In this document: one piece after another, positions 1-64,000 of the stretch
How positions within the stretch are numbered: position 1 is the first letter of the stretch
Layout: the number at the start of each line of letters is the position of its first letter
NCBI RefSeq assembly: GCF_947493565.1
Contig: NZ_CANLRG010000004.1
Coordinates: 186,001-250,000 of the forward strand
DNA length: 64,000 nt
DNA from: an uncultured Lutibacter sp.
GTDB lineage: Bacteria > Bacteroidota > Bacteroidia > Flavobacteriales > Flavobacteriaceae
Direction of reading: 5' to 3'
The notes under the pieces: generated by a model
Database searches by the model: none
What the model was told of the DNA's origin: nothing
What the model saw: only the letters and a program-made list of their open reading frames with translations
Made by a program: the position numbers and the translations under genes

Positions 1-900
1 TTCTAAACTTTCTCTAATAGTGTTTTTTCTCACCTTTAATAATGAAGCTGTCATGGCCGCTGCCATTGCATTTTTTGTGTTGTGTTTTCCTTTTAATGCT
101 AAGGTTGATATACTCATTATCTTTTCTTCTTTTATGTATTTTAATATTATATTATCATCTTTTAAATAAGCTCCTTGTTCTAATTCTTTTTTTAATGAAA
201 AAGGTAGTAAAGTAGCTTTTACTTTATTATTCTTTATCCAGTTTAGTATTACTTCATCATCTGCATCAAAAATCAAAAAATCTTGTGCTGTTTGATTTTC
301 AGTAATCCTAAATTTAGAGTTCACATAGTTTTCAAACTTATAATTATACCTGTCTAAATGATCAGGAGTTATGTTTGTAATGATTGCTATATGAGGTGTA
401 AAATTCACAATGCCATCTAATTGAAAACTACTTAATTCCAACACATGAACATCATATTCATTTTCAGCAACTTGAGCAGCAAAACTTTCTCCAATATTTC
501 CTCCCATCCCTACATTTATTTTTGCTTTTTTCAAAATATGGTTTACCAACATGGTTGTGGTAGTTTTACCGTTTGAACCAGTGATACCCACAATAATTCC
601 ATTGGTATATTTTGAAGCAAATTCAATTTCTGAAATCACAGGAATTTTTCTTTCAATTAATTCTTGAATTATAGCAACCTTATCTGGAATTCCAGGGCTT
701 TTCATTACTATATCAGCTTCAAAAATTTTATCTTCTGAATGGTTTCCTTCTTCAAAAGGAATTTCATTATTTAAAAGAACTTGTTTATACTTTTGAGTTA
801 TTGTTCCTTTATCAGAAACAAAAACTTCAAAGCCTTTTTTTTTCCCAAGTATAGCTGCGCCTATTCCACTTTCTCCAGCACCAAGTACAACTAATTTCAT
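1..900 (-). CDS. murD: UDP-N-acetylmuramoylalanine--D-glutamate ligase, C-terminal part cut by window edge
   Basis: MurD adds D-glutamate to UDP-MurNAc-L-Ala in the cytoplasm during peptidoglycan synthesis. The frame is open from an ATG at 900 to the window edge, giving 300 residues of an expected 440-450. The N-terminus shows the dinucleotide-type loop VLGAGESGIGAA (residues 5-16), and the ATP-binding GITGSNGKTTTT lies near residue 105. The ATG abuts the mraY stop, so the two genes are translationally coupled in the division cluster. The frame is intact, so this is truncation by the window and not a pseudogene. Confidence 0.95.
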   Translation of the reverse strand, partial: MKLVVLGAGESGIGAAILGKKKGFEVFVSDKGTITQKYKQVLLNNEIPFEEGNHSEDKIFEADIVMKSPGIPDKVAIIQELIERKIPVISEIEFASKYTNGIIVGITGSNGKTTTTMLVNHILKKAKINVGMGGNIGESFAAQVAENEYDVHVLELSSFQLDGIVNFTPHIAIITNITPDHLDRYNYKFENYVNSKFRITENQTAQDFLIFDADDEVILNWIKNNKVKATLLPFSLKKELEQGAYLKDDNIILKYIKEEKIMSISTLALKGKHNTKNAMAAAMTASLLKVRKNTIRESLE

Positions 901-2127
901 TTATCGCAACTTTAATGTTACTATTGTTAATACCGCTAACATAATTCCAACAATCCAAAAACGAGTCACAATTTTACTTTCGTGATATCCTGATTTTTGA
1001 TAGTGATGGTGTAATGGAGACATTTTAAAAATTCTTCTTCCTTCTCCATATTTCTTTTTAGTATATTTAAAGAAACTTACTTGAAGAATTACGGATAAAT
1101 TTTCAACCAAAAATATGCCTGCTAAAATTGGAATTAATAACTCTTTTCTTACTGCTATTGCTAAAACAGCAATAATTCCTCCAATGGTTAAACTTCCTGT
1201 ATCTCCCATAAAAACTTGGGCTGGATAAGTATTATACCATAAAAACCCTACCAAACCTCCCACAAATGCAGCTATAAAAATGGTCATTTCTCCAGAGTTT
1301 GGGATATACATAACATCTAAATAATCTGCAAATATGATGTTACCAGATACCCAAGCAAAAATACCCAAGGTTAACACAATTATTGCTGAGGATCCCGCCG
1401 CTAAACCATCAATCCCATCTGTTAAGTTTGCTCCATTTGAAACCGCTGTTATGATAAAAATTACAATAGGGATAAAAATTAACCATGCATAATCTCTTAA
1501 TCCTTCACCAAACACATCTAATGCTGCTGCATAATCCAATTCATTGTCTTTTAAAAAAGGAATGGTAGTTTTGGTTGATTTTTTTGCATTTGCAAATAAA
1601 ACTGGTGTTCCTTCTTCAGTGGTGTATTGAAATTTATTTGGAAGCTGCTCTTTCATAGTTACACTAGGATGAAAATAAAGCATTGCTCCTACAAATATTC
1701 CTAAGGTAACTTGCCCCAAAACCTTAAATCTCCCCTTTAAACCTGCTTTGTCTTTTTTAAATATTTTAATATAGTCATCAATAAAACCAATAGTACCCAT
1801 CCATAAAGTTGTCACTAATAATATAACTATATAAACATTATCAATTTGCGCAAAAAGAACTACCGGAATTAAGGTGGCTAAAATTATAATTACACCTCCC
1901 ATTGTTGGGGTTCCTGCTTTTTCAACTTGACCTTCTAACCCTAAATCACGAACAGACTCTCCAACTTGTTTACGTTGTAAGTAATTAATAATTTGTTTTC
2001 CATAAATTGTTGAAAACAGTAATGAAGCTATAAATGCCATTGCTGAACGAAAGGAAATGTACTGAAACAAACCTGCCCCAGCTAGATCGTAATGTTTTTC
2101 TAAATAATCGAATAAATAATATAACAT
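901..2127 (-). CDS. mraY: Phospho-N-acetylmuramoyl-pentapeptide transferase
   Basis: MraY moves phospho-MurNAc-pentapeptide from UDP to undecaprenyl phosphate, forming lipid I in the inner membrane. The 408-residue protein has about ten hydrophobic segments, the family motif KAGTPTMGG (70-78), the Asp pair in FIDDY (115-119), a [12 protein letters not shown] motif and the C-terminal MSPLHHHY histidine motif. It is longer than the 360-residue E. coli protein because of a hydrophilic insert around residues 155-205, which I recall as usual in Bacteroidota. It lies 4 nt after murE and directly before murD. Confidence 0.97.
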
Positions 2128-2131
2128 CTCT

Positions 2132-3595
2132 TTAACTTTCTATGGCATTTAATATTTGTGATATTTTCTCAAAATCGTCAAAATGAGATCGAACTCCATT
2201 AATTTCCTGATACGTTTCGTGCCCTTTACCAGCAATTAAAATGATGTCTCCACTTTTTGCTAATTTTGTTGCCGTTTTAATTGCCTGCTCTCTATCTAAA
2301 ATTGAAATGGTTTTTTTATAGTTTTGAGGTTCTACACCTGTTTCAATTTCATTTATAATAATTTGCGGATTTTCTGTCCTCGGATTGTCTGATGTAAAAA
2401 TTACCTGCGTACTTAATTGAGATGCTAGACGCCCCATAATAGGGCGTTTAGCTTTATCTCGGTCTCCACCGCATCCCACAACGGTAATCACTTGTTCGTT
2501 CCCTGTTCTTATATCATTTATTGTTTCTAGAACATTTTTTAAAGCATCTGGTGTATGCGCATAATCAACTACTGCAGTTATGCCCTCTTTGGAAATAAAA
2601 TATTGAAAACGCCCAGTTACACTTTCTAATTCGCTTAAATAAGTAAGCACTTCTGTTTTATGGAGTTTTAACAGTTTTGCCACTCCATAAACTGCCAATA
2701 AATTGTAGGCATTAAAACTTCCAATTAGCCTTGTCCACACTTCATCTCCATCTATATTTAGCAATAGACCTGTAAATTGATTTTCTAATATTTTAGCTTT
2801 AAAATCTGCCATAGTTTTTAAGGCATACGTATATTTTTCAGCATTGGTATTTTGAAGCATCAACAGTCCATTTTTATCATCGCTATTCACAAGTGCGAAA
2901 GCTGATTTTGGTAAAGAATCAAAAAATGATTTTTTTACATCTCTATATTCTTTAAACGTTTTATGATAATCTAAATGATCGTGCGTTAAGTTGGTAAATA
3001 CCCCCCCTTCAAAATGCAAACCTTTGGTTCTTTTTTGATGAATACCATGAGAACTAACTTCCATAAAGCAATACTCTACACCTGCATTAACCATTTCATT
3101 TAAATAGTTGTTAATAAGTAACGAATTAGGAGTTGTATGAGTTGCTTGATGTTCTTTTTGATCAATTAAAATTTTAACTGTAGATAATAAACCTGCCTTA
3201 AAACCAGCTTTTTGAAATAACTTGTACAGTAAAGTTGCTATTGTAGTTTTCCCATTAGTTCCAGTGATTCCAATGAGTTTTAATTTTGCCGAAGGGTTTT
3301 CATAAAAATTTGAAGCTATCACAGCCAAAGCACTATCTGAATCTTCAACTTCCACATAAGTAACTCCTTCAACTAACGTAGTTGGTAATTGTTGGCATAC
3401 AATTGCTATTGCTCCAGATTCTATTGCCTGACCAATAAATTTATGACCGTCAAAAACCAACCCTTTTTGAGCAACAAATAAACTCCCTTGCTTTACTTTT
3501 CTAGAATCAAAATCTATACTTACCACGTTTTTATTTGTAGCTCCATGTATAGCAGTGATAGTAACTTTATATAATATGTCTTTAATTAGCTTCAA
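2132..3595 (-). CDS. murE: UDP-MurNAc-L-Ala-D-Glu ligase, probably meso-diaminopimelate specific
   Basis: MurE adds the third peptide residue to the peptidoglycan precursor. The 487-residue sequence has the Mur-ligase ATP loop TGTNGKTT (111-118), the central HDHLDYH region and a C-terminal DNPRTENP motif near residue 400. The DNPR form is the one associated with meso-diaminopimelate rather than lysine, so I infer a DAP-type cell wall. The start codon directly follows the ftsI stop. Confidence 0.96.
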
Positions 3596-5587
3596 TTAAG
3601 TTAATTTTATTTTAATGGTTGCACCTTTAATTATTTTTTCTCCTTCATTTATAGATTGTTCAACAACTTTACCTGTTCCATAAAAGTTAACTTTCAATCC
3701 TAAATTTTCAAGCAAAGAAATGGCGTCCATACCCGCCATTCCTTTGACATTTGGGATCGAATTATATTCCTTGTTTGAAATAGTATAATAGGTGTTAAAG
3801 CTATTTTGAACACTTTTAAAATTTGGCATTCTCTTATCAACTTCATTAATAATATAGTTTGATGTATAAATTTTTTGTGCGATATCTTTAAATACAGGTC
3901 CTGACACATCTGCTCCATAATACCCAGTTTGAACTTTTGGTTTATGAATTACCACAATGCAAGAATATTTGGGATCTTCAGCAGGAAAATATCCTGCAAA
4001 AGAAGACACGTATTTTTTATCTTTTACCCACTCTTGATAATTTCCATATTCCGTTCTTGCAGTTCCTGTTTTACCTGCCATAGAAAAATTTTCAGCATAT
4101 AGTTTTCTACCTGTTCCTTTTTCCACAACATTTTTCAGTACTTCTTGAATTTTTTTAACAGTTTCTTTTGAGCATACTGCTGGATTAATGATTTCTTTCC
4201 CGAAAGACTCCACATGTTGATCCCAAGAACGAATTTCTTTCACAAATTTTGGCTTCACCATCTCACCATTATTTGCAATTGCATTGTAAAAAGTTAATGT
4301 TTGTAATGGTGTTAATTTTAAATTATAACCGTACGCAATTGACGGCAAAGCATTTTTACTCCATAACTTATGCCCAGGACTAGGAATTAATGGAACTCCT
4401 TCTCCTTCTAACGGCAATCCTAAACGCTTATCAACATTTATCTCTTTTAAAGCATCGATGAATTCATCTGGTTTCTTCCCAAAATTTTCCTCTATCAGTC
4501 TTGCAAAGGCAATGTTTGAAGAAACTTCTAAAGCTCTAGCGGCAGATATTTTTCCATACCCCCCTCTTTTAGAATCATTGATATACCTTCCATACATTTT
4601 ATATCTTCCATTCCCTGTATCAACCACTGTACTTGTATCAATCTTACCAGATTCTAAGGCAACAACCATTGCCATTAATTTAAAAGCTGAACCAGGCTCA
4701 TGAGATTCTCCAACTGCATAATTTAATCTTTCATAGTATTTCCCTTCTGAATTTCTTCCTAAATTTGAAATTGCTTTTATTTCCCCAGTTTTAGTTTCCA
4801 TAACTACCACACAACCGTGATCTGCACTGTAATACTCCAATTGTTTCAATAAAGAGTGATGAGCGATATCTTGTATGTTTACATCTATGGTAGTTACTAT
4901 ATCTTTACCATCTACTGGTTCTTTTTCATTATTATCATTAATAGGTTTCCATTGTCCTTTAGCAATTTTTTGCTTCATTCTCCATCCATGTCTTCCTTTT
5001 AAATAGCGTCTAAATGCACCTTCAATTCCTGGACCCCCTCTATAATCATCGTATCCTATGGTTCTTTCTGCTACTTTTCCTAATGGATGCGCCCTTACTG
5101 TAGATTGCTCAGCAATAAAACCTCCTTTATACATTCCTAAATTAAAAATTGGAAAACTTTTAATCTTCATATAATCCGTATAACCTAATTTACGAGCAAT
5201 AAATAAGTATCTATTTTTATTTTTTCTAGCCTTTCTAATTTGGGTCTCCCATTTTGATGCTGTTCCTCCCAACATTTTAGATAGCTCCACAGATAATGCT
5301 CTAATATTTTTTTCAAAATCTTCACTCTTAACTGTAAAAGCATCCATTCTTATTTCATATTGCGGCATTGATGTAGCCAACAAACTTCCATCTGCAGAAA
5401 AAACATTTCCTCTATTGGCAAAAATTGTATCGTTTCTTAATGTTAATTGTTCAGATAAACTCCTGTACTTATCTCCATCTGCAAATTGTATGTTTGTTAA
5501 ACGCACCACAACAGCTACCAGTAAAATAGTAACAAATACAAATACAATGTATAATTTGTTTAATATGCCTTTTTTGGTAACTGCCAA
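3596..5587 (-). CDS. ftsI: Division transpeptidase (class B PBP) with C-terminal PASTA domain
   Basis: FtsI cross-links septal peptidoglycan. The 663-residue protein has one N-terminal membrane anchor (about 11-30), a PBP dimerisation domain, and a transpeptidase domain with SAFK (nucleophile Ser near 300), an SSN motif and KTGTAR near 505. The last 55 or so residues (from about IPNVKGMAG) form a PASTA domain. The classical E. coli FtsI lacks PASTA; the form here resembles SpoVD/PBP2x architecture, as known from Bacteroidota. It sits between ftsL and murE. Confidence 0.96.
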   Translation of the reverse strand: MAVTKKGILNKLYIVFVFVTILLVAVVVRLTNIQFADGDKYRSLSEQLTLRNDTIFANRGNVFSADGSLLATSMPQYEIRMDAFTVKSEDFEKNIRALSVELSKMLGGTASKWETQIRKARKNKNRYLFIARKLGYTDYMKIKSFPIFNLGMYKGGFIAEQSTVRAHPLGKVAERTIGYDDYRGGPGIEGAFRRYLKGRHGWRMKQKIAKGQWKPINDNNEKEPVDGKDIVTTIDVNIQDIAHHSLLKQLEYYSADHGCVVVMETKTGEIKAISNLGRNSEGKYYERLNYAVGESHEPGSAFKLMAMVVALESGKIDTSTVVDTGNGRYKMYGRYINDSKRGGYGKISAARALEVSSNIAFARLIEENFGKKPDEFIDALKEINVDKRLGLPLEGEGVPLIPSPGHKLWSKNALPSIAYGYNLKLTPLQTLTFYNAIANNGEMVKPKFVKEIRSWDQHVESFGKEIINPAVCSKETVKKIQEVLKNVVEKGTGRKLYAENFSMAGKTGTARTEYGNYQEWVKDKKYVSSFAGYFPAEDPKYSCIVVIHKPKVQTGYYGADVSGPVFKDIAQKIYTSNYIINEVDKRMPNFKSVQNSFNTYYTISNKEYNSIPNVKGMAGMDAISLLENLGLKVNFYGTGKVVEQSINEGEKIIKGATIKIKLT

Positions 5588-5595
5588 TGTTAACT

Positions 5596-5922
5596 TTATT
5601 TTTTTGAAACAACCTTAATAACTTGCGGTGGATTTTCACTTGGTTTTAAACCTTGATCCAATACTTTATTTCTAATTGCCGATTCTAACTTCAGTTTCAT
5701 TGAAATTGAACGAGTATCAACAAATTCTGCTCTTAATTCTTTTATTTTTTTATTGAGTTCAGCAATTTCCATTACCTTTTTATCAGAACTATGTGCACTT
5801 GCAATCATTAGCATCATTAAACCAACTAAAAACAAAATAAATCGCCAATTTTTTAAGGAATCTTTACTTATTAAGAAGTTTCCTTTTAACAAACCGTATA
5901 TTTTATTTTTTACTATCGACAT
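5596..5922 (-). CDS. ftsL: FtsL-like small membrane division protein
   Basis: The 108-residue protein has a cytoplasmic N-terminus, one transmembrane segment (about 27-44), and a short, polar, probably coiled-coil periplasmic part. The size, topology and position between rsmH and ftsI fit FtsL, which joins FtsB and FtsQ in the divisome. Sequence similarity within this family is always low, so the call rests mainly on gene order. Its start overlaps the rsmH stop by one base. Confidence 0.85.
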   Translation of the reverse strand: MSIVKNKIYGLLKGNFLISKDSLKNWRFILFLVGLMMLMIASAHSSDKKVMEIAELNKKIKELRAEFVDTRSISMKLKLESAIRNKVLDQGLKPSENPPQVIKVVSKK

Positions 5923-6818
5923 TAAAAAAGTGTTGCAATTCTTAATTTAGCACTACGAGCTCTATTATTTTCTTTAATTTCAGCCTGAGTTGGAACCATC
6001 ATTTTACCAACTTTTTTTAATGGCACTTTTACATTTCCAAAAAAATCTTTTTCTGGCTCACCTTCAAATATTCCATTTCTAATAAATCGCTTTACCAATC
6101 TATCTTCCAATGAATGATATGAGATTACACTTAAACGCCCATTTTCATTCAACAATTCAGGCACTTGCATTAAAAATTCTTTTAAAACTTCTATTTCCTG
6201 ATTTACTTCGATTCTAATTCCTTGAAATATTTGAGCAAAAATCTTGTGTTCAACTTTTTTGGGAACAAACTCACTCAAAACTTCTTTCAACTCAAAACTT
6301 GTTTTAATCTTTTTTTCAGAACGTGCCTCAATAATTTTTTTAGCAATGGCTTTTGCATTTCGTAACTCTCCGTATTGAAAAAGCACATTACTTAATTTTT
6401 CTTCCTCATAATTATTTACAACTTCAAATGCCGAAATACCATCTCCTTGATTCATTCGCATATCCAAATCTGCATCAAAACGCGTAGAAAAACCTCTTTG
6501 AGCTTCATCAAATTGATGTGAAGACACTCCTAAATCAGCTAAAATTCCATCTACTTTCTTTATTCCATAAAACCTCAAATACCTTTTTATAAACCTAAAA
6601 TTTTGAGGAATTAGTGTAAATCTATCATCCTTAATACTATTTTGCTGCGCATCTTCATCTTGATCAAAAGCAAATAATTTACCCCGCTCACTTAACCTAC
6701 TCAAAATCTCTTTTGAATGACCTCCTCCACCAAATGTAACATCTACATATATCCCATTAGGCTTAATATTTAAACCATCTACGCTTTCTTTTAATAAAAC
6801 TGGATTATGATACTTCAT
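5922..6818 (-). CDS. rsmH: 16S rRNA (cytosine(1402)-N4)-methyltransferase
   Basis: RsmH (MraW) methylates C1402 of 16S rRNA in the ribosomal P site. The 298-residue protein starts with YHNPVLLKESVDGL and has the SAM-binding VDVTFGGGGHS (25-35), plus the family motifs DLGVSSHQ and ISYHSLEDR. It overlaps the 3' end of mraZ by 14 bp, a common arrangement in this cluster. Confidence 0.97.
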   Translation of the reverse strand: MKYHNPVLLKESVDGLNIKPNGIYVDVTFGGGGHSKEILSRLSERGKLFAFDQDEDAQQNSIKDDRFTLIPQNFRFIKRYLRFYGIKKVDGILADLGVSSHQFDEAQRGFSTRFDADLDMRMNQGDGISAFEVVNNYEEEKLSNVLFQYGELRNAKAIAKKIIEARSEKKIKTSFELKEVLSEFVPKKVEHKIFAQIFQGIRIEVNQEIEVLKEFLMQVPELLNENGRLSVISYHSLEDRLVKRFIRNGIFEGEPEKDFFGNVKVPLKKVGKMMVPTQAEIKENNRARSAKLRIATLF

Positions 6819-7278
6819 CTTCGCTATCTATTACATTTCCCATAACTTCTTCTGCTAAATCTGCAAAATCAACTGTTGCATCATCAATAGCTTTTTCATA
6901 GTGTTCTTTATCCCAAATTTCAATTATATTAACAGATGAAGCCAACACCACATTTTTTTCAATTCCAGCAAAAGCTTGTAAATCTTTTGGTATTAAAAGT
7001 CTTCCTAAGCTATCCAACTCAACAACTTTTACACCTGCAGTAAACCTTCTAATAAAATCATTATTCTTTTTTACAAACCTATTTAGCTTATTAACTTTCG
7101 CCATCATCAAGTTCCACTCAGACATAGGATACATTTCCAAACAAGGCTGAAAAACTGAACGTTTCAAAACAAAACCCTCTTGTAAAATTGGAGCCAACTG
7201 CTTCTTTAATGCAACAGAAAGCAATAACCTTCCCTTAGCATCCGCCTTAGCTTCATATGTTCCAATTAGATTCACCAT
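6805..7278 (-). CDS. mraZ: MraZ transcriptional regulator of the division cluster
   Basis: MraZ is a ring-forming DNA-binding protein with two SpoVT/AbrB-type repeats and represses its own operon in E. coli. The sequence shows one DAKGRL and one LDSLGRLLIP repeat core. The open frame extends upstream to 7329, but I chose the ATG at 7278 because the family begins MxNLIGTYE, because the -7 promoter element lies at 7297-7304, and because the operator boxes would otherwise be coding. This start gives 157 residues. See the operator at 7315-7339. Confidence 0.95.
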   Translation of the reverse strand: MVNLIGTYEAKADAKGRLLLSVALKKQLAPILQEGFVLKRSVFQPCLEMYPMSEWNLMMAKVNKLNRFVKKNNDFIRRFTAGVKVVELDSLGRLLIPKDLQAFAGIEKNVVLASSVNIIEIWDKEHYEKAIDDATVDFADLAEEVMGNVIDSEDEVS

Positions 7279-7296
7279 TTTGTTTGAGATATAATT

Positions 7297-7339
7297 CAAA
7301 AATATAAATTTTTTCCCACATTTTTCCACTTTTACCCAC
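7297..7339 (-). promoter_or_regulatory. mraZ promoter with three MraZ boxes
   Basis: On the minus strand a consensus -7 element TATTTTTG lies at 7297-7304. Upstream are three direct repeats GTGGG, GTGGA, GTGGG at 7335-7339, 7325-7329 and 7315-7319. The pitch is exactly 10 bp, that is, a 5-bp unit plus 5-bp spacer. This is the spacing published for MraZ boxes in E. coli. The boxes cover the place where the -33 element would lie, which suggests repression by exclusion of RNA polymerase. The match is seen; the binding is inferred. Confidence 0.8.
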
Positions 7340-7454
7340 TTTGTTGATAACTTTTAACATATCTAACAGATATTTACTTAGTTTTTTGAAATACAGTCAA
7401 TTAATATTTTATTCACTCCTTTATTTAAAAAAAGTGTATTTTCGAAAAAAAAGC

Positions 7455-7462
7455 TACCTTTG
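7455..7462 (+). promoter_or_regulatory. -7 promoter element of the hydrolase-engB-rlu operon
   Basis: TACCTTTG matches the Bacteroidota consensus TAnnTTTG exactly and ends 24 bases before the ATG at 7487. No good TTG is found 17-23 bp upstream. Confidence 0.6.
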
Positions 7463-7486
7463 TCATAGCTTAAAACTTAAAATTTA

Positions 7487-8251
7487 ATGAGCAAAAATCT
7501 TATCAAAGAAGGTAAATATAGTTATGTAGAAGCTGGGGAAGGACAGCCCCTTATTATTCTTCATGGCCTTATGGGAGGTTTGAGTAATTTTAGTGGAGTG
7601 CTAAATTATTTTTCAAAAAAAGGATATCGAGTAATCATCCCTGAATTACCAATTTATACATTACCACTTTTAAAAACCAATGTTAAAAACTTATCTAAAT
7701 TTTTAAAAGATTTTATGAAATTTAAAAATTTGGATGAAGCAATTTTAATTGGAAATTCTCTTGGCGGTCATATTGCATTATACTTTACCAAATTAAATAT
7801 TGACAATGTAAAGGCTCTCGTTTTAACAGGAAGCTCAGGATTATATGAGAAATCTATGGGAGATACTTACCCTAAGAGAGGCAATTACGAATATATTAAA
7901 GTAAAAACCGAAGAAGTATTTTACGACCCTAAAGTTGCAACCAAAGAAGTTGTAGATGAAATTTTTGAATCTGTAAACGATAGAAGTAAGGTTATAAGAA
8001 CTTTAGCTATTGCTAAAAGTGCTATTAGACATAATATGGCTAAAGACCTTCCAAAAATGAATATTCCTACTTGTATAATTTGGGGTAAAAATGACAGTGT
8101 TACTCCCCCTGAAGTTGCAAAGGATTTTGAAAAATTATTACCCGACGCCAATCTATTTTGGATAGATAAATGTGGTCATGCACCAATGATGGAACATCCT
8201 GAAGAATTTAATAGAATTCTTGAAAATTGGTTAAATGATAGAAACCTTTAG
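7487..8251 (+). CDS. Alpha/beta-fold hydrolase
   Basis: The 254-residue cytoplasmic protein has the oxyanion-side HGLMGG (26-31), the nucleophile elbow GNSLGG with Ser91, an acid in GKNDSV near 202 and the catalytic His in CGHAP near 231. These are a complete triad of the serine hydrolase fold. The substrate cannot be read from the sequence. It lies 2 nt before engB and is likely co-transcribed with it. Confidence 0.9.
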
Positions 8252-8253
8252 CA

Positions 8254-8865
8254 ATGAAAATTAAATCCGCTAATTTTGTAATTAGCAATAGTGATGTTGC
8301 AAAATGCCCTAAAGAAAGACTGCCAGAATACGCTTTTATTGGAAGATCTAACGTAGGAAAATCATCGCTTATAAATATGCTAACAGGTCAAAATAAACTA
8401 GCAAAAACATCTGGAAGACCCGGGAAAACTCAATTAATCAATCACTTTAAAATTAACAACAATTGGTTTTTAGTTGATTTGCCTGGCTATGGTTATGCCA
8501 AAGTTTCTAAAAGCATTAAAAAAAACTTTCAAAGTTTTATAAAAAATTACTTTTTACAAAGAGAACAACTTATCTGCACATTTGTTTTAGTAGATTGCAG
8601 ACATGAGCCTCAAAAAATTGATTTGGAATTTATGGAGTTTTTAGGCGAAAATGAAATTCCTTTTTGTATCATTTTCACAAAATCTGACAAACTTAAACTT
8701 TCTGAATTGAATAGAAATATTCAAGTTTATACAAAAAAAATGACCACGACCATTTGGGAAGAAATGCCTCAATATTTTGTTACTTCGGCAACTTCATCAA
8801 ACGGAAAAGATGAACTACTTAACTTTATTGATAATATTAATCAAGGATTAGAAGAAGGTTTATAA
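8254..8865 (+). CDS. engB: Ribosome biogenesis GTP-binding protein EngB/YsxC
   Basis: EngB is a small essential GTPase that acts in assembly of the large ribosomal subunit. The 203-residue sequence has the P-loop GRSNVGKSS (30-38), the G3 motif DLPGYG (75-80) and the G4 motif TKSD (142-145), in the order and length typical of the family. It sits between the hydrolase (2 nt) and the pseudouridine synthase (1 nt). Confidence 0.97.
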
Positions 8866-8866
8866 A

Positions 8867-9553
8867 ATGGGTTCAACCATAAAAAATTTACAGATTCTTT
8901 TTGAGGACAACCACTTAATTATTGTAAACAAACAATCTGGTGATATTGTACAAGGAGATAAAACTGGAGACCAACCTTTAAGCGATATTATTAAAGAGTA
9001 CATTAAAAAAAATTACAACAAACCAGGAAATGTCTTTTTAGGAGTTGTACACAGGTTAGACAGACCCACAACTGGCGTTGTAGTTTTTGCCAGAACTTCA
9101 AAAGCTTTAGAACGTTTTAATAAAATGCTACGTAATAAAGAGGTGCATAAAACCTATTGGGCAGTTGTAAAAAACAAACCAAAAAATTCTAAAGACTCTT
9201 TAACAAGCTACTTAAAAAAGAATCCCAAAAACAACAAATCAACCTCTTATTCATCTGAAATAGAGGGAAGTAAAAAAGCAATTCTTCATTACAAGGTATT
9301 AAAATCACTTACTAATTATCACTTACTAGAAGTTGATTTAGAAACAGGCAGACATCATCAAATTCGCTGTCAATTAGCCTCTATAGGAAGTCCTATTAAA
9401 GGTGATTTAAAATATGGTTTTAACAGAAGCAATAAAGATGCAAGTATTCATTTACATGCTCGTAAAATTGAATTTATTCATCCTGTATCAAAAGAAAATA
9501 TTTCTATTGTTGCCCCCACTCCAAAAGATGTAATTTGGGACGCTTGTAATTAA
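8867..9553 (+). CDS. RluA-family pseudouridine synthase without S4 domain
   Basis: The 228-residue protein has the catalytic motif HRLDRPTTG with Asp65, and a later ETGRHHQIR motif, which define the RluA family that converts uridine to pseudouridine in RNA. There is no N-terminal S4 RNA-binding domain, so the target cannot be assigned to RluC or RluD sites. Its last four bases overlap the end of the convergent argH. Confidence 0.93.
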   Translation: MGSTIKNLQILFEDNHLIIVNKQSGDIVQGDKTGDQPLSDIIKEYIKKNYNKPGNVFLGVVHRLDRPTTGVVVFARTSKALERFNKMLRNKEVHKTYWAVVKNKPKNSKDSLTSYLKKNPKNNKSTSYSSEIEGSKKAILHYKVLKSLTNYHLLEVDLETGRHHQIRCQLASIGSPIKGDLKYGFNRSNKDASIHLHARKIEFIHPVSKENISIVAPTPKDVIWDACN

Positions 9554-10827
9554 ACTTTATTTTTCTTAGCCACAATTTCATCTAAACATAAATTACCAAT
9601 ACTACCTTTATGAGTATGATTTACTGTTTTATCTGGATAAAAATTACCTTCATTAATATTCTTTCCTACAATTTTATAAGCATCTCTAAATGGGGCTCCA
9701 TTTTGAACCAATTTGTTCACCTCTTCAACACTAAACAAATACAAGTATTTCTCATCATCAACAATTGTGGTATTTACCACAATATTTTGCAAAGAATAGG
9801 TTAACATTTCCAAACAAGATTTTAAGGTTGAAAATGAAGGTATCAACCCTTCTTTCAACAATTGTAAGTCTCTATGATAACCGCTTGGCAAATTATTAGT
9901 AATTAACGTAAACTCATAAGGCAATGCTTGAAGCTTATTACATTTTCCTCTAATCAATTCAAAAACATCTGGATTTTTTTTATGAGGCATAATACTAGAG
10001 CCTGTTGTTAATTCATCAGGAAAAGAAATAAAATTGAAATTTTGACTCATATATAAGCAAATATCCATACTCATTTTTGCCAAAGTACTCGCTACAGAAC
10101 TTAATGCAAAGGAAACTGATTTTTCTAATTTACCTCTTCCCATTTGAGCAGCAACTGAATTAAATTTTAAAGTATTAAAATTCAATAATTTGGTAGTTTC
10201 ATCTCTATCAATTGGGAAAGAACTTCCATAACCAGCTGCTGAGCCTAACGGATTTTGATCAGCAACTTTATACGCTGCTTTTAGAAAATAAATATCATCT
10301 ATCAATGTTTCTGCATACGCTGAAAACCACATTCCAAATGAAGACGGCATAGCTACTTGCAAATGTGTATAACCTGGCAATAATACATTTTCATACTGTT
10401 TTGCTAAAGCTATTAGCAAATTAAATAATTCATCAACTTCTGTATTTATTTCTGTTAAAGCATCTTTTAAATACAAATGCACATCTACTAAAACTTGATC
10501 GTTTCTTGAACGTGCGGTATGAATTTTTTTCCCAGTATCACCTAATTTTTCAGTTAATAAAAACTCAATTTTAGAATGTACATCTTCAAAAGATTCTTCT
10601 ATAATAAAATTACCTTCTTCAATTGTTTTTAAAATTGAATTTAGAGCTATTTCTAAACCATTAATTTCGGTAGTAGATAGCAACCCTATTTTATGTAACA
10701 TTTTAGCATGTGCCAAATTTCCTATTACATCATATTTTGCTAAAATTAAATCTAATTCTCTATCGTTACCCACAGTAAACAAATCTATTTTTTTATCTGT
10801 AGAAAATCCTTTGTCCCAAAGTTTCAT
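9550..10827 (-). CDS. argH: Argininosuccinate lyase
   Basis: ArgH splits argininosuccinate into arginine and fumarate, the last step of the pathway. The 425-residue protein carries the superfamily signature GSSIMPHKKNPD near residue 275, with the HTARSRNDQ motif further upstream. It is the last gene of the arginine operon, 12 nt after argE, and converges with the pseudouridine synthase. I see no separate terminator in the overlap. Confidence 0.97.
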   Translation of the reverse strand: MKLWDKGFSTDKKIDLFTVGNDRELDLILAKYDVIGNLAHAKMLHKIGLLSTTEINGLEIALNSILKTIEEGNFIIEESFEDVHSKIEFLLTEKLGDTGKKIHTARSRNDQVLVDVHLYLKDALTEINTEVDELFNLLIALAKQYENVLLPGYTHLQVAMPSSFGMWFSAYAETLIDDIYFLKAAYKVADQNPLGSAAGYGSSFPIDRDETTKLLNFNTLKFNSVAAQMGRGKLEKSVSFALSSVASTLAKMSMDICLYMSQNFNFISFPDELTTGSSIMPHKKNPDVFELIRGKCNKLQALPYEFTLITNNLPSGYHRDLQLLKEGLIPSFSTLKSCLEMLTYSLQNIVVNTTIVDDEKYLYLFSVEEVNKLVQNGAPFRDAYKIVGKNINEGNFYPDKTVNHTHKGSIGNLCLDEIVAKKNKV

Positions 10828-10839
10828 CCTTAATATTTT

Positions 10840-11898
10840 TTAAATTATTTCTTCTAATATTTTAATATACAATTGTAACCCTTCAACAATTTCATTTATG
10901 TATATAAATTCATCTGCTGTATGAGATCGTAAACTTTGCCCTGGCCCTAATTTTAAAGAAGGGCAACTCAACACAGCTTGATCTGACAATGTTGGTGAAC
11001 CATAAGTTTGTCTTCCAAGCTTAATCCCCGCTTTTACAATAGGGTGATTTTTAGGAATGGATGATGAATTTAAGCGTAGTGATCTAGGACAAACTTCTGA
11101 AGCTACATTTGATTGAATGATATCAAATACTTCCTGATTTGAATATACATCTGTTACACGTACATCCACCACATATTTACAACTTGCAGGGATTACATTA
11201 TGCTGATGACCAGCTTCAATTTGAGTAACTGTCATTTTAACCTTACCTAAAGTTTCAGATTCTTTTGGAAATTCATAGTTTTGAAACCAATGAATATCAT
11301 TTATAGCATTGTAAATAGCATTATCACCAATACCATGAGCCGCATGGCCTGCCGTTCCTTTTGCTTCGCAATTTAAAACCATCAATCCTTTTTCTGCAAT
11401 TGCCAAATTCATTAAAGTTGGCTCTCCAACAATTGCAAAGTCAATTTCTGGTATAATGCTAAGCATGCTATTTAAACCATTTGGTCCAGAATTTTCTTCT
11501 TCAGCAGATGCAACTATCACTAAATTATATTTCAAATCTGTTTTATTATAAAAATAAGTAAACGTAGCTAACAATGAAACTAAACAACCACCAGCATCAT
11601 TACTTCCTAAACCATATAATTTTCCATCTATTATTTCGGCTTTTAAAGGATTACGAGTATAACCTTTATTAGGCTTTACCGTATCATGATGTGAGTTTAA
11701 TAAAATGGTTTTTTTAGAAAAATCAAAGTATTTATTTTTTGCCCAAACATTATGTTTATCACTTTCAAATTTAATATTATGATTCGAAAAATATTGCATA
11801 ATTAATAATGCAGTTTCATTTTCTTCACCTGAAAAAGATTGGGTAGAAATTAATTTTTGAAGCAACTCTATTGCTCCATCTGTTAGTTGTTGTATCAT
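10840..11898 (-). CDS. argE: M20 metallohydrolase, acylornithine or acylcitrulline deacylase
   Basis: The 352-residue protein is an M20 family di-zinc peptidase with the metal-binding NSHHDTV, the GLGSNDAGG motif and the acid pair in SAEEENSG. In the operon it follows argB. In Bacteroidetes the intermediates of this pathway are thought to be N-succinyl rather than N-acetyl, so the substrate is probably N-succinylcitrulline or N-acetylcitrulline after the ArgF' step. The exact acyl group cannot be seen. It overlaps argB by one base. Confidence 0.88.
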   Translation of the reverse strand: MIQQLTDGAIELLQKLISTQSFSGEENETALLIMQYFSNHNIKFESDKHNVWAKNKYFDFSKKTILLNSHHDTVKPNKGYTRNPLKAEIIDGKLYGLGSNDAGGCLVSLLATFTYFYNKTDLKYNLVIVASAEEENSGPNGLNSMLSIIPEIDFAIVGEPTLMNLAIAEKGLMVLNCEAKGTAGHAAHGIGDNAIYNAINDIHWFQNYEFPKESETLGKVKMTVTQIEAGHQHNVIPASCKYVVDVRVTDVYSNQEVFDIIQSNVASEVCPRSLRLNSSSIPKNHPIVKAGIKLGRQTYGSPTLSDQAVLSCPSLKLGPGQSLRSHTADEFIYINEIVEGLQLYIKILEEII

Positions 11899-12683
11899 TA
11901 TTTTAAACTTAAAGTGGTATATTTAGTTGTAGTAGAATTTATTAATGAAGCGTCTCCTATTTTTACTTTTCCTACTCCATTTTCTAACGCATTAAAACAA
12001 TTTTGCAGCTTTGGCAACATTCCATTTGCTATAATACCTTCATCTACTAACTGTTTATATTTTTTTAAATTTATTTTTTCAATTATTGAATTTTCATCTT
12101 CTATGTTTTTTAAAACACCTTGCAACTCAAAAACATAATTTATTTCTGTTTCAAATAACTTACTCATACCAATTGCTATTTCAGCGGCTATGGTATCTGC
12201 ATTTGTATTTAATAATTGACCTTTTTTATTATGGGTAATTGCACAAAAAACTGGTGTAATCTTATTTTCTAACAATAGCGATATCATTTCTGGATTTATT
12301 TTATCAATATCTCCAACAAAACCATAATCAACATCATTTATATCTCGTTTATGAGCAATAATGACATTAGCGTCAGCCCCAGTTAAACCCATAGCATTAC
12401 AATTAAATTGTTGTAGTTTTGCAGTAATATTTTTATTTAATAACCCTGCATAAACCATTGTTACAACTTCTAAAGTTTCTGCGTTAGTAACCCTTCTACC
12501 ATTCACCATTTTTGAAACTAGCCCCATTGCAGATGAAATTTCAGAAGCTCTTTTACCACCTCCATGGACTAATATTTTAGGCTCTTTCAATGTTGAAAAG
12601 TTTTTTAAAAAAGAGTTTAAAGCATGTTCATCATTAATAACATTCCCTCCAATTTTTACAATTTGTAACTTTTGTTTTTCCAT
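11898..12683 (-). CDS. argB: N-acylglutamate kinase
   Basis: ArgB phosphorylates the gamma-carboxyl of N-acetylglutamate or, in this phylum, probably N-succinylglutamate. The 261-residue amino-acid-kinase fold shows KIGGNVI at the N-terminus, LVHGGGKRAS in the phosphate-binding loop and the NTNADTIAAEIAI motif. The N-terminal helix linked to arginine feedback in ring-forming ArgB is absent. This is consistent with control at transcription, but that is an inference. It lies 1 nt after argF'. Confidence 0.93.
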   Translation of the reverse strand: MEKQKLQIVKIGGNVINDEHALNSFLKNFSTLKEPKILVHGGGKRASEISSAMGLVSKMVNGRRVTNAETLEVVTMVYAGLLNKNITAKLQQFNCNAMGLTGADANVIIAHKRDINDVDYGFVGDIDKINPEMISLLLENKITPVFCAITHNKKGQLLNTNADTIAAEIAIGMSKLFETEINYVFELQGVLKNIEDENSIIEKINLKKYKQLVDEGIIANGMLPKLQNCFNALENGVGKVKIGDASLINSTTTKYTTLSLK

Positions 12684-12684
12684 T

Positions 12685-13626
12685 TTATTCTAAAATTTTC
12701 TTTAACACAATTTGCGCTGCATAAGTTCTATTGTTAGCTTGCTGAATTACAATTGAGTTTTTAGAATCAATTACCTCATCTGCAACAATCACATTTCTTC
12801 TAACTGGTAAACAATGCATAAATTTTGCGTTGTTAGTTAACTTCATTTTTTCAGAAGTAATCATCCAACTAGCATCTATATTATCAACTTTACCATAATT
12901 TTTAAATGAACTCCAGTTTTTTACATAAACAAAATCTGCTTTCTCAAACGCTTTTTCTTGGTTGTATTCTATTTTAGAGTTTTTTGTAATTTCTGAATCT
13001 AACTCATACCCTATGGGGTGTGTAATTACAAAATCAGCTTCTTTTAACTGCATCATCTCTATAAATGAATTTGCAACAGCATGTGGTAAAGCCTTTGGAT
13101 GCGGAGCCCAAGAAAGAACCACTTTTGGTTTATGTTTGGTTTTAAATTCTTCCATTGTAATGGCATCTGCCAATGCTTGTAAAGGGTGACCTATAGCACT
13201 TTCCATATTTACCACTGGAATTCCTGCGTATTTTTTAAAACTATTTATTACCTGCTCAGCTTTATCCTTTTCTTTATTAATTAAGCTTGCAAAAGATCTA
13301 ATAGCTATTATGTTGCAATATTGAGCTATTACTTTGGCAGCTTCTTTAACATGTTCAGATTTATCTTGATTCATCACTACTCCATCCTCAAACTCTAATT
13401 GCCATCCTTCACTTCCAAAATTCATAACAATTACATTTAACCCTAAATTTTGAGCAGCTTTTTGAGTACTTAAGCGTGTTCTTAAACTATTGTTAAAAAA
13501 CAACAAACAAATTGTTTTTCCTTTTCCAAGAGACTTAAATTTCAACTCATCCTGTTTCAAATCAATAGCTTCTTTGACGGCGACTTGAAGGTCTTCAATA
13601 TCGCTTATATGTGTGAAATTATTCAT
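12685..13626 (-). CDS. argF': N-succinylornithine (or N-acetylornithine) carbamoyltransferase
   Basis: This 313-residue transcarbamylase transfers carbamoyl to an N-acylornithine. It has the carbamoyl-phosphate motif SLRTR (47-51) and the HCLPVRR motif. Gene context and similarity to the Bacteroides enzyme point to the ArgF' branch and not to plain ornithine transcarbamylase. The residue reported to set acetyl versus succinyl specificity (Pro90 in the B. fragilis enzyme, Glu in the Xanthomonas one, from memory) falls in the stretch QDKSEH, where this protein has Ser90. The start overlaps the argD stop by 8 bp. Confidence 0.9.
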   Translation of the reverse strand: MNNFTHISDIEDLQVAVKEAIDLKQDELKFKSLGKGKTICLLFFNNSLRTRLSTQKAAQNLGLNVIVMNFGSEGWQLEFEDGVVMNQDKSEHVKEAAKVIAQYCNIIAIRSFASLINKEKDKAEQVINSFKKYAGIPVVNMESAIGHPLQALADAITMEEFKTKHKPKVVLSWAPHPKALPHAVANSFIEMMQLKEADFVITHPIGYELDSEITKNSKIEYNQEKAFEKADFVYVKNWSSFKNYGKVDNIDASWMITSEKMKLTNNAKFMHCLPVRRNVIVADEVIDSKNSIVIQQANNRTYAAQIVLKKILE

Positions 13627-14749
13627 TTAACAACTCTTTTAAGGCGTTAATAAATTGATTAATTTGAGTTTTAGTAATAGATAATGGCGGTAAAATTCTC
13701 AATAGTTTTTTATTATTAGAACCTCCGGTAAAAATGTGTTTATTAAAAATTAATTGCTTTCTTAGTTCGCCTACTTCAAAATCAAATTCTAGACCTAACA
13801 TTAAGCCCTTTCCTTTCACTTTTTTAACTTGAGGAATTTTAGTGATTTGTTCTAAAAAATAATTATAAATCTCATTTACATTTTCCATTAAATGTTCATT
13901 TTTTATAGTATCTACTACTGAAATTCCAGCTGCACAAGCCAAGTGATTTCCTCCAAAAGTAGTTCCTAACATTCCGTAAGTTGCTTTATATTTATCAGCA
14001 ATTAACACCCCTCCTATTGGAAAGCCATTTCCCATGCCTTTGGCTATAGTAATTATGTCTGGCTTAATTTTATGATGTTGAAAGGCGAAAAATTTTCCAC
14101 TTCTACCATAGCCAGACTGTACTTCATCTAGAATTAATACTACATCATTTTTATTACATATTTTTTCAACTTCCTGAAAAAAATCTGTAGTTCCTTCATC
14201 CAAACCTCCAACCCCTTGAATTCCTTCAATAATTACAGCAGCCACATCATTCTTACCTATTTCATGAATAACTAATTCAACATCATTTAATGGTAAAAAC
14301 GTAACTTTTTGTTGTAAATTTATTGGTGCGTTTATAGCTGAATTATCTGTAACAGCTACCGCAGCCGACGTTCTTCCATGAAATGAATTTTTAAAGGAAA
14401 TAATTCTGCTTTTTTTGGTTATAAAAGAAGCCATTTTTAAAGCATTTTCATTAGCTTCAGCTCCTGAGTTACACAAAAACAAATTATAATTTTCACAGCC
14501 AGAAATTACACCTAACTTTTTAGCTAATTCTACCTGTAATGGATTTTGAATTGAATTGGAATAAAATCCAATATTATTCAGTTGCGTTGTTATTTTTTCA
14601 ACATAATTTGGATGAGAATGACCAATTGATATCACTCCATGTCCGCCATATAAATCTAAATATTGTGTATTATTTTCATCCCAAACAACTGCTCCTTTCG
14701 CTTTTATTGGAGTAACATTGTATAATGGATATACTTCAAATAAATTCAT
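13619..14749 (-). CDS. argD: Acylornithine aminotransferase
   Basis: ArgD is a class III PLP enzyme that converts N-acylglutamate semialdehyde to N-acylornithine. The 376-residue protein shows LILDEVQSGYGRSG and the PLP lysine in IAKGMGNGFPIGG. The open frame begins with TTG at 14782 inside proC; I chose the ATG at 14749, which gives the usual N-terminus MNLFEVYPLYNV and leaves 10 nt after proC. The neighbours proC and argF' fit the pathway. Confidence 0.94.
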   Translation of the reverse strand: MNLFEVYPLYNVTPIKAKGAVVWDENNTQYLDLYGGHGVISIGHSHPNYVEKITTQLNNIGFYSNSIQNPLQVELAKKLGVISGCENYNLFLCNSGAEANENALKMASFITKKSRIISFKNSFHGRTSAAVAVTDNSAINAPINLQQKVTFLPLNDVELVIHEIGKNDVAAVIIEGIQGVGGLDEGTTDFFQEVEKICNKNDVVLILDEVQSGYGRSGKFFAFQHHKIKPDIITIAKGMGNGFPIGGVLIADKYKATYGMLGTTFGGNHLACAAGISVVDTIKNEHLMENVNEIYNYFLEQITKIPQVKKVKGKGLMLGLEFDFEVGELRKQLIFNKHIFTGGSNNKKLLRILPPLSITKTQINQFINALKELLNE

Positions 14750-14759
14750 TTTAAATTGT

Positions 14760-15548
14760 TTAAATTTGATTAATTTTTTCAAAAGAAGTTACTAAACCTT
14801 TTATTAAAGACGAGCTTAAACCTTGATGCTCCATTTCATTTAAGCCTTCAATGGTACAGCCACTTGGTGTAGTAACTTTATCTATTTCCTGTTCTGGATG
14901 ATTTCCAGATTTTACCAATAAACTTGAAGCTCCTAAGCAAGTTTGCATGGCTAGTTCTTGAGCTTCTTTTGCATCAAAACCCAGCTGTATTGCTCCTTGA
15001 GTGGTAGCTCTAATTAAACGCATCCAAAAAGCAATACCACTTGCACATATAACAGTGGCCGCTTGCATTAATTTTTCATCAATTTGTAAGGTAGTACCAA
15101 GTGAATTAAAAATAGTAGTTGCACTGGTTAATTTTTCTTCACCTTTTTGGTTAGCGCACAAACATGTCATAGATTCTGAAACCGAAATTGCCGTATTAGG
15201 CATACTTCTAATAATAGCTATTTCTTTGCCTAAAACGCTTTCAATTTCTTCAATTTTTCTACCTGTAACAACCGAAATAATAGTGTGTTTTGATTGTAAA
15301 TCACATTTTATCTCACTCAAAACTTGTTTCAATTGTTTTGGTTGAACCGCTACAATTATAATTTCAGAATTTTGAATGGCCTTGTTGTTATTAGCAGTAA
15401 TTTTAACCTTAGTTCCAAAATTACAATTTGTTAAATCTGAAATAGTTCTTTTTGTCAAATACAAAGAATCCAGTTTTAAATCACTATTTAGCATTCCTTT
15501 TGCAATTGACATTCCTAAATTACCTGCTCCTATAATAGCTATTTTCAT
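14760..15548 (-). CDS. proC: Pyrroline-5-carboxylate reductase
   Basis: ProC reduces pyrroline-5-carboxylate to proline. The 262-residue protein has the NAD(P) loop IGAGNLGMS at the N-terminus and the C-terminal VTTPSGCTIEGL motif typical of the family. Its place between argC and argD inside the arginine operon is notable: the proline and arginine routes share a glutamate-semialdehyde chemistry, so the two pathways may be expressed together. Confidence 0.95.
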   Translation of the reverse strand: MKIAIIGAGNLGMSIAKGMLNSDLKLDSLYLTKRTISDLTNCNFGTKVKITANNNKAIQNSEIIIVAVQPKQLKQVLSEIKCDLQSKHTIISVVTGRKIEEIESVLGKEIAIIRSMPNTAISVSESMTCLCANQKGEEKLTSATTIFNSLGTTLQIDEKLMQAATVICASGIAFWMRLIRATTQGAIQLGFDAKEAQELAMQTCLGASSLLVKSGNHPEQEIDKVTTPSGCTIEGLNEMEHQGLSSSLIKGLVTSFEKINQI

Positions 15549-15558
15549 AAATATTAAT

Positions 15559-16536
15559 TTAAAATGAAGTTGCCTTTAATTGTAGCCCTTCCTCTTCTAG
15601 AAAGCCAAACATTAAATTCATATTTTGAATTGCCTGTCCCGAAGCTCCTTTTAATAAATTATCAATAACAGAAGTTATTAATAGTTGATTTCCATGTTTT
15701 TCTAAATGCAAAAAACAATTATTGGTATTGACCACTTGCTTTAAATGAATTGGAAGCTTTGAAACATGTGTAAAAACTTCATTTTTATAATAGGTTTCAA
15801 ATAATTCATAAGCCTGTTCAATACTTTCTTCAAAAGTTAAATAAACAGATGCAAAAATTCCTCTGCTAAAATTTCCTCTATTTGGAATAAAAAATAGGTC
15901 TTCTGAAAAATTATTTTGTAACAAATTTAATGTTTCATTAATTTCTCCTAAATGTTGATGTGTAAATGCTTTATAAACAGAGAAATTATTATCTCTCCAG
16001 CTAAAATGTGTTGTTTTACTTGGAGAAACACCAGCACCAGTTGAACCAGTTGTTGCATTGATATGAACTGAGCTATTTATTTTTGAAGCTTTCGCTAAAG
16101 GTAGCAAAGCCAATTGAATTGCGGTTGCAAAACAACCTGGATTTGCAATATAGTTGGATTTTTGAATTACTTTTTTTTGAAGTTCAGGTAATCCGTACAC
16201 AAATTTATATCCTTTAAAAGCGGAATCCTCTTTCAATCTAAAATCGTTGCTTAAGTCTATTATTTTAGTCTTTTTAGAAAATGAATTTTTTTCTAAAAAA
16301 GTGGTTGAATTTCCATGTCCCAAACACAAAAACAGCACATCAACATCTGGATTAATTTTATGGGTAAATTTTAATTCTAAAGCCCCTAACAAATCTTGAT
16401 GAACTTCATAAATATAATTCCCTGCATTTGAAGTACTAAATACAAAATCTAATTCAACTTGTGAGTGATTTACCAACAACCTAATTAATTCTCCTGCAGT
16501 ATAACCTGCTCCTCCAACAATTCCTACTTTAATCAT
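15559..16536 (-). CDS. argC: N-acyl-gamma-glutamyl-phosphate reductase
   Basis: ArgC reduces the acylglutamyl phosphate made by ArgB to the semialdehyde. The 325-residue protein has the nucleotide-binding GIVGGAGYTAGELIR at the N-terminus and the active-site cysteine in NPGCFATA. It overlaps the end of argG by 4 bp and precedes proC by 10 nt. Confidence 0.96.
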   Translation of the reverse strand: MIKVGIVGGAGYTAGELIRLLVNHSQVELDFVFSTSNAGNYIYEVHQDLLGALELKFTHKINPDVDVLFLCLGHGNSTTFLEKNSFSKKTKIIDLSNDFRLKEDSAFKGYKFVYGLPELQKKVIQKSNYIANPGCFATAIQLALLPLAKASKINSSVHINATTGSTGAGVSPSKTTHFSWRDNNFSVYKAFTHQHLGEINETLNLLQNNFSEDLFFIPNRGNFSRGIFASVYLTFEESIEQAYELFETYYKNEVFTHVSKLPIHLKQVVNTNNCFLHLEKHGNQLLITSVIDNLLKGASGQAIQNMNLMFGFLEEEGLQLKATSF

Positions 16537-17720
16537 AATTCTGAATTTACGCTGTGATATATTTTATTTGAAGTCCCTAATATTTTAATAAAACCTTTGG
16601 CTTCTTCAGCGGTCCAAGCTTTGTTTGTTTCACCATATTCTCCAAATTTAGATTTCATTAAATCATGTTTAGATTCAATACCATTTAGACTAAAATGATA
16701 GGGTTTTAACGTGATAAACACTTCTCCTGTTACTGTTTTTTGAGCATCTTCTAAAAAGGCTTCAATATTTCTCATCACCGGCTCAAAATACTGTCCATCA
16801 TGCAACAACATTCCATACCAACTTCCTAATTGTTCCTTTAAATTTTGCTGCCATTTAGATAATACATGCTTTTCTAATAAATGATGTGCTTTAATTGTTA
16901 CAACTGCTGCTGCAGCTTCAAAGCCAACTCTTCCTTTAATCCCTACAATGGTATCTCCCACATGAATATCTCTTCCTATAGCATATTTTGAAGCAATTTC
17001 TTCTAATTTTAAAATGGTGTTCACTGGTGAATCTAGTTCGTCATTTAACCCTACTAATTCTCCTTTTTTAAAATGTAGTTTAATATTAGTTGGACTCGAT
17101 TTTTCTAATTGACTTGGATACGCTTCTTCTGGTAAACCTTGATGAGACGTTAAGGTTTCAACACCACCAATACTTGTTCCCCAAATTCCTTTATTTATAG
17201 AATATTTTGCTTTAGACCAAGGGTAATCCACTCCATGCTTTTTTAAGTACGCTATTTCTTCTTGTCTTGAAAGTTTTAAATCTCTAATTGGAGTGATGAT
17301 CTCAATTTCTGGAGCCAATGTTTGAAAAATCATATCAAAACGCACCTGATCATTTCCAGCACCAGTACTTCCATGCGCTATGTATTTTGCCCCCACTTTT
17401 TTAGCATACTCTACAACTTCAATAGCTTGAAAAACTCTTTCAGCACTTACTGATAAAGGATAGGTGTTGTTTTTCAATACATTACCAAAAATCATATACT
17501 TGATAGCTTTTTGATAGTAAGTTTCTAAAATATTGGTATTAGTATGAGAGGCTACTCCCATATCATATGCTTTCTGTTCAACCAACTTAAGTTCGTTTTC
17601 TGAAAAACCTCCTGTATTCACTAAAACGCTATGAACTTCTAAATTTAGTTCATGTTGTAAATATTTTACGCAATAAGAAGTGTCTAAACCTCCACTGTAT
17701 GCTACAACTACTTTTTCCAT
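16533..17720 (-). CDS. argG: Argininosuccinate synthase
   Basis: ArgG joins citrulline and aspartate using ATP. The 395-residue sequence has the N-type pyrophosphatase loop AYSGGLDTSY (8-17), HGSTGAGNDQVRF and other family motifs. It is the second gene of the arginine operon, 1 nt after the GNAT gene. Confidence 0.97.
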   Translation of the reverse strand: MEKVVVAYSGGLDTSYCVKYLQHELNLEVHSVLVNTGGFSENELKLVEQKAYDMGVASHTNTNILETYYQKAIKYMIFGNVLKNNTYPLSVSAERVFQAIEVVEYAKKVGAKYIAHGSTGAGNDQVRFDMIFQTLAPEIEIITPIRDLKLSRQEEIAYLKKHGVDYPWSKAKYSINKGIWGTSIGGVETLTSHQGLPEEAYPSQLEKSSPTNIKLHFKKGELVGLNDELDSPVNTILKLEEIASKYAIGRDIHVGDTIVGIKGRVGFEAAAAVVTIKAHHLLEKHVLSKWQQNLKEQLGSWYGMLLHDGQYFEPVMRNIEAFLEDAQKTVTGEVFITLKPYHFSLNGIESKHDLMKSKFGEYGETNKAWTAEEAKGFIKILGTSNKIYHSVNSEL

Positions 17721-17721
17721 A

Positions 17722-18339
17722 TTATTTCTTGTTTTTTTTCAGCAATAATGATTGCTTAATTTTTTTTAACCTGTTTAATACTTTAGAATTGTACTCGTGA
17801 TGTTTGATATTTTTTTCATGATTTGGATCGTACAACATTCCTGTACACAAGCACATTTTTTTATTAGTTCGCATTAAAACATCATAATTATTACAAGTTT
17901 TACAACCATTCCAAAAAGCTTCATCAGAAGTGAGTTCTGAAAAAGTTACAGGCTGATAACCTAACTCATAATTAATTTTCATTACAGCTAAACCTGTGGT
18001 TATTCCAAATATTTTTGCTTTAGGAAATTTTTCTTTAGAATATTCTAAAATTTTAGTTTTTATTTTTTTGGCTAAACCTTGATTTCTAAAATTTGGATGT
18101 ACAATTAAACCTGAGTTTACTACAAACTCGTTATCACCCCATACTTCTATATAACAAAACCCTGCAAATTCATTATTATGAATTGCAATAACTGCATTGC
18201 CATTATTTATCTTTTTGATAATATATTCGGGTGTTCTTTCTGCAATACCAGTACCTCTAACCTTGGCAGATTCTTTGATGGTTTCACAAATAATTTCAGC
18301 ATATTTACTATGCGAATGATCAGCTATAACAACTTTCAT
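17722..18339 (-). CDS. GNAT acyltransferase, first gene of the arginine operon, candidate glutamate N-acyltransferase
   Basis: The 205-residue protein is a GNAT fold enzyme with an acyl-CoA-binding loop RNQGLAKK (85-92). Its C-terminal part carries a Cys cluster, CxxC at 146-149 and CxC at 163-165, that could bind a metal; the tail is strongly basic. No argA or argJ is seen in the window, and this gene leads the operon that holds every later step. I therefore infer that it makes N-acetyl- or N-succinylglutamate. The activity is not proven by the sequence. It lies directly behind the attenuator-like leader. Confidence 0.75.
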   Translation of the reverse strand: MKVVIADHSHSKYAEIICETIKESAKVRGTGIAERTPEYIIKKINNGNAVIAIHNNEFAGFCYIEVWGDNEFVVNSGLIVHPNFRNQGLAKKIKTKILEYSKEKFPKAKIFGITTGLAVMKINYELGYQPVTFSELTSDEAFWNGCKTCNNYDVLMRTNKKMCLCTGMLYDPNHEKNIKHHEYNSKVLNRLKKIKQSLLLKKNKK

Positions 18340-18378
18340 TGTTTACTATTTTAAATTAAAATTAACTATTGATGCTTT

Positions 18379-18406
18379 AAAAAAGGAAAACGAGCGCATC
18401 GTTTTC
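18379..18406 (-). terminator. Leader terminator of the arginine operon
   Basis: On the minus strand an 8-bp perfect stem GAAAACGA/TCGTTTTC (18386-18393 and 18399-18406) with loop TGCGC is followed by C and six T. It ends 39 nt before the GNAT start codon, the position expected for an attenuator. The stem is too far from ilvA to serve as that gene's terminator, since the leader ORF lies between. Confidence 0.65.
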
Positions 18407-18570
18407 AAAAGAAATTATGCCCACAAGGGGCGGCGACTTAAACTAAAGCGTACAACAATAATATCTAAAATAATTATTGTCAGATTTAAGTTTGTTTGTA
18501 TGTATATTGTGGTTTGCAAAATGATAGTGATAAATGAAAAATAATAAACTGATAATCTAATTGAAGTGAA
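18407..18570 (-). promoter_or_regulatory. Untranslated middle part of the arginine leader
   Basis: This 164-nt stretch separates the leader ORF from the terminator. It contains an AT-rich inverted repeat, ACAATAAT at 18455-18462 and ATTATTGT at 18473-18480, and a short GC hairpin GCCC/GGGC at 18419-18431. I could not find an RNA strand that pairs strongly with the terminator arm: the best is a 5-bp GCGCG/TGCGC contact with the end of the leader ORF. The repeat could instead be a repressor site. Confidence 0.4.
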
Positions 18571-18645
18571 TTAGCGCGCACAGCGATACATTCCCGGTAA
18601 GCGTCGGGGAATTGTAACAGTTATATTTATATTGTTCATTTTCAT
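18571..18645 (-). CDS. argL: Putative arginine leader peptide, 24 residues
   Basis: The ORF starts at an ATG (18643-18645) and ends with TAA (18571-18573). It holds four Arg codons, CGA and CGC in tandem at residues 14-15 and CGC at 21 and 24, the last directly before the stop. CGC and CGA look uncommon in the surrounding genes, which mostly use AGA and CGT. The ORF is in a GC-rich island and includes an ATTCCC/GGGAAT inverted repeat. A third-codon ATG at 18639 is an alternative start. The name argL is descriptive. Chance occurrence of this codon pattern in this exact place seems unlikely but cannot be excluded. Confidence 0.5.
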   Translation of the reverse strand: MKMNNINITVTIPRRLPGMYRCAR

Positions 18646-18650
18646 TGGGG

Positions 18651-18676
18651 CAATATTACATAAAAATATCTTACAA
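18651..18676 (-). promoter_or_regulatory. Candidate promoter of the arginine leader
   Basis: The minus strand reads TAATATTG (18651-18658), one mismatch from TAnnTTTG, with TTTTG ending at 18674. The spacing of 15 bp is short for the 17-23 bp usual in Flavobacterium, so this is a weak call. Initiation here would place the leader ORF near the very 5' end of the RNA. Confidence 0.35.
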
Positions 18677-18680
18677 AATT

Positions 18681-18708
18681 GCTTTTTGTTATATTTTTAA
18701 CAAAAAGC
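18681..18708. repeat. Perfect 11-bp inverted repeat between ilvA and the arginine leader
   Basis: GCTTTTTGTTA (18681-18691) and TAACAAAAAGC (18698-18708) form a perfect palindrome with a 6-base loop. It lies just upstream of the proposed arginine promoter and after ilvA. It could be an operator or a factor-assisted terminator of ilvA; it lacks a long T run. Confidence 0.45.
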
Positions 18709-18711
18709 GTT

Positions 18712-18755
18712 AAAACACTATCGATTTTTAACAAAATAAAATTCAATAGTGTTTT
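18712..18755 (-). terminator. Possible ilvA terminator
   Basis: Inverted repeat AAAACACTAT (18712-18721) with ATAGTGTTTT (18746-18755) lies 6 nt after the ilvA stop. The 24-base loop is long, so efficiency is uncertain. Confidence 0.4.
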
Positions 18756-18761
18756 TATTTA

Positions 18762-20024
18762 TTAAATTAAAAATTGAAAAAGTTCTGGCTTTTCATTTAA
18801 GTACTCTCCTAAAAAACCTTTTTGTCTCATTCTTGCTACCAAAGGCTCAAAGTCTTCTTTTTTATCCAATTCAATTCCAACAACTGCAGGTCCTTTATCT
18901 CTATTATGTTTTTTGGTATATTCAAAATAGGCAATATCATCATTTGGACCTAAAACTTCCACAACAAACTCTTTTAAAGCTCCTGCTCTTTGAGGAAACT
19001 TTATAATAAAGTAATGCTTTAATCCTTCATAAAATAAAGCTCGTTCTTTCATTTCTTCCATTCTGGTAATATCGTTATTACCTCCACTAACAACACAAAC
19101 TACAGTTTTCCCTTTAATTTGTTCTTTATAGTTTTCCAGAGCAGCTATGGAAAGTGCTCCAGCAGGTTCAACCACCAAAGCATTTTCATTGTACACTTTT
19201 AATATGGTAGAACAAATAAGTCCTTCACAAATTGTATAGGTATCTGTAAGCAGTTCTTTACAAAATCCAAAGGTGAAGTCTCCCATTCTTTTTACGGCAG
19301 CCCCATCAACAAACTTATCAATTTCATCTAATGTTGTATTTACTCCATTTTTGATTGATGTTGTTAATGAAGGTGCTCCTTTTGGTTCTACTCCAATTAA
19401 TTGAGTAGATGGGCTTAATGCTTTAAAAACATTAGATACTCCTGAGGCTAAACCACCACCTCCAACAGGCATAAACACATAATCTATCGGATTTTTACTA
19501 TCATTTAAAATTTCTAATCCAACTGTCCCTTGTCCTGCAATCACATCTAAATCATCAAAAGGATGCACAAAAGTACTCGAATTTTGTTTACAAAATTCCG
19601 AAGCTGCTTTTTGACTATCATCAAAACTATCACCATACAAACGAACATCTACAAAAGATTCTCCAAACATTTTTACTTGATCAATTTTTTGATGAGGAGT
19701 TGTAACTGGCATAAATATAGTTCCGTGAACTTGTAATTTTTGACAAGCATATGCTACTCCTTGTGCATGGTTTCCCGCACTTGCGCATACAATACCATTT
19801 TTTAATTCTTTTTCAGATAAACCTTGAATTTTATTATATGCACCTCTAATTTTATAAGAACGTACAACTTGCAAGTCTTCTCTTTTAAAATAAATATTGG
19901 CTTGGTAACGCTCAGAAAAATTTTTCATAAATACCAAAGGAGTATGTTGAACCACTCCTTTGATATTTTGTTGTGCTTTGTATATTTTTTCTAATGAAAT
20001 GCTATTTTTTATAGAGGTATTCAT
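18762..20024 (-). CDS. ilvA: Threonine ammonia-lyase (threonine deaminase)
   Basis: IlvA deaminates threonine to 2-oxobutanoate, the first committed step to isoleucine. The 420-residue fold II PLP enzyme shows the PLP lysine in SYKIRGA, the SAGNHAQGVA loop and the glycine-rich MPVGGGGLASG. After the catalytic domain there is one ACT-like regulatory segment (from about residue 330, HYFIIKFPQRAGALKEF). The frame extends to a TTG at 20054 overlapping ilvC; I chose the ATG at 20024. It is the last gene of the ilv operon. Confidence 0.95.
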   Translation of the reverse strand: MNTSIKNSISLEKIYKAQQNIKGVVQHTPLVFMKNFSERYQANIYFKREDLQVVRSYKIRGAYNKIQGLSEKELKNGIVCASAGNHAQGVAYACQKLQVHGTIFMPVTTPHQKIDQVKMFGESFVDVRLYGDSFDDSQKAASEFCKQNSSTFVHPFDDLDVIAGQGTVGLEILNDSKNPIDYVFMPVGGGGLASGVSNVFKALSPSTQLIGVEPKGAPSLTTSIKNGVNTTLDEIDKFVDGAAVKRMGDFTFGFCKELLTDTYTICEGLICSTILKVYNENALVVEPAGALSIAALENYKEQIKGKTVVCVVSGGNNDITRMEEMKERALFYEGLKHYFIIKFPQRAGALKEFVVEVLGPNDDIAYFEYTKKHNRDKGPAVVGIELDKKEDFEPLVARMRQKGFLGEYLNEKPELFQFLI

Positions 20025-20046
20025 TAATAGCTTTATCTTTAAAGAA

Positions 20047-21519
20047 TTAAACAATTTTGGTCATTGCAGTCATAGAAGCTCTTAGATACTCTCCTATTTC
20101 TTCTACAGGGTGATTTCTAATAGCATCATTCACTTCAATTAACTCTTTATTATCTACACCATTTGAACCTTCGTTAAAAGGTTTTCCAATTAAATTACTT
20201 GATACCTTTTTAACATAATCTGCAATTAAAGGCTTACAAGCGTGGTCAAATAAATAACATCCGTATTCCGCTGTATCTGAAATAACTCTATTCATTTCAA
20301 ACAATTTTTTACGAGCAATTGTATTTGCAATTAATGGTGTTTCATGCAACGATTCATAATAAGCAGATTCTTCAATAATTCCTGATTCAGTCATTGATTC
20401 AAAAGCTAATTCTACCCCTGCTTTAACCATAGCAACCATAAGAACTCCATTATCAAAATATTCTTGCTCTGAAATTTCAACTTCAGAAGCCACCGTTTTT
20501 TCAAAAGCAGTTTCTCCTGTTTCAGCTCTCCATTTCAGTAAATTTACATCATCATTTGCCCAGTCTTCCATCATTGTTTTTGAAAAGTAACCGCTCATAA
20601 TATCATCCATATGTTTTTGAAATAATGGACGCATGATCTCTTTTAACTCTTCTGAAACTTTAAACGCAGCAATTTTAGCTGGATTAGACAATCTATCCAT
20701 CATATTCGTAATTCCACCATGTTTTAAAGCCTCAGTAATTGTTTCCCAACCATACTGAATTAATTTTGAAGCATACCCCGCATCAACACCTTCATCCAAC
20801 ATTTTATCAAAACAAAGAATTGAACCTGTTTGTAATAATCCACATAAAATGGTTTGTTCTCCCATTAAATCTGATTTTACCTCAGCCACAAATGAAGATT
20901 CCAATACACCTGCTCTATCTCCTCCAGTTGCTACCGCATAAGCTTTTGCATAATCCCAACCTTTCCCTTCAGGGTCATTTTCAGGGTGAACAGCAATCAG
21001 CGTTGGTACTCCAAAGCCTCTTTTATACTCTTCTCTAACTTCTGAGCCAGGGCATTTTGGAGCAACCATAATTACAGTAATATCATTGCGAATTTGCATT
21101 CCTTCTTCAACAATATTAAATCCGTGCGAGTAAGATAAAGTAGCTCCTTTTTTCATTAAAGGCATTACTGTATTTACAACGTTTGTATGTTGTTTATCAG
21201 GTGTTAAATTCAATACTAAATCTGCTGCTGGAATTAGCTCTTCATACGTTCCTACCTTAAAGTTATTTTGCGTTGCATTTTGGTAGGAAGGACGTTTTTC
21301 AGAAATTGCTTGCGATCGTAGTGCATATGAAATATCTAAACCTGAATCTCTCATGTTTAGACCTTGGTTTAAACCTTGTGCTCCGCATCCCACAATTACT
21401 ATTTTTTTTCCTTTTAAAGCGGTAACACCTTCACTAAACTCAGATGATTCCATAAATCTACATCTTCCTAATTGATCTAATTTATCTCTTAATGAAAGTG
21501 TATTAAAATAATTTACCAT
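20047..21519 (-). CDS. ilvC: Ketol-acid reductoisomerase, class II
   Basis: IlvC isomerises and reduces acetolactate and acetohydroxybutyrate. At 490 residues it is the long class II form, like the E. coli enzyme, with a duplicated C-terminal knotted domain. The NADPH-binding motif [18 protein letters not shown] is near residue 38, followed by [10 protein letters not shown], whose basic residues fit NADPH preference. It lies between ilvN and ilvA. Confidence 0.97.
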
Positions 21520-21540
21520 TTTTTATTTTTGTTTATTCTT

Positions 21541-22062
21541 TTAATTAATTTCTTGTAATAATTCTGAAATTGCCATTTTAGGTCGTGTAATTGCTATTCG
21601 ACCCGAGCGTACAAATTGTAACAAGCCAAAAGGTCGTAGCTTTTCGTACATATTGTCAATATCTTCTTTTAACCCTGAGGCTTCAATTACAAAATAACGC
21701 TCTGTAATTGCTATGATATGCGCTCTTCTAAATTTTAATTTATCTTGAATTTTTTCGTTATATAAATGTTCTGATGAAATTTTAAATAAGGCGATTTCAT
21801 GATAAATAATTTCATCTTCTGTATGATAAAAAGCCCTAATTACTTCTATTTGTTTTTCAAGCTGACCAACCACTTTACTTATTTGTGCTTTTGTAACAAT
21901 AACAACAAACGTAAATCTGTGTACATGGTCAATTTCTGACCTTGAAACTGTCATACTTTCAATATTGATATGACGTTTTAAAAAGATGGCCGAAAGCCTA
22001 TTTAATATTCCTATATTGTTTTCAGTATATACCGAAACTGTAAATTTTTGATTTTCTTCCAT
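21541..22062 (-). CDS. ilvN: Acetolactate synthase small (regulatory) subunit
   Basis: The 173-residue protein begins with an ACT domain (about 7-80, with VYTENNIGILNRLSAIFLKR) and has the C-terminal small-subunit domain. It activates IlvB and mediates feedback by branched-chain amino acids. It is 2 nt after ilvB. The symbol ilvH is also used for this length class. Confidence 0.95.
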   Translation of the reverse strand: MEENQKFTVSVYTENNIGILNRLSAIFLKRHINIESMTVSRSEIDHVHRFTFVVIVTKAQISKVVGQLEKQIEVIRAFYHTEDEIIYHEIALFKISSEHLYNEKIQDKLKFRRAHIIAITERYFVIEASGLKEDIDNMYEKLRPFGLLQFVRSGRIAITRPKMAISELLQEIN

Positions 22063-22064
22063 AA

Positions 22065-23798
22065 TTAACTTAATCTTATATCTGAAACACTTGCTCCTGT
22101 TGGTATCATTGGAAAAACATTATCTTCCTTTTCAATTACTACTTCTAAAAAATAAGAGCTTTTTGAGGCAATCATGGTTTCAATTGCTCCCGCCAACTCT
22201 TTTCGATCAGAAACTCTATTGGCTTCAATACCGTAACCTTCAGCAATTTTCACGAAGTCTGGATTTTTCATTACTGTTGATGCGTAACGTTTGTCAAAAA
22301 ACAACTCTTGCCATTGACGAACCATTCCTAAAAAACTATTATTTAAAACTACTATTTTAACTGCTGCTTCTGTTTGAAGAATTGTACCTAATTCTTGAAT
22401 GGTCATTTGGTAACCTCCATCTCCAATTATTGCTATTACTTCTCTATTTGGCACACCCATTTTTGCGCCAATTGCAGCTGGTAATGCAAATCCCATAGTT
22501 CCCAATCCTCCAGAAGTTACATTACTTCTTGTTTTAATAAAATCGGCATAACGACAAGCAAACATTTGATGTTGTCCAACATCAGAAACAATGACAGCAT
22601 CACCATTGGTTTCTTTATTAATTTGTCCTAAAACTTCTCCCATAGTTAACCCTACTTTAGTTGGAGTTAACTGATCATTTATGACTACTTCGCATTCCTT
22701 TTGATACAATTTATGAAATTCTCCAAGCCACTCCGTATGGCTAGAGCTATTTACATATTCCATAATTTTAGACAGAGTCTCTTTCACATTCCCTAAAACA
22801 GCCACATCTGTTTTCACATTTTTATCTACTTCGGCTGGATCAATTTCAAAGTGTATCACTTTTGCTTGTTTTGCATAAGTATTTAAATTACCTGTAACAC
22901 GATCATCAAAACGCATTCCAATAGCAATTAATACATCACATTCGTTAGTTAACACATTTGGTGCATAATTTCCATGCATTCCAACCATTCCAACATTTAA
23001 TGGATGTTTTGTTTCTAAAGCTGAAAGACCTAACACTGTAGAAGCTGAAGGGATTCCTGTTTTTTCTATAAAATTTTTAAATTCTTGTTCCGCTTCACCA
23101 ATAATAACTCCTTGCCCCCAAACTATAAATGGTTTTTTTGCAGCATTAATTAATGCTGCAGCTTCTTTTACTTTAGGTAGTTCCATAGATGGAACGGCCT
23201 TGTAACTTCTTATTTTTTCACATTTTTTATATGAAAATTCCAATTCTCCAAATTGTGCATCTTTCGTAATATCAACTAAAACTGGACCTGGTCTACCTGA
23301 TTTTGCTATGTAAAATGCTTTTGCTATAATTTCAGGAATTTCACTAGCTTTAGTAATTTGGTAATTCCATTTAGTAACTGGAGTGGATATTCCTACAATA
23401 TCTGTTTCTTGAAAAGCATCGGAACCTAATAAATGTGAAGCTACCTGTCCTGTAATACAAACCATAGGTGTAGAGTCTATTTGAGCATCTGCTATTCCAG
23501 TTACTAAATTAGTTGCACCAGGTCCAGAGGTTGCAAACACAATTCCTGGTTTACCTGTAACACGAGCAAATCCTTGTGCCGCATGCGTTGCACCTTGTTC
23601 ATGACGAGTTAATACATGATGAAGTTTATCTTGATATTTATACAATTCATCATAAACAGGCATAATTGCCCCTCCTGGATAACCGTAAACTAAATCTACT
23701 CCTTCTTCCAACAAACATTTAATAACAGCTTCAGCTCCTGTAACTTTTTTTGATTTTGAAGTTTTTTGTTCTTGAACTTCTTTTTTTAATGTTTCCAT
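22065..23798 (-). CDS. ilvB: Acetolactate synthase large subunit
   Basis: IlvB is a ThDP enzyme that condenses pyruvate with pyruvate or 2-oxobutanoate. The 577-residue protein contains the ThDP glutamate in TRHEQGA, the Mg/ThDP motif GDGGYQM to NNSF, and the usual PYR, central and PP domains. A polar N-terminal tail of about 20 residues precedes the first domain. It is 4 nt after ilvD. Confidence 0.97.
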   Translation of the reverse strand: METLKKEVQEQKTSKSKKVTGAEAVIKCLLEEGVDLVYGYPGGAIMPVYDELYKYQDKLHHVLTRHEQGATHAAQGFARVTGKPGIVFATSGPGATNLVTGIADAQIDSTPMVCITGQVASHLLGSDAFQETDIVGISTPVTKWNYQITKASEIPEIIAKAFYIAKSGRPGPVLVDITKDAQFGELEFSYKKCEKIRSYKAVPSMELPKVKEAAALINAAKKPFIVWGQGVIIGEAEQEFKNFIEKTGIPSASTVLGLSALETKHPLNVGMVGMHGNYAPNVLTNECDVLIAIGMRFDDRVTGNLNTYAKQAKVIHFEIDPAEVDKNVKTDVAVLGNVKETLSKIMEYVNSSSHTEWLGEFHKLYQKECEVVINDQLTPTKVGLTMGEVLGQINKETNGDAVIVSDVGQHQMFACRYADFIKTRSNVTSGGLGTMGFALPAAIGAKMGVPNREVIAIIGDGGYQMTIQELGTILQTEAAVKIVVLNNSFLGMVRQWQELFFDKRYASTVMKNPDFVKIAEGYGIEANRVSDRKELAGAIETMIASKSSYFLEVVIEKEDNVFPMIPTGASVSDIRLS

Positions 23799-23802
23799 AG
23801 GT

Positions 23803-25485
23803 TTAAAATTTATCCGTTACACAACCTTCTGAAGCTGAAGAAACGGTTTTAGCATATTTATATAGTATTCCTTTTTTATGTTTTAATTCTGGAGCATTCC
23901 AATTAGCTTTTCTTTCTATTAATTCTGCTTCAGTTAATTTTACGTTTATTGTTTTACTTGTTGCATCAATTACAATAACATCTCCATCTTTAATCAATGC
24001 AATATTCCCACCAGATTGTGCTTCAGGAGTAATATGCCCTACTACAAACCCATGAGTCCCTCCTGAAAATCGTCCATCTGTAATTAAGGCAACAGACTTA
24101 CCTAATCCTGCTCCCATAATCATAGAAGTAGGTTTTAACATCTCAGGCATTCCAGGTCCACCTTTTGGTCCTACATACCTAATTACAACAACATCTCCTT
24201 TTGAAACTTTTCCAGCCCCTATTCCAGTATTAGCCTCATCCTCACTATCAAAAACAACTGCTTTTCCTTCAAATAAATTACCTTCTTTACCGCTAATTTT
24301 TGCAACGGCACCTTCAATTGCTAGATTTCCAAATAAAATTTGCAAATTTCCTGAAGGTTTAAGAGCATTTTCTGTTGAATGAATTACTTGTTGATCTTCT
24401 TCAAAAGATAGTGGTTCAACATCTGCTAAGTTTTCGGCCAAAGTTTTTCCTGTAACAGTTAGACAGTCTCCATGCAAATAACCTTGATCCAATAAATATT
24501 TCATAACTGCTGGAGTTCCGCCAACCCCATGCACATCTTCCATTAAATATTCTCCACTAGGTTTTAGGTCAGCAATTAAAGGAGTTCTATCACTCACTCT
24601 TTGAAAATCTTCTAAAGTAAACTCAATTCCAGCAGCATGAGCTATCGCTAAATAATGTAGTACTGCATTGGTTGATCCACCTAAAGCATTTACTAGCGCT
24701 ACAGCATTTTCTAAAGATTTTTTAGTGATAATATCTAGTGGTTTGATATCTTTTTCTAATAAATTTTTAATGGCAGTAGCTATACGAGCACTTTCATTTT
24801 CTTTATAGGGATTTTCAGCAGGAATTGATGAGTTGTAAGGTAATGCAAACCCTAAGGCCTCAATAGATGAAGCCATGGTATTTGCTGTATACATTCCACC
24901 ACAGGCTCCTGCCCCTGGTATGGCATTTTTAATTATTTCTTTATATTCTTCTTCTGAAATATTTCCCGCTATTTTTTGACCCAAAGCTTCAAATGCCGAA
25001 ACTATATTTAACTTTTTTCCTTTATAATTTCCAGAAGCTATGGTGCCACCATAAACCATTAATGATGGCCTGTTTAAACGAAGCATTGCCATAATAGCTC
25101 CTGGCATATTTTTATCACAGCCTACTACAGTTACCAAACCATCATAGCTTTGTGCATTCATGACTACTTCTATAGAGTCGGCTATAATATCTCTTGATGG
25201 TAATGAATAATTCATTCCAGAGGTACCCATAGAAATTCCATCACTTACTCCTATCGTATTAAAAACTAGACCAACTTCATTATTTTTATTAACCTCTTCC
25301 TTAATTTTACTAGCCAAACCATTCAAATGCATATTGCAAGGATTTCCATCATATCCAGTACTTGCAATTCCAATTTGAGGCTTTTTCATATCTGCATCAG
25401 TCAAACCAACACCATACAGCATAGCTTGTGCTGCTGGCTGTGTAGGATCTTGTGTAACTCTTTTACTGTACTTATTTAATTGCAT
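23803..25485 (-). CDS. ilvD: Dihydroxy-acid dehydratase
   Basis: IlvD is an Fe-S dehydratase acting at the third step of the valine and isoleucine routes. The 560-residue sequence has the cluster cysteines in [16 protein letters not shown] and [12 protein letters not shown], and the C-terminal [15 protein letters not shown] motif ([13 protein letters not shown]). It is the first structural gene of the ilv operon, behind the tandem attenuator. Confidence 0.97.
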
Positions 25486-25694
25486 TAATTTTATTCTTTT
25501 TTATATTTTATTAAATTATTCTAAAAACAACCTAATTTTTACTATCTATTCTGTAATAAGCAGCAAATTTAATTTAGGTAATTTTTATATTCATTTTTCT
25601 TTTAAAAAATTTACAATAGTCATTTACTCATAATTACACATACCCTATTGTTTTACTGATAGTTAACGTAATTTATTTTACAATGATTATAGAA
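25486..25694 (-). promoter_or_regulatory. Spacer between second ilv attenuator and ilvD
   Basis: These 209 AT-rich bases hold no further terminator hairpin or leader ORF rich in branched-chain codons. A lone consensus -7 element TAAATTTG lies on the minus strand near 25563-25570 without a clear -33 partner; it might give a low constitutive level of ilvD independent of attenuation. Confidence 0.3.
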
Positions 25695-25729
25695 TAAAAA
25701 AACCTGTATCGTTTAGTGATACAGGTTTT
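25695..25729 (-). terminator. Second ilv leader terminator
   Basis: The minus strand forms a 12-bp stem AAAACCTGTATC/GATACAGGTTTT (25718-25729 and 25699-25710) with a 7-base loop and a T tract to 25695. It follows the second leader peptide by 24 nt and precedes ilvD. Confidence 0.85.
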
Positions 25730-25753
25730 AATTTTATTTATTAACAACATGCA

Positions 25754-25819
25754 TCAACTTATTAAACAAATAATAATGACTTGAATTAAAATAATAATGC
25801 TTGTTCCTTTTTTATTCAT
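25754..25819 (-). CDS. Second ilv leader peptide, 21 residues
   Basis: ATG at 25817-25819 and TGA at 25754-25756 delimit a 21-residue ORF. It has eight Ile codons, one Val and two Leu, including the run SIIILIQVIII. The ATG lies only 11 nt after the T tract of the first terminator, so it can be made only by read-through of the first attenuator. The stop codon overlaps the strand TGATGCA (25750-25756), which can pair with TGTATCA in the terminator arm (25717-25723) with one G-U pair. This is a ribosome-dependent antiterminator. Confidence 0.85.
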   Translation of the reverse strand: MNKKGTSIIILIQVIIICLIS

Positions 25820-25830
25820 AAACTAAACTT

Positions 25831-25865
25831 AAAAAAAAACCTTCCTAAAAAGTTAGGAAGGTTTT
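25831..25865 (-). terminator. First ilv leader terminator
   Basis: The minus strand forms a 13-bp stem AAAACCTTCCTAA/TTAGGAAGGTTTT (25853-25865 and 25836-25848) with a 4-base loop and a run of nine T (25831-25839). It starts 27 nt after the stop codon of the first leader peptide. Confidence 0.88.
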
Positions 25866-25892
25866 ATAATTTTATTAACTACAATAACAATC

Positions 25893-25958
25893 CTAACGTT
25901 TCTGTGGAATAATCACAGAAATTGAGATAGAAATGATATTGATAATGACTTGTTTCAT
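25893..25958 (-). CDS. ilvL: First ilv leader peptide, 21 residues
   Basis: ATG at 25956-25958 and TAG at 25893-25895 delimit 21 residues with eight Ile and two Val codons, for example VIINIISISISVII. The ORF is the first feature of the ilv transcript. The stop codon sits inside GTTAGGA (25891-25897), which is the exact complement of TCCTAAC in the 5' arm of the first terminator (25852-25858), a 7-bp antiterminator. A ribosome at the stop would cover it; one stalled at Ile codons would not. The use of the symbol is by analogy with E. coli. Confidence 0.88.
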   Translation of the reverse strand: MKQVIINIISISISVIIPQKR

Positions 25959-26018
25959 TTTATTGATGCAAATATGTAATTTTTATTTTATAAAAAAAAT
26001 ATTTTCTCTTATAAATTC
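25959..26018 (-). promoter_or_regulatory. ilv operon promoter region
   Basis: Between the hypothetical gene and the first leader ORF the minus strand has CATATTTG, one mismatch from TAnnTTTG, about 13 nt before the ATG. I see no good TTG at the -33 position. The promoter must lie here unless transcripts run on from the upstream gene. Confidence 0.45.
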
Positions 26019-27563
26019 TTACTTCAATAGCTTTTGGGCTTTTTCTTGAATAATTTCTTCAACGGTTTTATGCTGAATTTTACTCTCTAACCAAGACAAT
26101 ATGTCTAAATATAAAAAAGCTCTTTTTTCATAAGGATGCTCTTCAAACATCTTTAATTCACTATGCAAATTTATAAATGCCTTTTTTAAATCTTGAGGAT
26201 ATGTATTGCTTAAATTTTTTAAAAACGATATCATTTTGTGTTGTACTTCGTGTAAATCATTCATTTTTATTAAAAACTTATAGGTTGATACAATTAGCTT
26301 TTCAATATTGTAATCCATTCCAGCATCGTAATGTGCTACTAAATTTAATACTCTAGAAAAACATAATAAATCTTCTCGCATTTTCAAATCTCTGTTATTT
26401 ATAATTTTTTCTAAATAATAAATGCACTCTTCATTTTTACCTGCGCCAAAATACATACACGCTATTTTATAATAAAATACCATAATATGATGCGCATCAA
26501 TTTTAGTTTCAAAATCTGAAATGCTATCCAATAAGTTTGAAACGAAACTTAAACCTTCTGAAAATTTTCCTTCTAAAAAATATAAGTTAAGTTTATTTTG
26601 ATTGAAGTACAAAAAAGCCAATGTTTGTGTGTTTTCATTTAATGAAATAAGCTGATTTTCAATATCGTAATTTAAATTTTGAAGTACTTCATTAAATTTT
26701 GTTCTGTGTTTTATTAAATACAGTGATTCTAATAAATAATTAACTCCCTTTAAATAAAAAACTGGATTTTGAATTTTCATTTCTGGTTTCTCCATAAATA
26801 AATCAACCCATTTTTGAGAGTATTTATAGCTTAACAAAAAGTCTTGCAATATAAAACTGTGCCATAAATAAGCTTTATATAAAAACAATTTTTCTTTAAA
26901 ACCTAAATCTGAAAGTTTAAATTTTGGCAATCTTTTTTCAAAATAAGCATGTACTGCTGTAGAATCTTCATCACTTTTAACATACCCTTCTTTTAGCAAT
27001 AAGCTGTATAATTGAAGTGATAAATTTGAAAGTTTACTTAACCTAACATTCTTTAAACTAAGACTTTTTGCTTGTTCAGAAAGTTCATCGGCTCTGTTAT
27101 TCATACTTCTAGTGATGTATTGAGACTCAATTACCTTTTCAAACTCCACAATTTCATATGCTAAATTATTTTCATCATTACTTAAAGCCAATTCCTTAGC
27201 TTTATCTAAAATTTTCAAACTCTGCTTATACAATCCTTTATTATATAATATCGCAGCAAAATCAAATTGTTCTCTAATTTGAGATCTTACATTTTGATGT
27301 ACAGGGTTAAAACGTAAGCTAACTAAAATTTGTTTATACAAATGAGCTTTAGTATTGGAAATTTGCTGTTTTTTAATATTTGTTTTTTTTAAAATTAATT
27401 CATCATCATAAGTTAAAACCTTATCTAACAAATTAAATAAAGACATAAAATTGGCTTCAGAATTCCCTCCTAATCTTCCCACATAAAGTTTAAACTGTCT
27501 TTTTTCAGATTTTGAAAGCGACTTAACCAACGAAAAAAGTGCATCTTTTTGCTCAATAGCCAT
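26019..27563 (-). CDS. Large conserved-looking protein of unknown function, helical
   Basis: The 514-residue protein is not one I can name. It has no signal peptide or membrane segment and is rich in Leu, Lys, Glu and Asn, in a pattern of amphipathic helices that suggests TPR-like or HEAT-like repeats. The N-terminus MAIEQKDALFSLVKSLSKSEKRQF is basic and helical. It stands alone, divergent from leuA, with its 3' end just upstream of the ilv leader. The position between two branched-chain operons may be chance; no function is assigned. Confidence 0.8.
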   Translation of the reverse strand: MAIEQKDALFSLVKSLSKSEKRQFKLYVGRLGGNSEANFMSLFNLLDKVLTYDDELILKKTNIKKQQISNTKAHLYKQILVSLRFNPVHQNVRSQIREQFDFAAILYNKGLYKQSLKILDKAKELALSNDENNLAYEIVEFEKVIESQYITRSMNNRADELSEQAKSLSLKNVRLSKLSNLSLQLYSLLLKEGYVKSDEDSTAVHAYFEKRLPKFKLSDLGFKEKLFLYKAYLWHSFILQDFLLSYKYSQKWVDLFMEKPEMKIQNPVFYLKGVNYLLESLYLIKHRTKFNEVLQNLNYDIENQLISLNENTQTLAFLYFNQNKLNLYFLEGKFSEGLSFVSNLLDSISDFETKIDAHHIMVFYYKIACMYFGAGKNEECIYYLEKIINNRDLKMREDLLCFSRVLNLVAHYDAGMDYNIEKLIVSTYKFLIKMNDLHEVQHKMISFLKNLSNTYPQDLKKAFINLHSELKMFEEHPYEKRAFLYLDILSWLESKIQHKTVEEIIQEKAQKLLK

Positions 27564-27675
27564 TGTAACTAATTTATTTTTATCTTATTGAATTTTAAGT
27601 ATTTATAAAATTCATTTTTTGTTTGAATATAGTAAACTCATAATTTAATAAAAATTTACTAACAGCATATACTCC

Positions 27676-27683
27676 TATTTTTG
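27676..27683 (+). promoter_or_regulatory. -7 element of the leu operon promoter
   Basis: TATTTTTG matches TAnnTTTG and ends 31 nt before the leuA ATG at 27715. No TTG at suitable distance is seen, and no leader ORF or terminator lies between it and leuA. Confidence 0.55.
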
Positions 27684-27714
27684 ACGTACCAAATGTGATA
27701 AAAAAAAATCAGAA

Positions 27715-28890
27715 ATGAGTAAAAACAAGGTTCAAATTTTTGATACAACCTTAAGAGATGGCGAACAAGTGCCTGGTTGTAAGTTAAATACTGAACAAAA
27801 ATTAGTGATTGCGGAAAGACTTGATCTTTTAGGTGTTGATGTAATTGAAGCTGGGTTTCCAATTTCAAGTCCTGGTGATTTTAATTCAGTAGAAGAAATT
27901 TCAAAATTAATAAAAAATGCAACTGTTTGCGGCCTCACACGTGCTAACAAAAAAGATATTGAAGTAGCTGCTGATGCGCTCAAACTAGCCAGAAGACCTA
28001 GAATTCATACAGGTATTGGAACTTCTGATTCTCATATAATTCATAAATTCAATTCAACACAAGAAAAAATAATAGAACGTGCTTATGAAGCTGTTGCCTA
28101 TGCAAAAAAATTTGTAGAAGATGTTGAATTTTATGCTGAAGATGCTGGGAGAACCGATAATGAGTATTTAGCTCGTGTTTTAGAACAAGTAATTAAAGCT
28201 GGTGCCACTGTTTTAAATATTCCTGATACAACAGGCTATTGTTTACCTGATGAATATGGTGCTAAAATTAAATACTTGAAAGAAAATGTTAAAGGAATTG
28301 ACAAAGTAATTCTTTCATGCCATTGTCATAACGATTTAGGTTTGGCAACAGCTAACGCCATTGCTGGTGTACAAAATGGAGCTAGGCAAATTGAATGTAC
28401 TATTAATGGAATTGGAGAACGTGCTGGAAATACTTCTTTAGAAGAAGTTGTAATGATTTTAAAACAACATCCATACTTAAATTTAGATACTAGTATAAAT
28501 ACCAAATTGCTGTACAATACCAGTAAACTTGTTCAAGATAGCATGGGAATGATTGTTCAACCAAATAAAGCTATTGTTGGAGAAAATGCTTTTGCACACA
28601 GCTCTGGAATACATCAAGATGGTGTAATTAAAAATCGTGAAACGTATGAAATAATTGACCCAGCTGATGTTGGAGTTACTGAATCTTCTATAGTTTTAAC
28701 AGCCAGAAGTGGAAGAGCGGCATTAGCATACCGCGCTAAAAATGTAGGTTATAACTTAACTAAAATTGAACTAGATGACGTGTATCCACAATTTTTAAAA
28801 TTTGCAGATCACCATAAAGAAGTTAATGATGAAGATATTCATCATTTAATGGAGTTAAACCACATTTCACAAACAAGTATCCACATTTAA
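27715..28890 (+). CDS. leuA: 2-isopropylmalate synthase, short form without regulatory domain
   Basis: LeuA condenses 2-oxoisovalerate with acetyl-CoA. The 391-residue protein has the [12 protein letters not shown] metal-site motif at the N-terminus, the HCHNDLGLA metal histidines and GIGERAGN. It ends after the catalytic barrel and linker subdomains; the C-terminal leucine-binding domain of the 520-residue E. coli enzyme is missing. Leucine feedback at this enzyme is therefore doubtful. An alternative is a related HMGL-family condensing enzyme, but the leuCDB neighbours support LeuA. Confidence 0.93.
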
Positions 28891-28906
28891 ATTGAACTAA
28901 TAAAGT

Positions 28907-30286
28907 ATGGGTAAAACACTTTTTGACAAAGTTTGGGATCAACACATTGTAACCACTATTGAAAACGGACCTCAGGTATTATATATAGATAAACACTTAA
29001 TACATGAGGTAACAAGTCCTCAAGCATTTAAAGAATTAGAGAATAGAAATATTTCACTTTTTAGACCAAAACAAATTGTTGCTACAGCAGATCATAATAC
29101 ACCAACCAAAGATCAACATTTACCAGTAAAAGATTTGCTATCTAAAAATCAATTAGAACAATTGTCTGAAAATTGTAAAAAAAATAATATCGAACTTTAT
29201 GGTTTGGGTCATAAATATAATGGCATCGTACATGTAATTGCTCCTGAATTAGGAATTACTCAACCTGGAATGACAATGGTTTGTGGCGATAGTCATACCT
29301 CAACCCATGGAGCTTTTGGCACCATTGCTTTTGGGATAGGAACAAGTCAAGTAGCACAGGTTTTTGCAAGCCAATGTGTAATTACAGAAAAACCTAAAAC
29401 CATGCGTATTTCTGTTAATGGAAGCTTAGCTAATGGAGTATTACCAAAAGATGTTATTTTATATATTATTGCAAAATTAGGAACCAACTCAGGCACAGGT
29501 TATTTTATAGAATACGCAGGCGATGTATTTGAAAATATGACTATGGAAGGTAGAATGACTGTCTGTAATATGAGTATTGAAATGGGGGCTCGTGGAGGTA
29601 TGATTGCTCCTGACGAAACTACTTACAAGTATATTATAGGACGTAAATTTTCTCCAAAAGATGAAGAACTTAAAAACAAAATTCAATACTGGGAAAGTTT
29701 AAAAACTGATAAAAATGCTGTTTTTGATGCCGAATACTCTTTTGATGCTGAAGATATAGCTCCAATGATTACCTATGGGACTAATCCTGGAATGGGAATT
29801 AAAATAACCGAAACTATTCCTTCAACTAAAAATGATTCCTTTGAAAAATCGTTGTTATATATGGGCTTTGAAAAAGGAGATTCTCTAATTAACAAACCTA
29901 TTAATTATGTATTTATTGGTAGTTGTACCAATTCTAGAATTGAAGATTTTAGAGTTGCCGCCAACTATATAAAAGGCAAACAAAAAGCAAAAAACGTACA
30001 AGCCTTAATTGTTCCAGGCTCACAACTTGTTGCAAAACAAATTAAAGAAGAAGGATTACAAGATATTTTTGAAAACGCTGGTTTTGAATTACGACAGCCG
30101 GGTTGTTCAGCTTGTTTAGCTATGAATGATGATAAAATTCCTGAAGGAGAATATTGTGTTTCAACTTCAAATAGAAACTTTGAAGGACGCCAAGGACAAG
30201 GATCAAGAACTTTATTAGCAAGCCCATTAGTTGCCGCTTCAGTTGCGGTGGAAGGTAGAATTGTTGATATTTCAAAAACTAATTAG
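28907..30286 (+). CDS. leuC: 3-isopropylmalate dehydratase large subunit
   Basis: LeuC with LeuD isomerises isopropylmalate. The 459-residue aconitase-fold protein shows [12 protein letters not shown], the cluster cysteines in FIGSCTNSR and [10 protein letters not shown], and [10 protein letters not shown]. It follows leuA by 16 nt and ends one base before leuD. Confidence 0.97.
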
Positions 30287-30287
30287 C

Positions 30288-30881
30288 ATGTCAAAATTTA
30301 ATAAAATTATATCAACAGCAGTACCATTGTCTGTTGAAAATATAGATACAGATCAAATAATTCCAGCTCGTTTTTTAAAAGCAACTAATAGAGATGGATT
30401 TGGAAAAAATCTTTTTAGAGACTGGCGTTTTCATAAAGACGGCTCAGTTAATGATGATTTTATTTTAAACAATGATGCCTATTTTGGAAAAATTTTAATT
30501 GCAGGTAGTAATTTTGGTTGTGGATCAAGTAGAGAACATGCAGCTTGGGCTATACATGACTACGGTTTTAAAATTGTAGTTTCTAGTTTTTTTGCTGATA
30601 TTTTTAAAGGAAATGCTCTTAATAATGGAATATTACCAGTACAAGTATCTGAAAAGTTTTTACAAAAATTGCTTAAAACTGTGAAAAATGATCCAAAAAC
30701 ATTAATTTTAGTTGATTTAGAAAATCAACTTATTTCTGTCGAAGAAACAGAATATTTTGAAAAATTTGACATCAATCCTTATAAAAAATTATGCTTGCAA
30801 AACGGATATGATGATATTGATTATTTAGTAAGCATAAAAGACAAAATTGAAGCCTACGAGGCAAAAAGAACAACTATATGA
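30288..30881 (+). CDS. leuD: 3-isopropylmalate dehydratase small subunit
   Basis: The 197-residue swivel-domain subunit starts [10 protein letters not shown] and has [12 protein letters not shown] and [13 protein letters not shown]. The open frame extends upstream to 30231 inside leuC, but the family start and the intergenic position favour the ATG at 30288. Its stop overlaps the leuB start by 4 bp (ATGA). Confidence 0.96.
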
Positions 30882-31993
30882 AATTAAAAATAGCGGTACT
30901 TTCAGGTGATGGAATTGGTCCTGAAGTTACACAACAAGCAATAAAAGTATTAAATGCAATTGCTGATAAATACAACCATACTTTTGAGTATGAAAAAGCT
31001 GTCGTTGGAGCAATAGCAATCGACGAAACTGGAAACCCGTTACCTGATGAAACTTTAAAAATTTGTGCAGATTCTAATGCAATTTTGTTTGGTGCTATTG
31101 GAGATCCAAAATATGATAACAATCCAAGCGCTAAAGTACGCCCAGAACAAGGCTTGTTAAAACTAAGAAAAAGTTTAGGTCTTTTTGCAAATATAAGACC
31201 TTTAAACACCTATGATTCTTTAATTCATAAATCTAACCTAAAAGAAGAGGTTATAAAAGGTACAGACTTTGTTATTTATCGTGAACTTACAAGCGGTATT
31301 TATTTTGGAGAAAAAAAATTAAGTGAAGATGGTACTATTGCTTCAGATTTATGTACCTACACTGCTGAAGAAATTGATAGAATTTCCCATTTAGCGTTTA
31401 AAGCAGCTCAAGTTAGAAGAAAAAAACTAACATTGGTAGACAAAGCAAATGTATTAGAATCTTCAAGGTTATGGAGGAAAAGAGTCACTGAAATCTCCAA
31501 AGAATATTCAGATGTAAAATTAGAGTTCTTATTTGTAGACAATGCTGCCATGCAAATCATCTTAAATCCAACTCAATTTGATGTTATTTTAACTGAAAAT
31601 ATGTTTGGTGATATTTTATCTGATGAAGCAAGTGTTATTTCTGGATCCATAGGTTTATTAGCATCGGCTTCTATTGGCAAGCATGCTGCCATGTTTGAAC
31701 CTATTCATGGTTCTTATCCACAAGCTAAAGGAAAAAACATTGCCAATCCATTAGCTGCCGTATTATCAGCAGCTATGTTATTAGATCATTTTGAATTGTA
31801 TGATGAAGCTGAAAATGTAAGATCTGCAGTAGAAAAATCTATAGAATTAAATATTTCTACACCAGATTTAAATTCAACCAATCACTTTTCAACTACCAAT
31901 GTTGGAAACTTTTTAAGAGATTTTATATTAGATGATGAAAATACTTTTTACAATAAAAACAATATAGATTTAGGGCAATCAACCATTATTTAA
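30878..31993 (+). CDS. leuB: 3-isopropylmalate dehydrogenase
   Basis: LeuB oxidises and decarboxylates isopropylmalate to the leucine oxo-acid. The 371-residue protein has [10 protein letters not shown] at the N-terminus, the substrate-site arginines around [21 protein letters not shown], and the metal-site motif [13 protein letters not shown]. It is the last gene of the leu operon, followed by a strong terminator. Confidence 0.97.
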
Positions 31994-32009
31994 ACCAACT
32001 ATAACCATT

Positions 32010-32052
32010 AAAATACCTCCTAATTTTCTTAAAATTCAGGAGGTATTTTTTT
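32010..32052 (+). terminator. leu operon terminator
   Basis: An AAATACCTCCT/AGGAGGTATTT stem with an inner AATTTT/AAAATT extension is followed by seven T (32046-32052), 16 nt after leuB. Confidence 0.85.
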
Positions 32053-32186
32053 GTAATTTTACATCTTAGATTTTAATCTAAACTTTTAAAAATAACCCGT
32101 TTTCATTTTTAAATTGAAGAATATATTTAATACACGTTGGTAATTAATTAAATTAAACAATGACCAACTACAAAAGCTTCTAAGTT

Positions 32187-32975
32187 ATGACCGCTAAAGA
32201 AAGTATAATTCATAAAATTACCTCTAGTAAAAATAAACCACATTTAGATTTTACTCTAAAATATAAAACTGAAATTTTTACTACTAATTTATTTTACACC
32301 TTATTTGATGCCAATGCTTGTGTAGCAAAAAACATAGAACAACTAAAAGTTGATTTTGATGAAATTTATAAGCTTGCCTGTAAAACTAAAGAATGCTCTG
32401 GAAATTTAATTTGGGATAAATTCTTATCCAAATTACCCGATATTTTAGAAGACCTCAATTTAGATGCTCAAGAGTTGGTAAATAACGATCCTGCTTCTAA
32501 CAATATAGAAGAGGTTTACTTAGCTTACCCTGGTTTTTTTGCAATTGCAATTTATCGTTTCAGTCATGAACTTTATTTATTGAAAATCCCTTTAATTCCA
32601 AGATTAATGAGTGAATATGCGCATAGCAAAACAGGAACAGATATTCACCCAGGAGCTACCATTGGGAAGCATTTTTTCATCGACCACGCAACTGGTACCG
32701 TTATTGGAGAAACTTGTATTATAAAAAACTATGTAAAAATATATCAAGGAGTTACTTTAGGAGCCCTACAAGTTTCTAAAGATTTAGAAGGAAAAAAAAG
32801 ACATCCAACAGTAGAAAATAATGTTACCATATATGCAAATGCTACTATATTAGGTGGAGAAACCATTATTGGTGAAAATTCAATAATTGGAGGAAATGTA
32901 TGGATTACAACTTCAATACCTAAAAACTCATTAGTATATCATAATCCAGAAACAAAATTAAAAACCAAAAAATAA
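32187..32975 (+). CDS. cysE: Serine O-acetyltransferase
   Basis: CysE makes O-acetylserine for cysteine synthesis. The 262-residue protein has an N-terminal helical domain and a C-terminal left-handed beta-helix with hexapeptide repeats (TDIHPGATIGKHFFIDHATG to GGNVWITTS). It is the SATase form with the HPGATIG and HPTVENN motifs. A 7-codon ORF at 32160-32183 ends just before its ATG but has no cysteine codons. It overlaps cysM by one base. Confidence 0.95.
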   Translation: MTAKESIIHKITSSKNKPHLDFTLKYKTEIFTTNLFYTLFDANACVAKNIEQLKVDFDEIYKLACKTKECSGNLIWDKFLSKLPDILEDLNLDAQELVNNDPASNNIEEVYLAYPGFFAIAIYRFSHELYLLKIPLIPRLMSEYAHSKTGTDIHPGATIGKHFFIDHATGTVIGETCIIKNYVKIYQGVTLGALQVSKDLEGKKRHPTVENNVTIYANATILGGETIIGENSIIGGNVWITTSIPKNSLVYHNPETKLKTKK

Positions 32976-33862
32976 TGTTAAATAATACTTTAATTGATTT
33001 TATTGGAAATACTCCCCTCATAAAAGCTAACCGAATTTTAACCAAACCAGGTGTATCTTTATATTTAAAATTAGAAGGAAATAATCCTGGGGGAAGTGTA
33101 AAAGACAGACCTGCTTTTAACATGATAAATGAGGCCTTTAAAAGAAAAGAGATAAAAGAAGGTGATTATTTAATTGAAGCTACTAGTGGAAATACTGGAA
33201 TCGCATTAGCAATGATAGCCAAACAATTTAATATTCAAATAGAACTTGTTATGCCAGAAAATTCAACCAAAGAACGCGTGCAAACTATGAGAGCTTATGG
33301 TGCAAAAGTAACGTTAACACCTTCAGATATTGGAATTGAAGGCTCAAGAGCTTATGCTGATAAAATGGTTCAAGAAAAAGGATATATTATGCTTAATCAA
33401 TTTGCTAATGATGACAATTGGATGGCACATTATAAAACTACTGGACCAGAAATTTGGAATGATACTAATGGAAAAATTACGCACTTTGTATCTGCCATGG
33501 GAACCACAGGAACCATCATGGGAACTTCTTCTTTTTTAAAAGAGAAAAATAAAAATATTCAAATTATCGGGGCACAACCAACAGATAACTCTAAAATTCC
33601 AGGTATTAGAAAATGGTCGCCCGAGTTTTTACCTAAAATCTTCAATCCAAAAAAGGTTGATGCAATTTATGATGTTAGTGAAAAAGAAGCTCGTAAAATA
33701 ACAAAACTTTTAGCCAAAGAAGAAGGTGTTTTTGCAGGAATGAGTAGTGGCGGTTCAGTAGCAACAGCTTTAAAAGTTGCTGAAACAATAGAAAAAGGGC
33801 TTATTGTTTCTGTAATTTGCGACCGTGGAGACCGCTATTTATCTTCTGATTTATTTGAATAA
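32975..33862 (+). CDS. cysM: Cysteine synthase B-type O-acetylserine sulfhydrylase
   Basis: CysM replaces the acetyl group of O-acetylserine with sulfide, thiosulfate or a related donor. The 295-residue PLP protein has the lysine in GGSVKDRPA, the TSGNTGIALA loop and the GTTGTIMG phosphate site. Length and the KDRPA motif favour CysM over CysK. It pairs with cysE in a two-gene operon. Confidence 0.93.
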   Translation: MLNNTLIDFIGNTPLIKANRILTKPGVSLYLKLEGNNPGGSVKDRPAFNMINEAFKRKEIKEGDYLIEATSGNTGIALAMIAKQFNIQIELVMPENSTKERVQTMRAYGAKVTLTPSDIGIEGSRAYADKMVQEKGYIMLNQFANDDNWMAHYKTTGPEIWNDTNGKITHFVSAMGTTGTIMGTSSFLKEKNKNIQIIGAQPTDNSKIPGIRKWSPEFLPKIFNPKKVDAIYDVSEKEARKITKLLAKEEGVFAGMSSGGSVATALKVAETIEKGLIVSVICDRGDRYLSSDLFE

Positions 33863-33891
33863 AACGTTGTAGCATATATCTTTATTTATCA

Positions 33892-33922
33892 TTGGATTGG
33901 AAATGCTTTTATTGTACTTTTG
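33892..33922 (+). promoter_or_regulatory. Promoter of the aminotransferase-ugd-galE operon
   Basis: TTG at 33892-33894, a 20-bp spacer and TACTTTTG at 33915-33922 match the Flavobacterium consensus. The ATG follows 22 nt later. Confidence 0.75.
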
Positions 33923-33944
33923 TTTCAATACTTAATTACTTACC

Positions 33945-35078
33945 ATGGAAAAAATTCAAATGGTTGACCTTAAAGGGCAATACAATAAAATTCAAAATCA
34001 AATTGATTCAAAAATACTAGAAGTTGTAAAATCAACAGCTTATATTAATGGACCTGAAGTCCATAACTTTCAAAAAGAATTAGAAGACTATTTAGGTGTT
34101 AAACACGTAATTCCTTGTGCCAATGGTACAGATGCTTTACAAGTAGCAATGATGGGTTTAGGCTTACAACCCGGAGATGAAGTTATAACGGCCGATTTTA
34201 CTTTTGCTGCTACTGTTGAAGTCATTGCTTTACTACATCTAACACCCGTATTAGTAGATGTTGATCCTATAAATTTTAACATCTCAATTGAGGCCATAAA
34301 AAAAGCTATTACACCAAAAACTAAGGCAATTGTTCCAGTTCATCTTTTTGGTAAAGCAGCCAACATGGAAGCTATTTTAGAAATTGCAAAAGAGCATAAT
34401 TTGTATGTTATTGAAGACACCGCTCAAGCAATAGGAGCAAATTACACCTATAAAGATGGTAGCAAACAAAAAGTTGGAACTATTGGAAATGTCGGAACCA
34501 CTTCTTTTTTCCCTTCAAAAAATTTAGGGTGTTATGGAGATGGTGGAGCTATTTTTACCAACGATGATGAATTAGCCCATACATTAAGAGGTATGGTAAA
34601 CCATGGTATGTATGAACGATATTACCATGATGTTGTGGGAGTAAATTCAAGATTAGATAGTATTCAAGCAGCCATACTTCGTATCAAACTTCAACATTTA
34701 GATGAATACAACGCAGTACGCTTAAATGCAGCTATAAAATATAATGCTGCATTTTCTAATGAAGAAAATATCATTACGCCTTCCATTTGTGAAAACTGTG
34801 ATTGCCATGTATTTCACCAATATACGTTACAAGTTAAAAATGTGGACAGAAATGATTTACACAAACACTTATTAGAAAAAGGGATTCCAAATGCTATTTA
34901 TTATCCAGTACCTTTACATAGCCAAAAAGCGTATACTGATAAAAGATATCAAGAAAATGATTTTAAAGTAACCAACCAACTTGTTGAAACAGTTTTATCA
35001 TTACCAATGCATACAGAACTTTCAAACAATCAAATTGAGTTTATTACACAAACAATCATAAATTTTATCAATAAATAA
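33945..35078 (+). CDS. DegT/DnrJ/EryC1 sugar aminotransferase, WbpE-like
   Basis: The 377-residue PLP enzyme has CANGTDALQ, EDTAQAIGA and the PLP lysine in SFFPSKNLGCYGDGGA. The overall sequence closely follows WbpE of Pseudomonas, as I recall it, which transaminates UDP-3-keto-GlcNAcA. WbpB- and WbpA-like partners are found 18-20 kb away at 52436-54711. The specific substrate is inferred. It overlaps ugd by one base. Confidence 0.88.
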   Translation: MEKIQMVDLKGQYNKIQNQIDSKILEVVKSTAYINGPEVHNFQKELEDYLGVKHVIPCANGTDALQVAMMGLGLQPGDEVITADFTFAATVEVIALLHLTPVLVDVDPINFNISIEAIKKAITPKTKAIVPVHLFGKAANMEAILEIAKEHNLYVIEDTAQAIGANYTYKDGSKQKVGTIGNVGTTSFFPSKNLGCYGDGGAIFTNDDELAHTLRGMVNHGMYERYYHDVVGVNSRLDSIQAAILRIKLQHLDEYNAVRLNAAIKYNAAFSNEENIITPSICENCDCHVFHQYTLQVKNVDRNDLHKHLLEKGIPNAIYYPVPLHSQKAYTDKRYQENDFKVTNQLVETVLSLPMHTELSNNQIEFITQTIINFINK

Positions 35079-36391
35079 TGAATATCGCAGTAATAGGAAC
35101 CGGATATGTAGGTTTAGTAACAGGAACATGCTTAGCTGAAGTTGGGAATAATGTAATTTGTGTTGACATAGATGAAGCTAAAGTTGCACAAATGAAAAAT
35201 GGAAAAGTTCCTATTTTTGAACCTAATTTAGAAGAGCTTTTTCTTAAAAATATCAAAGCTAATAGATTGCATTTTACTACGCATTTAAAAACTGCTTTAA
35301 ACAAGTCACAAATCATTTTTTTAGCATTGCCTACTCCACAAGATGAAGACGGTTCAGCAGATTTAAAATATGTTGAATCAGTAGCGCATGAATTAGGTGA
35401 TTTAATTACAGATTATAAAATAATTATAAATAAAAGCACCGTTCCTGTTGGAACTTCTGAAATTGTAAAAAACATAATTAAACGTAAAACTTCCGTAGCA
35501 TTTGATGTTATTTCAAATCCTGAATTTTTGCGTGAAGGTTTTGCGGTTCAAGATTTTATGACTCCAGAACGGATTATTATAGGAACTAAAAGTAAGAAAG
35601 CAATCGATATCCTTAATAAATTATACAGTCCTTTTATTACCCTTAAACGTCCTGTTATTGTGATGGATGAAAAATCTGCTGAACTAACAAAATACGCTGC
35701 CAATACTTTTTTAGCAACCAAAATCACTTTTATGAATGAAGTTGCTAATTTGTGTGAAATTATTGGAGCAAATGTTGATGATGTTAGAAAAGGTATTGGA
35801 TCAGATTCTCGTATTGGAAATAAATTTTTATTTCCAGGTATAGGTTTTGGAGGATCTTGTTTTCCTAAAGATGTAAATGCTTTAGTACATTCAAGTGATA
35901 CTGCTGGGTATAATTTTCAAATTCTGAAATCCGTTTTAAATGTCAATCAATCTCAAAAAAAATCTTTGATTCCTAAATTTAAAAAATACTTTAACAATCA
36001 TATTTCATCTAAAAAAGTTGGAATCTGGGGCTTGGCTTTTAAACCAAATACAGATGACATTAGAGAAGCACCTGCTATTGATGTGATTAATGAATTATTA
36101 TTAGAAGGAATTGAAATTACAGCATACGATCCAGAAGCTATGCCAAATATGAAACGTATTTATGGCGATAAAATAACATTTTGCAACAATGCTTACGATG
36201 TTTTAAAAGATGTAGATTGCTTGTTAATTAACACTGAATGGAGAGAATTTTATTCTCCTGATTTTGATAAAATGAAAAAATTAATGAAACAACCGGTCAT
36301 TTTTGATGGAAGGAATATTTTTGATATGGAAGTAATGAAAATAAATGGCTTTCACTACGAATCTGTTGGCCGAAAAATTGTAACCAAATGA
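35078..36391 (+). CDS. ugd: UDP-glucose 6-dehydrogenase
   Basis: Ugd oxidises UDP-glucose to UDP-glucuronate in two steps. The 437-residue protein has the Rossmann loop IGTGYVGLVTG at the N-terminus, NPEFLREG, and the catalytic cysteine in GFGGSCFPKD. It shares an operon with the aminotransferase and galE, which points to surface glycan precursors. Confidence 0.95.
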   Translation: MNIAVIGTGYVGLVTGTCLAEVGNNVICVDIDEAKVAQMKNGKVPIFEPNLEELFLKNIKANRLHFTTHLKTALNKSQIIFLALPTPQDEDGSADLKYVESVAHELGDLITDYKIIINKSTVPVGTSEIVKNIIKRKTSVAFDVISNPEFLREGFAVQDFMTPERIIIGTKSKKAIDILNKLYSPFITLKRPVIVMDEKSAELTKYAANTFLATKITFMNEVANLCEIIGANVDDVRKGIGSDSRIGNKFLFPGIGFGGSCFPKDVNALVHSSDTAGYNFQILKSVLNVNQSQKKSLIPKFKKYFNNHISSKKVGIWGLAFKPNTDDIREAPAIDVINELLLEGIEITAYDPEAMPNMKRIYGDKITFCNNAYDVLKDVDCLLINTEWREFYSPDFDKMKKLMKQPVIFDGRNIFDMEVMKINGFHYESVGRKIVTK

Positions 36392-37395
36392 AAAATATAC
36401 TTGTAACTGGAGGTCTTGGATATATTGGATCTCATACCGTAGTTGAACTACAAAATGAAGGTTTCGAGGTTTTAATTATAGATAACTTATCTAATTCAAA
36501 TATTGAAGTATTAGATAAAATCACCTCAATTACTAAAATTAAACCTAAATACTTTAATATAGATTTAAAAAATAAACCAGCAGTAAAAAACTTCTTTGCA
36601 ACTAATAAAGTTGATGGTGTTATACATTTTGCTGCTTCAAAAGCTGTTGGAGAAAGTGTTGAAAAACCGTTGGAATATTACGAGAATAATATAGGCTCTT
36701 TAGTGTATTTACTACAAGAAATGAAAGCTAACAATGTAGATAATTTTATTTTCAGTTCTTCGTGTACCGTTTACGGCCAAGCTGATGAACTACCTATTAC
36801 TGAAAATGCGCCTATAAAACCTGCTGAATCTCCTTATGGAAATACAAAGCAAATAGGTGAAGAAATTATAAAAGACACTACTAAAATCTCGGAGATTAAA
36901 GCCATAGCACTCCGTTATTTTAATCCTATTGGTGCCCATGAATCTGCAAAAATAGGAGAACTCCCTATTGGTGTTCCTCAAAACTTAATTCCTTTTGTGG
37001 TTCAAACCGCAGCTGGCATACGCAAAGAATTGTCTATTTTTGGTAGTGATTACCCAACTTCAGACGGAACAGCTGTCAGAGATTATATTCATGTAGTTGA
37101 CTTAGCAAAAGCACATATAATTGCTTTAAAAAGGCTTCTAAATAACCATCATAAAAAACAATTCGAAGTTTTTAATTTAGGAACTGGCAAAGGAAATTCT
37201 GTTTTAGAAGTCATTCAGGCTTTTGAAAAAGTTACAGGTCAAAAAGTGAATTATAAATTGGTTGAACGAAGAGAAGGTGATATCACCGCTGCATATGCCA
37301 ACACAACTTTTGCTAATGATGAATTAGGTTGGAAAGCTCAATTAAATATCGAAGACGCATTACTTTCTGCTTGGAAATGGCAAGAAACTTTATAA
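36388..37395 (+). CDS. galE: UDP-glucose 4-epimerase
   Basis: GalE interconverts UDP-glucose and UDP-galactose. The 335-residue SDR protein has TGGLGYIGSHT, the serine-containing SSSCTVYG and the catalytic YGNTK, and ends with the usual GALE C-terminal part. It overlaps ugd by 4 bp. Confidence 0.94.
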   Translation: MKNILVTGGLGYIGSHTVVELQNEGFEVLIIDNLSNSNIEVLDKITSITKIKPKYFNIDLKNKPAVKNFFATNKVDGVIHFAASKAVGESVEKPLEYYENNIGSLVYLLQEMKANNVDNFIFSSSCTVYGQADELPITENAPIKPAESPYGNTKQIGEEIIKDTTKISEIKAIALRYFNPIGAHESAKIGELPIGVPQNLIPFVVQTAAGIRKELSIFGSDYPTSDGTAVRDYIHVVDLAKAHIIALKRLLNNHHKKQFEVFNLGTGKGNSVLEVIQAFEKVTGQKVNYKLVERREGDITAAYANTTFANDELGWKAQLNIEDALLSAWKWQETL

Positions 37396-37416
37396 GAATA
37401 AAAAATATAAGTCAAT

Positions 37417-37460
37417 AAAAAAAAGCATGTTCGTTTATACATAAACAAACGTGCTTTTTA
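37417..37460. terminator. Bidirectional terminator between galE and fabD
   Basis: AAAAAGCAtGTTcGTTTA pairs with TAAACaAACgTGCTTTTT, with two mismatches, and has an A tract on one side and a T tract on the other. It serves two convergent genes. Confidence 0.8.
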
Positions 37461-37474
37461 TTGTATAATTGAAA

Positions 37475-38356
37475 TTAAACTACGACTCCACTTGTAGCAA
37501 CATTTCTATCAATTTTTCTCATCAACCCCTGTAAAACTTTACCAGGCCCCACTTCAATAAATTCGGTTCCTCCATCAGCAATCATTTGTTGAATTGTTTG
37601 TGTCCATCTAACTGGAGCAGTTAATTGAGCTATTAAATTTTCTTTAATTTCATCAGCATTATCAACAGCTTTAGCTACAACATTTTGGTACACTGGACAT
37701 ATTGGTTCATTAAAAGTTGTATTGTTAATTGCTGCTGCCAACTCCTCACGTGCTGGCTCCATTAAAGGTGAATGAAAAGCTCCTCCAACTGGCAGTTTTA
37801 ATGCTCTTTTTGCACCTTTTCCTTTTAATACCTCACAAGCTTTATCTATTGCTGAAGTTTCACCAGAAATCACTAATTGACCTGGGCAGTTATAATTAGC
37901 AGCCACCACAACCCCATCAATGTTTTCACAAATTTCTTCTACTACAACATCTTCTAACCCTAAAACTGCAGCCATTGTTGATTCTTGAGCTTCACAAGCT
38001 TTTTGCATAGCCATGGCTCTTTTTGAAACTAACTTTAATCCATCTTCAAAAGATAGTACACCATTAGCTACCAATGCTGAAAATTCTCCTAAGGAATGTC
38101 CTGCTACCATTTCTGGTTTAAAATTAGCTCCTAATGTTTTGGCTAATATTACTGAATGTAAAAAAATAGCTGGTTGAGTTACCTTTGTTTCTTTTAATTG
38201 TTCGGCAGTTCCTTCAAACATAATATCTGTAATAGGAAAACCTAAAATTTGATTAGCTTGTTCGAAAAGACCTTGAGCTAAAAGGGAATTTTCATATAAA
38301 TCTAACCCCATTCCTGTAAATTGCGCTCCTTGACCTGGAAAAATATATGCTTTCAT
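37475..38356 (-). CDS. fabD: Malonyl-CoA:ACP transacylase
   Basis: FabD loads malonyl groups onto acyl carrier protein for fatty acid synthesis. The 293-residue protein begins MKAYIFPGQGAQF and has the nucleophile in GHSLGEFSA and a later GGAFHSPLM. The open frame reaches 38422, but the family start and the promoter at 38384 favour the ATG at 38356. Confidence 0.96.
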   Translation of the reverse strand: MKAYIFPGQGAQFTGMGLDLYENSLLAQGLFEQANQILGFPITDIMFEGTAEQLKETKVTQPAIFLHSVILAKTLGANFKPEMVAGHSLGEFSALVANGVLSFEDGLKLVSKRAMAMQKACEAQESTMAAVLGLEDVVVEEICENIDGVVVAANYNCPGQLVISGETSAIDKACEVLKGKGAKRALKLPVGGAFHSPLMEPAREELAAAINNTTFNEPICPVYQNVVAKAVDNADEIKENLIAQLTAPVRWTQTIQQMIADGGTEFIEVGPGKVLQGLMRKIDRNVATSGVVV

Positions 38357-38383
38357 TTTGTGTTCTTTATGTATTTGAAAGCA

Positions 38384-38391
38384 CAAAAATA
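38384..38391 (-). promoter_or_regulatory. -7 element of fabD
   Basis: The minus strand reads TATTTTTG, a consensus match, 27 nt before the ATG. A TTG lies 23 bp upstream, at the far end of the usual spacing. Confidence 0.6.
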
Positions 38392-38427
38392 ACAATATTT
38401 TACTATATTCGTCACAACTCACTACAA

Positions 38428-39120
38428 ATGAATCAAAAACTAAAATCTGAAGCTTTTACAATTTATTTAATTTTAGGCTCCATGTTTATTGCGGCATTGG
38501 TTGCTTCTAATTTAATTTTTCAAAAATTCTTTTATTGGAATCCTTTTGGATGGTTTAGGTTTGAACTTTCTGTGGGTATTTTACCTTATCCAATCACTTT
38601 TTTAATTACTGATATTATTTCTGAAATATATGGTAAAAAAAAGGCCAATCAAATTGTAATTGCTGGTATTTTTGCTTCTTTGTTTTCTATGAGTATAATA
38701 CTTATTGCCAATTATACACCTGCTATTGAAAACTCACCAATAAACAATGAAACTTTCACCAAAGTTTTTGGTTTATCACCCATTGCTGTACTAGCATCAA
38801 TGTTAGCCTACTTATTTGCTCAATTTATTGATATTAGGATTTTTCATTTTTGGAAAAGGAAAACAAAAGGTAAACATTTATGGTTACGCAATAACTTTTC
38901 GACTTTTTCTTCTCAATTTATAGATACATTTACGGTAGTTTCTTTATTATGTATTTTTAAAGTTTTACCTTGGAGTTTATTCCCTACTCTTTTAATTAGT
39001 GGATTTCTTTTTAAAATTATTATTGCTTTATTAGATACTCCAATTTTATATTTGATTGTTTATTTATTTAAAAAGAGGTTTAAATTAGCTAGTGGCGAAG
39101 AAATTAAACTAATAGATTAA
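38428..39120 (+). CDS. Queuosine precursor transporter (YhhQ/VUT family)
   Basis: The 230-residue membrane protein has about six hydrophobic segments and the family stretch YPITFLITDIISEIYGKKKA. Members import the precursors preQ0 or preQ1 for the tRNA nucleoside queuosine. The frame is open from 38347, but the ATG at 38428 gives the usual N-terminus and clears the divergent fabD start. No other queuosine gene lies nearby. Confidence 0.85.
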   Translation: MNQKLKSEAFTIYLILGSMFIAALVASNLIFQKFFYWNPFGWFRFELSVGILPYPITFLITDIISEIYGKKKANQIVIAGIFASLFSMSIILIANYTPAIENSPINNETFTKVFGLSPIAVLASMLAYLFAQFIDIRIFHFWKRKTKGKHLWLRNNFSTFSSQFIDTFTVVSLLCIFKVLPWSLFPTLLISGFLFKIIIALLDTPILYLIVYLFKKRFKLASGEEIKLID

Positions 39121-39128
39121 ACAAAAAA

Positions 39129-39145
39129 TTGGCATACTTTTTGAA
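39129..39145 (+). promoter_or_regulatory. Candidate sigma-54 type -24/-12 promoter
   Basis: TTGGCATACTTTTTGAA has GG and GA separated by 10 bases, close to the TGGCAC-N5-TTGC form of sigma-54 promoters, with A in place of the second C at -12. It precedes the lipoprotein gene by about 120 nt. The match could be chance in AT-rich DNA. Confidence 0.35.
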
Positions 39146-39266
39146 TTTTATTTCACAAAGGGTAACAATTTTAAATAAAATTGATCTAAAAGTGTAAATG
39201 AAACATAAAGTAAATGGTAACAACCATCCCTAAAAAGAAACATTTACTCCTAAATTTAAAAAATGG

Positions 39267-39620
39267 ATGAAAAATAAGTTTATACAAACCGCCATAATTT
39301 GTGTAGTATTATTTTTAAGTAATTGCAGATCATCAGATATTGAAATGGATTTACCTTATTGTATTAAGACTAAAATTGTTTCAATACTAGCTAATGAAGT
39401 TAACAACCCTACCACGCAAATATGGAAGTGGAAAGTTGATGATAAAACGTATTATTACATCACAAGTAATTGCTGTGATCAATATAACTATTTGTACAAT
39501 AGCAATTGCGAAATTGTATGTGCTCCAGATGGTGGTATTTCAGGAAATGGAGATGGAAATTGCCCTTCATTTACTACTGAAATACAAAAAACTTTAGTTT
39601 GGGAAGATACAAGAGATTAG
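39267..39620 (+). CDS. Small cysteine-rich lipoprotein of unknown function
   Basis: The 117-residue protein has a lipoprotein signal peptide with lipobox LSNC, cysteine at position 20. The mature part has about six cysteines (including CCDQYNYLYNSNCEIVC), which could form disulfides outside the cytoplasm. I recognise no family. An ATG at 39263 in another frame is ignored. Its stop codon abuts that of the convergent DUF2797 gene. Confidence 0.8.
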   Translation: MKNKFIQTAIICVVLFLSNCRSSDIEMDLPYCIKTKIVSILANEVNNPTTQIWKWKVDDKTYYYITSNCCDQYNYLYNSNCEIVCAPDGGISGNGDGNCPSFTTEIQKTLVWEDTRD

Positions 39621-40418
39621 CTATTTAATAGTGATAAAAACTTTATAGCCCTCACTATTTCTAACATTAAAAACCGTACCATCTTCAAAAATTAAATACT
39701 GACCTTTGATTCCTTTTAGCTTTCCTGAATACACATGTGATTTTTCTAGATTAAACGATTTGATTTTTTTGGGGAAAGTTAAAACCGGATAGGTTATTTC
39801 TGTTATTTTTCCATTATTTTCTAAAAAATAGTTTTTAGCTTCTTCTGGAATAAACGTCTTTAATTTTTCACGTTCCTCTATCAAATCTGCATCAACAATT
39901 TCATTTTTTAGCATTTTTTGCCAACTGGTTTTATCAGAAACATAGTCTTTTAAAGCAACTTCGGTTATCCCAGCTAGATACCTGTTTGGAACTTCAACAA
40001 TTTCTATAGCTTTTGAAGCTCCTTGATCTATCCAACGTGTTGGAACTTGCGTTTTTCGTGTGACACCAACTTTTACATTACTAGACAATGCTAGATACAC
40101 TACATGTGGCTGTAATTGAACTTTTTTTTCATATGCTAAATCTCTATCTTCAATTCCTTTATGTGCTGTACTTAATTCGGGCTTCATAATCCAATCACCT
40201 ACCTGAGCACTTTCATAAAAACATTCATAACAAAAACCTTGTCTAAAAATTTTTTTTTCTTTTCCGCAACATAAACATTGATAGCCTTCAAAACTAATTT
40301 CCAGCTCTTTATCTAATAATTGATTTAAATTTAAAAAATTATTTTCTGTATCTAAATAATACTGAACCTCCTCATCTAATTCTGTTATCATTTTTTTTAA
40401 TACTACTTGATATTGCAT
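39621..40418 (-). CDS. DUF2797 protein with zinc-ribbon-like cysteines
   Basis: The 265-residue protein has a CxCC (48-51) and CxxC (63-66) cluster, suggesting a zinc site, followed by an HVVYLALSSNVKVGVTRKTQVPTRW region reminiscent of a GIY-YIG-like fold. I recognise it as DUF2797; its function is unknown. I chose the ATG at 40418, since the family begins MQYxxVLxKM, over the longer frame to 40442. It is divergent from the GH3 gene with only 45 bp between. Confidence 0.82.
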   Translation of the reverse strand: MQYQVVLKKMITELDEEVQYYLDTENNFLNLNQLLDKELEISFEGYQCLCCGKEKKIFRQGFCYECFYESAQVGDWIMKPELSTAHKGIEDRDLAYEKKVQLQPHVVYLALSSNVKVGVTRKTQVPTRWIDQGASKAIEIVEVPNRYLAGITEVALKDYVSDKTSWQKMLKNEIVDADLIEEREKLKTFIPEEAKNYFLENNGKITEITYPVLTFPKKIKSFNLEKSHVYSGKLKGIKGQYLIFEDGTVFNVRNSEGYKVFITIK

Positions 40419-40463
40419 AAAAGTTTTTATTAAATTTAACACGCTAAATATACTTAATAAAAG

Positions 40464-41975
40464 ATGCCTTTTCCAATAGTTAATTCAATAATTTCATGGT
40501 TTTTAAAAAAACGAAAACATCAAATGGAATTATTTTTAAAATATCCCATCTATGTTCAAGATGAATTGTTATTTAAATTACTCCAAAAAGCAAAAGACAC
40601 TGAGGTTGGATTAAAATACGAGTTTTCAACTATTAATAATTATAATGAATTTGCTCAAAAAGTACCAATTCAGCAATATGAAACCATTGAGCCTTTAATT
40701 GAAAGAGCTAGAAAAGGAGAACAAAATATTTTTTGGCCTACACCTATAAAATGGTTTGCAAAATCTAGTGGTACTACCAACGCAAAAAGCAAATTTATAC
40801 CTGTTAGCGAGGAAGCTTTAGAAGATTGTCATTTTAAAGCTGGAAAAGACATGCTTTGTTTATTTTTCAATAACAACCCTGAAGCTGAACTTTTTACTGG
40901 AAAAGGATTAAGATTAGGCGGCAGCAGTGCCGTTTATGAAGATAATAATTCCTACTTCGGAGATTTATCAGCAATTATTATTGAAAATATGCCTTTTTGG
41001 GCAGATTTTAGCAGTGCTCCAAAGCAGGAAACTGCACTAATGGCTGAATGGGAAACTAAAATGAAAGCCATCGTTGATGAAACTATAGATGAAGATATCA
41101 CCAGTTTAGTTGGTGTCCCTTCTTGGATGTTAGTACTATTAAATAATGTATTAGAGCGAACAGGAAAAACTAATATTTTAGAAGTATGGCCTAATTTAGA
41201 AGTATATTTTCATGGAGGCGTTAACTTTAACCCATACCGTGAACAATTTAAAAAATTAATTCCTAAAAAGGATTTTAAATATTATGAAACCTACAACGCT
41301 TCAGAAGGTTTTTTTGCAATTCAAGATGTAAATAACTCATACGATTTACTTTTAATGTTAGACTATGGCATTTTTTATGAGTTTATCCCTATGGATAAGT
41401 TTGATGGAGAAAATTCAATTGCCATTCCACTTTCTAAAGTAAAACTCCATAAAAATTACGCTATGGTAATTACAACCAACGGTGGTTTATGGCGTTATTT
41501 AATTGGTGACACTGTTAAATTTACTTCACTAAACCCGTATAGAATTCGAATTACTGGGAGAACTAAACACTTTATCAATGTTTTTGGTGAAGAATTAATT
41601 ATTGAAAATGTTGAAAGCGCATTAAAACAAGCATGTTTAAAAACAGGTGCTGAAGTTTCAGAATATACGGTTGCTCCAGTTTTTATGAAGGAAAAAGATA
41701 GTGGTGGACATGAGTGGTTAATTGAATTTAGAAAACATCCTGAATGTATTAATTATTTTAAAGAACTATTGGACAATGCTCTAAAATCGATCAACTCAGA
41801 TTATGAGGCTAAACGTTATAATAATATGACACTAGCCATGCCCAAAATAAATATTGCAAGAGAGGGCTTATTTTATGATTGGTTAAAACAAAAAGGAAAA
41901 CTTGGTGGGCAACATAAAATTCCACGACTTTCTAATTCTAGAAAACATTTAGAAGAACTTTTAAGCCTAACCTAA
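40464..41975 (+). CDS. GH3 auxin-responsive-like acyl-adenylating enzyme
   Basis: The 503-residue protein belongs to the GH3 family of adenylate-forming enzymes that conjugate acyl acids with amino acids. It has the ATP-site KSSGTTNAKSKFIP, the YNASEGFFAIQD motif and the ITGRTKHFINVFGEELI hinge. The substrate in bacteria is unknown. It neighbours DUF2797, an arrangement I recall from other Flavobacteriaceae. Confidence 0.9.
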   Translation: MPFPIVNSIISWFLKKRKHQMELFLKYPIYVQDELLFKLLQKAKDTEVGLKYEFSTINNYNEFAQKVPIQQYETIEPLIERARKGEQNIFWPTPIKWFAKSSGTTNAKSKFIPVSEEALEDCHFKAGKDMLCLFFNNNPEAELFTGKGLRLGGSSAVYEDNNSYFGDLSAIIIENMPFWADFSSAPKQETALMAEWETKMKAIVDETIDEDITSLVGVPSWMLVLLNNVLERTGKTNILEVWPNLEVYFHGGVNFNPYREQFKKLIPKKDFKYYETYNASEGFFAIQDVNNSYDLLLMLDYGIFYEFIPMDKFDGENSIAIPLSKVKLHKNYAMVITTNGGLWRYLIGDTVKFTSLNPYRIRITGRTKHFINVFGEELIIENVESALKQACLKTGAEVSEYTVAPVFMKEKDSGGHEWLIEFRKHPECINYFKELLDNALKSINSDYEAKRYNNMTLAMPKINIAREGLFYDWLKQKGKLGGQHKIPRLSNSRKHLEELLSLT

Positions 41976-41980
41976 ATCCG

Positions 41981-42958
41981 CTAAATCTTACGTTCAATTA
42001 CATAACTAACCATCGTTAATAAAGAATCTTTGTAAGGAGAATCAGGATAAGAATTCAAAATAGTCAAGGCTCTATTTTGATAATCTTTCATTTTGGAAGT
42101 AGTATATTCAATACCTCCTTTTTCTTTCACAAATGTTATAACTTCTTTAACTCTCTTTTTATTTTTATTGTATTTTTTTACAGAGTTTATTAACCATTTA
42201 CGCTCTGTTTCTGTACAATTATTTAAAGCATAAATAAGTGGTAATGTCATTTTCTGTTCTTTAATATCTATCCCTGTTGGTTTTCCAATTTTAGCATCTG
42301 TATAATCAAACAAGTCATCTTTAATTTGAAAAGCAATTCCTATTAACTCTCCGAACAAACGCATTTTTTCAATTTCTTCACTAGAACTTCCAACAGAAGC
42401 TGCTCCAATACCACAACAAGCCGCTATTAATGTTGCTGTTTTCTGACGAATAATTTCAAAATATACCTCCTCTGTAATATCTAATCTTCGTGCTTTTTCA
42501 ATTTGAAGCAGCTCTCCTTCACTCATTTCACGAACTGCAACAGAAATCAGCTTTAATATATCAAAATCTTCATTATCTATAGAAAGTAACAACCCTTTGG
42601 ATAATAAAAAATCACCAACCAATACCGCTATTTTATTTTTCCACAACGCATTTATAGAGAAAAAACCTCTTCTTCTATTACTATCATCAACAATATCATC
42701 GTGAACTAAAGTTGCCGTGTGTATTAACTCAATAATAGAGGCTCCTCTATAGGTTCTTTCTTCAAATTTACCTCCTGAAACCATTTTTGCAACCAAAAAA
42801 ACAAACATCGGCCTCATTTGTTTTCCCTTTCTGCGAACTATGTACTGTGTGATTCTATTTAATAATGGAACTTTTGTAGCCATGGACTCTTTGAACTTGC
42901 TTTCAAAAAGTTCCATTTCTTTAAGTATTGGCTGTTTGATTATTTCTACTGGTTTCAT
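41981..42958 (-). CDS. Polyprenyl diphosphate synthase
   Basis: The 325-residue trans-isoprenyl synthase has the two Asp-rich motifs LVHDDIVDDSNRRRG and IKDDLFDYTD. Length and motifs fit the long-chain (octaprenyl or heptaprenyl type) enzymes that make the quinone side chain. The frame can start at a GTG at 42967, but the ATG at 42958 is preferred. It ends 5 bp from the convergent GH3 gene. Confidence 0.93.
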   Translation of the reverse strand: MKPVEIIKQPILKEMELFESKFKESMATKVPLLNRITQYIVRRKGKQMRPMFVFLVAKMVSGGKFEERTYRGASIIELIHTATLVHDDIVDDSNRRRGFFSINALWKNKIAVLVGDFLLSKGLLLSIDNEDFDILKLISVAVREMSEGELLQIEKARRLDITEEVYFEIIRQKTATLIAACCGIGAASVGSSSEEIEKMRLFGELIGIAFQIKDDLFDYTDAKIGKPTGIDIKEQKMTLPLIYALNNCTETERKWLINSVKKYNKNKKRVKEVITFVKEKGGIEYTTSKMKDYQNRALTILNSYPDSPYKDSLLTMVSYVIERKI

Positions 42959-43030
42959 AAGCTTCACAAAAATAACAGAATATTTTGTATGTATCTAAAT
43001 TATTTTTTTCGTATTCATATTTATAGTTAA

Positions 43031-43038
43031 TACATTTG
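43031..43038 (+). promoter_or_regulatory. -7 element upstream of the secreted protein gene
   Basis: TACATTTG is a consensus match ending 26 nt before the ATG at 43065. The -33 element is unclear. Confidence 0.55.
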
Positions 43039-43064
43039 AAGTTTTAAAAAATAATTTAATACAT

Positions 43065-43520
43065 ATGAAAAAAATTTTACTTGCAACATTTTTGCTATTG
43101 GTATCTTTTATTGATTTAAAAGCTCAAAATTTAGAGTATAAAGTAATTACTAGTGTGGAGTCTATTGTTCCAATGGGTTTAGGTAGATCTAGAATTATTT
43201 CTTCTGAAGAAGAGCAGAACTACCAAGATTTAACATCTGAAAGAACAACTGAAAACAATAAACAAAACAAAGCTAAACGTTCAAAAGCTAAAATTGACAA
43301 TTTTGAAGAAACTAAATTATTAAACTTTTTTAGTGTTGCTGGTATCAACTTTAAAAATATTGCTTCCAACGATGCTATAATTAGTTCTAAAATTAACACT
43401 ATGGTTAACAATGGTTGGGAATTGGCTTTTGTTGTAAGTGGCGTTGAAAGTGATGGTGGAAAAGGTGATGGACAAGGTATTTATATTACGCGCTATATTT
43501 TTAAAAGAATTAAAGAGTAA
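43065..43520 (+). CDS. Secreted protein with DUF4177-like C-terminus
   Basis: The 151-residue protein has a signal peptide (about 1-20, ending LKAQN), a charged middle part with many Asn, Lys and Glu, and a C-terminal NGWELAFVVSGVE to YITRYIFKR stretch that resembles the DUF4177 fold. No lipobox cysteine is present, so it is probably periplasmic. Function unknown. A strong terminator follows. Confidence 0.8.
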   Translation: MKKILLATFLLLVSFIDLKAQNLEYKVITSVESIVPMGLGRSRIISSEEEQNYQDLTSERTTENNKQNKAKRSKAKIDNFEETKLLNFFSVAGINFKNIASNDAIISSKINTMVNNGWELAFVVSGVESDGGKGDGQGIYITRYIFKRIKE

Positions 43521-43521
43521 T

Positions 43522-43552
43522 AAAAAAGGGAAGCTAATGCTTCCCTTTTTTT
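43522..43552. terminator. Bidirectional terminator
   Basis: AAAAAAGGGAAGC and GCTTCCCTTTTTT form a near-perfect stem with loop TAAT, between the secreted protein gene and the convergent aromatic operon. Confidence 0.88.
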
Positions 43553-43561
43553 ATGATACAT

Positions 43562-44638
43562 TTATTTTACATTGTGCTGAATATTTATAGACTCCACATG
43601 GATTGCTTTAAAAATTTCTTCAATAAATTCTTTACTTAAACCTTTAGACTGACCATCTTCAACCATTTTATTTAAAATATCAGCCCATCGTCCACTTTGT
43701 AAAATGGCTACATTTTCATCATGTTTTAGCTTTCCAATAGCCTTTGCAATCCCCATTCTATCACTTAAAATATCAATAATATTGCTATCAATTAAGTCTA
43801 ATTCTTTACGATGCATGTTCAATTTTCTTTGGAATTCTTCTGCAGTACTATTCTTTTGTCGAATTCTTAAATCTTGGGTAATTTGATTTAATTGTGCTGG
43901 TGTAATTTGTTGTTTTGCATCACTCCAAGCATTATCAGGATCAATATGAGTTTCAATCATAAATCCATCATAATTTAAATCTAATGCCGTTTGAGAAACA
44001 TCTAAAATAGTATCTCTTCTACCACAAATATGAGAAGGGTCTAAAATTAATGGCAAGTCTGGAAATTCTTTTTTCAATTCAATAGCTATATGCCATTTTG
44101 GTTTATTTCTGTAATGCATTGTGTTGTATGCTGAAAAACCTCTATGAATAACTCCTAATTGAGAAATTCCAGCAGACTGTAAACGTTCAACACCTCCAAG
44201 CCATAGTGGAAGGTCTGGGTTCACAGGATTTTTAACTAGAACTGGTTTATCAACTCCTTTTAATGAATCAGCTATTTCTTGAACTGCAAAAGGGTTTACC
44301 GTGGTTCTAGCTCCAATCCATAAAATATCTATATCATGTTTTAGCGCCTTTTCAACATGGTCAGTATTTCCTACTTCAGTAGTTACCAACATTCCTGTTT
44401 CTTCTTTTACCTTTTGAAGCCAAGGCAATCCCTTTTCTCCTACACCTTCAAAACCACCTGGACGAGTTCTAGGTTTCCATATTCCTGCTCTAAATACATT
44501 TGTATCAGTATCTTTTAATAAATGAGCTGTTTTTAGTACTTGTTCTTCAGTTTCAGCACTACAAGGCCCAGCTATTACAATTGGATGCGCTAGGTTCATA
44601 GCGTCTAACCACCTTCTATTTTCTTTTTTTATTTCCAT
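43562..44638 (-). CDS. Bifunctional DAHP synthase / chorismate mutase type II
   Basis: The N-terminal 265 residues or so are a DAHP synthase (first step of the shikimate route) with AGPCSAETEEQ and KNPVNPDLPLW; the C-terminal 90 residues form an AroQ-type chorismate mutase, starting near KELDLIDSNIIDILSDR. The fusion is typical of Bacteroidetes. It is the last gene of the Phe/Tyr operon, so both entry and branch point of aromatic synthesis would be under the same attenuator. Confidence 0.95.
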   Translation of the reverse strand: MEIKKENRRWLDAMNLAHPIVIAGPCSAETEEQVLKTAHLLKDTDTNVFRAGIWKPRTRPGGFEGVGEKGLPWLQKVKEETGMLVTTEVGNTDHVEKALKHDIDILWIGARTTVNPFAVQEIADSLKGVDKPVLVKNPVNPDLPLWLGGVERLQSAGISQLGVIHRGFSAYNTMHYRNKPKWHIAIELKKEFPDLPLILDPSHICGRRDTILDVSQTALDLNYDGFMIETHIDPDNAWSDAKQQITPAQLNQITQDLRIRQKNSTAEEFQRKLNMHRKELDLIDSNIIDILSDRMGIAKAIGKLKHDENVAILQSGRWADILNKMVEDGQSKGLSKEFIEEIFKAIHVESINIQHNVK

Positions 44639-44655
44639 GATGTTTAATTTCTTAA

Positions 44656-45513
44656 TTAGTTAGGTTGTTTTATTCCGTTTAAAATTGATTTTATATAATT
44701 GGTTTCTTTCATTGTTTTATTTAAAGCATCACTATCATTATTGACAATCATTTCTTTAAATTCAATTAAATTTTTTATGTATTCATCTAATGAGCGAATA
44801 ACATTTTCTTTATTTTCTAAAAATATTGGAGTCCAGGTAGTCGCCGAACTTTTAGCCAAACGCACTGTCGATGCAAAACCTGTACTTGCCATATCAAAAA
44901 TTGCTTGCTCGTTTTTTTCAATTTCAAGCACTGTTTTACCAAGCATAAATGAACTTACATGTGAAAGATGAGATACATAAGCTATGTGCCTATCATGTTC
45001 AATTGGGTTCATCATTTTTATGCGCATATTTAATTTTTTAAATAAACTAATGGCTTTATCTAAAATTTTCCAATCTGTTTTATCTGCTTCACAAATAATA
45101 TTTACTTTTTCATCAAATAGATTTAAAATTGCTGCTTCAGGGCCAGAGAACTCGGTACCAGCTAAAGGGTGAGCTGCAACAAAATTCTTTCGTTTTGGAT
45201 GATTTTCTATAGACTTGCAAATTTCATTCTTTACAGAACCTACATCAAAAACCAGCGTGTTAGTTGCAATTGTATCTAACACCTTTTTTAGTACATGTGG
45301 TATTACATTTACAGGTACCGCAATTATTACTACCGATGCTTGAGAAAGCTCTGAAGGGTTCATTTCAGCGTCAGTAATACCCAATTCTAAGGCTTTTTGA
45401 ATATGATCAGGATTTTGATCTATCCCATAAACTTTAAACCCCATTCGCTGCTTTAAGTCTAATGCTAAAGAACCTCCTATTAAGCCCAAACCTATTATTA
45501 CTAATTTTTCCAT
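44656..45513 (-). CDS. tyrA: Prephenate dehydrogenase
   Basis: TyrA oxidises prephenate to 4-hydroxyphenylpyruvate for tyrosine. The 285-residue protein has the NAD loop IGLGLIGGSLALDL and the HPLAGTEFSGP motif with catalytic histidine. No ACT or chorismate mutase domain is fused. It overlaps the aminotransferase by one base. Confidence 0.95.
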   Translation of the reverse strand: MEKLVIIGLGLIGGSLALDLKQRMGFKVYGIDQNPDHIQKALELGITDAEMNPSELSQASVVIIAVPVNVIPHVLKKVLDTIATNTLVFDVGSVKNEICKSIENHPKRKNFVAAHPLAGTEFSGPEAAILNLFDEKVNIICEADKTDWKILDKAISLFKKLNMRIKMMNPIEHDRHIAYVSHLSHVSSFMLGKTVLEIEKNEQAIFDMASTGFASTVRLAKSSATTWTPIFLENKENVIRSLDEYIKNLIEFKEMIVNNDSDALNKTMKETNYIKSILNGIKQPN

Positions 45514-46676
45514 TACAATTTACTTTTAACCGTTGTAACTCTTTCTAAAACTTCTTTAAAAACCTCTTCTGACACACACAAAGATGCTCTTATATACCCT
45601 TCTCCATTTGAGCCAAAAACAGTTCCTGGAGTAATAAATACATCTTTTTCATATAATAAGGTATCTGTAAATTGTTCAGCAGATTCTCCCTTAGGTAATT
45701 TTGCCCACACAAATAAACCTCCAATGTTTTTATTATAAGAACAATCTAAGGCATCAAATATTTTCCAAACCAAAGCTTGTCTTTTTTTATAAATTTTATT
45801 TTGTTTTTCAAACCAATCTTTTGTTAAGTTTAAAGCTTCTACTGCACCTTTTTGGATTCCCAAAAACATTCCTGAATCCATATTGCTTTTCACCTGTAGA
45901 ATTGTTTTTAAAATTTTTGAATTCCCAACAACCATACCTACACGCCAACCAGCCATATTAAATGATTTACTTAATGAATTTAATTCAACAGCAACCTCTT
46001 TCGCTCCTTCAACGGCTAAAAGACTTGTAGGAGAATCATTTAAAATAAAGCTATAGGGGTTATCATTTACAATTAAAATATTATATTTTTTTGCAAAATC
46101 TATTAATTTTTTAAAATGCTCTTTTGTAGCTTCTGCTCCCGTTGGCATATGTGGATAATTTATCCACATCATTTTTACTTTAGAAAGATCTTGATTTTCT
46201 ATTTCTTCTAAATTAGGCAACCAATTTGTAGCCTCCTTTAAGTTGTACAATATAGGTTCTGCTTGAACTAATTTAGTCACAGAAGCATATGTTGGATATC
46301 CTGGATTAGGAATTAACACTTGATCTCCTTTGTTTAAAAAAGCCATTGAAATATGCATAATCCCTTCTTTAGAACCCATTAAAGGCAATATTTCATTATT
46401 AGGGTTTAAATCAACTTGATAATAATCTTTATAAAATTTACCAATACCCTCTCGTAATTCAGGAATACCTTGATAACTTTGATATTGGTGTACATTGGGT
46501 ATTTGAATTGCATTATTTACTGCTTCAATTACATTTAAAGGAGGGGCTAAATCTGGACTTCCAATAGCAATATTTATTATTGGTCTCCCCTCATTTTTTA
46601 ATGCGGCTACTTCTCTAAGCTTTTTAGAAAAATAATACTCTTTTACCTCATTTAATCTATCCGCTTTTTGAATCAT
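45513..46676 (-). CDS. Aromatic or aspartate-type aminotransferase (class I/II)
   Basis: The 387-residue fold I PLP enzyme has the PLP lysine in SLSKSFNMAGWRVG and the conserved arginine in GYIRASLC. In this operon it probably transaminates phenylpyruvate and hydroxyphenylpyruvate, or prephenate. The sequence also resembles LL-diaminopimelate and related aminotransferases, so the specificity is inferred from context. It overlaps pheA by one base. Confidence 0.88.
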   Translation of the reverse strand: MIQKADRLNEVKEYYFSKKLREVAALKNEGRPIINIAIGSPDLAPPLNVIEAVNNAIQIPNVHQYQSYQGIPELREGIGKFYKDYYQVDLNPNNEILPLMGSKEGIMHISMAFLNKGDQVLIPNPGYPTYASVTKLVQAEPILYNLKEATNWLPNLEEIENQDLSKVKMMWINYPHMPTGAEATKEHFKKLIDFAKKYNILIVNDNPYSFILNDSPTSLLAVEGAKEVAVELNSLSKSFNMAGWRVGMVVGNSKILKTILQVKSNMDSGMFLGIQKGAVEALNLTKDWFEKQNKIYKKRQALVWKIFDALDCSYNKNIGGLFVWAKLPKGESAEQFTDTLLYEKDVFITPGTVFGSNGEGYIRASLCVSEEVFKEVLERVTTVKSKL

Positions 46677-47494
46677 TATCTTTTACTTTTAGTGTATTCA
46701 CCTAATACTTTTAACATTTCAACTTTATCTTTAATTTCATTCATGGCATTGTAATAATCCGCATAACTATTAAAAATAAAATCGGCAAAAAATGCGTACT
46801 TCCAAGGTGTTTCAATAACTGGCATAGACTGTATTTTAGATAAATTTAAATGGTGTTTTGCCAAAATAGTTAATATTTGTGCCAAACTACCTGTGTCATC
46901 ACTTGTAATAAATTTAATAGATGCTTTATTAGCTGAAACCAAATTTTTAGCTTCAGAGTTTGTTAAAATAAAAAACCTGGTCGCATTCTCTTTAATCGTT
47001 TGAATTGCTGAGGCTAAAATTGTTAAATCATACGTTTCTGCTGCTAATTCGCTTGCTATGGCTCCTATCCCTTTTAAATTATTATCTCTAATTCGTTTGG
47101 CCACTGAAGCCGTATCTTTATCTTCAATTAATTTAATATGAGGGTAGTCTTTAAAAAATTTATGACATTGTAATAAAGCCATTGGGTGTGAATAAACTTC
47201 TTTAATATCTTCAATTTTTTGACCGTTTAACACCATTAAATTGTGTTGTATTGGCAAATGAAATTCTCCACAAATATTTAATTGATGTTCATCAATTAAA
47301 GCGTAATTGGGTAAAATGGCTCCAGCTATGGTATTTTCTATTGCCATAATTACAACTTCTGCTTTATTAGTATAAAGTAAATTTGGTAATTCACTAAATG
47401 ATAAACATTCAATTAAATCGATATTTTTACCAAAATAGGCTTCAGCAACTATGTGATGAAACGATCCTTTAATTCCTTGTATTGCTACTTTCAT
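46676..47494 (-). CDS. pheA: Prephenate dehydratase with C-terminal ACT domain
   Basis: PheA converts prephenate to phenylpyruvate. The 272-residue protein has the PDT domain with the catalytic NATRFF motif near residue 169, then an ACT domain (about 190-265). The usual Phe-binding ESRP motif of the ACT domain reads QSMP here, which may weaken or change feedback. There is no fused chorismate mutase; that activity is in the last gene of the operon. It is the first structural gene after the aromatic attenuator, 14 nt from the end of its T tract. Confidence 0.95.
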   Translation of the reverse strand: MKVAIQGIKGSFHHIVAEAYFGKNIDLIECLSFSELPNLLYTNKAEVVIMAIENTIAGAILPNYALIDEHQLNICGEFHLPIQHNLMVLNGQKIEDIKEVYSHPMALLQCHKFFKDYPHIKLIEDKDTASVAKRIRDNNLKGIGAIASELAAETYDLTILASAIQTIKENATRFFILTNSEAKNLVSANKASIKFITSDDTGSLAQILTILAKHHLNLSKIQSMPVIETPWKYAFFADFIFNSYADYYNAMNEIKDKVEMLKVLGEYTKSKR

Positions 47495-47508
47495 TGTTAT
47501 TTTTTATC

Positions 47509-47540
47509 AAAAAAAAAGTCCCGATTTATATCGAGACTTT
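47509..47540 (-). terminator. Aromatic leader terminator
   Basis: The minus strand has a 12-bp stem AAAAGTCTCGAT/ATCGGGACTTTT with one G-T pair and loop ATAA, followed by nine T (47509-47517), 14 nt before pheA. Confidence 0.9.
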
Positions 47541-47574
47541 TTAATTTATTTTTTTAAATAATACATACGAAGTC

Positions 47575-47643
47575 TCAACCTTTATTGATAAAATAAAAGT
47601 AAAAATAGAAACGGTTCCAAGTATTATTTGTTTTCATTGTCAT
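47575..47643 (-). CDS. pheL: Phe/Tyr leader peptide, 22 residues
   Basis: ATG at 47641-47643 (or at 47635-47637) and TGA at 47575-47577 delimit the ORF. It has one Trp codon and then the run FYFYFYF, seven alternating Phe and Tyr codons, which fits an operon making both amino acids. The stop lies inside TTGAGACTT (47570-47578), which can form nine pairs, one of them G-T, with AAGTCTCGA in the terminator arm (47531-47539). A consensus promoter is just upstream. The symbol is by analogy with E. coli; the second ATG leaves a longer untranslated leader and may be the true start. Confidence 0.9.
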   Translation of the reverse strand: MTMKTNNTWNRFYFYFYFINKG

Positions 47644-47654
47644 AATTTATTTGG

Positions 47655-47684
47655 CAAATCTATACATTAATTTTAAAAGAGCAA
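47655..47684 (-). promoter_or_regulatory. Promoter of the Phe/Tyr operon
   Basis: The minus strand has TTG (47682-47684), a 19-bp spacer and TAGATTTG (47655-47662), an exact match to the Flavobacterium consensus, 11 bases before the first ATG of the leader peptide. Confidence 0.85.
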
Positions 47685-48001
47685 TTTATTTTTAAAAAAA
47701 AATACAATTCTTATTATTTTAACAAAAAAATAAAATTTCATTAAACATTTCACAATATAACTTTTAAAAACTAAGAGAAATCTAATTTGATACTTCTTTT
47801 AAAGATTAATTATTTGTATATTTTTATAATTAATCATTACTTTAAGTAGCTTTTACTATATTAAATAGATAAATTTTTTCTAAAAAATACTATTTATATT
47901 AAAATTTAGTTACTCAAATAAAGTTTTAAATATTTATATTTAAATAGCCAGTAAAAACAAAAGTTCATTTAATTTTACGCTATCATCTATTACCGTTTTA
48001 T
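47685..48001. other. AT-rich intergenic region between divergent operons
   Basis: Over 300 bases of very AT-rich DNA between the aromatic promoter and the capsule phosphatase gene. TAATTTTA near 47969-47976 is one mismatch from a -7 element for the plus strand. I see no ORF, hairpin or repeat worth calling. Confidence 0.4.
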
Positions 48002-48739
48002 ATGCTATCATTATTTAAAAAGAAAACACCTATTATTCATTTATTCCCCAAAGAGTTTGTGGATATCCATTGTCATTTATTATCCAATATTGATGATGGA
48101 ACAAAGAGTTTAAATGAAGCTATTTCACTTATTAAAAGAATGCACAATTACGGTATTAAGAATTTTATATGTACACCTCATATTATGGGTGGTGTTTGGG
48201 AAAATTCAAAGGAGAGTATTTTAACCAAATTAGCAGAATTACAAAATGAATTAAATTTACAAGGGCTTAAAGATATTTCAATTAAAGCCGCTGCTGAATA
48301 TATGTTAGATGAGAACTTTGACAAACTCTTAAAAACTAAAGATTTATTGACACTTAAAGATCATTTTATTTTAATTGAGTTATCGTATTTTAATCCGCCT
48401 CTAAATTTATACGAACAACTATTTAACATTCGAATTGCAGGATATAAGCCTATATTAGCCCACCCTGAAAGATACTCCTATTTCCATCATAATTTTGAAG
48501 AATATTCCAAACTTAAAGAAGCTGGGTGTTTATTCCAATTAAATTTATTATCACTATCAAAATACTACGGAGAGTCTATTCAAAAAACAGCTTTTAAACT
48601 TTTAAAACAAGGTTTTATAGATTTTGTTGGCACCGATACTCACAATAATAGGCATTTAAATTATTTAGAAAAAATAAATAATGTGAAAGCTGTTAAAATG
48701 GTTCGTCCAATTTTAAAAAACAATGTTTTGTTTCAATAA
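48002..48739 (+). CDS. Capsule-type tyrosine-protein phosphatase (CpsB/YwqE, PHP family)
   Basis: The 245-residue protein is a PHP-fold metallophosphatase with DIHCHLLSNIDDGT (21-34), CTPHIM, AHPERY and GTDTHN motifs that bind the metal ions. Family members dephosphorylate tyrosine kinases that control polysaccharide chain length (Wzc type). No such kinase lies in the window. It faces away from the Phe/Tyr operon and converges with the sugar locus. Confidence 0.9.
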   Translation: MLSLFKKKTPIIHLFPKEFVDIHCHLLSNIDDGTKSLNEAISLIKRMHNYGIKNFICTPHIMGGVWENSKESILTKLAELQNELNLQGLKDISIKAAAEYMLDENFDKLLKTKDLLTLKDHFILIELSYFNPPLNLYEQLFNIRIAGYKPILAHPERYSYFHHNFEEYSKLKEAGCLFQLNLLSLSKYYGESIQKTAFKLLKQGFIDFVGTDTHNNRHLNYLEKINNVKAVKMVRPILKNNVLFQ

Positions 48740-48769
48740 TTTTAAAAGAATTAATTGTAGGTTGTTGAT

Positions 48770-50644
48770 TTAAAAATCCAGTTTTTCATACGCAGAGTTG
48801 TTGGATTTAAATTCTGGAACAATTTCTTTCATTTTAATCACCGTATTTTTATCATCCAATTGTTCATTTAATTTACATAGTTCATTTATATTGCAAATTA
48901 TTTCATTTGCATTAAACTTTTTAACTTTGGCTATGAGTATTTTTTTATGGTGTGTAACTGTTGTGGTTTCATCAGTTCTTAAAACTTCTTCATAAATTTT
49001 TTCACCAGCCCTTAAACCTGTAATTTTTATATCAATATCATCAGGAAATTTTAAGCCTGATAAATGTATCATATTTAGTGCTAAATCGTAAATTTTAATA
49101 GAATTCCCCATATCAAACACAAATATTTCGCCTCCATTTCCCATAACTCCAGCTTCAATAACTAACTGACAAGCCTCAGAAACTGTCATAAAAAACCTTG
49201 TGACATCTTTATGGGTTACAGTTATGGGGCCTCCATTTTTTATTTGAGATTTAAACAAATGAATAACGGATCCGTTAGAACCTAATACATTTCCAAAACG
49301 AGTGGTTATAAATTTTGTATTCCCTTCTTGTTGCAAACTATTTATGTACATTTCTGCAACTCTTTTGGTTGCCCCCATAATACTAGTTGGATTTACCGCT
49401 TTATCGGTTGATACCAATACAACCTTATTTACTTTATATTTTAATGAAATATCTGCAATAATTTTAGTTCCTAAAACATTGGTGCTAACAGCTTCATAAG
49501 GATTTTCTTCCATAAAAGGAACATGTTTGTAGGCTGCTGCATGAAAAACAATTTGAGGTTTAATTTTTTTAAACACTTCCTCCATTCGTTTGCTATTTCT
49601 AATATCCGCTACTATAGCTGTAATATTTTTATTTTTTTTATGTATAAAATATTGTTGAAGATTATAAAGACTAGATTCTGCACTATCAATTAACACAAGG
49701 TTTTTAAAATTATAATTTGCAATTTGTTTAGCAATTTCACATCCTATAGATCCTGCAGCACCTGTTATAACAATAACTTTTCCATTAAATTCTGTTTTTA
49801 AATTTGGGTTGTTCAATTGAATTGAGGTTCTTCCTAACAAATCTTCAATCTTTAAAGGTGTAATTTGTTGAGTTTTTAATGTATTTGCAATCCAGTTTTT
49901 GGTAGTAGGAACAATTTTTATTTTTACTGGTAACTTTGATAATGTATTTACAATTTGAAGTAATTGATTAGGTTTTATTAGTTGACAAGCAATTATAATT
50001 TCATCAATTTTTTTTGTAAAAACAAACTCATTATCAACCTCTTTAAAATTAAAAATTCTTAAACCATACAATTCATTATTAACTTTCTTGATATTATTTT
50101 CAATAAAACCAATTACATTTAATTTGTAAATAGTTTCTTCTGTTAACACCTTATATGTTATTTTACCCAACTCTCCAGTACCATAAATAAGAACTCTTTT
50201 CTCGTATTTTACATCTGAAATTATCAAATAATACAATTCTTTATACAAAAATCTACTTATTATAAAGAACAATTGGCTCAAAATAAAATGAATAAAAACA
50301 ACTGAAAAAGAAAGATCCGAAAAACTAACAATTGATAATTTTGGACTTACAAACATCAGTCCAATAACAACCAACATGATTAATAAATTGGATTTAGTGA
50401 TGCGTATCAAATTTTTAAAATCTGATTGTCTAACTATCCCTTTATAAGACCCTACAAATAAAAAACTAATACAAGCAATAATTAAGTACCATATAACATA
50501 AAATACCAGCGTAGTAGCTGGCATGTTAAATTTAAAATTGGATGCAATTAAAACAGTTAAAATAAAAGTGATAACAAGAATGTTGATATCAAACAACAAT
50601 ACTAAATAACGGAGGGTATTATTATTAATTATTTTTTTTAGCAT
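48770..50644 (-). CDS. Membrane nucleoside-diphosphate-sugar 4,6-dehydratase (CapD/PglF/FlaA1 type)
   Basis: The 624-residue protein has four N-terminal membrane helices (within about 13-130), a first nucleotide-binding motif GTGELGK near 155 and a catalytic SDR domain with ITGAAGSIGCEI near 287, AAAYKHVPFMEENP and SIMGATK, where Met stands in place of the usual Tyr, as in this class. It likely makes UDP-4-keto-6-deoxy-GlcNAc for a bacillosamine- or FucNAc-type sugar. It ends the rhamnose-containing operon. Confidence 0.9.
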   Translation of the reverse strand: MLKKIINNNTLRYLVLLFDINILVITFILTVLIASNFKFNMPATTLVFYVIWYLIIACISFLFVGSYKGIVRQSDFKNLIRITKSNLLIMLVVIGLMFVSPKLSIVSFSDLSFSVVFIHFILSQLFFIISRFLYKELYYLIISDVKYEKRVLIYGTGELGKITYKVLTEETIYKLNVIGFIENNIKKVNNELYGLRIFNFKEVDNEFVFTKKIDEIIIACQLIKPNQLLQIVNTLSKLPVKIKIVPTTKNWIANTLKTQQITPLKIEDLLGRTSIQLNNPNLKTEFNGKVIVITGAAGSIGCEIAKQIANYNFKNLVLIDSAESSLYNLQQYFIHKKNKNITAIVADIRNSKRMEEVFKKIKPQIVFHAAAYKHVPFMEENPYEAVSTNVLGTKIIADISLKYKVNKVVLVSTDKAVNPTSIMGATKRVAEMYINSLQQEGNTKFITTRFGNVLGSNGSVIHLFKSQIKNGGPITVTHKDVTRFFMTVSEACQLVIEAGVMGNGGEIFVFDMGNSIKIYDLALNMIHLSGLKFPDDIDIKITGLRAGEKIYEEVLRTDETTTVTHHKKILIAKVKKFNANEIICNINELCKLNEQLDDKNTVIKMKEIVPEFKSNNSAYEKLDF

Positions 50645-50646
50645 TC

Positions 50647-51780
50647 TTAGAACTTTTTAAGCACCTCAATTATTCTACCCAAATCTTTCTCTGTTAAATT
50701 TGAACTACTAGGTAAACATAATCCTTTTTCAAATAAATTTTCTGAAACTCCACTAATATAAGCTTTGCAGTTTTTAAAAACAGGTTGTAAATGCATAGGT
50801 TTCCACAAAGGTCTAGATTCAATATTTTTAATTTCTAAAGCTTTTCTAATTTTTTCTCTTGTTTGAAAAGATGGTGTTTGAATAGTGGTTAACCATCTAT
50901 TAGATTTAAACCCTTTTGGCTCTTCCAAAAACTTAAAATCTAAATTTTTCAACTCTTCAAAATACCTATCAAAAATTCTTCTTCTCGTCTTAACCCTATC
51001 TTCTAAAACCTCTAGCTGTCCTTTTCCTATTCCAGCTAATACATTGCTCATCCTATAATTATATCCTATTTGAGAATGTTGAAAATGAGGTGCTTGATCT
51101 TTAGCTTGTGTTGCTAAATAAATTGCTTTCTCTTTTTCTTTTTCAGAATTCACAATTAATGTCCCCCCGCCAGAAGTTGTTATAATTTTATTACCATTAA
51201 AAGAAAAAACACCATACAAACCAAAAGTTCCACAGTATTTCTCATCTACTTTACTTCCCAAAGCTTCTGCACTATCTTCAACAATTGGTATGTTATATTT
51301 TTTACCAATTATTGAAATTTGTTGTGCTTTGTATGGCATCCCGTATAAATGTACTGCAATAATTGCTTTTGGTTTAACACCTTTTAAAATCCTTTCTTTT
51401 ATTGCCTCTTCCAATAACATTGGGCACATATTCCAAGTATCTTTTTCACTATCCACAAAAACTGGTTTAGCACCTAAATAAACAATTGGATTTGCTGAAG
51501 CTGAAAACGTAAAACTTTGGCACAAAACCTCATCTCCAACACCAACACCAGCCATAATTAAAGCTAAATGTATTGCTGCTGTTCCAGAATTTAGAGCTAC
51601 AACATATTTATTTTCTTTAATATAATTTTGAAGCCCTTGTTCAAAATCAGTTATATTTGAGCCTAAAGGGGCTACCCAATTACTATCAAGAGCTTCTTGT
51701 ACATACGTTTGTTCATTCTGCCCTAAATGAGGAGATGAAAGCCATATTTTTTTTTCTTTATTTGCTAAGTTAGATTCCAC
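50647..51780 (-). CDS. PLP-dependent sugar aminotransferase (PglE/EpsN-like)
   Basis: The 377-residue DegT-family protein has ALNSGTAAIHLAL, EDSAEALGS and the PLP lysine in FSFNGNKIITTSGGG. With the CapD-type dehydratase 2 nt downstream it probably makes a UDP-4-amino-4,6-dideoxy sugar. The acetyltransferase that normally follows (PglD/EpsM) is absent here. It differs from the WbpE-like enzyme at 33945. Confidence 0.88.
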   Translation of the reverse strand: MESNLANKEKKIWLSSPHLGQNEQTYVQEALDSNWVAPLGSNITDFEQGLQNYIKENKYVVALNSGTAAIHLALIMAGVGVGDEVLCQSFTFSASANPIVYLGAKPVFVDSEKDTWNMCPMLLEEAIKERILKGVKPKAIIAVHLYGMPYKAQQISIIGKKYNIPIVEDSAEALGSKVDEKYCGTFGLYGVFSFNGNKIITTSGGGTLIVNSEKEKEKAIYLATQAKDQAPHFQHSQIGYNYRMSNVLAGIGKGQLEVLEDRVKTRRRIFDRYFEELKNLDFKFLEEPKGFKSNRWLTTIQTPSFQTREKIRKALEIKNIESRPLWKPMHLQPVFKNCKAYISGVSENLFEKGLCLPSSSNLTEKDLGRIIEVLKKF

Positions 51781-51833
51781 AATTAAAACTACAGTTTTTT
51801 TATGGTTTATTGTTTTCTAATAAATTAAAAAAA

Positions 51834-52400
51834 TTATAAATGAGGATTTAAGAGTACTTTTATACTCTTGCATATTAATTTTATATCTCCCCAAAAAGAT
51901 TGGTTGTAGTAATAATTTAAATTTAAATGTACTTTTTCTGGGAATAAAACCTCATCATTATATTTTAAAGGATTTGTTTGTTTAGCTAACAAATCTTCTT
52001 CATTTGCATATTTTAAGGCTGCTTCACTTATTAAACCAGGCTTCAACTGTAATATTTTAATATTCTCTCCTTTCAAAGCATCATAATAACCTGGTAAATC
52101 TGGTCTTGGCCCTACAAAACTCATATTTCCTATCAAAATATTAATTAATTGTGGTGTTTCATCCAATTTATATTTTCTGAAAAATGCCCCAACTTTTGAT
52201 ATTTTGTTAGTATTTAAATGCAAAGTTCTAAATTTGAAAATTTTAAATTGTTTACCAAATTGTCCCACACGATTTTGAATAAAAATTCCATTTGAATTTG
52301 TATCAACACCTGCCATAAGCCATATGATAATTATAAATGGCCATCCTATAGTTAGACTAACAATTGCTAAAACAACATCAAAAATTCGCTTTAAAAACAC
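51834..52400 (-). CDS. Initiating sugar phosphate transferase (PglC/EpsL-like)
   Basis: The 188-residue bacterial sugar transferase has one N-terminal hydrophobic segment (about 8-30), FKFRTL, KYKLDETPQLINIL and VGPRPDLPGY. It transfers a sugar phosphate to undecaprenyl phosphate and starts glycan assembly. The start codon appears to be GTG at 52400; I see no in-frame ATG close by. It is the only glycosyl-type transferase in this locus. Confidence 0.9.
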   Translation of the reverse strand: MFLKRIFDVVLAIVSLTIGWPFIIIIWLMAGVDTNSNGIFIQNRVGQFGKQFKIFKFRTLHLNTNKISKVGAFFRKYKLDETPQLINILIGNMSFVGPRPDLPGYYDALKGENIKILQLKPGLISEAALKYANEEDLLAKQTNPLKYNDEVLFPEKVHLNLNYYYNQSFWGDIKLICKSIKVLLNPHL

Positions 52401-52435
52401 TTTAAATATGTATATTATTTTAAAACTCTCAGCAC

Positions 52436-53422
<987 letters not shown>

Positions 53423-53427
53423 TTAAA

Positions 53428-54711
53428 TTAAAGTTTTCCATTTACTTTACAAGGTAACACTCCTTTTACATCATAAATTACTCCATTTTTGCTAAGGTAG
53501 GAATCGAAATTTATTTGTAAAAACTCTTGATGTGCCACTGCCAAAACAATACCGTCGTAAGTTTTTTTAGGTATTTTTTGAACAGTTTTTATTTGATATT
53601 CTTGTTGTACTTCATTTGGATTAGCCCAAGGGTCAAACACCGTTACGTTGGTTCCAAAATCTTCCAACTGTTTAACAACATCAACAACTTTTGTATTTCT
53701 AACATCAGGACAGTTTTCTTTAAAAGTAATTCCTAAAACTAATATTTGCGCATTTTTAATTTCAATATCATTTTTAACAAACAGTTTAATTACTTCTGAA
53801 GCTACATACTGTCCCATACTATCATTCATTCTTCTTCCAGCCAATATAATTTCAGGATGATAACCTACTTCTTGTGCTTTTTGAGCTAGATAATAAGGAT
53901 CAACACCAATACAATGTCCACCAACTAAACCTGGTTGAAACTTTAAAAAGTTCCACTTTGTTGATGCAGCTTCTAAAACTGCTTGAGTATCTATATTTAA
54001 TAGGTTAAATATTTTTGCTAATTCATTTACAAAAGCAATATTAATATCTCTTTGAGAGTTTTCAATAACTTTTGCCGCTTCTGCCACCTTAATAGAAGGG
54101 GCTAAATGAGTTCCAGCTGAAATTACTGAAGCGTAAAGGTTATTTACCTTTTCACCAATTTTTTTGGTTGAACCTGAAGTTACTTTTAAAATTTTATCGA
54201 CTGTGTGTTCTTTGTCTCCTGGATTGATACGTTCAGGAGAATATCCAACAAAAAAGTCTTTATTAAAAGTTAACTCTGAAGCCCTCTCTAAAATTGGCAC
54301 ACATACCTCTTCTGTTGCGCCTGGATAAACTGTAGACTCATAAATTACAACATCGCCTTTTTTTAAGACACTACCAACCGTTTCACTAGATTTTATTAAT
54401 GGAATTAAATTTGGTTTATTATTTTTATCCACAGGTGTTGGAACGGTAACAATATAATAATTACAATTGGTTAAATCACTGATGTTGTTTGTACAATAAA
54501 GTCCTTTATTAGTGGAAGAAACATCAACCAAAACTTCACTTAAAGTTTTAGAATTAACCTCTAATGTAACATCTAACCCTTTTTTTAATTCAGTTACTCT
54601 TTTTTGATTAATATCATAACCTATTACCGAATATTTTGTAGCAAATAAACGAGCTAATGGTAACCCAACATACCCTAAACCTATAACAGCAATTTTAATA
54701 GTTTCTTTCAT
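53428..54711 (-). CDS. Nucleotide-sugar 6-dehydrogenase (UDP-GlcNAc/ManNAc type, WbpA/TviB-like)
   Basis: The 427-residue protein has the [15 protein letters not shown]ossmann loop and the catalytic cysteine in [14 protein letters not shown], the form seen in dehydrogenases of N-acetylated UDP-sugars rather than in Ugd. It is 6 nt from rfbB and 5 nt from the WbpB-like gene. Confidence 0.9.
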
Positions 54712-54717
54712 TTATTA

Positions 54718-55734
54718 CTATTGATTTTTATATTTTTCAATATACCATTTTACTGTTTTTAAAATACCTGTTTCAAAATTTTCATCAGCTTTCCAACCTA
54801 ATTCATTTTTAATTTTAGAAGCATCAATGGCGTATCTGAAATCGTGGCCAGCTCTATCTTCAACATAGGTAATTTGATCTTTATAGCTTTTATTTGGTAA
54901 AGGCACTAATTCATCTAATAATTCGCAAATTTTATGAGCTATATAATTATTGGTTCGCTCATTTTCACCTCCAATGTTGTATACCTCTCCACTTTTTCCT
55001 TTATAAAATGCCAATTCAATTCCCTTACAATGATCTAATACATATAACCAATCTCTAATATTTTTTCCATCGCCATAAATTGGGATATCGTTACCTTGTA
55101 GCGCTTTTTTTACAACTGTTGGAATTAATTTCTCATTATTTTGTTTAGGCCCGTAATTATTTGAACAATTTGTTATTACAGTATTCATTCCATAAGTATG
55201 ATGGTAACTTCTAACTATTAAATCGCTACTTGCTTTGGATGCGCTATATGGTGAATTTGGTGCGTATGCTGTTTGTTCAGTAAACAATCCGGTTTCTCCT
55301 AAACTACCATAAACCTCGTCGGTAGAAACATGTAAAAAACGACTATTTTCGTATCCTTTTTTAATTACAAACGGTTTTTCCATCCAATATTTATAAGCAA
55401 CGTCAATTAGGGTAAATGTACCTAATACATTAGTTTTTACAAATATATCAGGATGAGCAATAGAATTATCAACATGTGATTCTGCGGCTAAATGAATTAC
55501 ATTGGTTATTATATGATGCTGAAAAATACGCTCTATTAAACCTCTGTCACAAATATCTCCTTTAATAAATGTAAAATTTTTAGCATTTTTTACCGTATTT
55601 AAATTAGCTTCATCACCAGCATAGGTTAACAAATCAAGTACAACAATTCTAAAATCAGGATATTTTTCAACAAAATATTCCACTAAATTTGAACCTATAA
55701 ATCCTGCTCCTCCTGTAATTAATATTGACTTCAT
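54718..55734 (-). CDS. rfbB: dTDP-glucose 4,6-dehydratase
   Basis: RfbB makes dTDP-4-keto-6-deoxyglucose. The 338-residue SDR has GGAGFIGSNLVE, the active site STDEVYGSLG and YSASKAS. It lies 3 nt after rfbD in the dTDP-rhamnose gene set. Confidence 0.96.
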   Translation of the reverse strand: MKSILITGGAGFIGSNLVEYFVEKYPDFRIVVLDLLTYAGDEANLNTVKNAKNFTFIKGDICDRGLIERIFQHHIITNVIHLAAESHVDNSIAHPDIFVKTNVLGTFTLIDVAYKYWMEKPFVIKKGYENSRFLHVSTDEVYGSLGETGLFTEQTAYAPNSPYSASKASSDLIVRSYHHTYGMNTVITNCSNNYGPKQNNEKLIPTVVKKALQGNDIPIYGDGKNIRDWLYVLDHCKGIELAFYKGKSGEVYNIGGENERTNNYIAHKICELLDELVPLPNKSYKDQITYVEDRAGHDFRYAIDASKIKNELGWKADENFETGILKTVKWYIEKYKNQ

Positions 55735-55737
55735 TTT

Positions 55738-56601
55738 TTAATTGATTAAGTTAATACACTTTTTTAAAGATGTTTCCCAATAAGGGATTTTTATATCAAA
55801 CGTTTGCTGTATTTTTTCAGTATTCAACAAGCTAAATTTTGGTCTTTTAGCTTTGGTTTTAAATTGTTGAGATGTTGTAGGTTCAATTTTACAAGTACGA
55901 TTAGAAATTTTAATTATTTCTTTTGCAAATTGATACCAACTACACTTTCCACTGTTTGCATAGTGAAATATTTGTACCCCTTCCGTTTGTAAAAATGGTA
56001 TTATTTTTAAAATGGCAGAAGCTAAATCTACTGCATATGTTGGAGATCCTATTTGGTCATTCACTACCGAAATACCATCCTTCTCTTCGCATAACTTTAA
56101 AATTGTTTTTACAAAGTTTTTTCCATGTGGAGCGTATAACCAAGACGTTCTTATAATTAAGGTATTTGGCGGGTTTATTTTTAAAAGCTCTTTTTCTCCT
56201 TCTAATTTACTATGTCCATATTTATTTTGGGGATTGGTTATGGCTATCTCTTTGTACGGAAATTCGGAAGTTCCATCAAAAACATAATCGGTAGAAATAT
56301 GAATTAATTTTAATTGATGTTTTTTGGTTAGTTGACCAATATTTTGAACTGCTAAGCAATTAATTTTGTAAGCAAGCTCTTCTTCATCTTCCGCTTTATC
56401 AACATTTGTATAAGCTGCACAATTAATTATTAAAGTAACCTTATTTTTAACAATATATTTTTCAAGCTCTTCAAAATCTAAAATATTTAGTGTATGCTTA
56501 TTGGTAAATAAAAACTTGAATTGAGGATACTCCTCTTTCTCTAAATTTACCAAAGACAACCCTAATTGACCTCCCGAACCTGTTACCAGAATAGTTTCCA
56601 T
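55738..56601 (-). CDS. rfbD: dTDP-4-dehydrorhamnose reductase
   Basis: RfbD gives dTDP-L-rhamnose in the last step. The 287-residue protein begins METILVTGSGGQLG and has STDYVFDG and the YGHSK active site. The frame extends into rfbC up to 56688; I chose the ATG at 56601, which has the family start and lies 4 nt after rfbC. Confidence 0.95.
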   Translation of the reverse strand: METILVTGSGGQLGLSLVNLEKEEYPQFKFLFTNKHTLNILDFEELEKYIVKNKVTLIINCAAYTNVDKAEDEEELAYKINCLAVQNIGQLTKKHQLKLIHISTDYVFDGTSEFPYKEIAITNPQNKYGHSKLEGEKELLKINPPNTLIIRTSWLYAPHGKNFVKTILKLCEEKDGISVVNDQIGSPTYAVDLASAILKIIPFLQTEGVQIFHYANSGKCSWYQFAKEIIKISNRTCKIEPTTSQQFKTKAKRPKFSLLNTEKIQQTFDIKIPYWETSLKKCINLIN

Positions 56602-56605
56602 CAAA

Positions 56606-57166
56606 TTAATAAATTGTTTCAAATACTTTTGCCTCTTTAAATACTGGTTGATTTTTATCTTTATCTGAAATACATAAATTATCGTCAATAACTTGCCAAT
56701 TGATATTTAAATCAGAATCGTTATATAAAATTCCTGCTTCAGATTTTTTGTGGTAATAATTGTCAACTTTATAACTAAAAATAGCTTCGTTACTTAATAC
56801 TTTATAGCCATGAGCAAATCCTTTAGGAATAAATAATTGATGCTTATTTTCATCACTCAATTCAACGGCCACATAGTGACCAAATGTTGAAGAGTTTTTT
56901 CTAATATCCACTGCTACATCCAATACTTTTCCATAAATAACCCTCACCAATTTAGATTGTGCAAATGGTGGTAACTGATAATGCAACCCTCTTAAAACTC
57001 CTTTTACTGATTTAGATTCATTATCTTGACAAAATTTCACCTGATACCCTAAAAAATTTTCAAAAGCTTCTTTTTTAAAACTTTCAAAAAAATAACCTCT
57101 TTTATCATAAAAAACAGTAGGTTTACATAAAACTACATCTGGTATGGCTGTTCTACTAAATTCCAA
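56606..57166 (-). CDS. rfbC: dTDP-4-dehydrorhamnose 3,5-epimerase
   Basis: RfbC is a cupin-fold epimerase. The 186-residue protein shows DKRGYFFESF, the catalytic region LRGLHYQLPPFAQ and PKGFAHGY. The start codon appears to be TTG at 57166, 7 nt after rfbA, which gives the family N-terminus MEFSRTAIPDV; I see no in-frame ATG that fits. Confidence 0.94.
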   Translation of the reverse strand: MEFSRTAIPDVVLCKPTVFYDKRGYFFESFKKEAFENFLGYQVKFCQDNESKSVKGVLRGLHYQLPPFAQSKLVRVIYGKVLDVAVDIRKNSSTFGHYVAVELSDENKHQLFIPKGFAHGYKVLSNEAIFSYKVDNYYHKKSEAGILYNDSDLNINWQVIDDNLCISDKDKNQPVFKEAKVFETIY

Positions 57167-57173
57167 TAGTGTA

Positions 57174-58046
57174 TTATTTTGCTACGCGAAGTAAATACTC
57201 CCCATATTCGTTATTTTTATATTCTTTAGCTAAAGCTATTAATTGTTCTTTGGTGATAAAGCCATTTTCAAATGCTATTTCTTCAATACAGGCAATTTTT
57301 AAGCCTTGCCTTTTTTCTATTGTTTGAATAAAGTTTGAAGCTTCTAATAAAGAATCTTGTGTTCCTGTATCTAGCCAAGCATATCCTCTACCCATTAATT
57401 TCATTTTTAAATTGCCTTTTTCCAAATATGTTTGATTTACAGTAGTAATTTCTAATTCACCTCTTTCGCTTGGTTTTATTTCTTTTGCAATTTTAACTAC
57501 CGAATTAGGATAAAAGTACAACCCTACTACAGCATAATTACTTTTTGGGTTTTTGGGTTTTTCTTCAATACTAACCACATTTTTATTTATGTCAAACTCC
57601 GCAACTCCATATCGTTGAGGTTCGTGAACATAATATCCAAAAATAGTAGCATTTTGTTCTTCTGAAACATTTTTTACAGCCTTACTAAGTAGCTTTTCTA
57701 TACCAGCACCATAAAAAATATTATCTCCTAAAATTAAACAAACATCATCATTCCCAATAAACTCCTCACCTAAAATAAAAGCTTGAGCCAAACCATCAGG
57801 TGAATGCTGTTCTATATAAGAAAATTTTAATCCCAGTGAAGTGCCATTACCCAACAGTTTTTTAAAGTTGGGTAAATCTTGAGGTGTTGAGATGATTAAA
57901 ATTTCTTTTATTCCAGCCAGCATTAAAACAGATAATGGATAATAAATCATAGGTTTATCATATACTGCCAACAATTGCTTTGATGTTCCTTTGGTAATAG
58001 GATACAGCCTTGTTCCTGAGCCACCTGCTAGTATAATTCCTTTCAT
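57174..58046 (-). CDS. rfbA: Glucose-1-phosphate thymidylyltransferase
   Basis: RfbA activates glucose-1-phosphate with dTTP, the first step to dTDP-rhamnose. The 290-residue protein has [28 protein letters not shown] and AWLDTGT. It leads the operon rfbA-C-D-B and the sugar genes after it. A near-consensus TATTTTCG on the minus strand (58071-58078) is the probable -7 element. Confidence 0.97.
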
Positions 58047-58070
58047 TTTAAATAGGTTTAAGCTATTATG

Positions 58071-58078
58071 CGAAAATA
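58071..58078 (-). promoter_or_regulatory. Probable -7 element of the rfb operon
   Basis: TATTTTCG on the minus strand has one mismatch from TAnnTTTG and lies 24 nt before the rfbA ATG. The -33 region has no clear TTG. Confidence 0.4.
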
Positions 58079-58293
58079 ACTATTTATATCCTATTTTAAT
58101 GATTATTCAATCTTAAATTATTTGAATTAAGGTTGACTCTTCAAAATTTAAATGATGATTAGAAAATAACTCTCCAACTTCACTCTAAATAAATAGTTAG
58201 TTTTCATTAACAAATAGCGTATTTTTATAAACAAATGGATGATTTTAATCAATAAACGGTATATTTTTTGGATTTTTCAATTTTATTTTGTTA
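58079..58293. other. AT-rich divergent control region
   Basis: This stretch between rfbA and the 49-residue ORF holds loosely repeated AACAAATAGCG / AACAAATGG / ATAAACGG units between 58206 and 58262 but no ORF or hairpin I can support. The repeats are too degenerate to call. Confidence 0.3.
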
Positions 58294-58326
58294 TTTTAAC
58301 ATTCGTTAAAAACGAAGCTATTTTTG
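58294..58326 (+). promoter_or_regulatory. Palindrome and -7 element in front of the 49-residue ORF
   Basis: TTTTAAC (58294-58300) and GTTAAAA (58305-58311) form a perfect inverted repeat with a 4-base spacer, 7 bp upstream of the consensus -7 element TATTTTTG (58319-58326). No TTG stands at the proper -33 distance, so the palindrome could be an operator or activator site. The ATG follows 31 nt after the -7 element. Confidence 0.5.
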
Positions 58327-58357
58327 AATAGAATAAACCAACACCAAACTCTTTTTT

Positions 58358-58507
58358 ATGAAATCTATATATTTAAATGAAAGTTGCTCTTCAAAATCTA
58401 TTAGCGAGTTTGCCAAAAAAACATACAAAACCTATTTTGAACACTACAAATCAAGGAATCTCACTCCAATGCCATTAGAAGAGTTTATAAAAAATTACCG
58501 CAGCTAA
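58358..58507 (+). CDS. Small protein of 49 residues, unknown function
   Basis: The ORF has ATG at 58358 and TAA at 58505. The product is soluble, fairly basic and rich in Lys, Ser and Tyr (SEFAKKTYKTYFEHYKSR), with a short C-terminal LEEFIKNYR helix. It has no signal peptide or membrane segment. A consensus -7 element and a palindrome lie upstream and a bidirectional terminator 78 nt downstream, so it looks like a real single-gene unit. I recognise no family. Confidence 0.6.
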   Translation: MKSIYLNESCSSKSISEFAKKTYKTYFEHYKSRNLTPMPLEEFIKNYRS

Positions 58508-58584
58508 ATTTCTTAATCAACAAAATTATTTAGCCCTTTTTGAGAGTGAAAATTGTATGAATGAACGCTTTTTTATAAAGCAAT

Positions 58585-58615
58585 AAAAAAAGCATCTCAA
58601 TTGAGATGCTTTTTT
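58585..58615. terminator. Bidirectional terminator of tRNA-Asp copy 1 and the small ORF
   Basis: GCATCTCAA and TTGAGATGC (58592-58609) form a perfect 9-bp palindrome flanked by A7 and T6, so it works in both directions. Confidence 0.85.
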
Positions 58616-58717
58616 GCGGTCTGGACGGGACTCGAACCCGCGACCCCCTGCGTGACAGGCAGGTATTCTAACCAGCTGAACTACCAGACCGTTGCTCTTA
58701 GCGGATGCAAATATAAA
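58610..58717. repeat. 108-bp direct repeat, copy 1
   Basis: This block, containing a whole tRNA-Asp gene, its 5' flank and its -7 promoter element, is identical by eye to 59283-59390. The terminators at the left border differ from each other in sequence. Confidence 0.95.
58617..58690 (-). tRNA. tRNA-Asp(GTC), copy 1
   Basis: The 74-nt gene folds into a standard cloverleaf: acceptor GGTCTGG/CCAGACC, D-arm with AGTTCAGCTGGTTAGAAT, anticodon stem CCTGC-CTGTCAC-GCAGG with anticodon GTC, T-loop GGGTTCGAGTCCC and discriminator G. CCA is not encoded. The -7 element TATATTTG is at 58708-58715 on the minus strand, but at the -33 position there is TTA rather than TTG. Confidence 0.97.
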
Positions 58718-58796
58718 CAATATATTTTATGAACTAAATTTTAGAATAGAAAATTTTATAAAAAAGTTCAAGTTTATATTTACTTTAGTTTCTGAA

Positions 58797-59195
58797 TTAA
58801 TAATCTAGCACATGCTTTTCCAACACAAAACATACAAATTCTCCTTCAAAAACAAGGGTTGATCTGCTATAAACTACTGATTTTACAAGTATTTTTTTTT
58901 CATTAACTCTGTTAATAATAGCAGCTTCGGCTTTTAACTTATCACCTAATTTTACGGGCTTTAAGAATTTAATTTCTGCTTTTCCTAATACTACTGTTGG
59001 TTCATTTATTGAAAGCATTGCGGCATAGTCAGCTAAACCAAATATAAAACTCCCATGGGCAAGTCCAAAATTATCAACAATCATTTCTTTAATAATTGTC
59101 AGTTCAACTGTAGCCTTTTCATTTTCAAGAGCTACTACAGCTCCAACAAATTTTTCAGAAGTCTCTAAATGAGTATTTTGCTTAATTTCATTCAT
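58797..59195 (-). CDS. Hotdog-fold thioesterase (PaaI-like)
   Basis: The 132-residue protein has the hotdog core with HGSFIFGLADYAAMLS in place of the HGG signature of PaaI-type thioesterases, and a matching beta-sheet C-terminus. It probably hydrolyses a small acyl-CoA; the substrate is not visible. It lies between two identical tRNA-Asp genes and has no obvious promoter of its own. Confidence 0.82.
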   Translation of the reverse strand: MNEIKQNTHLETSEKFVGAVVALENEKATVELTIIKEMIVDNFGLAHGSFIFGLADYAAMLSINEPTVVLGKAEIKFLKPVKLGDKLKAEAAIINRVNEKKILVKSVVYSRSTLVFEGEFVCFVLEKHVLDY

Positions 59196-59256
59196 TTTTT
59201 TTAATTTAAATTAATTATCAATTAAGACTTTTTAGAAGTAGTAAACTTTTATAAAT

Positions 59257-59288
59257 AAAAAAATCCTTGAGTTTTCAAGGATTTTTTT
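59257..59288. terminator. Terminator of tRNA-Asp copy 2
   Basis: AAAAAAATCCTTGA pairs with TCAAGGATTTTTTT over 14 bp with loop GTTT, directly at the 3' end of the tRNA on the minus strand. Confidence 0.85.
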
Positions 59289-59390
59289 GCGGTCTGGACG
59301 GGACTCGAACCCGCGACCCCCTGCGTGACAGGCAGGTATTCTAACCAGCTGAACTACCAGACCGTTGCTCTTAGCGGATGCAAATATAAA
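59283..59390. repeat. 108-bp direct repeat, copy 2
   Basis: Identical to 58610-58717 by eye. Recombination between the copies would delete the thioesterase gene and one tRNA. Confidence 0.95.
59290..59363 (-). tRNA. tRNA-Asp(GTC), copy 2
   Basis: Same 74-nt sequence as copy 1, with anticodon GTC, discriminator G and no encoded CCA. Here the promoter is complete: TTG at 59408-59410, a 19-bp spacer and TATATTTG at 59381-59388 on the minus strand. Confidence 0.97.
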
Positions 59391-59410
59391 TGTGTTTTTG
59401 ATAATAGCAA
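59381..59410 (-). promoter_or_regulatory. Promoter of tRNA-Asp copy 2
   Basis: TTG-N19-TATATTTG is an exact consensus match. The -7 half lies inside the duplicated block, the TTG outside it. Confidence 0.8.
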
Positions 59411-59429
59411 AGCTTTTTTTTAAAAAATA

Positions 59430-60353
59430 TTACAAAAACCTTTTTCTACTAATTAAATACGATATTAATACTTGATGAAATCCTTTATGAATATCTACAG
59501 GAACATAATCTATCTTATATTGCATACATTTCAGCTTTAATTCATTAAAATATTTATCCATCTCTTTTTGGTAATTTTCTTTAACTGTAGAAGCATATAA
59601 ATTAATTTCATCTCCTGTTTCAATATCAATAAATTTTTTAGGTGAATTTTCAAAATCGAAATCATATTCTAACTTCCCATCAAATGTATGAAACAATACA
59701 ACTTCATGTTTATTATATTTTAAATGACGTAAAGCTTCAAAAAGCTCATTCTCATTTTTAGTAACTTGAAACATATCAGTAAATAAAAAAATGAGTGAAC
59801 GTTTATGTATTTTTTCAGAAATTTCGTGAAGCAACGTGTAAGTATCTGTTGCAGCATCCGATTCTTGCACTAATAAATTTTCTAATTTATGTAACAACAT
59901 TCTTCGGTGTCTATCACTCCCTTTTGCAGGAGCGTAATAATCGCTTTTATCACTATAAATACTTAACCCAATAGCATCTCTTTGTCGCTTTAATATTTCT
60001 AATAATGCTGCTGAAGCTATTGCAGAAAAACCTATTTTAGATAAATTATTTATAGATATATTTTTAATAATTGGATAATGCATAGAAGCTGAATTATCAA
60101 TAATTATATGGCACCTTAAATTGGTTTCCTCTTCATACCTTTTGACAAATAATTTTTTTGTTTTAGCATATAACTTCCAATCAATATGCTTTGTGCTTTC
60201 CCCTTTGTTATAAAGTCTATGCTCTGCAAATTCAACTGAAAATCCGTGAAAAGGACTTTTATGCATCCCTGTTATAAATCCTTCAACTATTTGGTTTGCT
60301 AATAGTTCAAGATTGTTAAGTTCTGATATTTGTTGTACTGAATTGGTAGCCAT
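59430..60353 (-). CDS. DUF58 protein (vWA-like, MoxR-associated type)
   Basis: The 307-residue protein has the DUF58 core HRLYNKGESTKHIDWKLYAKT followed by a vWA-like segment with IIDNSASM, a MIDAS-like motif. Family members usually lie beside a MoxR AAA+ ATPase and other vWA proteins in a membrane-linked system. No such neighbour is seen here, since trxA is upstream and a tRNA is downstream. Confidence 0.87.
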   Translation of the reverse strand: MATNSVQQISELNNLELLANQIVEGFITGMHKSPFHGFSVEFAEHRLYNKGESTKHIDWKLYAKTKKLFVKRYEEETNLRCHIIIDNSASMHYPIIKNISINNLSKIGFSAIASAALLEILKRQRDAIGLSIYSDKSDYYAPAKGSDRHRRMLLHKLENLLVQESDAATDTYTLLHEISEKIHKRSLIFLFTDMFQVTKNENELFEALRHLKYNKHEVVLFHTFDGKLEYDFDFENSPKKFIDIETGDEINLYASTVKENYQKEMDKYFNELKLKCMQYKIDYVPVDIHKGFHQVLISYLISRKRFL

Positions 60354-60382
60354 ATGTATTAATATTTGTAAATATAGTATAT

Positions 60383-60418
60383 AAAAAGAAAAAGGCTTAA
60401 CATAATTGTTAAGCCTTA
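60383..60418 (-). terminator. trxA terminator
   Basis: The minus strand forms AAGGCTTAAC/GTTAAGCCTT with a 6-base loop and a T-rich tract, 24 nt after trxA. It separates trxA from the DUF58 gene. Confidence 0.82.
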
Positions 60419-60441
60419 GAAAATATTAGAATCATTATATT

Positions 60442-60759
60442 TTACAAATGAGCATCAATTTTTTGAGCATATGTTGCTTTTGGAGCTACACCAACTTGTT
60501 TTTCAACAACTTCACCCCCTTTAAAAACTAATACGGTTGGGATGTTTCTAACCCCATATTTGGCTGCAAATTCTTGATTTGCATCCACATCAACTTTTGC
60601 AATTGTTGCTTTTCCTTCATATTCTGTTGTTAATTGATCCATAATTGGAGCAACCATTCTACAAGGACCGCACCAAGCTGCCCAAAAATCAACCATTACT
60701 GGTTTGTCTGATTGTAATACTACTTCGTTAAAAGTTGCATCTGTTACTTCTAATGCCAT
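60442..60759 (-). CDS. trxA: Thioredoxin
   Basis: The 105-residue cytoplasmic thioredoxin has the redox motif WCGPCR (29-34) and the cis-proline in RNIPTV. No signal peptide. A consensus promoter lies just upstream. Confidence 0.97.
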   Translation of the reverse strand: MALEVTDATFNEVVLQSDKPVMVDFWAAWCGPCRMVAPIMDQLTTEYEGKATIAKVDVDANQEFAAKYGVRNIPTVLVFKGGEVVEKQVGVAPKATYAQKIDAHL

Positions 60760-60798
60760 GTTATATCTTTTTTATTAATATTTCTTTAAATATAAATA

Positions 60799-60828
60799 CA
60801 AAAGTAATCAAAAAAATAACCAAAGCAA
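60799..60828 (-). promoter_or_regulatory. trxA promoter
   Basis: On the minus strand TTG (60826-60828), 19 bp and TACTTTTG (60799-60806) match the consensus, 39 nt before the ATG. Confidence 0.8.
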
Positions 60829-60897
60829 TTCTACTTATATTACTTTTATTTATGACACTATTTACGATTGTAATATTAAAGAATTCAGTTACATTTA

Positions 60898-61854
60898 TTA
60901 AAACACTTCTTGAGCAATAGCCTTAATATTATCTGATTTCCCCATAGAATAAAAATGTACTACTGGAACACCTGCTTTAATTAATTCTTTTGATTGATTG
61001 ATTGCCCATTCAACGCCTAATTGTCTTACTTGCTTATTATCTTTACATTTTTCAATTTCTGAAATTAAAATATCTGGAACATCCAATCTAAAAACTTGAG
61101 GTAGAATTTGTAAATGTCTTTTAACTGCTATAGGTTTAATCCCAGGTATTATAGGCACAGATATCCCTATTTCTCTAGCTTTTTTTACAAATTCAAAATA
61201 TTTATCATTATCAAAAAACATTTGCGTTACTATATAGTCTGCTCCAGCATCCACTTTATCTTTCAATCTTTTTAAATCTGAATCCATACTTGGTGCTTCT
61301 AAATGTTTTTCAGGGTATCCAGCAACACCAATACAAAAATCTGCATTATACGGAGTTTCAATAATTTCATGTAAATACTTTCCCTTATTTAAATCACTTA
61401 TTTGAGAAACTAATTCGGACGCATACTGATGACCGTCTTTAGATGCTTGAAAATATTTTTCGTGTTTCATAGCATCACCACGTAAAGCCATTACATTATC
61501 TAAACCTAAATAATGACAATCTACCAATACGTACTCAGTTTCTTCTTTAGTAAAACCTCCACACAATACATGTGGAATAGCATCTACATTGTATTTATAT
61601 TTTAATGAAGCGCAAATTCCAACTGTACCCGGTCTCATACGAGTAATTTTTTGCTCTAATAATCCACTTTCTTTTGGTATATATACATGCTCTTCTCTAG
61701 ATGTAGTTACATCAATAAAAGGAGGTTTAAATTCCATTAAAGGATCAATATTATTGTATAAATCTTGAATGTTTTGACCTTTTTGTGGCGGTACAATTTC
61801 AAACGAAAATAATGTTTTTCCTTGAGCTTGTTTTATATGTTCTGTTACTTTCAT
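60898..61854 (-). CDS. metF: 5,10-methylenetetrahydrofolate reductase
   Basis: MetF reduces methylene-THF to methyl-THF for methionine synthase. The 318-residue FAD-binding barrel begins with FSFEIVPPQKG and has DCHYLGLDNVMALRGD and VTQMFFDN. It follows metH by 73 nt in the same direction, so the methyl donor and its user are likely co-expressed. I see no riboswitch in the short gap. Confidence 0.96.
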   Translation of the reverse strand: MKVTEHIKQAQGKTLFSFEIVPPQKGQNIQDLYNNIDPLMEFKPPFIDVTTSREEHVYIPKESGLLEQKITRMRPGTVGICASLKYKYNVDAIPHVLCGGFTKEETEYVLVDCHYLGLDNVMALRGDAMKHEKYFQASKDGHQYASELVSQISDLNKGKYLHEIIETPYNADFCIGVAGYPEKHLEAPSMDSDLKRLKDKVDAGADYIVTQMFFDNDKYFEFVKKAREIGISVPIIPGIKPIAVKRHLQILPQVFRLDVPDILISEIEKCKDNKQVRQLGVEWAINQSKELIKAGVPVVHFYSMGKSDNIKAIAQEVF

Positions 61855-61927
61855 TCCTTTTGTTAAAATTTAATAGTTAAGGTGTTTCAACTCAAAACTT
61901 TTATTTAAAAAAATCTTTCACCCTAAT

Positions 61928-64000
61928 TTATTCGGCTAAATTTGGACTCAACCATCTTTTTGCGACTTCAAAATCCATTTTCTTACGAATGGCAAAATCT
62001 TTTACTTGTTCTTGTGTAATTTTACCTAATCCAAAATATTTTGCTTGATCACTGGCAAAGTAATATCCTGAAACCGATGCCGCTGGCCACATAGCCAAAC
62101 TATCTGTTAATTCAACACCAATGGCTTCTTTCACATTTAGCAGTTGCCAAATAGTTGTTTTTTCATTATGATCTGGACAAGCTGGATATCCTGGGGCTGG
62201 ACGAATTCCTACATAATTTTCTTTGATTAATTCTTCATTTGACAGTTGTTCATTTTTAGCATATCCCCAATATTTGATTCTTACTTTTTCATGCAAATAT
62301 TCTGCAAACGCTTCAGCCAATCTATCTGCTAAAGCTTTAATCATAATAGAATTATAATCGTCATGATTCTTTTCAAATTCTGCAGCCAATTCTGCAGTTC
62401 CAAACCCAGTTGAAACACAAAAACTACCAATATAATCTTTGATATTGGTTTCTTTAGGCGCTATAAAATCGGACAACGCTATTGAAGGAATGCCTTCTTT
62501 CTTTTTTAATTGCTGACGTAATGTGAATATAGTTGTTTTCACCTTATTTCTATCTTCATCTTTATATACTTCAATATCATCAATACACGAGTTAGCAGGA
62601 AAAATTCCAAATACCGCTTTCGCTTTAAGCAATTTTTGATCTATTACTTTTTGAAGTAATTCTTTAGCATCTTTAAATAAGTTAGTAGCTTCTTTACCTA
62701 CAACTTTATCAGTTAAAATAGCTGGGTATTTTCCATGCAATTCCCAGCTTCTAAAAAAGGGACTCCAATCAATATATGCTAACAATTTATTTAATTCGAA
62801 ATCTTCTATTGTTTTAGTTCCTATAAAACTTGGAACAGCAATATTCGAGGTATTCCAATCTATTTTAAATTTATTTTTTCGAGCTTCATCTAAAGATAAG
62901 TATTCTTTTTTACTAGCTCTGCTCAAAAAACCTTCACGAACTTTAACATAATCGGCTTTTATATCTCCAATATATTTTTGATTGATTCTATTATTTAATA
63001 AATCTCCTACCACAGTTACAGCACGAGAAGCATCATTTACATGAACTACAGCATTGGAATATTGCGTATCTATTTTTACAGCAGTATGTGCTTTTGAGGT
63101 AGTCGCTCCTCCAATTAATAATGGAACTTTGAATTTTAGCCGTTCCATTTCTTTTGCTAAAAAAGCCATTTCATCTAAACTTGGGGTAATTAAACCGCTT
63201 AAACCTATTACATCTACATTTTCAGATTTTGCAGTTTCAATAATTTTGTCGGGAGCCACCATAACACCTAAATCAACTATATCATAATTATTACAACCCA
63301 AAACAACACCCACTATATTTTTTCCTATATCATGGACATCTCCTTTTACTGTTGCTAATAAAATTTTTCCATTGGCTTTACTTACTTCTCCTTTTTCAGC
63401 TTCAATATAAGGAAGTAAGTAGGCAACCGCTTTTTTCATTACCCTAGCTGACTTTACAACTTGAGGCAAAAACATTTTTCCAGAGCCAAATAAATCACCA
63501 ACTACATTCATACCAATCATTAAATTTCCTTCAATAACTTCAATTGGTTTTGCAACTTGTTGTCTAGCTTCTTCAATATCTTCAATTATAAATTCATCCA
63601 GCCCTTTTACTAAGGCATGGGTAATTCTGTCTTGTAATGTTTTTTCACGCCAAGACAAATCTACTTTCTGTTCTTTAGCAGTTCCTTTTACAGTTTCTGC
63701 AAAATTTAATAAACGTTCTGTGGCATCTTCTCTTCTATTTAAAATAACATCTTCAACATATTCCAACAAGTCTTTAGGAATTTCATCATAAACTTCTAAC
63801 ATTGTTGGGTTTACTATTCCCATATTCATTCCAGCTTTGATTGCATAATACAAAAACACCGAATGCATTGCCTCGCGAACAACATTATTTCCTCTAAAAG
63901 AAAATGAAACATTACTAACTCCTCCACTTACACTTACATTTGGTAAATTTTTACGTACCCAACGAGTAGCTTCAATAAAATCGATGGCATTTAATTTATG
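61928..64000 (-). CDS. metH: Cobalamin-dependent methionine synthase, 5' end beyond window
   Basis: MetH transfers the methyl group of methyl-THF to homocysteine through cobalamin. The frame is open to the window edge, giving 690 codons. In order it shows the end of the pterin domain ([15 protein letters not shown], coded around 63900), the four-helix cap, the B12 domain with [12 protein letters not shown] (the cobalt-ligating His) and the AdoMet activation domain with [12 protein letters not shown]. Whether the homocysteine-binding domain is fused or on a separate gene cannot be seen. Confidence 0.96.

Follow-up and report, generated by a model that had tools for sequence, protein, structure and literature searches.

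Ribosome-mediated attenuators are known from the trp, his and ilv operons of E. coli, and to our knowledge the textbook leaders of amino-acid operons hold one attenuator unit each. The leader of the ilv operon in an uncultured Lutibacter sp. resembles these E. coli leaders in that the biosynthetic genes are preceded by a short ORF with many codons for the regulated amino acid and by a predicted antiterminator and intrinsic terminator, but differs from them in comprising two complete units. The statement of a first-pass annotation of this DNA that classical attenuators are single was too strong, as the accessible text on Salmonella mgtCBR describes two short ORFs in one leader, each within an attenuator (PMC3641672). 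According to the same accessible text, mgtM and mgtP respond to ATP and proline, and intrinsic terminators are not recognised in the mgtCBR leader (PMC3641672), whereas both Lutibacter peptides are Ile-rich and each comes with a predicted intrinsic terminator. Of the described cases that we found, mgtCBR is the nearest. Two terminators also follow each other in the metE leader of Bacillus clausii, which carries tandem riboswitches (as cited in the accessible part of PMC3641672); the sensors there are riboswitch aptamers for two ligands, whereas those of the Lutibacter leader would be translating ribosomes. Within the same family as Lutibacter, leader-peptide attenuation has been inferred before amino-acid operons of Flavobacterium psychrophilum (PMC9723704), and within the same phylum, leader-like sORFs have been noted in Bacteroides 5′ UTRs (PMC7366714), the accessible text of each source making no mention of tandem units. 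A sensitivity model of attenuation treats a single leader and considers how many of its codons are regulatory and what fraction they make up (accessible part of PMC1183508). A literature search over titles and abstracts, with most subscription journals outside its scope, returned mgtCBR, erm leaders and two transcriptome papers, and no serial pair of two terminators for the same amino acid.

The window, i.e., the whole stretch of 64,000 nucleotides that was analysed, carries on its minus strand a peptide-terminator-peptide-terminator arrangement within 25958-25695, 5′ of ilvD-ilvB-ilvN-ilvC-ilvA (Table 1). The coordinates, lengths and Ile counts given for it by the first-pass annotation were all correct, as was the 11-nt gap from the first T run to the second ATG (25819). 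The five downstream genes all exceeded the curated NCBIfam cut-offs, with a narrow pass of the small-subunit gene on one of its two models. The gene at 26019-27563 on the same strand, between the ilv and leu genes, scored 108.5 bits with the NCBIfam model BT_2802_fam, far under the 550-bit cut-off.

Table 1. Coordinates of the leader elements and operon genes in the window, in the order of transcription.
Feature	Position	Strand	Description
P1 (putative promoter)	25969..25976	-	CATATTTG, -7-like box with 5/6 TAnnTTTG letters; predicted start ~25964, ~6 nt before peptide A
Leader peptide A	25893..25958	-	MKQVIINIISISISVIIPQKR*, 21 aa, 8 Ile codons
Segment 1 of A (predicted protector)	25928..25946	-	predicted pairing with 25878-25895 (minimum-energy fold, no ribosome)
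Antiterminator core of A (predicted)	25891..25897	-	GTTAGGA, includes UAG stop; partner TCCTAAC at 25852-25858
Terminator A (predicted)	25836..25865	-	13-bp stem; T run to 25831 (consensus scan)
Leader peptide B	25754..25819	-	MNKKGTSIIILIQVIIICLIS*, 21 aa, 8 Ile codons, 2 Leu
Segment 1 of B (predicted protector)	25795..25808	-	pairs with stop-codon region (minimum-energy fold, no ribosome)
Antiterminator of B (predicted)	25747..25755	-	GATGCATGT, begins within UGA stop; partner ACCTGTATC at 25718-25726, one mismatch
Terminator B (predicted)	25699..25729	-	CCTGTATC...GATACAGG, then T run (consensus scan)
P2 (putative promoter)	25564..25571	-	TAAATTTG, exact TAnnTTTG between terminator B and ilvD; predicted start ~25559, 74 nt before ilvD
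ilvD, dihydroxy-acid dehydratase	23803..25485	-	NCBIfam model
ilvB, acetolactate synthase large subunit	22065..23798	-	NCBIfam model
Acetolactate synthase small subunit (ilvN/ilvH)	21541..22062	-	NCBIfam model
ilvC, ketol-acid reductoisomerase	20047..21519	-	NCBIfam model
ilvA, threonine ammonia-lyase	18762..20054	-	NCBIfam model

An intrinsic terminator is predicted between each of the two Ile-rich ORFs and the operon, of the type CCUUCC...GGAAGG in unit A and of the type CCUGUAUC...GAUACAGG in unit B. The unit detector recovered exactly these two Ile-rich leader-plus-terminator units from both strands of the window, and 40 strands of 64 kb simulated with a first-order Markov model yielded none. 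The consensus scan gave four terminator-like sites in 24000-28000, compared with 1.4 expected from shuffles, and the four are the two leader hairpins, each detected on both strands. Searches with the Rfam 15 covariance models at gathering scores left the leader without a match and gave only two tRNAs in the window, and a T-box or riboswitch leader was set aside on this basis. The descent of A and B from a single unit was also set aside; by eye, both contain an AUGRUAU-like element and the codon motif GUCAUU. Each unit is predicted to comprise the full set of classical attenuator elements, with a protector in the peptide codons, an antiterminator at the stop codon and a terminator, which agrees with the earlier reading of the leader as two leader-peptide attenuators, each now supplied with its own predicted antiterminator.

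For the 24 tandem loci, the chance of pairing between the antiterminator and the terminator 5′ arm before the 3′ arm is made was computed per ribosome position. The results showed that, while the leading edge of the ribosome lay between 27 and 3 nt short of the last stop-codon base, this chance averaged 0.81-0.84 for A and 0.80-0.87 for B over the 24 pairs, against 0.35-0.44 and 0.38-0.47 when the stop-to-terminator segment was shuffled. The 24-pair means were 0.45 (A) and 0.50 (B) at +3, and 0.02 and 0.10 at +12, where the shuffled segments gave 0.29 and 0.35; without a ribosome they were 0.48 (A) and 0.38 (B). The window's own units did not drop in this way, reaching 0.66 and 0.84 without a ribosome compared with 0.66 and 0.87 when stalled; in the partial minimum-energy folds of these units, segment 1 nonetheless pairs with segment 2. 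Full-length minimum-energy folds of the window units favoured the terminator in B whichever ribosome mask was applied, and in A with all masks except 42, 45 and 48 nt. Any switching must therefore arise from the sequence in which the RNA segments are made, which is also the case for other attenuators. If a stalled ribosome shields some 14 nt beyond its A site, all eight Ile codons of A and seven of the eight of B in the window would hold the ribosome where read-through is predicted, and termination is predicted to be favoured once it sits on the stop codon. The computed competition of the antiterminator for the 5′ arm, with its dependence on ribosome position, draws on the 24 tandem pairs (22 of them for the duplex energies) and on pairing counts in 46 B units, unit A being the less well supported of the two.

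The pairing was compared with that of shuffled sequences, with all counts made by scripts. The duplex energy of the A antiterminator ranked at or below 0.05 against shuffles in only 16 of 22 A units (0.050 for that of the window), and the B antiterminator did so in 19 of 22 tandem B units and 16 of 22 B-only units. Of the eight arm positions, the B antiterminator matches seven in 38 of the 46 B units and six in the other eight, while about 11% of shuffled segments reach at least seven pairs; it begins within the stop codon in 29/46, and the best windows of shuffled segments overlap the stop in 37%. Where the B antiterminator departs from GATACAG, the pair is kept in 39 of 53 cases compared with 13.7 expected, and departures in the 3′ arm keep it in 12 of 16 compared with 5.0 expected; the antiterminator search takes the best-pairing window and so favours pairing, a step shared by the duplex and arm-position shuffles and not by the expectations of 13.7 and 5.0. 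Variants of the 5′ arm are rare (four variant cells, two of them retaining both partners). The B antiterminator pairs with its own arm better than with that of A in 22/22, and the A antiterminator prefers its own arm in 20/22, the cross-pairing of A not being weak (mean −7.2 vs −9.8 kcal/mol). Units A and B employ different pairing codes. A constraint was also found in the codons of the peptides. The Val codon GTC makes up 7 of 336 Val codons in 12 genes of the window, compared with 25 of 52 in the A leaders and 32 of 37 in the B leaders, and 11 of these 25 and 27 of these 32 stand within GTCATT. Synonymous recoding weakened the pairing between the stop-codon region and the coding region in 24/24 A units and 23/24 B units. 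Taken together, the GTC bias and the recoding effect suggested that leader codons are selected for RNA pairing besides sensing, and the codon constraint supports a protector segment that would mask the antiterminator.

Based on these results, we consider it likely that one transcript from P1 runs through two ribosome-mediated attenuators in turn, gating ilvDBNCA. The transcript would begin just 5′ of peptide A and meet attenuator A before attenuator B. In each unit, segment 1, made of peptide codons, could mask segment 2, which lies at the stop codon. Stalling on the Ile codons would place the ribosome over segment 1, so that segment 2 is free to capture the 5′ arm of the terminator, giving antitermination; a ribosome reaching the stop codon would cover segment 2 and let the terminator form. 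An RNA polymerase that initiated at P1 would have to pass both terminators before ilvDBNCA, and the two read-through probabilities would multiply in the cell. From this we infer a low leak with ample isoleucine, a larger range with scarce isoleucine and a sharper response. P2 may contribute a basal transcript free of attenuators.

The distribution of the two units was analysed in Lutibacter and in the family. Among 30 tallied Lutibacter ilvD leaders, 11 hold A and B, 17 hold a single A-type unit, and two (L082 and L090, by reading) hold an intact A followed by a decayed B remnant; unit A is present in all 30, and the decayed units imply that loss of B occurred. The tally is without L016 (195 nt upstream), L037 (an upstream of a different kind) and L075 (no unit found), and includes L005, L006 and L027 as tandem by reading, the B unit of L006 having a GTG start and a hairpin under the detector threshold. 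The first-pass annotation had named relatives that keep ilvD and lose both ORFs as evidence against the attenuators. Within the genus, 30 of the 31 readable leaders retain at least unit A, the exception being L075, but outside it there are many loci without a detected unit (93 of 276 classified loci in all, duplicates and short upstream stretches counted). Across the Flavobacteriaceae, 31 genomes from 15 genera have the A-then-B pair, namely 11 Lutibacter genomes and 20 from 14 other genera, a count that rests on looser detection and additional fetched loci beyond the strict B pattern, and no classified locus has B preceding A. Recent duplication within Lutibacter was rejected, because the B hairpin and the order also occur in the 14 other genera. 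Between the A T run and the B ATG, 17 of the 24 pairs have a gap of 16-23 nt, and the remainder have gaps of 30, 42, 42, 82, 92, 159 and 183 nt. The recurrence of the same ordered pair in other flavobacterial genera suggested that two-stage amino-acid sensing has been kept and is not a one-off. This spread over 15 genera, and the presence of two distinct terminator/antiterminator codes in a fixed order, had been missed by the first-pass annotation.

Of the 397 genomes of the family, 46 matched the strict B pattern, spread over 33 of 237 genera, and the reversed control gave no match. In 40 of these 46 genomes, the B hairpin lies before ilvD or about 1.1 kb upstream, heading the same gene group, and unit A is found within 183 nt upstream of B in 18 of the 40 and not in the other 22; in the remaining six, the hairpin is located elsewhere. 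B-like hairpins (CCTGTATC...GATACAGG plus T run) away from ilv genes were seen at L202, L203, L211, L212, L224 and L225 and are probably plain terminators. The next ORF is ilvE-like, by eye, in five genera (g13, g53, g115, g152 and g165), and in one g133 genome the pair also lies about 1.1 kb upstream of ilvD. At L236 (G226, one of the 22 genomes without a nearby A), B stands before ilvD and is preceded by a stretch of short repeats, with an A-like unit some 0.8 kb beyond; an inserted sequence may have divided a pair here. A tree built from 116 ilvD proteins requires 15 changes of the tandem label, at least 10 of the changes being forced by well-supported branches, and these counts draw no distinction between gain and loss. 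The tree left out loci labelled '0', ilvD fragments up to about 370 residues, rows below 60% identity and distant or short loci; the fragments include the ilvE-type loci L213-L216, L219-L221 and L234. Across the order, the strict tandem pattern matched 4 of 296 genomes, i.e., the window, G106 of the same family, and G452 and G502 (2 of 246 other-family genomes), the last three having no Ile-rich leader by eye; its sensitivity is limited, as it missed G357, which has the pair, and its reversed control matched two genomes.

Whether the two units share a transcript depends on where transcription starts. In the accessible text of PMC9723704, the promoter box sits at −12 to −5 (PMC9723704). In the 22 nt preceding A, 23 of the 24 pairs carry a box with at least five of the six TAnnTTTG letters, and in the 22 nt preceding B none of the 24 does. 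These box positions favour a single promoter, so the serial action proposed earlier is likely on the sequence evidence, and the two attenuators probably stand on a single transcript. An arrangement in parallel, in which a separate promoter within unit A drives B and two transcripts carry one attenuator each, would gain from the 5-of-6 promoter-like box that the looser 40-nt upstream window contains in 7 of 22 B units, and from the wide A-B gaps (82-183 nt) of four of the 24 pairs; against this contrast between the boxes of A and B, and with most gaps being 16-23 nt, it is very improbable. P2 poses a different question. The first-pass annotation had overlooked it, and it could bypass both attenuators and would then yield attenuator-free transcripts. 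Downstream of terminator B, 28 of 30 Lutibacter loci carry a TAnnTTTG box ahead of ilvD, 27 of these boxes lying 84-86 nt from the gene; a conserved block with two TTGTAAA-containing stretches precedes the box. Outside Lutibacter, 44 of 95 loci (with some genomes counted twice) have such a box past their final terminator, compared with 16% in shuffles. In the window, the Lutibacter-conserved block spans 25610-25690 (minus strand), with ATAATCATTGTAAAA and a second TATTGTAAA stretch, a possible operator followed by a second promoter. If P2 were dominant, most ilvDBNCA transcripts would start past both attenuators, and the pair would tune a minor P1 transcript or yield small RNAs. We regard this as unlikely, since conserved attenuators with an RNA-level codon constraint need P1 transcripts to matter and P2 is putative. 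If P2 is active, the serial gate would govern only part of the transcripts, and the whole control may weaken.

The number of regulating units and the nature of the hairpins were also considered. A leader with a single regulating unit, next to a relic or a plain terminator, would suit the relatives that hold A alone or B alone, as well as the decay of B in the two Lutibacter leaders described above, but the predicted switch and the codon constraint extend to both units in the 24 tandem pairs, which makes this reading improbable. The co-directional gene upstream ends 60 nt before peptide A, as would be expected if the hairpins were ordinary terminators of that gene with chance ORFs between them; considering that the simulated strands yielded no unit and that peptides, order and pairing are conserved across genera, we give this explanation next to no credence. 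The serial attenuators on the P1 transcript are the preferred reading.

With respect to the amino acids that the units may sense, the first-pass annotation had noted that the second peptide adds Leu codons. This holds in Lutibacter, where the Leu count of B exceeds that of A in 10 of 11 pairs and is lower in none, but not outside the genus, where the mean is 1.0 for A and 0.53 for B over 15 pairs. The suggestion that the units sense different mixtures is weakly supported, as the Leu excess of B is confined to Lutibacter. At L241 and L242 (G414 and G221), a lone B before ilvD encodes a Val/Leu-rich peptide (MDKNPNINNVLLVVCLGG and MDIFPSLNNVLVVVRLGG) and not an Ile-rich one, as if retuned. A broader proposal, to which we give about even credence, is that an old two-stage attenuator of Flavobacteriaceae, with ordered codes, A first, and multiplied read-through, has a B stage retunable to other branched-chain residues and has repeatedly lost either stage.

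The nearly invariant 5′ arm appears to serve two partners, the antiterminator and the 3′ arm, which drift by pair-preserving changes. Such drift would be a useful signature for unannotated attenuators, Rfam being without a matching model here. With close relatives that carry only A, only B or the two together, the natural serial pair makes it possible to examine what a second stage for the same signal gains, be it a lower leak, a larger range or a steeper response. If the two-stage reading is true, the Lutibacter leader would represent a natural serial gate, in which two ribosome-sensing terminators respond to the same signal.
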